A DNA stretch of 45,063 bases from NCBI GenBank assembly GCA_024684395.1, contig JAIKWY010000061.1, positions 1 through 45,063 on the forward strand. The letters are read 5' to 3'. Shown one piece after another: positions 1 to 45,063 of this stretch. The stretch is from Oscillospiraceae bacterium (GTDB lineage Bacteria; Bacillota; Clostridia; Oscillospirales; Ruminococcaceae). The notes beneath the pieces are model-generated. The model was not told the origin of the DNA and made no database searches. It saw nothing but the letters and a program-made list of their open reading frames with translations. Positions within the stretch are counted from its first letter, which is position 1, and every line of letters begins with the position of its first letter. The translations under genes were made by a program, and so were the position numbers.

Positions 1-1
1 T

Positions 2-463
2 ATGAAAACAAGAAAGAACGTCAAGGGCTTCACACTGGTAGAGCTGATCGTTGTAATCGCCATCATCGGTGTTCTGGCCGCAATCCTCGTACCGTCTCTG
101 CTGGGTTACGTTAAGAAGTCCAAGGTTTCTGCTATGAACGCTAACGCTAAGGACTACTTCGATGCTATCAACACCTCCCTGATCGAGATGGACTCCCAGG
201 GTAAGGTAATGAGCACCTTCAACGGTGTCGGCACTGCTCACGGTTCTCTGAACACTGATCTGAAGACCGCTGTTGAGAACTTCTTCGCAGACGCTACCAA
301 GAACGGCTACACCTTCAAGTCCTCTATCGTAGCAGGCGCTTGCGTAGGTACCACCGCTTCTGACGGCAACTACTGGGGTTCTTATCCGACCGGTAACGAT
401 GTAAAGCACGCTACCAATGAGCCGACCCTGACCTCCACTGGCGTTACCGTTCCTACCACCTGA
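2..463 (+). CDS. Type IV pilin-like major prepilin
   Basis: A 153-residue protein with a class III prepilin signal: a short basic leader, Gly9, then Phe10 and the hydrophobic stretch FTLVELIVVIAIIGVLAAI with the conserved Glu at mature position 5. A prepilin peptidase should cut between Gly9 and Phe10 and N-methylate the new end. The helix (about residues 10-33) anchors the subunit in the membrane or packs in the pilus core; the rest is a small Ala/Thr/Gly-rich globular domain. The codon choice is strongly biased and uniform, as in highly expressed genes. The start codon lies at base 2, so promoter and ribosome site are outside the window. A perfect terminator follows. Whether it forms a true type IV pilus, a type II secretion pseudopilus or a competence pilus cannot be told from this gene alone. 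Confidence 0.88.
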   Translation: MKTRKNVKGFTLVELIVVIAIIGVLAAILVPSLLGYVKKSKVSAMNANAKDYFDAINTSLIEMDSQGKVMSTFNGVGTAHGSLNTDLKTAVENFFADATKNGYTFKSSIVAGACVGTTASDGNYWGSYPTGNDVKHATNEPTLTSTGVTVPTT

Positions 464-500
464 TCACTGACAGGCTGAACGTTAACTAAAAAGTGAACAT

Positions 501-535
501 CAAAGCCCCCTCTGGTGTCTCCAGAGGGGGCTTTG
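501..535. terminator. Perfect 15-bp hairpin between convergent genes
   Basis: Arms CAAAGCCCCCTCTGG and CCAGAGGGGGCTTTG pair perfectly around a TGTCT loop. It lies between the end of the pilin gene (plus) and the end of the phage-tail-like gene (minus), so it probably stops transcription from both sides. T-tracts are weak on both strands. Confidence 0.8.
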
Positions 536-549
536 CGTTGTATGCGGTT

Positions 550-1155
550 TTAGCGGATGACATACAGCGTGCCGGGATCCGGCGACGGCAACACGTCGTA
601 TTCCGCCTGCGTGAGGATCACGATGGGCGGGATGGCGTCGATCTCCTGCTGCATCGCTGCCAGCTCCTGATGCACCTCGCCCTCCGCACTGCCGATGTCT
701 TCGAGCGCCTGCTCTGCCGTTGCACGCACTTCGAGCAGAAATGCGGTATAGCTCCGTTCATCGAGCACATGCGAACCGTCCGGGAGCGAGCGCACCTGCA
801 CCGGCGGCAGCTGATAGCGCAGCAGATGATCCGGCGGATCTTCCTCCGGGTCTGCCTCCTCCTCATAGCGGTAGGCGAACAGGTCGAGCGCCAGAGCGCC
901 TGCCTCCTCGGTGAATTTCGGCCCCACCTCCCAGGAAAGCCGGATCACGTCCTCCCGGACATCCTTGGTGAGGGCGGCTTCCGTCTCCCCGCCGGACGGC
1001 GTGATGCCACGCATGATGAACAGGAACTCCGCAAGGTCATGCGCCCCGTAGAACCTGTCCACCTCGATGACGATCGTGTCCGCCCGTGCTTCCTCCTGCG
1101 AGAAAAGCTGCTGCACCGGCATCGTGTCGATATACTTCCCGTTGGCTTTCAGCAT
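550..1155 (-). CDS. Orphan phage-tail/baseplate-like protein
   Basis: A 201-residue acidic protein. The C-terminal motif ILTQAEYDVLPSPDPGTLYVI closely resembles the short motif that closes many phage tail-fibre and baseplate upper proteins of Firmicute siphophages. The middle has a helical, Ala/Glu-rich stretch (about residues 145-175). The start is set at the ATG at 1155 because AAAGGAG lies 8 bases before it; a TTG two codons upstream is too close to that site. No other phage gene is near: upstream is a membrane protein, downstream a pilin. It is either a prophage relic or a domesticated tail-like protein. The family assignment rests on the C-terminal motif and general composition. Confidence 0.55.
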   Translation of the reverse strand: MLKANGKYIDTMPVQQLFSQEEARADTIVIEVDRFYGAHDLAEFLFIMRGITPSGGETEAALTKDVREDVIRLSWEVGPKFTEEAGALALDLFAYRYEEEADPEEDPPDHLLRYQLPPVQVRSLPDGSHVLDERSYTAFLLEVRATAEQALEDIGSAEGEVHQELAAMQQEIDAIPPIVILTQAEYDVLPSPDPGTLYVIR

Positions 1156-1241
1156 AGTCAAAACTCCTTTCTCAGGGATATCCCCTCATCTATGCTGAAA
1201 AAGAGCGGTTTTTTGCACATTCTTATGCAAAAATGCAAAAC

Positions 1242-1272
1242 AAAAGGCTGCCCATTCGACCGGACAGCCTTT
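1242..1272 (-). terminator. Terminator hairpin
   Basis: AAAGGCTG and CAGCCTTT form the stem; read on the minus strand it is followed by TTTTGTTTTG. It lies downstream of the membrane protein gene and before the phage-tail-like gene, so it separates the two minus-strand transcripts. Confidence 0.6.
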
Positions 1273-1351
1273 ATGCTATGTGTACCATTGTCTGAAACCC
1301 CGAAGAGAGAAACAGGAGCAGCCGAATGGCTGCGATGTGAGAAGAGAAAAC

Positions 1352-1451
1352 AACGATGCCCCCTTTGGCGAAGCCATTGGGGGCATGTGATCGTTAAAAA
1401 GGTGCACCGTTCTCCTCGAAGCAGGATGGCTGTGCGGGCTCCGCACCTTAA
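1352..1451 (-). terminator. Structured 3' region of the membrane protein gene
   Basis: Two nested signals lie here. AAGGTGC (1445-1451) pairs with GCACCTT (1399-1405), and on the minus strand is followed by TTTAACG, a probable terminator. Next to it ATGCCCCC-TT-TGGC pairs with GCCA-TT-GGGGGCAT around GAA, flanked by AACGA/TCGTT. No ORF with a ribosome site was found in 1273-1447. Confidence 0.5.
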
Positions 1452-2596
1452 GAATTACCATGTTTATAATACATCGAGACAGCTTCGCTTGTCGTGAGGA
1501 TGAATACCAGCGCTCCCGTACAGCCCACAGCCAGTACCAGCAGCAGCGCATTGACAGGCATGTGTCCATCCTTCTGGATGAGCACCATAATGCCGCCGAT
1601 CAGCGCAATGAGGAAGCCTACGACATGGAAAAACCGTGTGATGCCCTGGATCTGCGGGATCGGTGCCAGCAGCGGCAGAGCGCTGATGCCCATGATCACG
1701 CCGTAGATCGGCGCATATTTGAGCACAAGAGCGAGGAAGCCGTTGTTCTGTGCCTCCTCGGTGACATTCAGTCCGAATGCACACGAGAAATAGATCGTGA
1801 ATGCCACAGCGCCGACAATGCCAACGATCGTCAGGATGATGAGCTGGATAAAGCCCTTGTGTGCGGCTTCCCGCTCACGCTCCTCACGCAGCTCGTTCAT
1901 GATGCGGACGTTTTCCTTCTTCTTTTCCTCGGTCAGCTCCATCGGAGGCGGGGTGTACTTCTGCGGCTTCTTGGATTCCTCCTTGATGCGCTTCAGATCC
2001 TCGTCCTCGAAGGAGGGCTTGTATTCCTCGGTCTGCGGGGCTTCTTCGAGCTCGACCTCCGCAGCCTCCGGGATGGCTTCCTCGATCTTCGGACGGAGCT
2101 CGTTCGGGATCATCGGAGCCGGGATACCAAGCTGCTGCGCACGCATCGCCGTGACCTGCTGCTGCTGCTCGGCATCGAGCGTCCTGAATTTTTCGAGCAG
2201 CGCATCGTCAAATTGCAGACGCTGCACAAATTCAGCCACTGGGTCATAGCTGGCAGGATCGCCGCCGCCCAAAATGTCGTCCATATTGCCTTCAAGCTGC
2301 ACATCGCCGAGCTTCTGCTCAGGCGTGTAGCTGCTTGGCGCTTCCAACTGCACCTGCTCATCGAGCGCCGGCGCACCGAGCTTCTGATCGTTCCAGGTCT
2401 GACCGGGATCGTCCAGCACGACCTGTTCCTCCAGCTCGGGAGCACCCAGCTTCTGGTCATTGCCGCCCCAGGTCTGCGGCGTGTCACCGAGCAGACCCTC
2501 CAGGTCATTCATGTCCAGCACCGGAGCGCCTCTTCTCTCGTCGTTGCCCTGCCACGTTTCCGGGGTCTCACCAAGCAAATTGTCATGATCTGGCAT
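1448..2596 (-). CDS. Four-helix membrane protein with repeated acidic N-terminal motif
   Basis: A 382-residue protein of unknown function. The N-terminal ~105 residues are acidic and hold three to four imperfect repeats of a motif like LLGDTPQTWGGNDQKLGAP (about residues 7-25, 35-53, 60-76, and a degenerate copy near 86-98). A charged region rich in Glu, Lys and Pro follows (about 130-250, partly coiled-coil-like), then four hydrophobic segments (about 255-380), so the repeats are probably cytoplasmic. The start is the ATG at 2596: AGAGG lies 8 bases upstream, and the in-frame GTG three codons earlier overlaps that site. No family is recognised. The repeated TW.GND..GAP motif may be a docking peptide. 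Confidence 0.75.
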   Translation of the reverse strand: MPDHDNLLGETPETWQGNDERRGAPVLDMNDLEGLLGDTPQTWGGNDQKLGAPELEEQVVLDDPGQTWNDQKLGAPALDEQVQLEAPSSYTPEQKLGDVQLEGNMDDILGGGDPASYDPVAEFVQRLQFDDALLEKFRTLDAEQQQQVTAMRAQQLGIPAPMIPNELRPKIEEAIPEAAEVELEEAPQTEEYKPSFEDEDLKRIKEESKKPQKYTPPPMELTEEKKKENVRIMNELREEREREAAHKGFIQLIILTIVGIVGAVAFTIYFSCAFGLNVTEEAQNNGFLALVLKYAPIYGVIMGISALPLLAPIPQIQGITRFFHVVGFLIALIGGIMVLIQKDGHMPVNALLLVLAVGCTGALVFILTTSEAVSMYYKHGNS

Positions 2597-2737
2597 GTGA
2601 TTCACCTCTTTTGAATGATGGTGTTTATCGGCGACCTTGCGGTCGCTTAGGAGGGACTACTCGCCCCTCCTAAACCTCCCTCGGCAGGAGGCTGAGCCTC
2701 CTGCACCTGCATCTTTTTTTAGGTTATTGGGGATCGG

Positions 2738-4012
2738 TTATCTCTCTATTTGCTGCTCACGGTCAGGACCTACGCCTACCATGCAGACCTTGCACTCGCA
2801 GAGCTCTTCGAGACGCTCGATGTACTTCTGGCAGGTCTCCGGCAGCTCGTCAAAGGTGCGGCAGCTGCTGATGTCATCGTCAAAGCCCGGGAATTCCTCG
2901 TAGATCGGCTGGCACTCTGCCAGCTCCTCGAGAGAGGACGGGAAGTCGTGCAGCTTGGTGCCGTCCGGCTTCACATAGCCGATGCAGATCTTCAGATCGC
3001 CGATGCCGGACAGGGTGTCCAGCTTGTTGATCGCCAGACCGTCCAGACCGTTGACTCTTACGGAATGACGTACAATGACAGCATCGAACCAGCCTGTTCT
3101 TCTCGGACGGCCGGTCGTGGTGCCGAACTCGCCGCCCTTGTTGCGGATGGTCTCGCCGGTCTCATCAAAGAGCTCGGTCGGGAACGGACCCTTGCCGACA
3201 CGGGTGGTGTAAGCCTTTGCCACGCCGATGATGTTGTCGATCATCTTCGGGCCGATGCCGGTGCCCACGCAAACACCGCCGGACAGCGGGTGAGAGCTGG
3301 TAACATACGGATAGGTACCGAAGTCGATGTCGAGCAGGGTAGCCTGCGCACCCTCAAACAGGATGGTCTTGCCAGCCTTGTAAGCCTCATAGGTCAGAAC
3401 GGAAACATCCGCTACATAGGGCTTCAGACGCTCGCCGTATGCCTTGTATTCAGCAATCACAGCGTCAAGGTCATGTGCCTCGCCGCCGTAAACTGCGGTG
3501 ATGATCTTGTTCTTGAGCGCACCGGTGGAGCGAGCCTTCTGCTCAAACAGCACCGGGTCGATCAGGTCGCAGACACGGATGCCGCAGCGCTCGTATTTGT
3601 CCATGTAAGTCGGACCGATGCCACGCTTGGTCGTGCCGATATCATTGCCGCCACGGAACTGCTCGGAAAGACCGTCGAGGGTGATATGCCACGGCATTAC
3701 CACATGCGCACGGGGGTCGATCTTGAGGTTGGCAGTGGAGATGCCTCTGCGCTCCATCTCATCGAGCTCGCCGATGAAGTCCTTCGGATCCAGCACAACG
3801 CCGGCGCCGACCAGGCACATCGTATCCGGATACAGGATACCGGAGGGTACCAGGTGCAGCTTATAGGTCTGACCGCCGCTGACAACGGTATGACCGGCAT
3901 TGTTGCCGCCCTGGGAACGGACGACCACCTGAGCACGGGAAGCCAGGATGTCAATGACCTTGCCCTTTCCCTCATCACCCCACTGGGTACCGATTACAAT
4001 ATTAGCAGGCAT
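2738..4012 (-). CDS. purA: Adenylosuccinate synthase
   Basis: Catalyses the GTP-dependent ligation of IMP and aspartate to adenylosuccinate, the first committed step to AMP, in the cytosol. The 424-residue length is standard. The N-terminus carries the diagnostic IGTQWGDEGKGKVID phosphate-binding loop with catalytic Asp13, and the NAGHTV motif with catalytic His follows (about residues 38-43). The GTTKRGIGP motif and a C-terminal TTTGRPRRTGWFD substrate loop are intact. AGAGGAAC precedes the ATG. It is monocistronic: a consensus promoter lies 66-94 bases upstream, and the leader can fold into a hairpin. Confidence 0.98.
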   Translation of the reverse strand: MPANIVIGTQWGDEGKGKVIDILASRAQVVVRSQGGNNAGHTVVSGGQTYKLHLVPSGILYPDTMCLVGAGVVLDPKDFIGELDEMERRGISTANLKIDPRAHVVMPWHITLDGLSEQFRGGNDIGTTKRGIGPTYMDKYERCGIRVCDLIDPVLFEQKARSTGALKNKIITAVYGGEAHDLDAVIAEYKAYGERLKPYVADVSVLTYEAYKAGKTILFEGAQATLLDIDFGTYPYVTSSHPLSGGVCVGTGIGPKMIDNIIGVAKAYTTRVGKGPFPTELFDETGETIRNKGGEFGTTTGRPRRTGWFDAVIVRHSVRVNGLDGLAINKLDTLSGIGDLKICIGYVKPDGTKLHDFPSSLEELAECQPIYEEFPGFDDDISSCRTFDELPETCQKYIERLEELCECKVCMVGVGPDREQQIER

Positions 4013-4037
4013 GAAAGTTCCTCTTTTCTTAAAGTAT

Positions 4038-4077
4038 TATCATGTACCCCCTGCGCTTTGGCAGGACATACATGTAT
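4038..4077 (-). promoter_or_regulatory. purA leader hairpin
   Basis: In the purA 5' leader (minus strand) ATGTA pairs with TACAT and CCTGC with GCAGG, separated by a 3x3 internal loop and closed by CAAAGC. The hairpin lies between the -10 box and the ribosome site. It is not followed by a T-tract. A regulatory role is speculative. Confidence 0.3.
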
Positions 4078-4106
4078 ATTATAGCAGATAATCGCCTGCA
4101 TTGCAA
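4078..4106 (-). promoter_or_regulatory. purA promoter (TTGCAA-N17-TATAAT)
   Basis: Minus strand: -35 TTGCAA at 4106-4101 and -10 TATAAT at 4083-4078, spaced exactly 17. It faces away from the plus-strand promoter at 4189. Confidence 0.8.
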
Positions 4107-4188
4107 GTGTTTTTTCAAAAAAATCCCGTTTGTATGAGAAAAAACGGAGCAAAGCGGGGCTTGTTTATGGGTTTTACCGGATGCCCTC

Positions 4189-4217
4189 TTGCAAAACGCC
4201 CGCCGATATGTTATACT
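4189..4217 (+). promoter_or_regulatory. Promoter of the 4282 gene (TTGCAA-N17-TATACT)
   Basis: -35 TTGCAA at 4189-4194 and -10 TATACT at 4212-4217 with a 17-base spacer. Transcription would start about 60 bases before the ATG at 4282, and the leader contains the short hairpin CGCTCC/GGAGCG. Confidence 0.7.
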
Positions 4218-4281
4218 TATATAAAAGGATGTTTCTGCTCCCGCTCCTGCCATGCCGGGAGCGTTCCCGAAGGAGGCTGCC

Positions 4282-4905
4282 ATGAAAAAAATCAGGATGA
4301 TCGAGATCTATGTGCAGGGATGCCGCTGCGCTGTGGTCTATCCGGACGAACCGCTGAGCGTCTACCCCGAAGGCGAACGGCAGTATGCTGCCCGTGACTG
4401 GGAGAGCGCCTGCGAATACCTTGAAGGCTTCACGGACGATGACGGCTTCTGTGCGCTGCATCTCGAGGAGATCCTGGACAACAACATGCTCGACCCCTGC
4501 AAGAACCATGCGATCTTCATGATCTTTTCCGTGATGACAAGAAAGGATCAGATGCGCAAGCTGCCGACGGAGATCGCCATGCGGGCGCTGCCGTATATCC
4601 AGTCGAGGATGGGCATTTCTTCCATCCGCTACAACAAGGGACGCCGCCGGGAGGCGTTTTTGCGGCGTGCCGTACAGAAGCTGTCCGATCGGGTAGCCGA
4701 TGACCTTAGCATGGATGATGTTTTTGAACAGGTCATGGAGGATGCGCCGCCGGTGAGCAGCTTTGAAGGACTTGACGCTGCGGACAGGGAGCGTTGTCGT
4801 CCGCTGCTGGAGCGGATCCTGGATGATGCAAAGGTATGCGCCGATCCAAGCTATGAGAAACAGATCGCAGCCTATCTCGAAGCGCTGGACGAAAGCGACT
4901 ATTGA
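4282..4905 (+). CDS. Uncharacterised cytosolic protein
   Basis: A 207-residue protein, charged, with no signal peptide or membrane segment. The start is the ATG at 4282 because AAGGAGG lies 5 bases upstream; a longer reading frame from 4252 has no ribosome site. The N-terminal ~50 residues look like a small beta-rich unit (KIRMIEIYVQG...), the rest is helical. A KGRRREAFLRRAVQKL segment is strongly basic. No family was recognised. It is monocistronic between its own promoter and the promoter of the surface protein, whose -35 box overlaps its stop codon. Confidence 0.75.
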   Translation: MKKIRMIEIYVQGCRCAVVYPDEPLSVYPEGERQYAARDWESACEYLEGFTDDDGFCALHLEEILDNNMLDPCKNHAIFMIFSVMTRKDQMRKLPTEIAMRALPYIQSRMGISSIRYNKGRRREAFLRRAVQKLSDRVADDLSMDDVFEQVMEDAPPVSSFEGLDAADRERCRPLLERILDDAKVCADPSYEKQIAAYLEALDESDY

Positions 4906-4930
4906 CAAAAACTCCCATTTTCGGTATAAT
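4902..4930 (+). promoter_or_regulatory. Perfect sigma-A promoter overlapping a stop codon
   Basis: TTGACA at 4902-4907 and TATAAT at 4925-4930 with a 17-base spacer, a full consensus match. The -35 box contains the TGA stop (4903-4905) of the preceding gene. It should drive the LPQTG protein and sortase. Confidence 0.88.
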
Positions 4931-4952
4931 AATAGTAGAAGGGGGCGTGCTT

Positions 4953-6092
4953 ATGAAGAGACAAAAATACCTCGGAGCGCTGTTCTGTATCCTTGCCGTC
5001 ATATTCTGGTGCGTGGCAGGGACGATCTGCCCGGTCAGTGCCGCCAATACCGGCGGTTCGCTCACACTCTGGTGCGTGAAGGATGACAACGCCGTCAGTA
5101 AGATGCACTGGCAGCTCTATCGCGTGGGACACCGCAGCGAGAAGGACTATATTTTCGAGGACGGATTTGCCGGCTATCGTGCAACGCTCGGCGACCGCAC
5201 CAAGCCCATGCCCGAATGGGATGCCGAGACACTTTCCTCGGCGGCGGAAACGCTCAAGATCCATGCCATCGCCAACGAACTTCCGAAGCTGGCGGAGGGC
5301 ATCACGGATGATAAGGGCTGTGCCGTCTTTTCCGGACTGGAGGACGGGCTGTATCTCGTGTGGGGCGACATCCTGAAGACCGGCAACACGACCTATATCC
5401 CAAGTGCCGTATTCTTCGAGATCAGCGGCGGGAGCGATGCCGTTCTGAATGCCTATCCGAAGATCGTCCTGCGCACACTGAAAGAGCAGTCAGCCGATTA
5501 TTCCGTCCGCAAGGTGTGGCAGAATGACGAGGATCAGCCGTGGGACAGAGCGGTTTCCATCACGGTGGAGCGCTATCGTGATAATGTGTACTATGATTCG
5601 CTGACTTTGAGCGAGGAGAACGACTGGACCTACGAATGGGAAGAAAAAGAGGGGCATGAGTGGTTCGTCCGTGAGAAGGTGATCCCGGAGAATTACACAG
5701 TCGCCTACAAGGACAACCATACGCAGTATCTCATCGTCAACACCTACAGTCCGACCACGGATGACAGCTCCAGGGAGACCCAGGTCACGACAGCGACCAC
5801 GGATGATCATGCATATGACACACAGACCACCGCTGTGACCGATCAGAGCAGCGATGTGATGACCTCGACGCATGACGAACGCTCCACGACGGATACCAGC
5901 AACACAGTGATCAGCCAGAGCAGCACGGAACAGACCACCACCCAGACCGTCACGACCACGGATGTGACCTCCAAGGGCGATGATCTCCCGCAGACCGGAC
6001 AGCTCTGGTGGCCTGTCCCGATTCTGGCAGGCGGCGGACTGCTGCTGTTCGGCGCAGGGCTGTATCTGCGCAAGAAGAAGGACGTTAAATGA
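4953..6092 (+). CDS. LPQTG-anchored Cna-B surface protein
   Basis: A 379-residue secreted protein made for covalent attachment to peptidoglycan or to a pilus. It has a basic start and hydrophobic signal peptide (about residues 1-32, ending VSAA), a SpaA/pilin-like N-terminal domain, a Cna-B domain (about 175-265; the motifs VRKVWQNDEDQPWDRAVSI and FVREKVIPENYTV are typical), a Ser/Thr-rich stalk (about 265-340) and the sortase signal LPQTG at 345-349 followed by a membrane segment and RKKK tail. Cna-B domains often form internal isopeptide bonds. The start is the ATG at 4953 after GAAGGGGGCG. The stop overlaps the sortase start (ATGA), so the two are translationally coupled and the sortase is probably its dedicated partner. 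Confidence 0.92.
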   Translation: MKRQKYLGALFCILAVIFWCVAGTICPVSAANTGGSLTLWCVKDDNAVSKMHWQLYRVGHRSEKDYIFEDGFAGYRATLGDRTKPMPEWDAETLSSAAETLKIHAIANELPKLAEGITDDKGCAVFSGLEDGLYLVWGDILKTGNTTYIPSAVFFEISGGSDAVLNAYPKIVLRTLKEQSADYSVRKVWQNDEDQPWDRAVSITVERYRDNVYYDSLTLSEENDWTYEWEEKEGHEWFVREKVIPENYTVAYKDNHTQYLIVNTYSPTTDDSSRETQVTTATTDDHAYDTQTTAVTDQSSDVMTSTHDERSTTDTSNTVISQSSTEQTTTQTVTTTDVTSKGDDLPQTGQLWWPVPILAGGGLLLFGAGLYLRKKKDVK

Positions 6093-6763
6093 GAACGCAC
6101 GAGCATGAAAAACACGCTGTAAACGGCTCTCATGCAGCGATGATCTGCTGCTTTACACTTGGAACAGTGCTGCTGCTGTCGGCACTGTTCCTCGTTTTGT
6201 ACAACCTGCACGCAGACCGGAAGGGCGGCGAGGAGGCGGAGAGTATCCTTGCGGAGATGAAGCAGGAGCTGCCGGTCTACATCCCGGAGAGCACCGAACA
6301 GCCGACCGGCGAAGCATATGACCTGTATGCCGAGTATGAGGAGCCGACGATCCCGGAAACGGAGGCGCTGCTGATCGGTGGAAAGCCCTATATCGGGTAT
6401 CTTTCGATCCCGCTGCTGGGCATCGAGCTCCCGGTGGCAGCGGACTGGAGCTATCCGGCGCTGAAAACCTCCCCCTGCCGCTACAGCGGAGGGCTGTACA
6501 CGGATGATCTGATCATTGCGGCGCATAATTATGCCACCCATTTCGGGCGACTGCGGGAGCTGCACACGGATGACGAGCTGATCTTCACTGATGCCGCCGG
6601 AAAGCCGCATCGGTTCAGAGTGACGTCGATTGAGGAGGTCCCGGGAACGGCAGCGCCCGTGATGCAGTCCGGCGCAGGGGACAGCTGGGATCTGACGCTG
6701 TTCACCTGTACGCTCAGCGGTCAGAGCAGAGTGACGATCCGGGCGGAACGTGCGGAGCAATAA
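6089..6763 (+). CDS. Sortase
   Basis: A 224-residue membrane-anchored cysteine transpeptidase that cuts LPxTG-type signals and links the protein to cell wall. One N-terminal membrane segment (about residues 17-38) is followed by an acidic linker and the sortase beta-barrel: substrate strand GYLSIPLLGIELPV, catalytic His146 in AAHNY, Cys207 in TLFTC, and Arg214/Arg218 in SRVTIRAER. It overlaps the upstream LPQTG gene by 4 bases and is followed by a terminator. The TLxTC signature and small size fit class C, D or A/E-like enzymes; the class cannot be fixed by eye. Confidence 0.92.
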   Translation: MRTHEHEKHAVNGSHAAMICCFTLGTVLLLSALFLVLYNLHADRKGGEEAESILAEMKQELPVYIPESTEQPTGEAYDLYAEYEEPTIPETEALLIGGKPYIGYLSIPLLGIELPVAADWSYPALKTSPCRYSGGLYTDDLIIAAHNYATHFGRLRELHTDDELIFTDAAGKPHRFRVTSIEEVPGTAAPVMQSGAGDSWDLTLFTCTLSGQSRVTIRAERAEQ

Positions 6764-6775
6764 TGGAATAGAAAT

Positions 6776-6809
6776 GAAAGGCGCTCTGCCATGAAAAGCA
6801 GAGCGTTTC
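6776..6809. terminator. Bidirectional terminator
   Basis: GAAA-G-GCGCTCTGC pairs with GCAGAGCG-TTTC. It sits between the convergent sortase and cobO genes and overlaps the cobO stop region. Confidence 0.7.
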
Positions 6810-7323
6810 AGTATTCTATCCCTTTCCGTGCCCGGATCCCTTTCTCATAGGGATGCCGCACTGCCCGGATTTCGCTGATATAATCCGCCGCATCCGTGAA
6901 GCACGCTGCCGGTTCCCTGCCGGTCATCACCAGCTCGATCTCCGGCGGACAGTCCTGCGCGAGTTTCTCCGCAGCGGCTCTGTCGAGGAGATCCGCATTG
7001 TAGGCGGCAAACAGCTCGTCCAGCACGATCAGATCGGTGGTATGCTGCTGCATCGCTTCGGCAACGCCTTCAAGCAGCCTGTTATGGCAGGCGGTACAGC
7101 CCACACGTTCCATCTCCCGCATCCGGGGGATAAAGCCGTAATTCCGGTCACAGCGGCGCACTGTCACACCCGGCAGCCTTGCAAGCGAGGTAAGCTCGGA
7201 GGTCTCGCTGCCTTTGAGGAACTGCACGAACAGCACCCGCATCCCGGCGCCCGCTGCCCGCATCGTCAGACCGAGCGCTGCGGTGGTCTTGCCCTTGCCG
7301 GTGCCGCAGTAGATCTGGATCAT
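6808..7323 (-). CDS. cobO: Corrinoid (cob(I)alamin) adenosyltransferase
   Basis: Transfers the adenosyl group from ATP to the cobalt of corrinoids, making adenosyl-B12. The 171-residue length and the start IQIYCGTGKGKTTAALGL (P-loop GTGKGKTT, residues 6-13) are typical of the CobO/BtuR family, as are VQFLKG, the LIVLDELFAAY Walker-B-like segment, and LVMTGREP. It overlaps the anti-sigma gene by 4 bases (ATGA) and so is the third gene of an ECF sigma operon, an unusual partner. No other cobalamin gene is in the window. Confidence 0.92.
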   Translation of the reverse strand: MIQIYCGTGKGKTTAALGLTMRAAGAGMRVLFVQFLKGSETSELTSLARLPGVTVRRCDRNYGFIPRMREMERVGCTACHNRLLEGVAEAMQQHTTDLIVLDELFAAYNADLLDRAAAEKLAQDCPPEIELVMTGREPAACFTDAADYISEIRAVRHPYEKGIRARKGIEY

Positions 7324-7655
7324 TCCTTGTGGGAGCGGACGAGCATAATAACGCCCGCTGCCAGCATGATCGAACCGGCACCGATGGCGGCGCTCGTCGT
7401 CACGATCTCAAACACCCGCCGCTTCCGCAGCCGCTTGGACAGCACCTCGTAGGATCTTGCCTCGGCATCCTCGATATCCGGTGTCCGGTACAGCGGGAAG
7501 TTCAGCGTATTCATCGTATCATAGGCTTTATAGTAACGCCGGCAGCGGCTGCATTCTCTCAGGTGCGCCCGGATCGCCTTTGCACTTTCGGTGCTGACCA
7601 GACGCTCATGGTACAGCTCTGCCAGGTCTCTTGCGACCTCACACGTCATATTCAT
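7320..7655 (-). CDS. Zinc-finger anti-sigma factor
   Basis: A 111-residue protein. The N-terminus has a zf-HC2-like anti-sigma zinc-binding domain: Cys5, then HLRECSRCRRYY supplying the H-x3-C-x2-C ligands. A membrane segment near the C-terminus (about residues 83-106) would tether it. Such proteins hold their cognate ECF sigma factor inactive at the membrane. It overlaps the sigma gene by 17 bases and cobO by 4, so it is translationally coupled to both. GGAGG is 9 bases before the ATG at 7655. The short extracytoplasmic tail suggests little sensory capacity. Confidence 0.85.
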   Translation of the reverse strand: MNMTCEVARDLAELYHERLVSTESAKAIRAHLRECSRCRRYYKAYDTMNTLNFPLYRTPDIEDAEARSYEVLSKRLRKRRVFEIVTTSAAIGAGSIMLAAGVIMLVRSHKE

Positions 7656-8151
7656 CCTGAATCGCCTCCATCATCATTTTCTTCGCACGGAAGTAGATCA
7701 CTCTTGCCGAATTTTCGCTGATATGCAGCGCATCGCCGATCTGGGCATAGCTCATATCCGCATAGACTCGCAGGATCGTCACATCCTGGTACTTTTTCGG
7801 CAGCGCCAGCAGCGCCCGTCTTGTGCTTTCCATCAGAAGCTGCCGCTCCACGGTGTCCGCTAAGTGTTCGGTGGAGCCCTCTCCGTACAGTTCAATGAGC
7901 TGCTCGGCGCTCAGGCTCTCGATATGATGGCGGTTCTTCCGCAGATAGCGGTAATATGTATGCTTCCCGATCGAAGCCAGCCATGTGAACACATCGCTGT
8001 CGCCACGGAACCGGTAGAAGGACACGAACGCCTGATAGAATGTCTCCTGCGTCAGTTCCTCCGCCAGATCACGGCTCTCGGTCAGTTTATAGAGAAAAGC
8101 ATAGATGCGTGGGAAATATTCCTGATATAATGCTTCAAATTCCTGTTTCAT
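7639..8151 (-). CDS. ECF sigma factor (sigma-70 family)
   Basis: A 170-residue extracytoplasmic-function sigma factor. Region 2 is clear (YFPRIYAFLYKLTESRDLAEELTQETFYQAF, then the DVFTWLASIGKHTYYRYLRKNRHH segment for -10 recognition) and region 4 carries the helix-turn-helix (LPKKYQDVTILRVYADMSYAQIGDALHISENSARVIYFRAKKMM, split across about residues 108-160). It heads an overlapping operon with its zinc-finger anti-sigma factor and cobO. A TGTAAC box followed after 16 bases by GTCACT lies upstream on the same strand and could be an autoregulated ECF promoter. Confidence 0.93.
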   Translation of the reverse strand: MKQEFEALYQEYFPRIYAFLYKLTESRDLAEELTQETFYQAFVSFYRFRGDSDVFTWLASIGKHTYYRYLRKNRHHIESLSAEQLIELYGEGSTEHLADTVERQLLMESTRRALLALPKKYQDVTILRVYADMSYAQIGDALHISENSARVIYFRAKKMMMEAIQDEYDV

Positions 8152-8180
8152 TGCAATGAAGCCACCTCAGCTTTCATCAA

Positions 8181-8213
8181 AAAGTTAGTGACAGTTCCGA
8201 CCGGAAATGTTAC
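8181..8213 (-). promoter_or_regulatory. Possible ECF-type promoter
   Basis: Minus strand TGTAAC (8213-8208), 16 bases, then GTCACT. A similar TGTAAC-N16-TTACTA occurs on the plus strand at about 8280-8313 towards fabH. The boxes fit ECF -35/-10 architecture loosely. Confidence 0.3.
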
Positions 8214-8328
8214 ACCGGACAGAATAGTCATAATACACAAAAATCAAGTTTGTGCCAGTCGTAATATTGGCGGTTATTTTTGTAACAAATCCCCTGCAGC
8301 GGTTACTAATTAACGGATACCCAAAAAG

Positions 8329-8435
8329 GGCTCTCTAAAAACTGTGTTTTTAGAGTCGGGGTGTGGGGCGAAGCCCCGCGCCATAACCAATTTTCGTTTC
8401 GCAGAAACGAAAAATGGAAGTTTTTAGAGATGTCC
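8329..8435 (+). repeat. Structured leader element, copy 1 (upstream of fabH)
   Basis: A ~107-base element with a second copy at 37941-38050. It has three stems: CTCTAAAAAC/GTTTTTAGAG (loop TGT), a GC-rich GGGGC-GAA-GCCCC stem, and a 14-bp CCAATTTTCGTTTC/GAAACGAAAAATGG stem with one mismatch, closed by a second copy of GTTTTTAGAG. The 5' arm can therefore pair with either of two identical 3' arms. It lies in the leader of fabH; the other copy lies in the heparinase leader in the same orientation relative to the gene. It could be a cis-acting RNA or a MITE-like palindrome with CTCTAAAA inverted ends. Confidence 0.75.
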
Positions 8436-8458
8436 AAAATCATACAGGAGGCTGTTCA

Positions 8459-9415
8459 ATGAGTTTTCGTATCATCGGTACCGGCATGTATGTGCCGCCG
8501 AAAGTGGTCACCAATGATGATCTTTCCCATATCGTCGAGACAAATGACGAATGGATCACAAAGCGTGTTGGCATCAAGGAACGCCATGTTTCCGAGAATG
8601 AGTTCACCTCGGAGATGGGCGCCAAGGCAGCACAGGCTGCGCTGGACGATGCCGGTGTCAAGGCAGAGGAGCTGGATCTGATCCTGGCTGCCACTGTCAG
8701 CGGTGAGACCGTATCGCCGTCGATGGCGTGTATGCTCCAGAACCGCCTCGGTGCGACCTGCCCGGCGATGGAGCTGAATGCCGCATGTGCCGCATTCCTC
8801 TATCTGCTCGAAACGGCAGCGGCATATTTCGCCCTGCACAAGGAATACAAGCGGATCCTCGTGGTCGGCTGCGAGCGCATGAGCGCCATCCTCGACTGGA
8901 CAGACCGTTCGACCTGCGTCATTTTCGGTGACGGTTCCGGTGCGGCTGTGCTGGAGCGTGGCGACGGCTATCTCGATTCCGTGCTGACCGTCAAGGGCGG
9001 TGATGATGTCATCAAGATCCCGCACTTTGTCGGCACCTCGCCCTTCTTCAACAGGGAGCAGGACACCCCCTACATCCATATGAAGGGGCAGGAGACCTTC
9101 AAGTATGCGGTCAATGCCATTTCGACCGACATCACGACGCTCCTCGAGCGCAACGATCTGACGATGGACGACATCGCATGGATCGTGCCGCATCAGGCGA
9201 ATGCACGTATCATCGACTTCGCCTGCCACCGTCTGAACATCAGCACCGACAAGATGTTCGTGAACATCGAGAAGTACGGCAACACCTCGAGTGCCTCCGT
9301 ACCGATGGCACTGCACGAGCTCAAGGAGAGCGGCAAGCTGAAGCGTGGTGACAAGATCATCCTCTGCGCATTCGGCGGCGGTCTTTCCAATATGGCGTGC
9401 CTGTTAGAGTACTAA
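8459..9415 (+). CDS. fabH: Beta-ketoacyl-ACP synthase III
   Basis: Starts fatty-acid synthesis by condensing acetyl-CoA (or a branched acyl-CoA) with malonyl-ACP. The protein has 318 residues from the ATG at 8459, chosen because AGGAGG lies just upstream; the frame remains open further upstream through the repeat element. The catalytic triad is complete: Cys110 in NAACAAF, His245 in VPHQANARI and Asn275 in YGNTSSAS. It is the first gene of the fab cluster. The 264-base gap before acpP suggests separate control of acpP. Confidence 0.97.
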   Translation: MSFRIIGTGMYVPPKVVTNDDLSHIVETNDEWITKRVGIKERHVSENEFTSEMGAKAAQAALDDAGVKAEELDLILAATVSGETVSPSMACMLQNRLGATCPAMELNAACAAFLYLLETAAAYFALHKEYKRILVVGCERMSAILDWTDRSTCVIFGDGSGAAVLERGDGYLDSVLTVKGGDDVIKIPHFVGTSPFFNREQDTPYIHMKGQETFKYAVNAISTDITTLLERNDLTMDDIAWIVPHQANARIIDFACHRLNISTDKMFVNIEKYGNTSSASVPMALHELKESGKLKRGDKIILCAFGGGLSNMACLLEY

Positions 9416-9499
9416 GCGTGATCGTGCAAAGTCAGAGCTGATATTTCAGGGAAGGTCCTTGCTGAGCCGTCCCTCAAACCCGCTTTGCTTTTGCTCACA

Positions 9500-9550
9500 G
9501 GTGGAAACAGACCGCATGGTCTGATACACATATTCATTATATCACAAAAA
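9500..9550 (+). repeat. 51-bp direct repeat, copy 1
   Basis: Identical over 51 bases to 9616-9666. Each contains CAGACC-GCAT-GGTCTG, a 6-bp hairpin, followed by an AT-rich stretch. The 65 bases between the copies hold a perfect 11-bp palindrome TTTCTGAAAGC/GCTTTCAGAAA and CGGGAC-GCA-GTCCCG. Confidence 0.9.
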
Positions 9551-9615
9551 CGAGATTTCTGAAAGCACGCTTTCAGAAAAAGCAGGTTCGGGACGCAGTC
9601 CCGCACCCTCCGTCC

Positions 9616-9666
9616 GGTGGAAACAGACCGCATGGTCTGATACACATATTCATTATATCACAAAAA
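9616..9666 (+). repeat. 51-bp direct repeat, copy 2 (acpP leader)
   Basis: Second copy; it ends immediately before the acpP ribosome site (AAAGGAG). It is part of the acpP leader or promoter region. Its identity to copy 1 implies recent duplication or conversion. Confidence 0.9.
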
Positions 9667-9679
9667 AGGAGTAAAGACA

Positions 9680-9907
9680 ATGGTAAAGGAAAAAATTATT
9701 GAGATGCTCGCTGAGGCTACCGACGTAGACGCTTCCACAATCACTCTGGACACCAAGTTCTCCGACCTGGGCGTTGACTCCCTCGACATGACCGAGATGT
9801 GCATGGACCTCGAGGACGAGTTCGGCATCGAGTTCACACCCTCTCCGGAGATCACCACTGTTGGCAAGCTGGTTGAGGCTGTTGAGAAGCTGACCAACGA
9901 GGACTAA
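9680..9907 (+). CDS. acpP: Acyl carrier protein
   Basis: Carries growing acyl chains on 4'-phosphopantetheine during fatty-acid synthesis. The 75-residue acidic protein has the GVDSLDMTEM motif with Ser34 as the attachment site, and the usual four-helix pattern. AAAGGAG precedes the ATG. It has a highly biased codon set as expected for an abundant protein. fabK begins 4 bases after its stop, so it is cotranscribed with the downstream fab genes. Confidence 0.98.
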   Translation: MVKEKIIEMLAEATDVDASTITLDTKFSDLGVDSLDMTEMCMDLEDEFGIEFTPSPEITTVGKLVEAVEKLTNED

Positions 9908-9911
9908 GACA

Positions 9912-10862
9912 ATGGTAGCATCGCCTATTTGCGACATGCTGGGCATTCAATACCCGGTGTTCCAGGGCGGTATGGCATGGATCGCTGACGGCAAGCTTGC
10001 CGCAGCGGTCTCCAATGCCGGCGGTCTGGGCATCATTTCGGCAATGAATGCCAATGCAGAATATGTCAGAGAACAGATCCACATTGCCAGGTCTTTAACC
10101 GATAAACCCTTTGGCGTGAATATAATGCTGATGAGTCCTTTCGCCGCAGAATGCGCACAGGTGTGTGCGGAGGAAAAACCCGCCGTCATCACCACGGGCG
10201 CAGGCAGTGCGGCTCCTTATATTGCCATGTGGAAGGAAGCCGGGATCAAGGTCGTTCCGGTCATCGCTTCCGTTTCGATGGCGAAGCAGGCGCAGAAGGC
10301 AGGTGCCGATGCCGTGATCGCAGAAGGACAGGAGTCCGGCGGTCACATCGGTGAGCTGACCACGATGGCGCTTGTGCCCCAGGTCGCTGACGCCGTAGAC
10401 ATCCCCGTGCTCGCCGCAGGCGGCATCGGTGACGGCAGAGGCATCGCCGCAGCCTTCATGCTCGGCGCTGTGGGCGTCCAGATGGGTACACGCTTCCTTG
10501 TAGCCAAGGAGTGCGGTGTCCACCAGAATTACAAAGACATGGTGCTCGGTGCGAAGGATATTTCCACCCAGGTAACAGGTCGCCGTTTCGGCGGCAACAC
10601 CTGCCGTGGCATCAAGAACAGCTTCACACGGAGCTTTGTCAAGGAGGAATATGCACCCGAGGCGACCGCTGAGTCGATCGCAAACCTCGGTGCCGGTTCG
10701 CTCCGCAGAGCTGCCGTAGAGGGCGATGTCAAGACCGGCAGCGTCCTTGCCGGACAGATCTCCGGCATGATCACCAAGGAGCAGACCTGCGAGGAGATCA
10801 TCCTCGAGATCATGGCAGAGGCTGAAACTCTGCTGAAAGGAGCGGCATCATGGGTAAAATAG
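9912..10862 (+). CDS. fabK: Enoyl-ACP reductase II (flavin-dependent)
   Basis: Reduces trans-2-enoyl-ACP in the last step of each elongation cycle, using FMN and NAD(P)H. The 316-residue TIM barrel belongs to the nitronate monooxygenase/FabK family: start YPVFQGGMAWIADGKLAAA, the AEGQESGGHIG substrate-pocket motif, the VLAAGGIGDGRGIAAA phosphate-binding strand and GVQMGTRFL. It replaces FabI, which is not in the window, so the organism is expected to be triclosan-tolerant at this step. It overlaps fabD by 13 bases. Confidence 0.96.
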   Translation: MVASPICDMLGIQYPVFQGGMAWIADGKLAAAVSNAGGLGIISAMNANAEYVREQIHIARSLTDKPFGVNIMLMSPFAAECAQVCAEEKPAVITTGAGSAAPYIAMWKEAGIKVVPVIASVSMAKQAQKAGADAVIAEGQESGGHIGELTTMALVPQVADAVDIPVLAAGGIGDGRGIAAAFMLGAVGVQMGTRFLVAKECGVHQNYKDMVLGAKDISTQVTGRRFGGNTCRGIKNSFTRSFVKEEYAPEATAESIANLGAGSLRRAAVEGDVKTGSVLAGQISGMITKEQTCEEIILEIMAEAETLLKGAASWVK

Positions 10863-11764
10863 CATTCGTTTTCTCCGGTCAGGGCGCACAGCATGTGGGC
10901 ATGGCAAAGGAGTTCTATGAGACCTTCAACCCTGTTGCTGATCTCTTCAATATCGCAGAATATGACCGTCCCGGCACCCTTGCAACGATGTTCGAGGGCG
11001 ACGGCACGGAGCTGAAACAGACCCAGAACACACAGCCCTGCCTGTATCTGACCGATATGGCGGCAGCGCTGGCACTGCGTGAGAACGGCATCGAGCCGGA
11101 GGGTCTGGCGGGCTTCTCCCTCGGCGAGATCCCGGCACTTGCCATCGGCGGTGCCTACACCGAGAGCGACGGCTTCAAGATCGCCTGCAAGCGTGGCGCT
11201 GCTATGGCAAAGGCAGGCGAGGGACAGGACGTGTCCATGATGGCATGTGTCAAGCTCCCCATCGAGCAGGTGGAGGAGCTCTGCAAGCCCTATGACAAGG
11301 TGTTCCCGGTGAACTACAATTCCCCGGTGCAGCTCGTTGTCTCCGGCGACAAGGCACAGCTCGAAGCCCTGGCTGCCGATGTGAAGGCACAGAAGGGCAG
11401 AGGCATCCTGCTTGCCGTGAGCGGTGCGTTCCATTCGCCGTACATGACCCCCGCTGTGGAGCCGTTCGGCAAGGAGCTGGCGGAGATCGAGGTCAAGCTC
11501 CCGGAGATCCCGGTCTATGCGAATTATACCGCTGCGCCGTATGAGGGCGACCCTAAGGCCCTCATGCTCGAACAGATCAACCACCCCGTACAGTGGGTGA
11601 AGCTCATCCGCAGAATGGCGGAGGACGGCTTCGATACGTTCATTGAGTGCGGCGTGGGCAACACGCTCCAGAAGCTCATTTCCCAGATCCTGCCGGATGC
11701 CAAGGCATACCGTGTGGAGGATATGGCGACACTGAACGAAACGTTGGAAGCCTTGAAAGGCTAA
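10850..11764 (+). CDS. fabD: Malonyl-CoA:ACP transacylase
   Basis: Moves the malonyl group from CoA to ACP. The 304-residue protein has the VFSGQGAQ start, catalytic Ser90 in GFSLGE, His195 in GAFHSPYM and the substrate-binding Arg of the acyltransferase fold (CKRGAAM). It overlaps the end of fabK by 13 bases and precedes fabG by 10, with ribosome site AAAGGAG inside fabK. Confidence 0.97.
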   Translation: MGKIAFVFSGQGAQHVGMAKEFYETFNPVADLFNIAEYDRPGTLATMFEGDGTELKQTQNTQPCLYLTDMAAALALRENGIEPEGLAGFSLGEIPALAIGGAYTESDGFKIACKRGAAMAKAGEGQDVSMMACVKLPIEQVEELCKPYDKVFPVNYNSPVQLVVSGDKAQLEALAADVKAQKGRGILLAVSGAFHSPYMTPAVEPFGKELAEIEVKLPEIPVYANYTAAPYEGDPKALMLEQINHPVQWVKLIRRMAEDGFDTFIECGVGNTLQKLISQILPDAKAYRVEDMATLNETLEALKG

Positions 11765-11774
11765 GGAGGACGCT

Positions 11775-12509
11775 ATGCTGAATGGAAAAACAGCCGTCAT
11801 CACCGGCGGCACACAGGGCATCGGCTTTGAGATCGCAAAGACCTTTGCCAAGAACGGCGCCGACATCGCCATCATCGACATCTGCGATGCCGAGAAGGCT
11901 GCCCCCGCTGTCAGCGAGATCGACGCACTGGGCGTGTCCTGCAAGAGCTATCAGTGCAATGTGGCAGATGCCGCACAGGTCGCTGAGACCTGCAAGCAGA
12001 TCCTTGCGGATTTCGGCAAGGTGGACATTCTGGTCAACAATGCCGGCATCACCCGAGACAATCTCATCCTGAAGATGAGCGAGGCGGATTTTGACGCCGT
12101 CGTTGACGTGAACCTGAAGGGCGCTTTCTACATGATCAAGAACTTCTACCGCCCGATGATGAAGCAGCGCAGCGGCAAGATCATCAACATCAGCTCGGTA
12201 TCCGGTCTGTTCGGCAATCCGGGACAGGCGAACTATTCCTCCTCCAAGGCAGGCATCATCGGACTGACCAAGTCCACCGCCAAGGAGCTGGCTTCCCGTG
12301 GCGTGAACTGCAACGCCATTGCACCGGGCTTCATCATGACGAGCATGACAACGGCATTCCAGGAGAATGACGAGCTGAAAAAAGCCATCCCGCTCGGCCG
12401 CTTCGGTCAGCCGGAGGATGTGGCAAAGCTGGCGCTGTTCCTGGCATCCCCGATGTCGGATTATATCACAGGCGAGATCATCCGCTGCGACGGCGGCATG
12501 GCAATGTGA
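11775..12509 (+). CDS. fabG: 3-oxoacyl-ACP reductase
   Basis: NADPH-dependent reduction of 3-ketoacyl-ACP. A 244-residue short-chain dehydrogenase with GGTQGIG cofactor loop (residues 11-17), NNAG (88-91), and the catalytic Ser141, Tyr154 and Lys158 (YSSSK). The C-terminal IRCDGGMAM ending is typical of FabG. AAGGAGG lies 5 bases before the ATG. A 231-base gap with no ORF follows before fabF. Confidence 0.96.
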   Translation: MLNGKTAVITGGTQGIGFEIAKTFAKNGADIAIIDICDAEKAAPAVSEIDALGVSCKSYQCNVADAAQVAETCKQILADFGKVDILVNNAGITRDNLILKMSEADFDAVVDVNLKGAFYMIKNFYRPMMKQRSGKIINISSVSGLFGNPGQANYSSSKAGIIGLTKSTAKELASRGVNCNAIAPGFIMTSMTTAFQENDELKKAIPLGRFGQPEDVAKLALFLASPMSDYITGEIIRCDGGMAM

Positions 12510-12740
12510 TGCACAGGTGCGGAGGCGCGGAGCCCGCGATGGCATCCTTATGCTTCGGAGTGAGAGGGCTTGCAAACACGACCGCTTGCAGCCAATGCTT
12601 CGCAAAGGCTGCAATGCTGAGCTGTAGAGAGTCCCGCCGCTAAAGCGGCTCGAATGCAGCTATTTCACGAAGCCAGATTAGAATAAGAATCCAAGAAGTT
12701 TAATAGTCATCTGATTTCATTTTAGGAGGGCATTTCATCT
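12510..12740. other. 231-base spacer between fabG and fabF
   Basis: No ORF with a ribosome site. It holds GC-rich imperfect inverted repeats in its first half (GCTTGCAAAC...CGCTTGCAG, CCGCCGCTAAAGCGGC) and an AT-rich second half ahead of the fabF ribosome site TAGGAGGG. It sits where accB is found in many fab operons; no trace of a biotin-carrier motif is visible. Confidence 0.5.
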
Positions 12741-13964
12741 ATGAGAAGAGTTGTCATCACCGGAATGGGGGCTGTCACCCCGATCGGCAACAATGTGGAG
12801 GAATTTAAAAACGCACTGTTTGCCGGGACAAACGGGATCGGACTTATCACAAAATTTGACATTACAGATAACAAGCACCAGGTAGCCGGTGAGGTAAAGA
12901 ACTTTGATGCTGCTGCCCTGCTTGGAAAACAGACTGCACGCAAGACCGATACCTTCACGCAGTATGCCATCGTTGCAGCCCGTGAGGCGATGGCGCAGAG
13001 CGGCGTTCAGGGCACTGTCCCGACCGACCGCATTGGCGTATGCTTCGGCTCCGGTATCGGCGGCATCGAGACACTGTGCGAGGATCACCAGAACCTGCTC
13101 GAAAAGGGCGCCCGCAAGGTCTCCCCGCACTTCGTGCCGAAGATGATCTACAACATTGCAGCCGGCAACATTGCCATTGAATTCAAGGCAAACGGCCCCT
13201 GCACGGCAGTTTCCACCGCCTGTGCGACCGGTACGACCGCTGTCGGCGAGGGCTACCGTGCCATTCTGCACGGCTATGCCGATGCGATGATCTGCGGCGG
13301 CTCCGAGGCTGCCATCACCCCGCTGACAGTAGCCGGCTTCGGCAACTGTCAGGCGCTTTCCGATTCCAATGACCCGGAGACCTGCTGCTGCCCGTTCTCC
13401 AAGAACAGAAGCGGCTTTGTCATGGCAGAGGGCGCCGGTGTGCTCGTTCTCGAGGAATATGAGCACGCCGTGGCAAGAGGCGCACAGATCCTTGCCGAGG
13501 TCGTCGGCTACGGCTCCACCTGCGATGCGCACCATGTAACTGCTCCCGATCCGGAGGCAGCTTTCGTTGCCAAGGCATTCCTCGATGCAATGCCGGAGGG
13601 CGAGGTCGATTTCTCCAAGGTTTACGTCAATGCACATGGCACCTCCACCCCGCTCAACGACAAGACCGAGACAACGGCTCTGAAGCGTGCGTTCGGTGAC
13701 GATGCCTACAAGCTGCACATCAGCTCCACCAAGTCCATGACCGGTCACATGCTCGGTGCAACGGGCGCTGTGGAGGCGATTGCTTCCATTTTAGCGCTCC
13801 AGAACGACACCGTTCCGCCGACCATCCACTACACCGAAGCGGATCCGGAGCTTGACCTCGATTATACACCGAATACCGCCGTACAGACGCCGCTCGAACT
13901 GGCGCTGTCCTCCAACCTCGGCTTTGGCGGTCACAATGCCGTCATCGCATTCAGAAAGGTGTAA
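12741..13964 (+). CDS. fabF: Beta-ketoacyl-ACP synthase II
   Basis: Elongating condensing enzyme that adds malonyl-ACP units. The 407-residue thiolase-fold protein has catalytic Cys161 in STACATGTT, His299 in NAHGTSTPLND and His336 in GHMLGATGA. The C-terminal SNLGFGGHNA motif is intact. TAGGAGGG lies before the ATG. fabZ starts 3 bases after its stop. Confidence 0.97.
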   Translation: MRRVVITGMGAVTPIGNNVEEFKNALFAGTNGIGLITKFDITDNKHQVAGEVKNFDAAALLGKQTARKTDTFTQYAIVAAREAMAQSGVQGTVPTDRIGVCFGSGIGGIETLCEDHQNLLEKGARKVSPHFVPKMIYNIAAGNIAIEFKANGPCTAVSTACATGTTAVGEGYRAILHGYADAMICGGSEAAITPLTVAGFGNCQALSDSNDPETCCCPFSKNRSGFVMAEGAGVLVLEEYEHAVARGAQILAEVVGYGSTCDAHHVTAPDPEAAFVAKAFLDAMPEGEVDFSKVYVNAHGTSTPLNDKTETTALKRAFGDDAYKLHISSTKSMTGHMLGATGAVEAIASILALQNDTVPPTIHYTEADPELDLDYTPNTAVQTPLELALSSNLGFGGHNAVIAFRKV

Positions 13965-13967
13965 GCT

Positions 13968-14387
13968 ATGACAAGAGAAGAGATCATGGGGATCATCCCC
14001 CATCGTGACAACATGCTGCTGCTCGACGAGGCGACTGCCGAGGAGGGCAAGGCACACGGCAAGCTGTATATCACCGGCGAGGAATGGTTCCTCAAAGGGC
14101 ATTTTCCGGGGAATCCGGTCGTTCCGGGCGTGATCCTCTGCGAGATCCTGGCGCAGTCCGCCTGCGTTCTGCTGGCATCCGCAGCGGAGGGGCAGACCCC
14201 CTACTTCACGAGCCTTGACAAGGTGAAGTTCCGCAGTCCTGTCAAGCCCGGCGACACCTACGAGACCGAATGCGAGATCATCAGGAGCAAGGGTCCCTTC
14301 TACTTCTGCAAGGGGAAGGGCACGGTCAACGGCAAGACCGCTGTGACCGCTGAATTTTCCTTCGCTCTCGTGCCCAAGGAGGCGTAA
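13968..14387 (+). CDS. fabZ: 3-hydroxyacyl-ACP dehydratase
   Basis: Dehydrates 3-hydroxyacyl-ACP to the enoyl form. The 139-residue hot-dog-fold protein starts [15 protein letters not shown] and has the catalytic His45 in [12 protein letters not shown] and Glu59 in ILCEILAQ. It lies between fabF and accD with 2-3 base gaps, so the genes form one transcript. In many Firmicutes accB and accC flank fabZ; here they are absent. Confidence 0.96.
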
Positions 14388-14389
14388 GG

Positions 14390-15217
14390 ATGAGCTTTAT
14401 CAATGATTTTATTGAAAAGGTCAACACCAGTTCCGCTGCAAAGGTGCAGCATGTGACCTGCAAGAAATGCAGCCACGAGGATACCAAGTACAACCTGATC
14501 AAGAATGACTATATCTGCCCGAACTGCGGCTATTACTTCCGCCTCGGCGGACGCAGCCGCATCGACCTGATCTGCGACTGGAACAGCTTCCATGAGCTCC
14601 ATGCAGGTCTGACGAGCCGGGATTTCCTCGAATTTCCGGGCTATCAGGAGAAGCTCGACAAGGCGATGAGCACCACCAAGGAGGAGGACGCCGTTGTCTG
14701 CGGCATCGGCTCCGTGGCGGGCAATGAGTTTGCCACCTTCGTGATGGATTCCAAGTTCATCATGGCGAGCATGGGCAGCGTTGTGGGTGAGAAGATTACC
14801 CGTCTGTTTGAATATGCGACCGAGCACAAGCTCCCGGTCATCGGTTTTACCGCTTCGGGCGGTGCCAGAATGCAGGAGGGCGTGATCTCCCTCATGCAGA
14901 TGGCAAAGGTCAGCGGCGCTGTCAAAAACCACAGCAATGCAGGGCTCCTGTATATCACCGTACTGACCGACCCGACCACCGGCGGCGTGACCGCCAGCTT
15001 TGCGATGCAGGGCGACATCATCCTCGCCGAGCCGAATGCCCTTGTGGGATTTGCGGGGCGGCGTGTGGTGGAGCAGACCACCAAGAGCAAGCTCCCGGAC
15101 AACTTCCAGAGTGCCGAGTTCCTGCTCGAACACGGCTTCGTGGATGCGATCGTGCCCCGTCCGGAGCTGCGTGACACCCTCGCTGAGCTGCTGACCATTC
15201 ATAAAAGGAGCGTGTGA
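14390..15217 (+). CDS. accD: Acetyl-CoA carboxylase carboxyltransferase, beta subunit
   Basis: Half of the carboxyltransferase that makes malonyl-CoA. The 275-residue protein has the N-terminal zinc ribbon (Cys24, Cys27, Cys43, Cys46) and the crotonase-type fold with GGARMQEG (oxyanion region) and the [16 protein letters not shown] motif. It is a few residues shorter than the E. coli protein at the C-terminus. accA follows after 2 bases. Confidence 0.96.
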
Positions 15218-15219
15218 GC

Positions 15220-16011
15220 ATGGATTCCTATGAGAAGCTGAAAACAGCGAGAAAAAACGGAAGACCCACCGGTGAAGCCTATGTCAAGGGCATCATCGAG
15301 TTCCCCTTTGAGCTGCACGGAGACCGCCGTTTCGGCGATGATCTGGCGATCATGGGCGGCGTGGGCTTTATCGACAAGCATCCGGTCACGTTCCTGGCGA
15401 TGGAGAAGGGTACCGACCTGCCGAGCCGTCTGGCACGGAATTTCGGCTGCCCGAAGCCTGAGGGCTACCGCAAGGCGCTGCGTCTGATGCAGCAGGCGGA
15501 GAAGTTCCACCGCCCGGTCATCTGCTTTGTGGATACGCTCGGCGCCTATCCGGGCGCTGATGCCGAGGAGCGTGGACAGGGACAGGCGATCGCAGAGAGC
15601 ATCATGGAAATGATGGGGCTGCGCACACCGGTCATCTCCATTGTCATCGGTGAAGGCGGAAGCGGCGGCGCTCTTGCCCTGGCAAGCGCCAACAAGGTCA
15701 TGATCCTCGAAAATGCGGTGTATTCCGTCATTTCGCCGGAGGGCTGTGCCTCCATCCTCTGGAAGGAGTCTACCCCGGAGAATGTTGCCAAGGCAGCAGA
15801 CTGCCTGCACATCACGGCACAGGACATGAAGAACTTCGGCGTTGCCGAGAAGGTCATCCGTGAGGACTTCGACCACTTCGACAAGATGTGCGCCGGGATC
15901 AAGCTGCGTCTCGTGGATATGATCGAGGAGTTCGCCGGCATGACCGAGGACGAGATCGTGGAGCAGAGATACCAGAGATTCCGCAAATTCGGCGTTTTTG
16001 ATGAAAAATGA
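15220..16011 (+). CDS. accA: Acetyl-CoA carboxylase carboxyltransferase, alpha subunit
   Basis: The alpha half of the carboxyltransferase. It has the family motifs ELHGDRRFGDD, FVDTLGAYPGADAEERGQG, IGEGGSGGALAL and the SPEGCASILWK block. The start is placed at the ATG at 15220 (263 residues): AGGAG lies 9 bases upstream, while the GTG at 15214, which would overlap the accD stop, is only 3 bases from it. It closes the fab/acc operon and is followed by a hairpin. Confidence 0.95.
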   Translation: MDSYEKLKTARKNGRPTGEAYVKGIIEFPFELHGDRRFGDDLAIMGGVGFIDKHPVTFLAMEKGTDLPSRLARNFGCPKPEGYRKALRLMQQAEKFHRPVICFVDTLGAYPGADAEERGQGQAIAESIMEMMGLRTPVISIVIGEGGSGGALALASANKVMILENAVYSVISPEGCASILWKESTPENVAKAADCLHITAQDMKNFGVAEKVIREDFDHFDKMCAGIKLRLVDMIEEFAGMTEDEIVEQRYQRFRKFGVFDEK

Positions 16012-16015
16012 GTTT

Positions 16016-16046
16016 TACCGGGCCTCTCCGTGCGGAGGGGTCCGGT
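16016..16046 (+). terminator. Hairpin after accA
   Basis: ACCGG-GC-CTCTCC pairs with GGAG-GGG-T-CCGGT around GTGC. The T-tract is short, so termination may be partial and the acyl-CoA synthetase could receive readthrough. Confidence 0.5.
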
Positions 16047-16089
16047 ATTGATGCACATATGTGTATTTTCAGAAAGAGAGGGCGACCCA

Positions 16090-17736
<1,647 letters not shown>

Positions 17737-17781
17737 ACCAGTCCTCCTCTCTGCCGGAGAGGGGGATGTGTTGCAGAAAAT

Positions 17782-19152
17782 ATGGGAATGACAAAGGAAG
17801 ACAAGCGCATCGAGCTGCTGCGGAGCGAAAAGCCCGCCAAGGCGATCGTGAAGCTCGGTGTGCCGCTGATCGCAGGCATGTGCATCATGGTGCTGTACAA
17901 CCTGGTGGATGCGTATTTCATCGGGTTGACGAAGGACGATTTCCAGATGGCAGCGGTGAACCTTGCCTATCCGGTGATGATGGTCATGGTGGCTGTGTCC
18001 AACATGATCGGCACGGGTGCGGCATCGCTCATCGCACGGAGCCTCGGCGCCGGACGCAAGGAGACTGCCGACCACACGGTCACGGTCGCCTTCTGGCTGA
18101 CGGCGGCGGCGAGCGTCCTGGTGGGCGGCATCGGGCTGTTGCTGCTCGATCCGATCGTGACGGGACTGGGTGTGAAGGACAACACCTTCGGCTATACCCG
18201 GCAGTATGTCATGATCCTGCTCATGGGGAGCATCTTCACGATGGGCAGCTACACCCTCGGGGCGCTGCTCCGGAGCGAGGGCTCGGTGAAGTTCTCGGTC
18301 GCCGGCATGATCGCCGGCACGATCACGAATATCGCACTGGATCCGGTGTGCATCTTCACGCTCGGGATGCAGGTGCGGGGCGCTGCGATCGCCACGGTGA
18401 TCGGCAATGCGGTGAGCATGGCGGTGTCGCTGGTGTTCTATCTCAGCGGTAAGACGCTGCTAAGACCGGCACTGCGCTATTTACGGCCGACAAAGGAGAT
18501 CCTCGGCGAGATCTTCTGGGTGGGCGTGCCTGCCACGCTCGAAACGCTGCTGACATCGGCGGCGTACATCGTCAACAACAACTTAGCGGTCGGCTATGGT
18601 GAACTGACAGTCGCTGCGATGGGCATCGCACAGAAGATCCTGTCGCTGGGCAATTATGTCTACCAGGGCTTTGCCGCCGGAACACAGCCGATCATGGGCT
18701 ATAACTACGGGGCAAGGAACTATCCCCGGATGCTCGACGTCCTGAAAGCGGGCGTGCTGATCGTCAGCGGGACGGAGCTCTGCATCATGGCGGGGTTCGG
18801 CATCTTTGCGCCGCAGCTCATCGACATTTTCACCGACACGCCAGAGGTCATCCGCACCGGCAGCAGAGTGTTGCGGACGGTCATGTGCATTTTGCCCTTT
18901 GTGGGGGCGGTGTCCATGAGCCGGATGAGCTTTCAGGCGATGGGAAAGCCGCTGTATGCGTTCGTCATCACGCTGGTGCGGCAGCTGTTTCTGTATGTGC
19001 CGCTGCTGCTGCTGTTCAACTGGGTATTCGGCTTCGGCGGGATGCTCTGGGCGCAGCCGGTGACGGAGGTCATCATGATGGCGGCATCCGTTATGCTGCT
19101 CTGGTTCACGATCAGGCGGGAAGAGCGGCAGTTTGCAGAAAACGAAAATTGA
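17782..19152 (+). CDS. MATE family efflux transporter
   Basis: A 456-residue integral membrane protein with two sets of six helices, typical of Na+ or H+ driven multidrug and toxin extrusion. Visible marks are LGVPLIAGMCIMVLYNLVDAYFIG in helix 1, MIGTGAASLIARSLGAG in helix 2, and the second-half equivalent QPIMGYNYGARNYPRM. The ribosome site is weak (GGGGG about 17 bases upstream). The ATG two codons later is an alternative start. Substrate unknown. Confidence 0.92.
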   Translation: MGMTKEDKRIELLRSEKPAKAIVKLGVPLIAGMCIMVLYNLVDAYFIGLTKDDFQMAAVNLAYPVMMVMVAVSNMIGTGAASLIARSLGAGRKETADHTVTVAFWLTAAASVLVGGIGLLLLDPIVTGLGVKDNTFGYTRQYVMILLMGSIFTMGSYTLGALLRSEGSVKFSVAGMIAGTITNIALDPVCIFTLGMQVRGAAIATVIGNAVSMAVSLVFYLSGKTLLRPALRYLRPTKEILGEIFWVGVPATLETLLTSAAYIVNNNLAVGYGELTVAAMGIAQKILSLGNYVYQGFAAGTQPIMGYNYGARNYPRMLDVLKAGVLIVSGTELCIMAGFGIFAPQLIDIFTDTPEVIRTGSRVLRTVMCILPFVGAVSMSRMSFQAMGKPLYAFVITLVRQLFLYVPLLLLFNWVFGFGGMLWAQPVTEVIMMAASVMLLWFTIRREERQFAENEN

Positions 19153-19230
19153 ACATAACGAATCAGATAGTTAAGGAAGCACACAAGGGCGTGTATCTAC
19201 AAGCTTTCTTAATCATGTGGGGGAGCAGGT

Positions 19231-20379
19231 ATGAAACACCATATGTATAATCCGGAGTTTCAGTTTGTGAAGGAGCCGGAGCATTTCAACAAACACACGG
19301 AGCGGGAGCTCCTGCGGTACTGCCTCGGGGCGACGATGTATGTTCCGGGGACGAAGGATTTCACGCCGAAGATCCTGTCCGGTGTGATGCCGGGACTGAC
19401 GACGGTCGTCCTCTGTCTGGAGGATGCTTGTCCGGAGGATCAGGTCGAGGCGGCGGAGGCGAACATCCACCGGCTGCTCGATGCGGTGACGGATGCCATC
19501 GAGGACGGGACGATCGACGAGGATCAGGTGCCGCTCATTTTTGTGCGCATCCGCAACCTGTCGCAGTTCAAGCGCTTCGGCGAGAGCCTGACACGGCATC
19601 AGGTGAAGTCGCTGTGCGGCATCAATTTCCCGAAATTCAACGCCGGGAACGGCTATGAGTATTTTGCCTATCTGAAGGAGCTGAACGAGCGCTTCTGCGA
19701 CATTCTCTACGGTATGCCGATCATCGAGGACAAGGAGGTCGCCTACAAGGAGAGCCGTCTCGAACAGCTGCTCGGCATCAAGCGCATCCTTGACAAATAC
19801 CACGATCTGGTATTGCAGGTGCGTGTCGGCGGCACGGATTTCTCGTCCGTGTTCGGGGTACGGCGGAATGTGGATTATTCGATCTATGACATCACGGCGG
19901 TACGGGATTGTCTCTCGGACATCGTGAACATCTGCGGGCGGAACAATGACTACATCATCTCGGGACCTGTATGGGAATACTTCCGGGCGCCGAAGGAGCT
20001 GATGTTCGAGGATCTGCCGCAGCACGGCTTGGAGGACTACCTGATGAAGCGCATCCCGATCGTGAACAACGAGATCGACGGGCTGCTGCGGGAGGTCATC
20101 CTCGACAAGGCGAACGGCTTTGTCGGACGGACGGTCATCCATCCGACGCATGTCAAGTTTGTGAATGCGCTGATGGCGGTCACGAAGGAGGAATACGACG
20201 ACGCCTGCATGATCCTCGGCAATCCGCAGGGCGCTGTCATGAAGGGCTGCGGTGACAACAAGATGAACGAGGTAAAGCCCCATACCAACTGGGCGATGAA
20301 GATCTACATGCGGGCAAGAGCCTATGGCGTTATCGAGAATGAGGCGGCGTTTATCAGGCTGTTTGCGGTGAATGAGTAA
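19231..20379 (+). CDS. HpcH/HpaI aldolase / citrate lyase beta-like protein
   Basis: A 382-residue TIM-barrel C-C lyase related to CitE and to the C-C bond lyase family often found in tellurium-resistance (ter) loci. Features: ATMYVPGTKDFTPK near the start, VVLCLEDACPEDQVEAAE with the metal-binding acidic residues, the IFVRIRN strand, and VGRTVIHPTHVKFVNALM near the end. No ter gene (terD, terC) is in the window, so the reaction and substrate are unknown. GGGGGAGCAGG precedes the ATG. Downstream is a long repeat-rich convergent spacer. Confidence 0.75.
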   Translation: MKHHMYNPEFQFVKEPEHFNKHTERELLRYCLGATMYVPGTKDFTPKILSGVMPGLTTVVLCLEDACPEDQVEAAEANIHRLLDAVTDAIEDGTIDEDQVPLIFVRIRNLSQFKRFGESLTRHQVKSLCGINFPKFNAGNGYEYFAYLKELNERFCDILYGMPIIEDKEVAYKESRLEQLLGIKRILDKYHDLVLQVRVGGTDFSSVFGVRRNVDYSIYDITAVRDCLSDIVNICGRNNDYIISGPVWEYFRAPKELMFEDLPQHGLEDYLMKRIPIVNNEIDGLLREVILDKANGFVGRTVIHPTHVKFVNALMAVTKEEYDDACMILGNPQGAVMKGCGDNKMNEVKPHTNWAMKIYMRARAYGVIENEAAFIRLFAVNE

Positions 20380-20412
20380 CAGGATAAATATGTCTTTAAG
20401 GCGGAGCTAATC

Positions 20413-20508
20413 TGATTTTTTTGATCAAACTTTTTTTCTCCAAAAAAAGTTTGTGGGGATCCAAGGGGCAAAGCCCCGTGGTCGCTCGCCGCAGCGAGCG
20501 AAATCTCC
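20413..20508 (-). repeat. Hairpin element family B, copy 1
   Basis: Minus-strand copy of a three-copy element (others at 20793-20880 and 25759-25853). Order of parts: gatttcgc, a GC-rich hairpin (GCTCGCTGCGGCGAGC), accA-GGGGC-TTTG-CCCC, gatcccca, then CAAACTTTTTTT/AAAAAAAGTTTG and aaaaa. The hairpins differ in sequence between copies but keep order and shape. Confidence 0.75.
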
Positions 20509-20525
20509 TGTGCTGCGCTTTTTTC

Positions 20526-20769
20526 AGGGGTGAATTCAAAAAACAGTCCGGTGGACTGTTTTTTGAAGAGGGGCACTTTTTTTGCAAAAAAGTGCCCCTT
20601 CTTTCGTTTATAGAATTGTATCCTTGCCGCCTTTAGGCGGCAAATCATTGTGTCGCCGCACAAGTGCGGCAAGAATAGGCATCCTCAGCGGACAGGTAGG
20701 GGACGCTCTCTCTTGCAGAGCGTCCCCTCTTTCAAAAACAGTCCACTGGACTGTTTTTGAAATTCACCC
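20526..20769. repeat. Nested palindromes in convergent spacer
   Basis: A ~47-base arm at 20526-20572 (GGGGTGAATTC, then AAACAGTCC-GG-TGGACTGTTT) is repeated inverted at 20723-20769. Between them lie GGGGCACTTTTTTGC/AAAAGTGCCCC (20569-20599), GCCGCC-TTTA-GGCGGC, GCCGCAC-AA-GTGCGGC and GGGGACGCTCT/AGAGCGTCCCC. With the flanking inverted copies of family B this makes one ~465-base composite palindrome between two convergent genes. Several hairpins probably act as terminators. Confidence 0.75.
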
Positions 20770-20792
20770 CTTGCAGAGCGCCTTCGGGCTCA

Positions 20793-20880
20793 GGAGGTTT
20801 CGCCGTCTGCGGACGGCGACCAGGGCTTTCAGCCCTGGACCTGACCAGCTTTTTGAAAAAAGCTGGACCAAAAACTTTTA
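20793..20880 (+). repeat. Hairpin element family B, copy 2
   Basis: Plus-strand copy: tttcGCCGTC-TGCG-GACGGCgacc, AGGGCT-TTC-AGCCCT, ggacctgacc, AGCTTTTT-G-AAAAAAGCT, ggaccaaaaa. The first hairpin is identical to that of copy 3 at 25759. It ends near the stop of the PBP gene. Confidence 0.75.
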
Positions 20881-20908
20881 TCTTGGGCTCCGCCAACATG
20901 GGCGGGGC

Positions 20909-22282
20909 TTATTCCGTTGCATTCAGCGAAGCCTTGAGCTGCTGGAGCATCACGGCTGCAATGTCGCTCGTCGAGACCTCGCCCTTGACACGGTTCTCGA
21001 TCACGATACAGAAGGCGATCGGGAAATCTTCATCATCGACAAAGCCCGTCAGGAGGGAATTTTCCTCCGTGCCGTTCTTCACCTGTGCCGTGCCGCTCTT
21101 GACACCGATGTCCGTGCCGGGGAGCACGCCGGCATAGTTCTCCTTGCCGTTGCGCAGCATGATGTCCCGGATGTATGCAGCGCTCCGGGCGGAAAACATC
21201 TGGCTGCCGGTCTCGGTGACTGCCTCGTTCTTGCGGTCGCCGCTGACGGACTTGGTAAAGGAGATCAGATAGGGCATGGTCGAGGTGCCGGTCTGGTTGG
21301 CGATGGCGCTCTGCCATACCATCATCTGGAGCGGGGAAACGAGCGTGGTGCCCTGTCCCATGCAGCCCCACTGGGAATCGAAATCATCCTTGTCGGAGAC
21401 GTCCGTAGAAGCCGTATAGGCGCTGATGCCGTTGATGTCGAGGTAGTTCAGGTCGCCCTGCCCGTTGACACGGTAGCCCATGCTGCGGTAGGTCTTCTGG
21501 ATGTCTGCCAGCGACCAGTCCGGATCCTCGATGAGCTGCGCAAAGAACGGGTTGCAGCTGTTGGCGAAGGCGGCATAGATGTCCTGTGTGCCGTGACCGT
21601 CGCTGTGGCACTTGATGACCTGGCTGTGGTTGTTGTTGTAGGTGCCGGCGCAGGAAAATTCCTTGCTGCACAGCGTGTCATAGCCCATGCTTTCGAGCGC
21701 TGCGATGGTCGTGGAGATCTTCTGTGTCGAGCCGGGAACGGTCGGATAGAAGACCTTGCACAGGAGGCTGCCCTCCTTCAGGTTGTTGATGTCGTTGTAG
21801 TGGTTGAGGATGTTGACGCTCGGCTTGGACAGGCAGACATAGATCTCGCCCGTCTTGTAGTTATATGCCACGGCGCAGCCGTCCTTGCTCCCGAAGGCGT
21901 TGTAGACCTTGCGGTTGACATTGTGGTCGAGGGTGGTATAGATCGCCGCCTTGCCGTCCTTCTGCTCACCGAGCATGAAGCTGAAATTGGCGAGGTCTGC
22001 CTTGTTCTGGGCAACGAGGGTGTTGGTCATCTGGCGGGAATCGTCGCCGATGAGGTTGCCCACGTCCAGGAAATAGTCCCCGCCGTAGTCCTCGGCAGTG
22101 GCGTGGGGATCGAACAGCACTTCGCCGCTGCGGTCATAGACGCAGCCGAGCGAGGCGGAGCTTGCGTGGGAGATGTAAAAGCCGGAGTCACGCTGCAGCC
22201 GGTAGATCAGGTAGCCGAACCCGATCAGGAAGATGAGCAGCATGAGTGTGATGAGGTGCTGACCTCTGCGGATACTTTTCAT
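20909..22282 (-). CDS. Penicillin-binding protein, transpeptidase (PbpA-like)
   Basis: A class B-type transpeptidase that cross-links peptidoglycan, anchored by one N-terminal membrane segment (about residues 8-28). All three active-site motifs are present: S185-T-Q-K188, S242-C-N244 and K395-S-G397. The 457-residue length, small pedestal domain and lack of PASTA domains resemble actinobacterial PbpA and SpoVD-like short PBPs. It overlaps the SEDS gene by 4 bases (ATGA), so the two are a cognate SEDS-PBP pair with glycosyltransferase and transpeptidase activities. AGGAGGGG lies 6 bases before the ATG. Confidence 0.94.
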   Translation of the reverse strand: MKSIRRGQHLITLMLLIFLIGFGYLIYRLQRDSGFYISHASSASLGCVYDRSGEVLFDPHATAEDYGGDYFLDVGNLIGDDSRQMTNTLVAQNKADLANFSFMLGEQKDGKAAIYTTLDHNVNRKVYNAFGSKDGCAVAYNYKTGEIYVCLSKPSVNILNHYNDINNLKEGSLLCKVFYPTVPGSTQKISTTIAALESMGYDTLCSKEFSCAGTYNNNHSQVIKCHSDGHGTQDIYAAFANSCNPFFAQLIEDPDWSLADIQKTYRSMGYRVNGQGDLNYLDINGISAYTASTDVSDKDDFDSQWGCMGQGTTLVSPLQMMVWQSAIANQTGTSTMPYLISFTKSVSGDRKNEAVTETGSQMFSARSAAYIRDIMLRNGKENYAGVLPGTDIGVKSGTAQVKNGTEENSLLTGFVDDEDFPIAFCIVIENRVKGEVSTSDIAAVMLQQLKASLNATE

Positions 22283-23676
22283 GCATTACCCCTCCTGTTC
22301 TTGTCGTTGCGATGGGTATGGCTTCTCTGCGGGGCGTTGCCGGAGGGCTTTTTCGGGGCATCCTTCTTCTGGAGGAAGGGGATCTTCGGCAGGGAGGGCA
22401 GCTCTGCGGCGGCATCCTCCCGGAGCTTTGCCGCCTGATGCCGGAACAGCGGCGACTGGCCCGCTTTCAGCATCCCGACCATGAAACCGCATGTCACCAG
22501 CGAGCTGCCGCCCTGGGAAATGAAGGGCAGCGTGACGCCCGTGAAGGGGATCAGGTTGCAGGAGCCGAAGATATTCAGCGACATCTGTGCCACGAATGCC
22601 GCAACGATGCCGGCGGTCATGGTGGCGTGGTAGTAGCTCTTGGGCGGGTTCATCAGGACGGTGGTGAGCATGATGAGCACGATCAGCACGGCGATGCCCG
22701 CATACAGCAGCCCCCACTCCTCGCAGATGGTGGAGAATACGATGTCGGATTCATAGGCAAAGACATTGTGCAGAGAGCCCTGTCCCGGACCCATGCCGAG
22801 CCAGCCGCCCCGTGCGATGCCGATGAGCGCCTGACACTGCTGATAGCCGGTGCCGTACTGATCCGCCCAGATATCCACATGCAGACGCTCCTGCACATAT
22901 GCCGGGGCGAGCTTCCATGCAGCGATGAGCACGAGCACGCCGGCAACGGCTGCGGCGGCGATCCAGCTCTTGGAGATCTTGGCTCTCGGATAGCAGAAAC
23001 GGCATACCACTGCACAGCCGAACACTGCCGCAAAGGTCGGCAGGCTGCCGAGGTCACGGCACCACCATTGCAGACCGAAGATGACGAGTGTCGCACCGAG
23101 CATACAGAGGGTGTCCGGGGAGACGTAGAAGAACGTGACCTTGATCTTTTTGTGGAGCTCCACGATGGAGGCGGCACAGATCAGGATATAGCAGGGTTTG
23201 ATGAACTCCGAGGGCTGGATGGAGAAGCCCTTGAAGGTGATCCACATGCTGCGTCCGCCCGTAAAGAGCAAAATGCAGAGGATCAAAATGCCGATGACGA
23301 GGTAGATGTACTTCTTCTGGTGGCGGATCCATTCGTGATTGCGGGTGAGCAGAAAGCCCAGCTCGCAGGAGATCAGCGATGCCACGCAGGTGATGAGGAA
23401 TTTCACGGACAGATGCACGCCCCCGAAGCAGGACTGGAAGATCAGGCTCATGTTCAGGATGCCGAGCAGCATCAGGTCGAGGGTGTAGGTCATCTGGCGG
23501 TAGCAGAGCGAAGCGATGATGCCCACCAGATCCAGCCCGAGCACGGCACAGGCGAGCATGGCGAGATCCTTCGGCTCCTCGTAATTGCCCCGCACGAGCA
23601 CGATGCCCAGCATGGACAGATGCGTGAGCAAAAGCAGCGACACAACGCCTGCATAGGATAATCCGTTTTTATACAC
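22279..23676 (-). CDS. FtsW/RodA/SpoVE family peptidoglycan polymerase
   Basis: A SEDS glycosyltransferase with about 12 membrane helices that polymerises lipid II. The family core is visible: TGYQQCQALIGIARGGWLG, GPGQGSLHNVFAYESDIVFSTICEEWG, and the end motif PFTGVTLPFISQGGSS. The start is GTG at 23676, with GGGAGG 8 bases upstream. The C-terminal ~50 residues after the last helix are basic and Pro-rich, longer than usual. It overlaps the upstream FHA gene by 8 bases and the downstream PBP by 4. Confidence 0.94.
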   Translation of the reverse strand: MYKNGLSYAGVVSLLLLTHLSMLGIVLVRGNYEEPKDLAMLACAVLGLDLVGIIASLCYRQMTYTLDLMLLGILNMSLIFQSCFGGVHLSVKFLITCVASLISCELGFLLTRNHEWIRHQKKYIYLVIGILILCILLFTGGRSMWITFKGFSIQPSEFIKPCYILICAASIVELHKKIKVTFFYVSPDTLCMLGATLVIFGLQWWCRDLGSLPTFAAVFGCAVVCRFCYPRAKISKSWIAAAAVAGVLVLIAAWKLAPAYVQERLHVDIWADQYGTGYQQCQALIGIARGGWLGMGPGQGSLHNVFAYESDIVFSTICEEWGLLYAGIAVLIVLIMLTTVLMNPPKSYYHATMTAGIVAAFVAQMSLNIFGSCNLIPFTGVTLPFISQGGSSLVTCGFMVGMLKAGQSPLFRHQAAKLREDAAAELPSLPKIPFLQKKDAPKKPSGNAPQRSHTHRNDKNRRGNA

Positions 23677-24214
23677 GCTTTGTGCCTCCCTTCTGCTGTG
23701 GTCTGCGGGTCTGGGGCTTCTTGACGGTGGCTTTCTTCGGTTGTGACGGCTTGGAGCGTGTGCGTCTGGGCTGGCTCTGTCCGGTATGGTCGGTCACGGT
23801 GAGCTGTACGCTGCCGAGCCGGATGACATCGCCGGGAATGAGCTTGGCGTGCTGCACCTGCCGTTCATTGACGAAGGTGCCGCTCTTGGAGCCGAGGTCG
23901 GTGATGCTCCAGATGCCGCCTGTGACGGTCATGACGGCATGATAGCGGGAGACAGACGGGTCGGCGAGCCGGATGTCGGCAGAGATATGCCGTCCGAGCA
24001 AGATCTCATCTGCCGAGAGGGGATAGCTTGCATCCTGAAAGCGCAGTGCCACGCCGGAGCTGACCTTTTCCCAGCGCTTCTGGCAAAGGCGGCTTTCCCG
24101 GTTGGCTGCAAAAATGACCGAGATCGCAAACAGATCCAAAATGAGCACCGCAGCGGCGCAGAGGATCAGATCCGGGATCTCCAGTCCGGATATGTATTCC
24201 CATAATTCTGTCAA
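23669..24214 (-). CDS. Membrane-anchored FHA-domain protein
   Basis: A protein of about 181 residues with one membrane segment near the start (LILCAAAVLILDLFAISVIF), a forkhead-associated domain that binds phosphothreonine (LLGRHISADIRLADPSVSRYHAVM with the key Arg, Ser and His; SKSGTFVNE), and a basic Pro/Lys/Arg tail of about 45 residues. FHA-SEDS-PBP operons are typical of Ser/Thr-kinase controlled wall synthesis. The start is uncertain: AAAGGAGATGATC fits the 16S tail, but the ATG inside it at 24223 abuts the site, so I favour the TTG at 24214 (spacing 9). The frame stays open upstream only through the minisatellite. Confidence 0.85.
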   Translation of the reverse strand: MTELWEYISGLEIPDLILCAAAVLILDLFAISVIFAANRESRLCQKRWEKVSSGVALRFQDASYPLSADEILLGRHISADIRLADPSVSRYHAVMTVTGGIWSITDLGSKSGTFVNERQVQHAKLIPGDVIRLGSVQLTVTDHTGQSQPRRTRSKPSQPKKATVKKPQTRRPQQKGGTKRV

Positions 24215-24270
24215 TTCGATCATCTCCTTTGTTCGTTTCCTGTTTCTGATGAGGGAAAGTAGTTCTTTCG

Positions 24271-24792
24271 CACGGGTTGTGCGGAGTATCTGCGGTATCG
24301 CCATGTTCTGCACGGCGGGGCGGGATCATGCACGAGTAGTGCGGAGCAACTGCGGTATCGCCATATTCTGCACGGCAGGGCGGGATCATGCACGGGCTGT
24401 GCGGAGTATTTGCAGCGTCGCCATATTCTGCACGGCGGGGCGGGATCATGCACGGGTAGTGCGGAGCAACTGCGGTATCGCCATACTTTGCACGGTAGGG
24501 CGGGATCATGCACGGGTTGTGCGGAGTATTTGCAGCGTTGCCATGTTCTGCACGGCAGGGCGGGATCATGCACGGGTTGTGCGGAGCAACTGCGGTATCG
24601 CCATACTTTGCACGGCGGGGCGGGATCATGCACGATTTGTGCGAAGCAACTGCGGTATCGCCATACTTTGCACGGCGGGGCGGGATGATGCACGGGTTGT
24701 GCGAAGTATTTGCAGCGTTGCCATATTCTGCACGGCGGGGCAGGATCATACACGGGTTGTGCGGAGCATCTGCGCCGTCGCCATACGTTGCG
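24271..24792. repeat. 60-bp tandem repeat (minisatellite), about 8.5 units
   Basis: Nine copies of a core CACGGGTTGTGCGGAG start at 24271 and then every 60 bases to 24751, with no indels. Units fall into two types by the segment after the core: AGCAACTGCGGTATC or AGTATTTGCAGCGT, alternating almost regularly. Each unit holds GCAC-GGGTT-GTGC, a small hairpin. As 60 is divisible by 3, frames on both strands stay open and give false long ORFs. No spacers are present, so it is not a CRISPR array. It lies directly upstream of the FHA-SEDS-PBP operon. Confidence 0.92.
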
Positions 24793-25020
24793 TTGGCGGA
24801 GGACAGCACTTCCGCACGAAGTGCAGGAAGTGCAAGAAAAGGGGTCGCAGGGCGCAGCCCCGTCCCCCCAGGAGCGCCGGAGCGAAGCGAGCGGCGCTCC
24901 CCGCCTCCCTGTCCTTCTATTATAATATATTTTCTTTGTTTTCGCAACTATCTATCCGAATTTCAACTATTTTTTACCGAAAATTCATGTTCTGATACCT
25001 AATATAAATAAATTCACAAA
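24793..25020. other. Spacer between minisatellite and hpf promoter
   Basis: Holds short inverted repeats (GCACTTCCGCACGAAGTGC; GGAGCGCC...GGCGCTCC at about 24872-24900) and then an AT-rich stretch to 25020. No coding signal was found. Confidence 0.4.
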
Positions 25021-25027
25021 AAAGCAC

Positions 25028-25056
25028 TTGAAATTATTTGTTTAATGTGATATAAT
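25028..25056 (+). promoter_or_regulatory. hpf promoter (TTGAAA-N17-TATAAT)
   Basis: -35 TTGAAA at 25028-25033 and -10 TATAAT at 25051-25056, spacer 17. The leader is only about 40 bases. Confidence 0.85.
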
Positions 25057-25104
25057 AGATATATCATCCGGAAGTTCAACTTCCGTGTAAAGGAGGAACC
25101 TATC

Positions 25105-25629
25105 TTGAATGTTACAGTAAACGCAAAGAAAATGCAGATCTCTCAATCCTTTACCGAATACGCACAGAAGCGTCTGGATGCCAAGCTGGACAAGTTTTTC
25201 GGTGACGAAGCAGAGGCAAAGATCATGCTCAGTGAGCAGAAGGGACAGATCACTTGTGAGCTGACCGTGCGCTACAACCAGATGATCTTCCGTGCCGAGC
25301 AGACGGCTGTTGACAAGAACGATGCGCTCGATGCTGCCATCGACAAGATCATCCGCCAGATCCGCAAGAACAAGACCCGCCTGGAGAAGCGCCTGAAGGA
25401 GTCCGCTTTCAAGCAGGAGTTCCAGGACACCGTGGAAGAGGCAGACATTCAGGTCATCCGCAGCAAGAAGTTCAAGCTCCGCCCGATGGCAGTCGAGGAG
25501 GCTGTGCTCCAGATGAATATGCTGGGTCACGCATTCTTCATGTTCAAGAACGCTGCGACCGGGACGATCAATGTGGTCTATCGGCGTGATGACGGCGGCT
25601 ATGCCGTTCTGGAGCCGGACGAGGATTGA
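25105..25629 (+). CDS. hpf: Ribosome hibernation promoting factor, long form
   Basis: Binds the 30S decoding region and dimerises ribosomes into inactive 100S particles in starvation. The 174 residues cover the N-terminal HPF/YfiA domain (MNVTVNAKKMQISQSFTEY... to about 105) and the C-terminal dimerisation domain (about 118-172; KFKLRPMAVEEAVLQMNMLGH and FMFKNAATGTINVVYRRDDGGYAVLEP are hallmark strands). The start is TTG at 25105, with AAAGGAGG 8 bases before it; the next in-frame ATG would delete the first strand. Confidence 0.97.
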   Translation: MNVTVNAKKMQISQSFTEYAQKRLDAKLDKFFGDEAEAKIMLSEQKGQITCELTVRYNQMIFRAEQTAVDKNDALDAAIDKIIRQIRKNKTRLEKRLKESAFKQEFQDTVEEADIQVIRSKKFKLRPMAVEEAVLQMNMLGHAFFMFKNAATGTINVVYRRDDGGYAVLEPDED

Positions 25630-25637
25630 TCCGAGGT

Positions 25638-25720
25638 GCTCCCGGAGCTGCCGGGAGAGTTGAAGCTTTTTTCGTATGAAAAACAGGACAGGGAGTTCCG
25701 GCTCCTTGTCCTGATTTTTT
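25638..25720 (+). terminator. Double terminator after hpf
   Basis: First CTCCCGG-AGCTG-CCGGGAG (25638-25656), then CAGGACAGGGAG/CTCCTTGTCCTG (25684-25713) followed by ATTTTTT, a classic intrinsic terminator. Confidence 0.8.
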
Positions 25721-25758
25721 GACTTGCGTGACAGTTTGTTGCCGCCCAAGGGCGGCAA

Positions 25759-25853
25759 GGGGATTTCGCCGTCTGCGGACGGCGACCAGAGGGCTTTGCC
25801 CTCTAGACTCCCACAAGCTTTTTTTGCGGAAAAAAAGCTTGAGCAAAAAAACG
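25759..25853 (+). repeat. Hairpin element family B, copy 3
   Basis: tttcGCCGTC-TGCG-GACGGCgacc, AGAGGGC-TTT-GCCCTCT, gactcccac, AAGCTTTTTTT/AAAAAAAGCTT, gagcaaaaaa. It lies in the convergent spacer between hpf and the GGDEF-EAL gene and is preceded by GCCGCCC-AA-GGGCGGC. Confidence 0.75.
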
Positions 25854-25925
25854 ATCTTTGCACAACTTGACAGATGCATGTGGAAAACAGCACCGTCCCC
25901 TCAGCGTTGCGGGGACAGTATGCGT

Positions 25926-28151
25926 TTATAGCGTGGAAAGCACCAGCTTTTCGGCATCCTCTGCGGACAGCGGGCGTCCCCAGATATAGCCCTGGATGTA
26001 GTCACAGCCGATGCTGCGGAGCGCTTCGAGCTGTTCCGGTTCCTCAACGCCCTCCGAGATCACGTCAATCCCCATGATGTGCCCCATCGAGATCATTGCC
26101 GCTACATACTGCTTGGAGGATTCGTTGGCGTTGATCTTGTCGATGAAGCTCTTGTCGATCTTCAGCAGGTTCGCCGGGATCTTGTTCAGATAGCTCAGCG
26201 AGGAATAGCCTGTGCCGAAGTCGTCGATCGCCAGCTTGACACCCATATCCCGGATCTCGCTGATGCACTGCAATGCCTCGTCCGCCGAATCGAGCAGAAT
26301 GGACTCGGTGATCTCCAGTTCGAGCTGCTCCGGGGCGATGGCGTTATTTGCCAGAAGGCTGCGGATCTCATCAATAAAGCCCTTCTTCATCACATGCCGC
26401 ACCGATGCATTCAGGCTCAGCGTCAGGTCAAGCCCTGACTTTTGCAGGAGCGTGCTGAAAAAGGCGGTCGCCTTCTTGAAGACCATGCTGTCCACCTTGT
26501 CGATCAGTCCGACCTTTTCGGCGACCGGGATGAACTCGCCGGGGGAGACGAAATTGCCGTTCTGATCCTTCATGCGGGCGAGGGCTTCAAATCCCCGCAG
26601 CTTGTGATCCATGTCGAACTGCGGCTGTAGATTGAAGTAGATGGTCTCGTGCTTCAGCGCCTTCCGGATGACCTTCTCGATCTCGAGGGTGCGGTCGTCC
26701 TTGAGGTTTTCCGCTGAGAAGCGCAGGATATGGTCGCTGCTGTTGGCTTTCTTGATCTCGTTCATCGCCGCATTGGCGTGGGAGAGCAGAGAATCTGCCG
26801 TTGCGGCGTCGATGGGATATTCTGCATAGCCGAAGCTCGCTGTGACATACAGATCATAGCCGTCCACGGTCAGATGGTCGGCGAGCGCATCGGCATAGCG
26901 CTGGATCGCATTGCGGAGGGCTTCCTCCGTCTCATAGCCCCAGATGATGAGCAGAAATTCATCGCCGTTCAGGCGTGTGATACATTCCGAAGAGCCCGGG
27001 TGTTCCTCCTCGGCGACAGCTTTCCAGCGCTTGGCGATCTCGATCAGCACACGGTTGCCCGCCTGCAATCCCAATGTATCATTGACGCTCTTGAAGTGGT
27101 TCAGGTCGATGGAAACGGCGGCGAAGCGTTCCTCCCGCCGGATCAGCTCTGCGATGCGGTCGGTGCCGGCAAAGCGGTTCGGCAGCTTTGTCAGCGAATC
27201 CGTATAGCTCATATACCGGAGATGCTCGATCATCCGGTCATTATACAGCTCAGAGGCGAGGATGAACGTTGTCAGCTCCAGCGTCTCCTTGATGGTGCTG
27301 ACCTTGTCATCGCTGAAATTGATCGCCCAGATGAAGCCGAGCAGCTCGTCCTTAAATTCGAGCGGGAACAGGACGATCGTCTTTCCTCCTGCACTGGTGA
27401 TGGACTGGTGCCAGACGGGATTGCGCTCCCGGACGACCTCCATATCCTGCTCGTTCTTGACGATCAGGCAGTTGCTGCCGCCGATCGTATCGAGCCAGGA
27501 ATAGGCAATGTCGTAGAAGGCGTCATCCACATAGTTCTCCATCGGCAAAAGCTTGGTATCCTTGGAGAAGGCTTCACAGAAGACCGAACAGGAGCGCTTC
27601 TGTGTATCCATCAGCAGAATGCAGCAGTGCTCCGATTCGCAGAGGTCACGGATATCCGAGCAGACCTCCTTCATCGCCGCACGGAAATTGTCCGGGTTCT
27701 GGAGCTTGATGCAGGCTTCCAGGACATAGCCGGCGATGTCTGCCGAGATATTGGACAGCCGCTTGGCATCCGGCTTGAAGTTGACCTCCACGATGTACAG
27801 GCAGTAGCAGAGGTTTCCTTCATCCGGAGACAGGGGGACGAAGTCCATGTCGAACCAGACGTCATATCTTGCAGGGTGCGCATAGGAATGGACGCATTTC
27901 TTCTGCACAGCGGCCTGATAGCAGGCGCTCTCGAAGTTCAGATCCCTTGGCAGATAGTCTGTATATTCACTGTTCGGTACAAATGTCGTTGACAGAAAGG
28001 TATTGCTGCCCATCGGCTTTTCGATGGTGTCGATATAGGCACGGTTGCCGGTCACAAGGCGCAGCTTCCCGTAATGATCGCCGTCCAGCTTTTCCACAGA
28101 GACCACGCAGGCGGCTGTTCCGATGCCGTCAACGATCGTCTGGAAGTTCAT
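25926..28151 (-). CDS. GGDEF-EAL cyclic-di-GMP protein
   Basis: A 741-residue soluble signalling protein. Order: N-terminal PAS-like sensor (about 1-130), GAF-like domain (about 155-320), GGDEF domain (about 345-500) and EAL domain (about 505-741). The GGDEF site reads NGDEF (395-399), so diguanylate cyclase activity may be reduced or lost. The EAL site looks intact: E522-A-L, NASVRHV, ELEITES, IDDFGTGYSSL, KIDKSFI, EGVEEPEQ. Net hydrolysis of c-di-GMP is therefore likely. The start is the ATG at 28151 after AAGGAGGG; the frame runs 12 codons further upstream without a ribosome site. Confidence 0.9.
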   Translation of the reverse strand: MNFQTIVDGIGTAACVVSVEKLDGDHYGKLRLVTGNRAYIDTIEKPMGSNTFLSTTFVPNSEYTDYLPRDLNFESACYQAAVQKKCVHSYAHPARYDVWFDMDFVPLSPDEGNLCYCLYIVEVNFKPDAKRLSNISADIAGYVLEACIKLQNPDNFRAAMKEVCSDIRDLCESEHCCILLMDTQKRSCSVFCEAFSKDTKLLPMENYVDDAFYDIAYSWLDTIGGSNCLIVKNEQDMEVVRERNPVWHQSITSAGGKTIVLFPLEFKDELLGFIWAINFSDDKVSTIKETLELTTFILASELYNDRMIEHLRYMSYTDSLTKLPNRFAGTDRIAELIRREERFAAVSIDLNHFKSVNDTLGLQAGNRVLIEIAKRWKAVAEEEHPGSSECITRLNGDEFLLIIWGYETEEALRNAIQRYADALADHLTVDGYDLYVTASFGYAEYPIDAATADSLLSHANAAMNEIKKANSSDHILRFSAENLKDDRTLEIEKVIRKALKHETIYFNLQPQFDMDHKLRGFEALARMKDQNGNFVSPGEFIPVAEKVGLIDKVDSMVFKKATAFFSTLLQKSGLDLTLSLNASVRHVMKKGFIDEIRSLLANNAIAPEQLELEITESILLDSADEALQCISEIRDMGVKLAIDDFGTGYSSLSYLNKIPANLLKIDKSFIDKINANESSKQYVAAMISMGHIMGIDVISEGVEEPEQLEALRSIGCDYIQGYIWGRPLSAEDAEKLVLSTL

Positions 28152-28333
28152 AGCTGTTCCCTCCTTTGCATGGCTGATAGTGGGCATATCACAAGTGGAG
28201 CCCTCAGCTTTATTGTACCATGAATACAGGAAAGATGCAACGAAACAGCAAGAAAGTTTACAAAGTCAACAATAAAATTGTCGGTTCCTACAAAGTCTGG
28301 AGCCTTGTTTTGTGGGTTCAGACAAGGCGGGTG

Positions 28334-29107
28334 TCAGCGGATCCGTTCGAGGATGAGCTTGATATGGGTATGCTCGGTCAGCTCAAAGCCGAAGTCCTTC
28401 CGGATCTGCCATGCCGTATAGGGAAGCGTGAACACATCCTTGTAGACGAGCCTGTAGGAAGCGGGCAGGCGCTCCATGAGCTCCTCCGTGCAGAGGGGGA
28501 AGTAGTTCTCCTGTACCTCTCGCTCCCAGTTCTGTGTATATTTGTATTTCAGCAGGAAATGCACGAGCTGGCGCTGGTCGGTGATTTTGCCCCAGACCTC
28601 CTCAAAGCTTTCGAGCAATTCGGCGCAATCGCTTTCTCTGACGGCGGCAAGCTGTTCCGCCCGGACAGGGGCATTTTCCGCCTGTGCAAACATCATATCA
28701 CGGATGGTCACATACTGAAAGCCGCTCCCGAGCACCCTGTCCCAGAATGTCCCGATGTCCGCCTCCTTGCCATAGGAATAGACCTCGTGGATGGTGCTGG
28801 AGATGTTGATGAGGCTCTTCTCCGCCGGGATGCGGATCTGCGCCCAGTCGTCAAAGAAGGCGGCATCCGGCACATGGCAGCGGGCGGCTTCGATCATCTC
28901 CCGGCTGATGTCATAGCCGAGATAGTGATACTCCGGGAACATCTGCATCATTGCCCGGATCAGCTCGCCGTTGGCACAGCCGAAGTCAAGGACATAGCGG
29001 AAAGGCTCGAAGACCTTATCCATGAAAAACATCTTGTCGAGGATGGAGCGCTGCATTCTGGTCAGGTAGAGCGCCAGGTCGGCGATGCGGTGGCTGTCGA
29101 GTTCCAT
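28334..29107 (-). CDS. Class I SAM-dependent methyltransferase
   Basis: A 257-residue protein with a Rossmann methyltransferase core: motif I VLDFGCANGELIRAM (about residues 38-52), acidic end of strand 2 in YLGYDIS, and a motif IV region LINISSTIHEVYSYG. The long C-terminal helical part (about 130-257) is not recognised. The start is the ATG at 29107, with GGAGG upstream; a frame opening at 29218 runs through the promoter. Substrate unknown. It is divergent from the ABC transporter genes. Confidence 0.8.
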   Translation of the reverse strand: MELDSHRIADLALYLTRMQRSILDKMFFMDKVFEPFRYVLDFGCANGELIRAMMQMFPEYHYLGYDISREMIEAARCHVPDAAFFDDWAQIRIPAEKSLINISSTIHEVYSYGKEADIGTFWDRVLGSGFQYVTIRDMMFAQAENAPVRAEQLAAVRESDCAELLESFEEVWGKITDQRQLVHFLLKYKYTQNWEREVQENYFPLCTEELMERLPASYRLVYKDVFTLPYTAWQIRKDFGFELTEHTHIKLILERIR

Positions 29108-29143
29108 CGTGGGGATCCTCCGTTTGATTTTATGTATGATAAT

Positions 29144-29172
29144 AGTGTAGCACAGCGAAGCCCCCCTGTCAA
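29144..29172 (-). promoter_or_regulatory. Promoter of the methyltransferase gene
   Basis: Minus strand TTGACA (29172-29167), 17 bases, TACACT (29149-29144). The -35 box is the loop of a hairpin AGCCCCCC-TGTCAA-GGGGGGGCT (29159-29180), which could affect promoter use. Confidence 0.6.
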
Positions 29173-29256
29173 GGGGGGGCTTGTTTGTGGGGCGGGTCTT
29201 TTTGCAGGAAGATGACAAAACTGTAAGATACAGATAATCATAGCGTCATGTTGGTA

Positions 29257-29265
29257 TGCTATAAT
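29257..29265 (+). promoter_or_regulatory. Extended -10 promoter of the ABC operon
   Basis: TGCTATAAT with no good -35 box at 17 bases. The block GTATGCTATAATA is shared exactly with the promoter of the two-component system at 33969. This may reflect a common regulator-dependent promoter type. Confidence 0.6.
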
Positions 29266-29293
29266 AGGATCAAAAGAACGGGGAGGTATCGTT

Positions 29294-30004
29294 ATGGAAG
29301 TATTGAAAGTGGAAAATCTCTGCAAGGTATATGGAAAAGGCGAGAATGAGGTCAGAGCGGTGGACGGTGTGTCGTTCAGCGTGCCGAGGGGACAGATGGT
29401 CGCCATCGTGGGTGCGAGCGGCTCGGGCAAATCCACGCTGCTGCATATGATCGGCGCCGTAGACCGTCCGACCTCCGGCAAGATCTTTCTGGACGGACAG
29501 GATGTCTTTCAGCAGAACAACCGGGAGCTTGCCATTTTCCGGAGAAGACAGGTCGGGCTGATTTATCAGTTCTACAACCTCATCCCCGTCCTGACAGCGG
29601 AGGAGAACATCACGCTCCCGCTTCTGATGGATGGCAGAAAGCCGGATACGGCACATCTCGAACAGATCCTCGACATGCTCGGACTGAAGGAGCGGCGGGA
29701 TCATCTGCCGTCCCAGATGTCGGGCGGACAGCAGCAGAGAGTCTCCATCGGCAGGGCGATCTTCACCTCGCCGCAGGTCATTCTGGCAGATGAACCGACC
29801 GGCAACCTCGACAGCAAAAACAGCGCCGAGATCATGGAGCTGTTCCGGCGGTCGAACCGGGAGCTGAACCAGACCATCCTCATCATCACACACGATGAGA
29901 ACATCGCCGACCAGTGCGACCGCATCATCGTCCTGAGCGACGGGAAGATCATCTCCGATGAAGCCAAATCCTCACCAAAGGAGGCGGACAGCCATGCGGT
30001 ATGA
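29294..30004 (+). CDS. ABC transporter ATP-binding protein (MacB/LolD type)
   Basis: A 236-residue ATPase with Walker A GASGSGKST, Q-loop YQFYNLIP, signature SGGQQQRVS, Walker B VILADEPTGNLD and H-loop ITHDE. It belongs to the group that pairs with FtsX-type permeases, which do mechanotransmission or antimicrobial-peptide resistance rather than classic transport. The gene overlaps the permease-hydrolase gene by 11 bases. GGGGAGG precedes the ATG. Confidence 0.95.
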   Translation: MEVLKVENLCKVYGKGENEVRAVDGVSFSVPRGQMVAIVGASGSGKSTLLHMIGAVDRPTSGKIFLDGQDVFQQNNRELAIFRRRQVGLIYQFYNLIPVLTAEENITLPLLMDGRKPDTAHLEQILDMLGLKERRDHLPSQMSGGQQQRVSIGRAIFTSPQVILADEPTGNLDSKNSAEIMELFRRSNRELNQTILIITHDENIADQCDRIIVLSDGKIISDEAKSSPKEADSHAV

Positions 30005-33000
30005 GAGCCTTCTTGCTTCCCGCTACATCAAAGCACAGAAGCGGCAGTCTGCGTTTACAGTCATCAGCATCGCCACCGCCGTGGCGGTTATGACGATGAT
30101 CTTTCTGCTGTACAGCGTGCTGATGAATTGCTACAGAAATACTGTATACAGCATGTCGCCCTATCATCTGGCGTTCCGGGGTCTGACCGAGGAGCAGGGG
30201 GAAGCGCTCCGGAAGGAGGAACAGATCTGCTCCGTCAAGCTGGAACGTGCGGAGGACGGCACCGTCACGGCGCTTGTCCTCTTTGACAGCGACATCGGCG
30301 ACCGGGAGCAATGGCTCCAGAAGGCGGCACAGCATATCGGGGCGGAGCGGCAGTTCCAGAAAAACCGGTATGCCTGGAATGAGGAGCTGATGCAGGTCGA
30401 TATGATCGGCAACAATGCGCATCTGTTCCGGCTCCAGATCTTCTGCATCTTCTTTATCTTTGCCGTTGTCATGGCGTTTGCGCTGCGGCTCATCATCGAC
30501 ACTGCGTTCGAGGTCTCCTCGAAGGAGCGTGAGCGGCATTACGGCGTATTGCAGTCCGTGGGCGCAACGCCGGAGCAGATCGTGCGCATCATCACCTTGG
30601 AGGGGATGCAGCTCTGTGTGATCGCCGTGCCGCTCGGACTGGGCGCAGGCATCCTGCTCGCCTATGGGATGTACAATGCCGTGCTTGCCGCAGGCTTTGC
30701 CGAGCTCTTTCAGGGAATGACCAATGCGCAGATCAACCTGCCGTTCTCCATCGATCCGAAAATGCTGCTGGTCGCTGCGGCGTTCGGCATCCTCTGGGTC
30801 TTCCTCTCCGCCTATGGGGTCGGGATGCGCATCATCAAGAAGCCCCCGATGGAAGCCATCATCACCCGTTCGGACGAGGTGAAGAAGGTCAGAAGGCACT
30901 CGCTCTCCGGGCTGCTGTTCGGCATTTCGGGCAGCATCGCCTACAGAAATGCAAGACGCCAGAAGAAGCGCTTTGTCATCACCGTCCTGACGCTGACCAT
31001 CTCGGTCACGATGTTTGCGATGTTCTCGACCATGACGGATACCCTCGAACGCACCGCCAACGGCTTTATGTCCGCCGGGATGGATGATGCGGATTTCATG
31101 GTGAGTCTGACAGAGGTTCAGGCAAAGGGCATCACCTACGAGGACGGTCTCCGTGAGATCACCGACAGCGGCATGTTCCGGAATGTCGCCGTGAATGTCC
31201 TGCAACAGGTCAAGCTGCCGGAGGACGACCGTATCTACTATGTGGAATACCTGAACAAGGAATGGTTCGGGAAGTATTACGGCGAGAGCTCGCCCGTCAG
31301 CTATGAGGAGCTTGTCCGCACGGGCGGCTATGTCCTCAACAGCGCTGCAAAGGACTATCCGGAATTCTCGGCGGGGGTCAGCGGCGATACGCTGGCGCTC
31401 GACTCCATTCGCCTGACCCTTCCGGCACAGCAGACCGGTGACGACATGTCACGGATGGAGGTCATGAAGAGCGTGCAGAAGGAGCAGATCCCCCACACCA
31501 TCACCGTGCTCGGCACCGCAAAGGAAAATGCGACATTCGCTTCGACCGGAAGCGTCCTGGTCGGGGCACTGGAGACCTATCGGGATGTGCATGAGGCATG
31601 GTACGGCGATGTCACCGTGTATACGTCCTGCTCTTTTTCCTATCGCACGGAAAATAACTATAATACCGAGGATTACAAGAAGATCATCGACTGGTTCAAC
31701 GACCATATCGACATGATTTCGATCGACATGGACAACTACGGCACCCGCTGGACGACCCGGAATGTGATGTCCTCCGTCCGTGCCGGGATGCTGATCCTGA
31801 ATGTCATCATTGCGCTGGCGGCGCTCATCAATCTGATGAACATCATCTCCACCGGGCTTGCCAACCGCCGCAGTGAGCTGGCTTCCATGCAGTGCATCGG
31901 CATGACCGACCTCCAGCTTGACCGCATGACGATGATCGAATCCCTGCAATTTGCAGGCACGGCGGCGATCCTGTCCGTTCTGCTCTGCGCTGTCATCATC
32001 TTCGGGAGCGAGACAGTCCTGACCAAGCTCATTAACATGACATTTGTGGATGAAAGCCAGAAAGTGCGTGATCTGCTGACCGGTATGATCCGGATGGATC
32101 ATGTCACGCCCTTCCTCCGTGCGGCAGCAGCTTCTTTTGTGGCATTTGCGGCAGGCTGCGGCACCTCACTTGTCATGCTCCGTCGGCAGGGGCAGGAGAG
32201 CCTTTCCGACCAGATCCGTGGCTCGGAGATGCGGATCGACACCAAGCAGTCGCACCTCCTCCGGAACAGCGTGATCGCCGTGGCTGCGGCAGCCGTGCTT
32301 GTCATTGCGGGGCTGCGCATCTATACGGTGGCGTCCTTCCGGCATGACCGGGAGGAATTTGCCAGGGCGGGCTATCTTGATCTTGTGGATGCGAACGGTA
32401 TGCAGATGAACGTCTACAGCACCGGCGCAGAGCACGGCAAGCACACGATCGTGGGGATTGCCGGCTACGGAGTCAACAGCTTCCCTGTGCTGACAGCGAA
32501 GCTGAACGAGCAGCTCGGCAAGGAGAACACGGTCGTGTATCCGGATCGTGCAGGCTATGGCTTTACGGATGATTCCCTGAAAAAGCAGACGCTTGCACAG
32601 GTTGTGGAGGATTATCGTGCGGGGCTGAAAAGCGCCGGATTTGCACCGCCCTATGTGCTGATGGGGCATTCCATCGGGGGCTACTATGCGCTCTGGTGGG
32701 AGATGCAGTACCCCGACGAGGTGGAAGCCATCGTCTTGTTAGATGGCACAGAGGTACCGGAGAGTGACCTCTGGTTCTCCGGCATGGTCGAGCAGATGTA
32801 CCCCTCGGAGGCGGCTGCGAAGGCGGATACACGGCGGCTGGCGCTGCGGACATGGCTGGGGCTCGACCGGCTGTTTGCAGCGAAAGACCCGGAGGGGCAT
32901 ATCTACGGCGCATCCGTCCTGACGGAGGAACAGATCCGGCTCTGGGAGCTCAGCGACAACCGCAGCTACAGTGCGGCGTCCGTGTCCGAGATGCTGCTGA

Positions 33001-33359
33001 TGGACAGCGCCTACCGGGAGCTTACGGAGAAGATCAAGCCGACATCCACCCCGAAGCTGTACCTTTCCACGACGCCCGCCTGCATGGAGGACGTCCGGGA
33101 GGCGGAGGAATTTGTCAAAGCCGACCGGGAAGCCGTCGGGAAGAAGTATGCATCCGATCCGGAGACGGTGGCAAAGGGCGACTGGCAGGCATTCGGGTGG
33201 CAGTGTGAGGATTACTATGATACCATGCTTACACCGTTCCTGGAGCGCATCGGCAGCGCCAGATATGTCACGATCGGCGGCGACCACGGCATTTTCTATG
33301 CACAGAAGCCGGAGCAGACCGCAGAGGAGATTCTGAACTTCCTTGCGGAAACAGAATGA
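29994..33359 (+). CDS. FtsX-family permease fused to an alpha/beta hydrolase
   Basis: A 1121-residue fusion. Residues about 1-780 are an ABC3/FtsX permease: membrane segments near 18-42, then about 155-180, 215-240, 260-285, an inner repeat starting near 320 (RQKKRFVITVLTLTISVTMFAMF), an extracytoplasmic domain (about 355-590), and helices around 600, 650, 700 and 757-780. Residues about 795-1121 form an alpha/beta hydrolase: oxyanion region GIAGYGVNS, nucleophile Ser893 in MGHSIGGYY, VLLDGTE, and His1098 in GGDHGIF. The last helix places the hydrolase outside the cell. Start is ATG at 29994 after AAAGGAGG. Downstream genes encode a two-component system. Hydrolase substrate is unknown; peptide or lipid-like antimicrobial is an inference. 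Confidence 0.88.
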   Translation: MRYESLLASRYIKAQKRQSAFTVISIATAVAVMTMIFLLYSVLMNCYRNTVYSMSPYHLAFRGLTEEQGEALRKEEQICSVKLERAEDGTVTALVLFDSDIGDREQWLQKAAQHIGAERQFQKNRYAWNEELMQVDMIGNNAHLFRLQIFCIFFIFAVVMAFALRLIIDTAFEVSSKERERHYGVLQSVGATPEQIVRIITLEGMQLCVIAVPLGLGAGILLAYGMYNAVLAAGFAELFQGMTNAQINLPFSIDPKMLLVAAAFGILWVFLSAYGVGMRIIKKPPMEAIITRSDEVKKVRRHSLSGLLFGISGSIAYRNARRQKKRFVITVLTLTISVTMFAMFSTMTDTLERTANGFMSAGMDDADFMVSLTEVQAKGITYEDGLREITDSGMFRNVAVNVLQQVKLPEDDRIYYVEYLNKEWFGKYYGESSPVSYEELVRTGGYVLNSAAKDYPEFSAGVSGDTLALDSIRLTLPAQQTGDDMSRMEVMKSVQKEQIPHTITVLGTAKENATFASTGSVLVGALETYRDVHEAWYGDVTVYTSCSFSYRTENNYNTEDYKKIIDWFNDHIDMISIDMDNYGTRWTTRNVMSSVRAGMLILNVIIALAALINLMNIISTGLANRRSELASMQCIGMTDLQLDRMTMIESLQFAGTAAILSVLLCAVIIFGSETVLTKLINMTFVDESQKVRDLLTGMIRMDHVTPFLRAAAASFVAFAAGCGTSLVMLRRQGQESLSDQIRGSEMRIDTKQSHLLRNSVIAVAAAAVLVIAGLRIYTVASFRHDREEFARAGYLDLVDANGMQMNVYSTGAEHGKHTIVGIAGYGVNSFPVLTAKLNEQLGKENTVVYPDRAGYGFTDDSLKKQTLAQVVEDYRAGLKSAGFAPPYVLMGHSIGGYYALWWEMQYPDEVEAIVLLDGTEVPESDLWFSGMVEQMYPSEAAAKADTRRLALRTWLGLDRLFAAKDPEGHIYGASVLTEEQIRLWELSDNRSYSAASVSEMLLMDSAYRELTEKIKPTSTPKLYLSTTPACMEDVREAEEFVKADREAVGKKYASDPETVAKGDWQAFGWQCEDYYDTMLTPFLERIGSARYVTIGGDHGIFYAQKPEQTAEEILNFLAETE

Positions 33360-33438
33360 ACCACAGTCGGACAGTGCTTCTTACGGCGATCATTTTTAGA
33401 AAAGGCGGGTTTGAGGGGGCGCCCAGCCTCCTCCTTTT

Positions 33439-33939
33439 CCTCCCCCAACGGGGGAGGTGCCGCCGAACGGCGGCGGAGGGGGCGGCTGTCGAGAGATCTG
33501 TCCTGAAAAATGCACTTTAGCAGAGTAAATGCTTTTGCCGTGATCCATTTCCAGAGCAACAGCATTTACCCTTCTCTTCGCCAAAGGCGAAGAGTAAAAG
33601 GGGGTAGCGGGGCGCAGCCCCGCCAATTATTCCTCCCCCATTGGGGGAGGTGCCGCCGAACGGCGGCGGAGAGGGCGGCTGTCGAGAGATCTGTCCTGAA
33701 AAATGCACTTTAGCAGAGTAAATGTTTTTGCCGTGCTCCATTTCCAGAGCAACAGCATTTACCCTTCTCTTCGCCAAAGGCGAAGAGTAAAAGGGGGTAG
33801 CGGGCGCAGCCCCGCCAATAATTTCTCCCCCATTGGGGGAGGTGCCGCCGAACGGCGGCGGAGGGGGCGGCTGTCGAGAGATGTGTCCTGGAAAATGCAC
33901 TTTAGCAGAGTAAATGCTTTTGCCGTGATCCATTTCTCT
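33439..33939. repeat. 193-bp direct tandem repeat, 2.6 units
   Basis: Units start at 33439, 33632 and 33824 (periods 193 and 192); the third is truncated at about 33939. Each begins with CCTCCCCC-AACG/ATTG-GGGGGAGG, then CCGCC-GAAC-GGCGG, then a segment with GTAAATGC ... GCATTTAC inverted ends and TCTTCGCC-AAA-GGCGAAGA. Copies are near identical. The array fills the 640-base gap between the permease gene and the response regulator promoter. No coding signal. Confidence 0.92.
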
Positions 33940-33945
33940 GTCCGC

Positions 33946-33974
33946 TTGCATTGCAAGAGAAAGTATGCTATAAT
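33946..33974 (+). promoter_or_regulatory. Promoter of the two-component system
   Basis: TTGCAT (33946-33951), 17 bases, TATAAT (33969-33974) with an extended TGC. It lies right after the tandem repeat. Confidence 0.8.
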
Positions 33975-33999
33975 AAAAACAGCACTGGAGGTGAACACC

Positions 34000-34674
34000 A
34001 TGCCCAAGATCCTACTCGTCGAGGATGATGAACAGCTTGCCCGGATCCTGACACGCTTCCTCAATTCCGAGGGCTATACGACCGATTATGCCAGCGGGCA
34101 GAAGGACGCACTGCGCCTGTTTGAAGAGAATGCCTATGACTGCATCCTGCTCGACATCTCGCTGAAGGACGGCAACGGCTATTCCGTCTGTGCCGCCGTC
34201 AAAGCGCAGAAGGACACGCCCGTCATTTTCATCACAGCCTCCGCAGACGAAGCCTGCACGGTCGCCGGGTTCGAGATCGGCGCTGATGACTATATCGGGA
34301 AGCCGTTCGGCACACGGGAGCTGCTTGCCCGCATGAAGAATGTCATGCGCCGGCACCAGCGCTCTTCGCCGCTCCTGCACTGCGGGAACGTCACCATCGA
34401 CCCGATCAAGGGCATCGTGTACAAAAACGGCAGCGAGCTCGCCATGTCCGCACTCGAATACCGCCTGCTGCTGGTGTTCTTCTCCAACAAGAACCAGATG
34501 CTCTCCCGTGACCGGCTCGCAGAGGAGCTCTGGTCGCTCACCAAGGAATTTGTCTCGGACAATACCCTGAGCGTCTATATCCGCCGCCTGCGGGAGAAGA
34601 TCGAGGATGATCCGCAGGATCCGCAGATCATCCTGACCGTCAGAGGGCTCGGCTATAAGGCGGTGGACGGATGA
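34000..34674 (+). CDS. OmpR/PhoB-family response regulator
   Basis: A 224-residue DNA-binding regulator. The receiver domain has the acidic pair ED at 8-10, phospho-acceptor Asp52 (LLDISLKDGNG), a Thr/Ser switch (FITAS) and the conserved Lys in IGKPF. The C-terminal winged helix ends TVRGLGYKAV. The start is the ATG at 34000, where GGAGGTG lies upstream; the frame is open far upstream through the repeats. It overlaps the histidine kinase gene by 4 bases. Likely controls the adjacent ABC-hydrolase operon. Confidence 0.96.
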   Translation: MPKILLVEDDEQLARILTRFLNSEGYTTDYASGQKDALRLFEENAYDCILLDISLKDGNGYSVCAAVKAQKDTPVIFITASADEACTVAGFEIGADDYIGKPFGTRELLARMKNVMRRHQRSSPLLHCGNVTIDPIKGIVYKNGSELAMSALEYRLLLVFFSNKNQMLSRDRLAEELWSLTKEFVSDNTLSVYIRRLREKIEDDPQDPQIILTVRGLGYKAVDG

Positions 34675-35660
34675 GCGACAAGAAACGGCGGCTCATTCAC
34701 ATCCTTCTGACGATCGCAGGGGCGGCGTTATGCGCTTATTTCAGCATCCCGTGCGCCGTGATCGCTGCGGTGCTGTCCGGGGCGCTCCTGGCGTTCTATG
34801 AATGGGATCTTGCCCGGAGACATGACAAGGTCATGCAGCTGTGCGATGACATCGACAAGATCCTCCGCCGGGATGACGCCATCTCCTTTGACGAATACAA
34901 GGAGGGCGAGCTGAGCGTCCTGTCGGCGGAGATCCACAAAATGACCATCCGCCTGCGGGAGCAGAATGCGGCGCTGCAAAGTGAAAAGCAGTTCGCCAAG
35001 GAAGCGCTCGAAGACATCTCCCACCAGCTCCGGACGCCGCTGACCTCGGTCATGATGATCCTCGGTCTGATGAACAGCACCGAGCTGTCCGAGCAGGAGC
35101 GCACGGCGTATCTGCGGGATCTGTATGAGCTGCTTGCCCGCATGAAATGGCTCATCGAGACGATGCTGAGCCTGTCGAGGATCGAGGCGGATGCGGTGAG
35201 ATTTGCGAAAGACACCGTCTCCTGCCGGGAGCTGATCCGGCAGTCGGTCGATACCGTATCCGTGACAGCGGAGCTCAAAGCCGTGGACATCCGGACAGAG
35301 ATCGTCGGCGAGCCGGCGTTCATCGGGGACATGCACTATACCTCCGAGGCGGTCGTGAATCTGCTGAAAAACGCCATCGAGCATACCCCGGAGGGCGGCA
35401 CCGTCACGGTCACAGCCGAGGGGAACAACATCTCCACCGGCATCACCATCGCCGATACGGGCGAGGGCATCCCGGAGACGGAGCTGCCACATATCTTCGA
35501 GCGGTTCTATCGCTCCTCGGATTATACCAAGAACGGCTACGGCATCGGGCTTGCCTTTGCCAAGAAGGTCATCGCCGCACAGGACGGCAGCCTGAAAGCC
35601 GCCAACCGCCAGCCCAACGGCGCCGAGTTCGACATCCGGTTCTATAAGACAGTCATCTAA
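34671..35660 (+). CDS. Sensor histidine kinase
   Basis: A 329-residue kinase with two short membrane segments (about residues 10-43) and almost no extracytoplasmic loop, so it is of the intramembrane-sensing kind that often relies on a partner ABC transporter for input. H-box DISHQLRTPLTS with His118, N-box NLLKNAIEHTPEGG, G1 ADTGEGIP, F/G2 GYGIGLAFAKKV. Partner of the regulator at 34000. The nearby permease is the natural candidate for signal input, as in BceS-BceAB type systems. Confidence 0.95.
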   Translation: MSDKKRRLIHILLTIAGAALCAYFSIPCAVIAAVLSGALLAFYEWDLARRHDKVMQLCDDIDKILRRDDAISFDEYKEGELSVLSAEIHKMTIRLREQNAALQSEKQFAKEALEDISHQLRTPLTSVMMILGLMNSTELSEQERTAYLRDLYELLARMKWLIETMLSLSRIEADAVRFAKDTVSCRELIRQSVDTVSVTAELKAVDIRTEIVGEPAFIGDMHYTSEAVVNLLKNAIEHTPEGGTVTVTAEGNNISTGITIADTGEGIPETELPHIFERFYRSSDYTKNGYGIGLAFAKKVIAAQDGSLKAANRQPNGAEFDIRFYKTVI

Positions 35661-35669
35661 CAGAACGAA

Positions 35670-35714
35670 AAGCCCCCATCCCCCTGCATACAAGTGCAGA
35701 GTGGACGGGGGCTT
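35670..35714. terminator. Bidirectional terminator
   Basis: AAGCCCCC-A-TCC pairs with GGA-C-GGGGGCTT around an inner CTGCA-TACAAG-TGCAG hairpin. It lies between the convergent kinase and heparinase-like genes. Confidence 0.7.
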
Positions 35715-35729
35715 ATTCTTCGGCATGGT

Positions 35730-37892
35730 TTATTTTCCGGCAGTCTGCTCCTTCGCCAGCAGGGAGCGCTTCATCAGCGCCAGATCAAACACATCGAGTA
35801 CATCATCATCGTTGAAGTCAGCCGCTTTCCAATCGGCAAGATGCGCGTCCGGTGCGACATGCAGCCACCTTTGCAGCAACACGACATCCGTCACATCGAA
35901 CACCCCGTCTCCGTTGACATCGCCCTGCATCGTCTGCGGTGTCCACTCCGAAATGGCTTTCACGGACGGCAGCCATGCAGGCTGTGTCTCTCCTTCACGC
36001 AGCGGGATGCAGGCAACGGAAATGGTCGCCTCCTTGGTATCCGTCAGATGCACGGCAAGCTTTCTGTACTCGCTGTTGTCCTTCTGATCAGCCACGGGAA
36101 GGGAGGTCGGCAGCAGCTCGGCGTTCATGACCGAGAAGGTGCCGACCTCACTGAGGAGCCCTACCCACATCCTGTCCGAACCGACGGTCACGACCGCACT
36201 TCTGCCGTCACCGGCGACCGCGATCTGTCCCTTCGTGTGCGCAAACCAGTAGATCTCGCCGGGGGCATCCAGAGATATTTCATCCTGAACGATGACGCAC
36301 TCCCTGTCCTTGATCATTTTCAGCCCACGGACGACGCTTTCCGCACCGCTCGGCGCATAGGCATCGGTCAGATCCGTCACGGCGAAGGCTTCGTTCCCGC
36401 CGCTGAACTTCGTGATGAGGCATTCGGCGCCTTCCTTCTGGTCGAGCTCCTGCGAGGGATTGATGACAAGCGTGTTATGCCCCTCCGCCCGGATCCGGTA
36501 GGCATACTTCCGGTCCGTGAGCTCATAGCTCTCATTGCCCAGATCCGTGAAGAACCGTGCGCCGTTCGATTCGAGATAGAAGGTGCCTAAGTCGTAATGC
36601 CCGTGGTATTTGTAGTTGTTTTCGCCCGCATGGAGCGCTGCCACAATGCCGCTTTCGTCCCAGGTGTTCCGGAAGCTCGCATTGGATGCGCCGACCTCGC
36701 CCCAGTCCGTGGGGCTGTTTGCGGCAGCACCGGCAGCCTTCTCCTCGTCGATCCAGAGCAGATCGAGATAGTTGAAGCTGTCGTTTTCGATCTTCCCGAG
36801 ACGAATGGCAGAGACCGCCGGCTCATCCAGATACTCTCCCAGCCACAGGAGCACCGCCCAGCCCGTATCCCGGCTGTCGTTGTCGTCACCGAAGCTGAAC
36901 GACTTTGGCGTGTTGGAGCTCATATAGCGGACAAAATCCACCGACTTCCGCAGCCCCTCATGATCCGCAAGCCCGTAGTCCGTCCCGGTCGCACTGATGA
37001 GCGCAGAGGATTGCAGCCCGAGATAATACGTCGCATAATCCCAGTAGCCTAAGCCCTCGCTGTAGGTGCCGTCCTTCTCGCTGTAGGCACGGCGCACAAA
37101 GGAATAGGCTTCCTTGTAGCCATAGGTGAGCACCTGCGCTGCAATGTCCCTTGCATCGGCTTCATCCCCGACCGCCAGCGCTGCCATGCTCATGCTGCCG
37201 GTGCAGACGAGCTTCCAGTTATCGCCGGGATAATCCTGGTACCAGCGGTACGTCCGGCTGCGCTCCCTGTCCTCGAAATCATCCATGACAGCATTGAAGC
37301 CCTTTTCGATCAGATTCTTCCGGATGTAGGTTCTTTGCGTATCGTCCATCCAGTGATAGAGCCAGTCATAGCCGATGGCAAAGCCCGTGGTCATCTCGGC
37401 GGTATCCAGAAAATGCTTCGGATTCCAGTCCGGGAACTGACACGCCGCTTCCATCTCCTGATAGCATCTTTGTGCATACTTCTCGTCGCCGAACAGATTG
37501 TACGCCAGCGCAAGTGCCGCAATACGGCGCTGGATGCGCTTGGAGGTCTCCAGCAGACGGATCCCATCGGGGATCTCATACTGACAGACGGACGTCGTCA
37601 TGACCCTGTCAGCTTCCTTGCGCAGCTTCTCAATCAAAATACCGGTCACGGAATCCTCTCCGATGTGGCTCCGCAGCCTGTCAAATCTGTCTTCAGACAG
37701 GATGATGCGGGGATGCGCATACATGCCGTTCTGGTCGATCATATCGCTGATGACTTGTCCGCCGTCAACGAACTGACCGTAGCTTTCAGTCTGCGAAATG
37801 CCCGCACCGCCGTCCGCTGCAAAAGCTGTGTTCGGGATGATGCAGATCACCATGACCAGCGTGAGCAGGATACCCAAAAGTCGTTTTTTCAT
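35730..37892 (-). CDS. Secreted heparinase II/III-like protein with type I dockerin
   Basis: A 720-residue secreted enzyme. It has a signal peptide (residues 1-26, ending AFA), an alpha-toroid N-terminal part (about 60-400) and a heparinase II/III beta domain (about 420-640) with YHGHYDLGTFYLESNGARFF, the usual catalytic His region. The last ~66 residues form a type I dockerin: two calcium loops starting DVNGDGVFDVTD and DFNDDDVLDVFD. It should eliminate acidic polysaccharides (uronate-containing) while docked on a cohesin scaffold; no scaffold is in the window. Start is ATG at 37892 after AAGGGAGGG; the frame runs 47 codons further up without a ribosome site. Exact substrate unknown. Confidence 0.9.
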   Translation of the reverse strand: MKKRLLGILLTLVMVICIIPNTAFAADGGAGISQTESYGQFVDGGQVISDMIDQNGMYAHPRIILSEDRFDRLRSHIGEDSVTGILIEKLRKEADRVMTTSVCQYEIPDGIRLLETSKRIQRRIAALALAYNLFGDEKYAQRCYQEMEAACQFPDWNPKHFLDTAEMTTGFAIGYDWLYHWMDDTQRTYIRKNLIEKGFNAVMDDFEDRERSRTYRWYQDYPGDNWKLVCTGSMSMAALAVGDEADARDIAAQVLTYGYKEAYSFVRRAYSEKDGTYSEGLGYWDYATYYLGLQSSALISATGTDYGLADHEGLRKSVDFVRYMSSNTPKSFSFGDDNDSRDTGWAVLLWLGEYLDEPAVSAIRLGKIENDSFNYLDLLWIDEEKAAGAAANSPTDWGEVGASNASFRNTWDESGIVAALHAGENNYKYHGHYDLGTFYLESNGARFFTDLGNESYELTDRKYAYRIRAEGHNTLVINPSQELDQKEGAECLITKFSGGNEAFAVTDLTDAYAPSGAESVVRGLKMIKDRECVIVQDEISLDAPGEIYWFAHTKGQIAVAGDGRSAVVTVGSDRMWVGLLSEVGTFSVMNAELLPTSLPVADQKDNSEYRKLAVHLTDTKEATISVACIPLREGETQPAWLPSVKAISEWTPQTMQGDVNGDGVFDVTDVVLLQRWLHVAPDAHLADWKAADFNDDDVLDVFDLALMKRSLLAKEQTAGK

Positions 37893-37940
37893 AGATGTCC
37901 CTCCCTTGGATGTTGGAAAATGGCTCCTATAAATACTATA

Positions 37941-38050
37941 GGGCACCTCTAAAAGCCTCCCATTTTGCTTTTCTACGAAAAGCAAAATGGCTTTGGTGCG
38001 GTGCTTCGCCCCGCACCCCATCTCTAAAAGCATAGTTTTTAGAGATCTCC
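37941..38050 (-). repeat. Structured leader element, copy 2 (heparinase leader)
   Basis: Minus-strand copy of the element at 8329-8435, in the same orientation relative to the downstream gene. Stems: CTCTAAAAAC/GCTTTTAGAG, GGTGCGG-GGC-GAA-GC-A-CCGCACC, and a perfect CCATTTTGCTTTTC/GAAAAGCAAAATGG. Compared with copy 1 the CG pair in the last stem has become GC on both sides, and both GTTTTTAGAG arms have become GCTTTTAGAG. Confidence 0.75.
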
Positions 38051-38077
38051 TATATCATATGAAAAGCTATATTGCAA
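38049..38077 (-). promoter_or_regulatory. Promoter upstream of the heparinase leader
   Basis: Minus strand TTGCAA (38077-38072), 17 bases, TATAGG (38054-38049). The -10 box touches the edge of the leader element, so the element would be the first part of the transcript. Confidence 0.55.
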
Positions 38078-38116
38078 GCCGAATTTCACGATGCTGTCAG
38101 GCTCTTACCAAGCCTC

Positions 38117-38160
38117 CTGCAAAAATGTCCTGCTCCGCAGAGGGGCAGGACGTTTTGCAG
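38117..38160 (-). terminator. Strong hairpin downstream of the CARF-HEPN gene
   Basis: CTGCAAAA-A-TGTCCTGC pairs with GCAGGAC-G-TTTTGCAG. It lies about 110 bases after the stop of the minus-strand gene at 38272. No long T-tract follows, so function as a terminator is likely but not certain. The rest of 38051-38271 shows nothing coding. Confidence 0.5.
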
Positions 38161-38271
38161 TATATCCGGTGTATCACAGCGCCGTATCGCCGCATGGTTT
38201 CTCGGTATGCTTTCATCGGGAAGCATACCGCACCAAGCGGTCAGGTGCATCGTTGTCTGCTGCCGGATGCA

Positions 38272-40032
38272 TCAATAATCACGGAATCTGACAAATCGGA
38301 AGACGGATGTTTTCACGGCACTCTGTTCCGTTACATGCTCCGATGCTTCCCGCTCTGTGGTGGTGTAAACGACACGGATGGATTTGGATTTCAGCCGATT
38401 GACCATCTCAAAGCAGAGACCTGTTTCACCCATGCACATCACAACGGCAGGGCGCATCTCAGCGATCTCCTGTGCATATTTCACGGCAAGACCGGTGATG
38501 TCCGTTTCTGATGCTTCTGCACTTACCTGCGGGAAGGGCACGTCTTCGATCTTCTGCACGGATGCAAGTGCAAGAGCGGCGCTTCGCTGTTCTGCACTCC
38601 ACTTGTCAGACGGGTGATTTGAGAAATTCACAAACACCCCGGATCCGGTCTGCCCTGCAAGGAAGGCATCCAGCTTTTCCTGTGCCTGTTCGTCAGTGAG
38701 GATGTCGGCACGGCGAGCATCAATATCGCTGATCAGATCCTGTACGAGCTGAAGATCCTTGCGGAGCTTTGCCTCGTCGATGATCTGATTATCCTTGCGC
38801 ATACCGAAATGGTTCATGCAGTTACGGAATATCACGATCTCCGGAATGAAGCGCAGCTTTTCAAAATCGACATGCTGCACCAGCTTCACGATGGGCAGTA
38901 CACATTCCGGGTGCTCTCTCTGCGCAGACACTGCATTCTGCATCCCTTTTTCGACGGTCGGCTTTTCTTCTCCGTGGCTGACACATTCGTTCATTGCATA
39001 GTCGATCACGGTACGGAAATCCGGCAGAAGGAAATCCTCCCCGGGTGCATAGGTAACGCACATCAATGTCGTGATCGTTTCACGCAATGCGGTATAGCCC
39101 TGTACGATCAGACCTCGTTCCAGGTACCATTCAACGGCACAAAGCCCTTGCTGGACAGGGTCGGTACATTCCAGGAACGGATGCACGGACTGGATCGCAT
39201 GGGAGATCATGGCGTTGAAGAACACTGCCTCCGGAGCGGTCACTGTGTTCAGCTTGTTCTCATTCTGCACCAGACTGGCGGAAAGCGGCTGGATGGAACA
39301 ATTATTTGCACCGCCCTGACATGTCAGCAGTGCGGTATTGAGCTTTTTCATAAGCTTGACGACATCACGGGCACCGGAAAATGTTTGCTTTTCTCCGCCG
39401 ATCAGACGATCCATGCGGGCATTTACCACTTCCTTGATCTCGGATGCATTGCCGGAGCGAATAAACAGATGTGCTGCATTGGCGCAGTCAAGGATCTCAT
39501 CATAGACAAGCAGATCAACGACCGGTGCTTCTGCTGCACCGTTCGTGTACAAGCCATAATAGATGTGATCTATGGAGATGTGCTTCAGCTCCTTGGCATA
39601 CCGCATCACAGGGAAAAACAGCAGGGGCAGCAGCCGGTAGCCGTGGGTCGTTTCAAATGTGATGGAATCGCCCTCACCGATGTTATCGTAGATGATCTTG
39701 AAAAGCTTTGTCAGGTCGCTCTCGTTTGAACATTCAGGGATCCAGACCGGCTCGAACTTGCCGGGGAAATGGGATTCCAGGTAGGGCTGCAATCCCTCCA
39801 CGGGCGTTATGGTATTTGTCTGTTTGTTTCTGTGCGATGCCTTCTCCCAGTTGTTTGCACGAGCTGTGTCTGTGAGAAAGAAGATCATGCGGTCAAATTG
39901 CTTTCCTTGCGCAGAAAGCATATTCAGGATCGCTTTGGAAACAAAATGATTGCGGTCGGACTGTCCGTCCAGCGTATACGTTACCGGGTCATATCCTCCG
40001 GATCCGATAAATGTCAAAAAAACTCGTGCCAT
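38272..40032 (-). CDS. CARF-HEPN protein, Csx2/DxTHG family, with extra C-terminal domain
   Basis: A 586-residue protein. The N-terminal ~200 residues match the TIGR02221 (Csx2) CARF pattern: LTFIGSGGYDPVTY at the start, FETTHGYRLLP (127-137) in place of DxTHG, then IYYGLY. CARF domains bind cyclic oligoadenylate or related nucleotides. A helical middle follows with the HEPN RNase motif R403-NCMN-H408. Residues 465-586 form an added alpha/beta domain (VFVNFSNHPSDKW, DVPFPQV, MCMGETG, TTTERE) resembling small CRISPR-linked Rossmann-like proteins; a ring-nuclease or second sensor role is a guess. It has its own consensus promoter and no cas10 neighbour. Confidence 0.8.
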   Translation of the reverse strand: MARVFLTFIGSGGYDPVTYTLDGQSDRNHFVSKAILNMLSAQGKQFDRMIFFLTDTARANNWEKASHRNKQTNTITPVEGLQPYLESHFPGKFEPVWIPECSNESDLTKLFKIIYDNIGEGDSITFETTHGYRLLPLLFFPVMRYAKELKHISIDHIYYGLYTNGAAEAPVVDLLVYDEILDCANAAHLFIRSGNASEIKEVVNARMDRLIGGEKQTFSGARDVVKLMKKLNTALLTCQGGANNCSIQPLSASLVQNENKLNTVTAPEAVFFNAMISHAIQSVHPFLECTDPVQQGLCAVEWYLERGLIVQGYTALRETITTLMCVTYAPGEDFLLPDFRTVIDYAMNECVSHGEEKPTVEKGMQNAVSAQREHPECVLPIVKLVQHVDFEKLRFIPEIVIFRNCMNHFGMRKDNQIIDEAKLRKDLQLVQDLISDIDARRADILTDEQAQEKLDAFLAGQTGSGVFVNFSNHPSDKWSAEQRSAALALASVQKIEDVPFPQVSAEASETDITGLAVKYAQEIAEMRPAVVMCMGETGLCFEMVNRLKSKSIRVVYTTTEREASEHVTEQSAVKTSVFRFVRFRDY

Positions 40033-40098
40033 GGCTGCTCCTTTCTGTTTTGGGAAATTTGGTCAAGGGGGTAGATCCGAGGTCAGGACTATGGTGTT

Positions 40099-40127
40099 AT
40101 TATACCATTTTGCTTTCTTCTTGTCAA
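40099..40127 (-). promoter_or_regulatory. Consensus promoter of the CARF-HEPN gene
   Basis: Minus strand TTGACA (40127-40122), 17 bases, TATAAT (40104-40099). It lies just past the terminator of the peptide array, so this gene is expressed independently and probably constitutively. Confidence 0.88.
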
Positions 40128-40150
40128 GCAATTTTGACATATATAAAAAT

Positions 40151-40192
40151 CCCGGCGCATCAGATCTTGCAGAGCAAAATCATTACGCCGGG
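40151..40192 (-). terminator. Terminator of the small-peptide array
   Basis: CCCGGCG and CGCCGGG pair across a 28-base loop; on the minus strand the stem is followed by ATTTTTATAT. It ends the peptide transcript before the CARF-HEPN promoter. Confidence 0.75.
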
Positions 40193-40218
40193 AAGCGGGT
40201 GGGATCGTTATGTTCCTT

Positions 40219-40248
40219 TCACAGGAACAGCAGGACTGCAATTACCAT
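40219..40248 (-). CDS. Tiny peptide 9 (9 aa)
   Basis: Encodes MVIAVLLFL, fully hydrophobic. GAAAGGAGG lies 7 bases before the ATG (AAAGGAGGTATCC context). It is the last unit before the terminator. With only nine codons it could be a leader peptide rather than a product. Confidence 0.4.
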   Translation of the reverse strand: MVIAVLLFL

Positions 40249-40282
40249 ATGGATACCTCCTTTCAAGGGAATTTAATGCGTT

Positions 40283-40363
40283 TCAGTAAATGATCGGGAA
40301 GGGGAACTTCCGCTTTTTTTCGGGGAACAGGACCGGGGTCGGCATAATAATATGTTCCATCAT
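40283..40363 (-). CDS. Tiny peptide 8 (26 aa)
   Basis: Encodes a 26-residue peptide starting MMEHIIMPTPVLF with a basic Pro/Phe-rich end (PEKKRKFPFPIIY). GAAAGGAGGTG lies upstream of the ATG. Not helical like the others; Pro-rich cationic. Cotranscribed with its neighbours. Confidence 0.5.
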   Translation of the reverse strand: MMEHIIMPTPVLFPEKKRKFPFPIIY

Positions 40364-40400
40364 AACTAACACCTCCTTTCAATTGATGTGGGATCTGGGA

Positions 40401-40460
40401 TCATTCGAGGATGATCTTGATGAGTTCCTTGGCGATTTCGTGACCGATCGTCTTCATCAT
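40401..40460 (-). CDS. Tiny peptide 7 (19 aa)
   Basis: Encodes MMKTIGHEIAKELIKIILE, a short amphipathic helix. GAAAGGAGGTG lies upstream. It is a clear paralogue of peptide 6: same length and same placement of Gly, Glu and the IKII segment. Confidence 0.6.
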   Translation of the reverse strand: MMKTIGHEIAKELIKIILE

Positions 40461-40498
40461 AGCTAACACCTCCTTTCAAATGGTGCGTGGTTTCGGGA

Positions 40499-40558
40499 TC
40501 ATTCAAAGATGATCTTGATAATGAGCTTGCCGAGTTCTTCACCGATCGGTGTCATCAT
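40499..40558 (-). CDS. Tiny peptide 6 (19 aa)
   Basis: Encodes MMTPIGEELGKLIIKIIFE. GAAAGGAGGCG lies upstream, preceded by CTATTACATTGTG as in units 1-4 but without the TTAAAA box. Paralogue of peptide 7. Confidence 0.6.
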   Translation of the reverse strand: MMTPIGEELGKLIIKIIFE

Positions 40559-40605
40559 AACTGTCGCCTCCTTTCACAATGTAATAGGGTCGGTTCTTTT
40601 CGTGG

Positions 40606-40635
40606 TCATTTGAAGATCGGGATCGTTTTGAACAT
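40606..40635 (-). CDS. Tiny peptide 5 (9 aa)
   Basis: Encodes MFKTIPIFK. GAAAGGAGGTGAGCAT lies directly before the ATG, as strong as for the longer peptides. At nine codons it may be a remnant of a longer unit or a translational leader. Confidence 0.4.
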   Translation of the reverse strand: MFKTIPIFK

Positions 40636-40675
40636 AATGCTCACCTCCTTTCAGATCAGTCCGGATCTGTGTTTC

Positions 40676-40765
40676 TTACTTTCCGCTTTCTTTGATGATC
40701 TTGATGATGCCAACTGCTGCTGTGATGACTGCAGATGCGATACCGAGCATTTCCTTTGCGCCCAT
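40676..40765 (-). CDS. Tiny peptide 4 (29 aa), PSM-like
   Basis: A 29-residue amphipathic helix: MGAKEMLGIASAVIT then AAVGIIKIIKESGK, net charge about +2. The GIIKIIK segment resembles staphylococcal alpha-type phenol-soluble modulins (AGIIKVIK). It shares length and the positions Lys4, Gly8, Lys22, Lys25, Glu26 and Lys29 with peptide 2, so they are paralogues. AAAGGAGGTGAGCAT precedes the ATG; a TTAAAA-N15-TATTAC element lies upstream. No signal peptide. Confidence 0.68.
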   Translation of the reverse strand: MGAKEMLGIASAVITAAVGIIKIIKESGK

Positions 40766-40817
40766 ATGCTCACCTCCTTTCACAAGGTAATAGAATCAGT
40801 TTAAGTTTTTTAAGGGG

Positions 40818-40898
40818 TCATTCCATCTTTTCTTTTACGCTTTCGATCGCTGCCTTTGCGGCTTCCAGCAGGGTGATAACGATACCCAGTGCTTCCAT
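40818..40898 (-). CDS. Tiny peptide 3 (26 aa)
   Basis: A 26-residue helix-prone peptide, MEALGIVITLLEAAKAAIE then SVKEKME, net negative (about -2), unlike its cationic neighbours. AAAGGAGGTGAGCAC precedes the ATG, and TTAAAA-N15-TATTAC lies upstream. A mix of anionic and cationic helices is seen in multi-component peptide toxins and would allow pairing. Confidence 0.65.
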   Translation of the reverse strand: MEALGIVITLLEAAKAAIESVKEKME

Positions 40899-40950
40899 GT
40901 GCTCACCTCCTTTCATAAGGTAATAGAAGCGGTTCGGTTTTTTTAAGGGA

Positions 40951-41040
40951 TCATTTTGCGATTTCTTTGATCAGCTTGATCGTAGCCGTAGCTACGCTCA
41001 CACCAGCGGCAACGATGCCGAGGATCGCTTTGATTTCCAT
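40951..41040 (-). CDS. Tiny peptide 2 (29 aa)
   Basis: A 29-residue hydrophobic helix with a charged end: MEIKAILGIVAAGVSVATA then TIKLIKEIAK, net about +2. Paralogue of peptide 4. AAAGGAGATGAGCAC precedes the ATG; TTAAAA-N15-TATTAC lies upstream. Long enough to span or insert in a membrane. Confidence 0.68.
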   Translation of the reverse strand: MEIKAILGIVAAGVSVATATIKLIKEIAK

Positions 41041-41109
41041 GTGCTCATCTCCTTTCATAAGGTAATAGAAGCGGGACGATATTTTTAAGTGAAATGCAGA
41101 AACTTTTTT

Positions 41110-41193
41110 TCAAAGGGGTATCGGCGGGAGTTTGGCAGCCTCTGCAAGGGCTTTCAGAACGGCTTTGAGGATCTTCTTTGCGGTTGTTTTCAT
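41110..41193 (-). CDS. Tiny peptide 1 (27 aa), cationic
   Basis: First unit of the array: MKTTAKKILKAVLKALAEA then AKLPPIPL, six Lys and one Glu (net about +5), an amphipathic Lys/Leu/Ala helix like cationic antimicrobial peptides, with a Pro-rich end. AAAGGAAGTGATC is a weaker ribosome site than in later units. TTAAAA-N15-TATTAT lies upstream, just after the terminator of the sigma-like gene. Confidence 0.65.
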   Translation of the reverse strand: MKTTAKKILKAVLKALAEAAKLPPIPL

Positions 41194-41252
41194 ATGATCA
41201 CTTCCTTTCATAAGATAATAGGATCGGGTTTTGTTTTTTAAGGAAAAAAGAA

Positions 41253-41287
41253 AGCCGCACTGCAAAAATCAGTAATGCAGTGCGGCT
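41253..41287 (-). terminator. Terminator of the CARF/sigma-like operon
   Basis: AGCCGCACTGCA and TGCAGTGCGGCT pair perfectly; on the minus strand TTCTTTTTTCC follows. It separates the upstream operon from the peptide array. Confidence 0.88.
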
Positions 41288-41338
41288 CTGGCGATACAGA
41301 AGTTTTAGAAAAAGAGATATTTAGCGGCAGTCTCGGAC

Positions 41339-42325
41339 TTATACGTTCTCCTCCTCATTTTGGGGCAAGATCCACGAATGGCTGTGCTTATCAATGCCAA
41401 GTGAGGTGTGAAACGCCGTTCTCTGCAAGGATAATGCAGCGTCCGACACTTTTTTCTGATATTGCTTGGACAGATAATCCTTATAGACGATCGCTTCCAA
41501 CGGCAGCCCGATCGTCCCGGTTTTTTTCGTGATGCCAAGCTGTGCATAGCTCTTCAGCGGGGTCTTTTTGATCTTGTAAAGTGTCCTGCATTCTTTTGTC
41601 ATCAGATAGTCGAGGAAAATGCAGTCCATTGCTGAAAAAGCATCCTGCTCGTTGATGGAAATGATGTCAAACACCTTTTCCTTGGCAAAGCAGATCATGT
41701 AATCCGTGGTAAAGCAGCGATAATAACGCAGCCTTTCGGTGTAATCATAGTTACCGGTATGGTGCTCATAAAACAGGGTCACATTCGCCAGAAGTGAAGC
41801 GACCTTAGCTTTGGCTTCGGCATCCTTCTCCTTTGCCCCTTCGCAGATCGCTTGCGGTCCGGGGGCCGGATCCGGGATGCTGACGGACTTGGGATCGTCC
41901 AGAGTGAGCGGTTGTTCCACGGGTTCCCGCTTTTCCGAACCGTCCGCCTGCCTTCCGACAACACGGGTGTTCTTTTTATAGATCTTATCGAGAACATACC
42001 AGCGCACGCTGAGCATGAAATAGGGGAAAAACTCCGGGTTGCGCTCCGGAGAATAGTTTTCCAGAGCATTCAGAAAGCATTCGTGAAACACATCCTGTCC
42101 GTCCTGGGCAGCGCTGGTGTTTTGGTTGATCTCGATCATCAGATCCAGCTTATAATGCAGTGCTCTGCTGCATGGATTGTCTGCCTCACGGGACAGAAGG
42201 GCATACACCTTGTTTGTGATATTTTTCATCTCACGAGGGGAGCCGTGATGCTTTTTCAGCTCCATATAGCGCGCCATCAGACTGTTGAGCTGATCCTGGA
42301 TCTGCCTCTTTTCCGTCTGTTCCAT
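41339..42325 (-). CDS. Sigma-70-like protein in the CARF locus
   Basis: A 328-residue protein. Residues about 78-118 (DVFHECFLNALENYSPERNPE then FFPYFMLSVRWYVLDKIYKKN) look like sigma region 2: the acidic first helix, the aromatic core and the basic end after a W-x-V-x-D helix. A variable Pro-rich linker (about 120-165) and a helical second half follow; TPLKSYAQLGITKKTGTIG near residue 260 could be a region 4 helix-turn-helix. Assignment is by pattern only. It is the third gene of the operon, 10 bases after the small CARF-like gene, and lies directly before the peptide array. Sigma factors released by CARF-controlled proteolysis are known (CalpL-CalpT-CalpS). Confidence 0.5.
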   Translation of the reverse strand: MEQTEKRQIQDQLNSLMARYMELKKHHGSPREMKNITNKVYALLSREADNPCSRALHYKLDLMIEINQNTSAAQDGQDVFHECFLNALENYSPERNPEFFPYFMLSVRWYVLDKIYKKNTRVVGRQADGSEKREPVEQPLTLDDPKSVSIPDPAPGPQAICEGAKEKDAEAKAKVASLLANVTLFYEHHTGNYDYTERLRYYRCFTTDYMICFAKEKVFDIISINEQDAFSAMDCIFLDYLMTKECRTLYKIKKTPLKSYAQLGITKKTGTIGLPLEAIVYKDYLSKQYQKKVSDAALSLQRTAFHTSLGIDKHSHSWILPQNEEENV

Positions 42326-42335
42326 CCATCATCCC

Positions 42336-42941
42336 TCATTTCAACAGAGCCTTGATCTTTTCCGTCGGATCACTGATCTTCTGGTCTGCCATGATGCGAA
42401 CGATCTCATCCATGAACAAAAGCGAGGTGATATCGTAGATATGCATTATTCCGGTATTGAAATCCTTTGCGCCGTATACGATACAGCCAACGCTTGTATT
42501 CTGCCGGATGCGATGTCCGTAATTCAATGCCATGGAAAGGATCATCGGGGCGGGTTTGAAGCCGTAGGTGATGCAGGCATACAGTGTATCCTCATCTGCC
42601 ACGCATTCGATCAGCTTGCCGAACAGATCCAGCTGCGTGTCCAGATCGCTGCTGTACGGCGTTTCTACCTTGCGGATCTCATAAGCGACCTCCAGCTTTG
42701 CACAGAGTGCCTCCAATTCCTTGGAAAACAGACCAAAATTGTGGATGGCATTCTCATACGCACTGACGATCACAACGACCTCGATCTTTTCGCCCTTTTC
42801 CGCATAGGCGTTGATCACCGGGATGATCGGAAATGCCGTCTGTTCATCGTATTGGAGCCTGGGGTTGTCGGCGGCATTGTAAATACCTTTTTCCAGTTTC
42901 CCCTCCGGCTGGAAGGGGCTTGTCATAATGAATTTTTTCAT
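42336..42941 (-). CDS. Small CARF-like protein
   Basis: A 201-residue Rossmann-like protein: strand VVVIVSAYEN (about 55-64), then ITYGFKPAPMILSMALNYG (124-142), which takes the place of the DxTHG segment in TM1812/Csx1-type CARF domains, and VGCIVYGAKDF followed by IYDITSLLFMDEIV, like the YDLT segment of that family. There is no HEPN part, so it may be a sensor, a modulator of the other CARF proteins, or a ring-nuclease-like enzyme. The start overlaps the upstream CARF-HEPN stop (ATGA). AAGGAGG lies 7 bases before the ATG. Confidence 0.6.
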   Translation of the reverse strand: MKKFIMTSPFQPEGKLEKGIYNAADNPRLQYDEQTAFPIIPVINAYAEKGEKIEVVVIVSAYENAIHNFGLFSKELEALCAKLEVAYEIRKVETPYSSDLDTQLDLFGKLIECVADEDTLYACITYGFKPAPMILSMALNYGHRIRQNTSVGCIVYGAKDFNTGIMHIYDITSLLFMDEIVRIMADQKISDPTEKIKALLK

Positions 42942-44608
42942 GGTTTTGCCTCCTTACAATGCTGTACGGCACTGCGCATCACAGACACAATGTCCTGCAG
43001 CGCCGGCGTTTCCTGTGTCGGATATCCAAGTGCATTAAAATAGGCGATCTCTTCTTTGCTCCTTCCATTTGTATCACTGGCGTGATTGAAGGAATTGCGC
43101 AGAAAATTCTTGATAAACAAATAGTCCCGCATGATCGTCTGCATTTTGGAATGATCGGTGTGCAGCGTGAAGTGCTTCTGCCCTTTCAGTGCGCTTTCCA
43201 GATATTCGATCGTGTTGATGAACGAGCTCTGATAGCGGTGAGCCGTAATGGCGACACCTCCCTGCAAAACAGTATGCAGCTTCTGATTGGTAATGATGTT
43301 TTTGAGGAATCCCACAGGCTTTCTGGCAGTGCATTTGTCAGGGATATCCTGCAGATCCGGATGAGCTGCGATCGCTTTTTGGATGTCCTCCGGTGTGCGG
43401 CGGACCGAATCAGACCCAAAGACCGCATGGACCAGAAGCAGTGTACGGTCAAGCCCGAATGTTCCAAGATCTCCAAGCACGGAACGATACTGCGGCGCTA
43501 TCCACAAAAATGCTTCGGCATCCGGGGATGCGGCGAGCTGTTCGAGCAGCTCTTTATGATCTTTGATCTGGAGCAGAAATTTGGTGAGCGGCTGCTGATC
43601 GGGCTCAGCGTGGATGCGCATGTTCATGAATTTTTCAAAGAACAGCCGGTAATACGGGTCAAAGTGATTCGGCCTGGAAAGAATGCTCTGGACCACTTCT
43701 TCGTCCGCAGTCAGGTAGCCGTTCTGGAAAAAGAAGGAACCGATCTTCTCGGTGTAGATGGTGACAGCCTGCTGGATGAGCTGATGCTCCAGGCACCATT
43801 CGATCACGGAGGGATACTCTGCCTTTGTGCTGCCTTTTTCGATGCCGAATTTCTGACGGATCATGCCGGAGATGCTCCGCAAGAGGATCTCGTTCTGGTC
43901 ATCCGTCTGCATGGCATCCAGTCCCTGCAAGCTGTCATTCAGTGCGAAGAGCACCTCGTCCAGCCGTGAGGTGCGGCAGAGTGCAACAGCTTCCGAAAAG
44001 TCATTCATTGCCAGAAGGACATGCTGCACCTCCGGATGTCCGTGCTCCTGAAAGAAAGCGGACAGCTCCCGGGAATTGCCAAATTCTGTGAAGCTGTTTG
44101 CCGCACTGATGAGATCAAATAACCGGTAAGTGGCGGTCACATCCTCGATCTGCTTGCAATGCTCCTCAAAACGGGAATAGACGGCTTTTTCAAGCCGGAT
44201 CCCTGAGTATTCGAGGATCCGGACGACCGCCATCAGAAGATAGCTCGAATTGCGGAAGCCGCCTGTCGTATCAATGTACACATGGGCATCTGACGGGATG
44301 AGTTCAACGATATGATGGATGGTCGCAGCCATCTGTGCAACGTCCACCTGCCTGAGCTCCGGCACATCGCTGCTGTGCTCCCGTCTGACGGCTTCCGACA
44401 GGGCAACGAAAGCATCCTTTGCCTCCGGTGTTGTGACTGCAATGATGCGTACCGGTACCCCGGGAGACTGCTTTTCCAGGAACCGCAGCAGATAGGTGAC
44501 AGGTGCATCATTGGTATGGGTGCCGATGATCTCACCAAGATCGGAACCATAGTGGCAGGGGGTAGCATTGGAGTGCAGTCTGCTCAGGTTAGTGATGATG
44601 ACGTTCAA
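42938..44608 (-). CDS. CARF-HEPN protein, TM1812/Csx family
   Basis: A 556-residue protein. The N-terminal CARF domain (about 1-175) begins MNVIITNLSRLHSN and carries YIDTTGGFRNSS (111-122), followed by VYSRFE and the IEDVT segment. The rest is helical and ends with the HEPN RNase motif R504-NSFN-H509 within FLRNSFNHAS. By analogy with Csm6/Csx1 it should cut RNA when the CARF site binds a nucleotide signal. The start is TTG at 44608, with GGAGG 7 bases upstream; the frame runs upstream through the promoter. It is first in an operon with the small CARF-like and sigma-like genes. Confidence 0.8.
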   Translation of the reverse strand: MNVIITNLSRLHSNATPCHYGSDLGEIIGTHTNDAPVTYLLRFLEKQSPGVPVRIIAVTTPEAKDAFVALSEAVRREHSSDVPELRQVDVAQMAATIHHIVELIPSDAHVYIDTTGGFRNSSYLLMAVVRILEYSGIRLEKAVYSRFEEHCKQIEDVTATYRLFDLISAANSFTEFGNSRELSAFFQEHGHPEVQHVLLAMNDFSEAVALCRTSRLDEVLFALNDSLQGLDAMQTDDQNEILLRSISGMIRQKFGIEKGSTKAEYPSVIEWCLEHQLIQQAVTIYTEKIGSFFFQNGYLTADEEVVQSILSRPNHFDPYYRLFFEKFMNMRIHAEPDQQPLTKFLLQIKDHKELLEQLAASPDAEAFLWIAPQYRSVLGDLGTFGLDRTLLLVHAVFGSDSVRRTPEDIQKAIAAHPDLQDIPDKCTARKPVGFLKNIITNQKLHTVLQGGVAITAHRYQSSFINTIEYLESALKGQKHFTLHTDHSKMQTIMRDYLFIKNFLRNSFNHASDTNGRSKEEIAYFNALGYPTQETPALQDIVSVMRSAVQHCKEAKP

Positions 44609-44615
44609 AGGATCA

Positions 44616-44643
44616 CCTCCGTGTTTGCAGAAGCGCACGGAGG
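44616..44643 (-). promoter_or_regulatory. Hairpin hiding the ribosome site of the CARF-HEPN gene
   Basis: On the minus strand CCTCCGTG (44643-44636) can pair perfectly with CACGGAGG (44623-44616) across a 12-base loop; the second arm contains the Shine-Dalgarno GGAGG. Together with the TTG start this should keep translation low unless the stem is opened. Confidence 0.55.
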
Positions 44644-44690
44644 GCAGCTTCTGACAAAGATTTCTCCCCCGCATAGGGGTTCGCAAGTAA

Positions 44691-44719
44691 AGTATATCAT
44701 ATTTCAACAAACAAGTCAA
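44691..44719 (-). promoter_or_regulatory. Promoter of the CARF/sigma-like operon
   Basis: Minus strand TTGACT (44719-44714), 17 bases, TATACT (44696-44691). The leader is about 80 bases and includes CCCC-TATGC-GGGG and the ribosome-site hairpin. Confidence 0.75.
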
Positions 44720-44782
44720 GCAAAATCGAAGCGATTCTTAACAAATCGGACCACTATAATGTTCTGTTTGCACAAAAAACTC

Positions 44783-44811
44783 TTGAAATCATGCCTGGTT
44801 CATGGTATAAT
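44783..44811 (+). promoter_or_regulatory. Divergent promoter (TTGAAA-N17-TATAAT)
   Basis: TTGAAA (44783-44788), 17 bases, TATAAT (44806-44811). It drives the partial gene at 44902 and faces away from the CARF operon. Confidence 0.8.
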
Positions 44812-44901
44812 ATACTTGGTATCTTATCAAGAGCAGGGCGAAGTACGAGCCTGCACAGATGCCTGCGGAATAAACAGATCGACGATATGGAGGTAACATC
44901 A

Positions 44902-45063
44902 ATGAACGCATGGGACGAGGTAATGCAGCAGCCCTATTACACTGCCGAAACGCTCAATACCGTGGCAACCGGCATCGAAGCCTATATGAAAACGGGTCAA
45001 CCGAAAAACGAGAGCCTGTCCAATTTCTTTATTGCCGCCGCCCACGCCAGTGATGTGTGCGAA
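44902..45063 (+). CDS. Partial CDS, function unknown
   Basis: The first 54 codons of a gene cut by the window end. It starts ATG with GGAGG 8 bases upstream. The visible part (MNAWDEVMQQPYYTAE, later FFIAAAHASDVCE) is soluble and helical; no family is recognised. It has its own promoter and is divergent from the CARF operon, so it may or may not belong to the same system. Confidence 0.6.
   Translation, partial: MNAWDEVMQQPYYTAETLNTVATGIEAYMKTGQPKNESLSNFFIAAAHASDVCE

Follow-up and report, generated by a model that had tools for sequence, protein, structure and literature searches.

The minus-strand block at positions 38,272 to 44,719 of the window (the whole 45,063-nucleotide stretch of DNA analysed here, contig C61) carries genes for a CARF-HEPN protein, a CARF-only protein, a sigma-70-like protein, nine short peptides and a CARF-HEPN-Csx20 protein, as read from the ORF list and PADLOC. 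With somewhat better than even confidence, the block is read as the protease-free CARF/sigma output arm of a type III-D CRISPR system that would transcribe the short peptides, with the Cas10 operon split off in this genome. The original prediction had joined RNA cleavage to the transcription of small peptides. This is kept as the leading model, no further than that, because the CARF proteins belong to messenger-sensing families, the sigma-like protein is a real sigma-70 relative, and the peptide genes recur with the module in two more species.

All four long open reading frames predicted earlier are present on the minus strand (Table 1), and PADLOC models match the two CARF-HEPN proteins and the small CARF protein. 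Both CARF-HEPN proteins combine a CARF domain with a HEPN domain carrying RX4-6H, as in Csx1/Csm6. The HEPN motif of the Csx20-fused protein lies exactly where it had been placed; that of the other protein, claimed as R504..H509, was one residue off, since RNSFNH (RX4H) occupies residues 503-508 counted from a TTG at 44605 (541-546 counted from 44719). This TTG is likely the start codon, judged by eye from the resemblance of MNVIITNLS to MSEIILTNLS in L005 (L and G numbers label loci and genomes of relatives). Proteins similar to this CARF-HEPN protein were found in L005, L010, L011, L014, L079 and L094. The Csx20 domain covers residues 467-586 of its protein (PADLOC PDLC01397, 3.4e-28). A group of 120-aa WISRHQMT proteins, considered as Csx20 relatives, was unsupported (hhalign 0.1%), and CARF profiles gave no match in viral contigs. 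The two sigma-A-type promoters in Table 1 come from a consensus scan that was near chance overall (9 found vs 8.0 expected).

Table 1 Features of the minus-strand block, in order of transcription; positions are those of the window.
Feature	Position	Strand	Evidence
Sigma-A-type promoter TTGACT-17-TATACT	44691..44719	(-)	Consensus scan 10/12; precedes CARF-HEPN/CARF/sigma operon
CARF-HEPN (Csx1/Csm6-like)	42938..44719	(-)	PADLOC PDLC01830 (CARF_HEPN) 2.3e-49; HEPN RNSFNH, CARF DTTGGFR
CARF-only, 201 aa	42336..42941	(-)	PADLOC PDLC01821 2.1e-74; immediately upstream of sigma-like gene
Sigma-70-family protein, 328 aa	41339..42325	(-)	Region-2 domain at residues about 2-122
Terminator-like hairpin, then CTTTTTT	41244..41289	(-)	-25.2 kcal/mol; 3' of sigma gene
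Upstream element 1	41204..41242	(-)	Repeated, precedes w1
Peptide w1, 27 aa	41110..41193	(-)	ORF; weaker ribosome site
Upstream element 2	41051..41089	(-)	Repeated, precedes w2
Peptide w2, 29 aa	40951..41040	(-)	SD-led ORF
Upstream element 3	40909..40947	(-)	Repeated, precedes w3
Peptide w3, 26 aa	40818..40898	(-)	SD-led ORF
Upstream element 4	40776..40814	(-)	Repeated, precedes w4
Peptide w4, 29 aa	40676..40765	(-)	SD-led ORF; nearest to G1436 peptide g1
Peptide w5, 9 aa	40606..40635	(-)	SD-led ORF
Peptide w6, 19 aa	40499..40558	(-)	SD-led ORF; partial upstream element
Peptide w7, 19 aa	40401..40460	(-)	SD-led ORF; resembles G1436 peptide g2
Peptide w8, 26 aa	40283..40363	(-)	SD-led ORF
Peptide w9, 9 aa	40219..40248	(-)	SD-led ORF
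Sigma-A-type promoter TTGACA-17-TATAAT	40099..40127	(-)	Consensus scan 12/12; precedes CARF-HEPN-Csx20 gene
CARF-HEPN + C-terminal Csx20 (ring-nuclease family)	38272..40032	(-)	PADLOC PDLC01843 (CARF_HEPN_CSX20) 8.7e-90; HEPN RNCMNH 403-408, CARF ETTHGYR

The expected neighbourhood co-occurrence was found. In all ten loci read (the window, L005, L010, L011, L012, L014, L015, L079, L094 and L095; L005 and L013 are apparently one contig), the CARF-only gene immediately precedes the sigma-like gene. Of the nine loci outside the window, searches with the sigma protein or its profile recovered four and searches with the CARF profile the other five, so the association shows whichever partner is used as query. 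By PADLOC, cas10d is on the same contig as the pair in six of the ten loci, with Cas10d in L010, L011, L015, L094 and L095 and its C-terminal part in L014; L079 carries a III-D Cas7 and Csx19.

The predicted peptide array is confirmed by the density of its ribosome sites. Within 1.1 kb, 11 ATG starts (8 distinct stops) follow a Shine-Dalgarno sequence and open a 6-60 aa ORF, a count that leaves out w1 for its weaker site, while the shuffled array DNA gave a mean of 0.15 such starts and a maximum of 3 (n=1000). The helical moment of w1, w2, w4 and w6 exceeds that of shuffles (p 0.04 or less); six of the 14 window and G1436 peptides (w5, w8, w9, g3-g5) are non-amphipathic; those of L012 are too short for this judgement. 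A Pfam scan of seven peptides left six with no match and gave g1 one chance-level match (0.24). The array DNA had no match in plasmids.

Short-peptide genes with a similar upstream element recur in three of the ten CARF/sigma loci: the window, the same-genus genome G1436 and L012. The G1436 genes lie downstream of sigma, past a terminator and a CRISPR array. Peptides g1 and w4 form an ungapped 29-column alignment (z 5.9 vs shuffled sequence), g2 and w7 reach z 3.6, and four of the 45 window-G1436 pairs exceed z 3. The L012 genes are two ORFs, 8 and 11 aa long, in the interval from cas6 to a cas2-like start (read by eye); this pair was retained because an element stands before each ORF. Other short-ORF clusters (3-4 ORFs in strict and relaxed scans) fell on coding DNA or CRISPR repeats and were read as noise.

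The consensus of the element across the window, G1436 and L012 is CTTAAA-N15/16-C(T/G)AT. Six w1-w4 pairs were compared; in four of them the upstream 45 nt are 71-89% identical, vs 40-60% for the coding parts. The partial element of w6 agrees at 12 of 21 columns (p 0.004). The g1 element agrees at 17 of the 21 columns invariant in w1-w4, a value reached in 0 of 20000 shuffles. In L012, two elements stand within 0.4 kb, which 0 of 5000 shuffles reached; their spacing exceeds that of the other elements by one base, and they were detected with a pattern widened post hoc. The same widened pattern matched L010 at 191, within the 1.25 matches expected by chance in 249 kb. The full pattern with up to two mismatches occurs in two of 38 genus genomes (four window sites and one G1436 site), in a search whose reversed control gave 18 matches. 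The wider-family search found it in one of 396 genomes, the organism's own, G1436 being outside that list, and the exact element had no match in viral contigs. No genome-wide regulon emerged: with a shorter pattern, all four exact sites fall in the array and the rest of the genome has two sites with one mismatch, vs eight matches of the control.

On the minus strand at 40200-41300 the consensus scan found no promoter of the sigma-A type. The element could act at translation instead; in RNA folding the ribosome site is partly base-paired, and the folds are no more stable than those of shuffles (z -0.83 to 1.34 for four sequences), so no unusually stable hairpin is indicated. An Rfam rli40 match was on the opposite strand, far below the gathering score, and was taken as chance.

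The peptides might instead be an independent bacteriocin-like or modulin-like neighbour cluster, with the CARF/sigma pair serving III-D as a transcription arm for cas genes, CRISPR arrays or genes elsewhere. We consider this unlikely, yet it draws weight from the seven of ten CARF/sigma loci that have no peptide array within the DNA read, some of them cut by contig ends, and from the III-E CASP-sigma, whose binding motifs lie at cas1 and other genes (PMC10028731). It is opposed by the three species with peptide genes and a similar element beside CARF/sigma, and by the absence of the element from the other 36 genus genomes. The same-genus genome G1415 has CARF, sigma and III-D with the element absent; this and the three-in-ten recurrence indicate that the peptides are not a universal target.

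The sigma-like protein carries a sigma-70 region-2 domain, in agreement with the original prediction, as evidenced by its family profile, Pfam matches of two other members to sigma-70 region 2, and a predicted fold that agrees. Searched singly, the window protein had no Pfam family-level match, and NCBIfam offered only FliA/WhiG at 0.058. The family profile aligned to a SigI set at 94.9% by hhalign, to a second sigma set at 68.5% and to a CARF control at 0.2%; the SigI set consists of 15 proteins picked by eye from in-frame matches, all of which match SigI models. One family member has an additional stray Pfam match to Tctex-1 (0.0045). The first structure model was poor (pLDDT 58), and the best Foldseek E with the sigma-like model was only 0.17. 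Searching the protein in the collected genome contigs gave 27 pattern matches with no relative among them, and in plasmids no match. Counting the organism's own genome, the profile matched 75 of 391 genomes of the class and 105 of 398 of the phylum; most in-frame matches examined look like ordinary sigma factors, 15 being the SigI proteins, and were rejected as members, and many further translations were discarded because they were out of frame. Only G1414 among the new wider matches reads as a CARF partner. The hairpin behind the sigma gene has a loop of 11, and a terminator scan with a loop limit of 8 omits it.

A protein of this kind might have ceased to act as a sigma factor and, with a degenerate sigma fold, serve as an adaptor for the CARF partner or as a subunit of the III-D complex. 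This is improbable, but several observations fit it. In compact operons of relatives, the gene has CARF on one side and cas10 or cas6 on the other; it evolves fast, with pairwise identities of 19-54% (G1415 sigma row left out) vs 35-88% for CARF; and region 4 is only putative, in that the modelled C-terminal helices at 278-289 and 295-309 may correspond to it.

The absence of cas10 and of a CRISPR array, as first reported, is true of the 45-kb contig only; the search for cas10 elsewhere found both on contig C118 of the same assembly. The C118 operon encodes Cas10d (PADLOC 8.9e-85), Cas5_IIId (1.9e-80), Cas7_IIId (3.4e-90 and 1.8e-105), Csx19 (TIGR03984, above cut-off) and Cas6, with short CRISPR arrays; Cas10d, the III-D Cas5/Cas7 and Csx19 place it in type III-D. 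Its RAMP genes are separate and gRAMP model matches fall below cut-off, so it has no single Cas7-11. NCBIfam names no Cas10 on C118 and the palm model used for the Cas10 search also matches in E. coli, so the Cas10 call rests on PADLOC and context. The sole TIGR02578 match, on contig C91, reads by eye as RNase Y. The C118 Cas10 motif is SDGDE, vs GGDE in four relatives and AGDD in one, so the cyclase may be altered. The block and the cas operon lie on different contigs here, and their linkage is seen in relatives; the assembly has 225 pieces and 4.26% estimated contamination, and the two contigs are similar in GC (0.559 and 0.578 for block and cas contig).

The block likely uses the C118 Cas10 in trans. 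The description of the module as stand-alone is not supported, given the III-D Cas10 operon in the genome and relatives in which an operon of this type contains or adjoins the CARF/sigma genes. That the messenger comes from outside CRISPR is very improbable: no cas gene was recognised within the block and the window has no copy of the C118/G1436 repeat at up to 8 mismatches, but Cas10d, Cas6 and arrays are in the genome and the contig linkage to cas10d holds in relatives.

In the favoured reading, an output arm of III-D, the III-D complex would detect foreign RNA and Cas10d, judged by its family, would make cyclic oligoadenylate. The two CARF-HEPN proteins would cleave RNA, and the fused Csx20 domain would break down the messenger and limit the response. 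The strict gene pairing suggests that the CARF-only protein, on binding the messenger, would control the sigma factor, either as an anti-sigma that releases it or as a co-activator. The sigma factor would guide RNA polymerase to the element before the peptide genes, as suggested by the conservation and position of the element and the lack of sigma-A-like promoters there. The short, partly amphipathic peptides might then arrest or kill the infected cell through its membrane or some other target.

CRISPR-gated sigma factors are already known. In CalpL-CalpT-CalpS (PMC11229360, PMC11014256), the messenger of a type III CRISPR system brings about the freeing of a sigma factor and a transcriptional response, which the present system resembles; there a SAVED-Lon protease cuts the anti-sigma, whereas here the sigma gene adjoins one for a CARF-only protein, no protease gene was recognised within the block, and profile scans found no Lon or SAVED among the four long genes. 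CASP (III-E Cas7-11, Csx29, Csx30 and CASP-sigma; PMC10028731) has its own sigma factor kept by an inhibitor and relies on one Cas7-11 together with the protease Csx29, whereas here a multi-gene III-D operon has Cas10d. RtcR-type CARF regulators were an earlier predicted CARF-sigma link (PMC4012209), with an NtrC-like AAA+ domain and sigma-54 dependence, in contrast to a separate CARF-only protein beside a sigma-70-family gene. Csx20 is a cA4 ring nuclease according to PMC12409355; the CARF-HEPN architecture, RX4H motif and Csx20 domain are shared with Csx1/Csm6 and Csx20, and the fusion to an RNase seen here is already modelled in PADLOC.

SigI of Clostridia and Bacilli, which the family profile matched better than it did the second sigma set, works with an RsgI-type partner; in the present locus a CARF protein is the partner. 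Phenol-soluble modulins, leaderless multi-peptide bacteriocins and Ibs/Ldr-type toxins are short hydrophobic or amphipathic peptides from tandem genes; the present tandem genes share this layout but are tied to CRISPR genes. No description of a CARF/sigma-70 pair in III-D or of CRISPR-linked peptide arrays was found among the open-access PMC matches listed.

More tentatively, and at somewhat less than even confidence, the alarm molecule would gate sigma directly through its CARF partner, with no protease, and the output would be a membrane-active peptide array, an RNA-guided peptide suicide. If true, CARF/sigma in III-D would add a third and simpler way of gating a sigma factor by CRISPR to the two protease-based systems described in the papers cited above, and short peptide arrays would be a new class of CRISPR effectors. 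The pair offers concrete candidate targets in the genes beside the sigma gene, and together with the element it is small enough for one reporter strain.

ORF calls and PADLOC, together with a motif search that found the HEPN RX4H motifs and the CARF motifs DTTGGFR/ETTHGYR, verified the gene composition of the block observed in the original prediction. The reading attached to it was half right. The block had been called a stand-alone or in-trans module, without cas10 or a CRISPR array. The absence is true only of C61, a complete contig of 45,063 bp in an assembly of 225 contigs, because a Cas10d operon and repeats are present on contig C118; with a type III-D operon in the same genome, the stand-alone reading is not supported.

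Features of the window and of the other DNA stretches read (L006 is C118; L110 and L111 are from contigs C72 and C212; L095 is from the same-genus genome G1436).
Feature	Stretch	Coordinates	Strand	Basis
CARF-HEPN gene	window	42938-44719	minus	PADLOC
CARF-only gene	window	42336-42941	minus	PADLOC
Sigma-like gene	window	41339-42325	minus	ORF
Nine very short ORFs in a row	window	41193 down to 40219	minus	ORFs
CARF-HEPN-Csx20 gene	window	38272-40032	minus	PADLOC
Tandem repeat, 60-bp unit, 8.6 copies	window	24270-24786		
Tandem repeat, 193-bp unit, 2.6 copies	window	33437-33936		
CRISPR arrays	L006	893-1273; 8827-9226		
Cas10d	L006	7140-8672		
Lone repeat	L110	5709-5740		
Lone repeat	L111	7684-7715		
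LW(I/V/F)SRHxMT family	L012	4244-4606		
LW(I/V/F)SRHxMT family	L014	11629-11991		
LW(I/V/F)SRHxMT family	L079	9603-9968		
LW(I/V/F)SRHxMT family	L094	5002-5346		
936-aa CARF-HEPN-CARF-like protein	L096	915-3725		
CARF-HEPN gene remnant	L095	11900-12148		
589-aa protein	L010	5405-7174		

The Cas10/Cmr2 palm model, which also matches the control genome of E. coli, gave a single gene above cut-off in the genome, and this C118 gene is Cas10d by PADLOC (8.9e-85). Next to it, PADLOC identified Cas5 and Cas7 of III-D, Csx19, and Cas6; the NCBIfam scan of the operon confirmed Csx19 and a type III RAMP and named no Cas10. The cyclase motif of this Cas10d is SDGDE, while four relatives have GGDE and one has AGDD. 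No HD-type motif was found by a simple H..D search in the first 150 residues of the six Cas10d proteins. Arrays of a few degenerate repeats lie on both sides of the cas operon, accompanied by a 266-bp duplicated stretch, and the lone repeats of the same kind on C72 and C212 adjoin a leader-like stretch that looks similar by eye. C61 and C118 come from the same assembly, within which they are separate contigs.

Nine further loci, obtained by sigma protein or profile searches and CARF profile searches, were read (L010, L011, L012, L014, L015, L079, L094, L095, and L005, whose contig appears to be that of L013). Counting the window, 10/10 loci have the sigma-like gene immediately after the CARF-only gene, with identities to the window proteins of 35-63% for CARF and 20-37% for sigma. 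PADLOC found Cas10d in L010, L011, L015, L094, and L095, the end of Cas10d in L014, and III-D Cas7 with Csx19 in L079; Cas6 is present in L012. By eye, no cas genes were recognised in the 12 kb read of L005, whose contig begins 128 bases before the first gene. Within the genus, the CARF search matched 5/38 genomes: that of the window, G1415, G1436, that of L096, and G1427 with a 583-aa frame.

Four III-D loci encode, next to their CRISPR genes, a family of 114-121 aa proteins with LW(I/V/F)SRHxMT. Three members had no PADLOC match and the fourth had only weak ones; NCBIfam, run on one member, likewise gave only weak matches. Kinship with Csx20 is not supported, as no Csx20 profile matched; the family is perhaps an unrecognised messenger-handling protein. 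The L096 protein, on a 3.8-kb contig, looks like a natural fusion of two module neighbours, CARF-HEPN joined to a CARF-only domain. What is left of the larger CARF-HEPN gene, which has lost its middle, adjoins the G1436 cas10 operon. In the L010 III-D operon, the 589-aa protein between CARF-HEPN and CARF reads as leucine-rich repeats, and the genes upstream look by eye like a mobile element.

The window ORFs encode peptides of 9-29 aa (w1-w9). In the 1.1-kb stretch, 11 short starts preceded by a ribosome site were observed, against a maximum of 3 in 1,000 shuffles, with double starts counted twice and w1 outside the strict pattern. A terminator-like hairpin (-25.2 kcal/mol) separates the sigma gene from the array. 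Upstream of w1-w4 lie CTTAAA, 15 bases, CTATTA, and then a ribosome site; the upstream 45 nt are 71-89% identical, compared with 40-60% for the coding parts (four of six pairs compared). By consensus scan, the CARF-HEPN-Csx20 gene and the CARF-HEPN operon match sigma-A at 12/12 and 10/12 positions, and these neighbours of the array are predicted to have ordinary promoters.

In G1436, the CARF-HEPN-Csx20 gene is followed by CARF and sigma; after these come a terminator-like hairpin (-22.1), a five-repeat CRISPR array, and five short peptides, and the cas10 operon is divergent. Its first peptide, g1, is similar to w4 (z 5.9) and w2 (z 4.2), and its second, g2, to w7 (z 3.6); 4/45 peptide pairs exceed z 3. 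Among the 14 window and G1436 peptides, the helical moment gave shuffle p values of 0.007 to 0.104 for eight (w1-w4, w6, w7, g1, g2) and was unremarkable against shuffles for the other six. Among 38 genus genomes, the full element pattern was found in the window genome and G1436 only, at five sites versus 18 for the reversed pattern. This pattern was drawn up with both species already seen, so the independent test is the region upstream of g1, which matched 17 of the 21 columns invariant in w1-w4, a count reached by 0 of 20,000 shuffles. In the more distant L012, whose CARF protein is 56% identical, the interval from cas6 to what reads by eye as the start of cas2 contains two ORFs, of 8 and 11 aa, both preceded by CTTAAA-N16-CTATG and a ribosome site. 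Two sites of a widened pattern, drawn up after L012 was seen, within 0.4 kb of L012 occurred in 0 of 5,000 shuffles; across 249 kb of loci, this pattern gave eight matches, of which seven precede peptide genes, whereas shuffles predict 1.25 matches. No peptide array was found in the DNA read of 7/10 loci, in some because contigs end. In G1415 the module is present and the element was not found, and peptides as the sigma target would not cover this genome.

Most likely, the block works with a messenger that would be made by Cas10d, RNA that would be cut by the two CARF-HEPN proteins, and Csx20 that would remove the messenger. In parallel, we infer that the CARF-only sensor may control its sigma partner, which may then turn on the peptides. 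Counting against this model are the loci in which no array was seen, the SDGDE motif of the C118 Cas10d, and the position of the block and cas10 on different contigs. CalpS (PMC11229360, PMC11014256) and CASP-sigma (PMC10028731) are published protease-gated sigma systems, and they make the general idea of a CRISPR-gated sigma factor plausible. The block would thus be CRISPR-gated transcription in a variant form, and its effector may be of a new kind.
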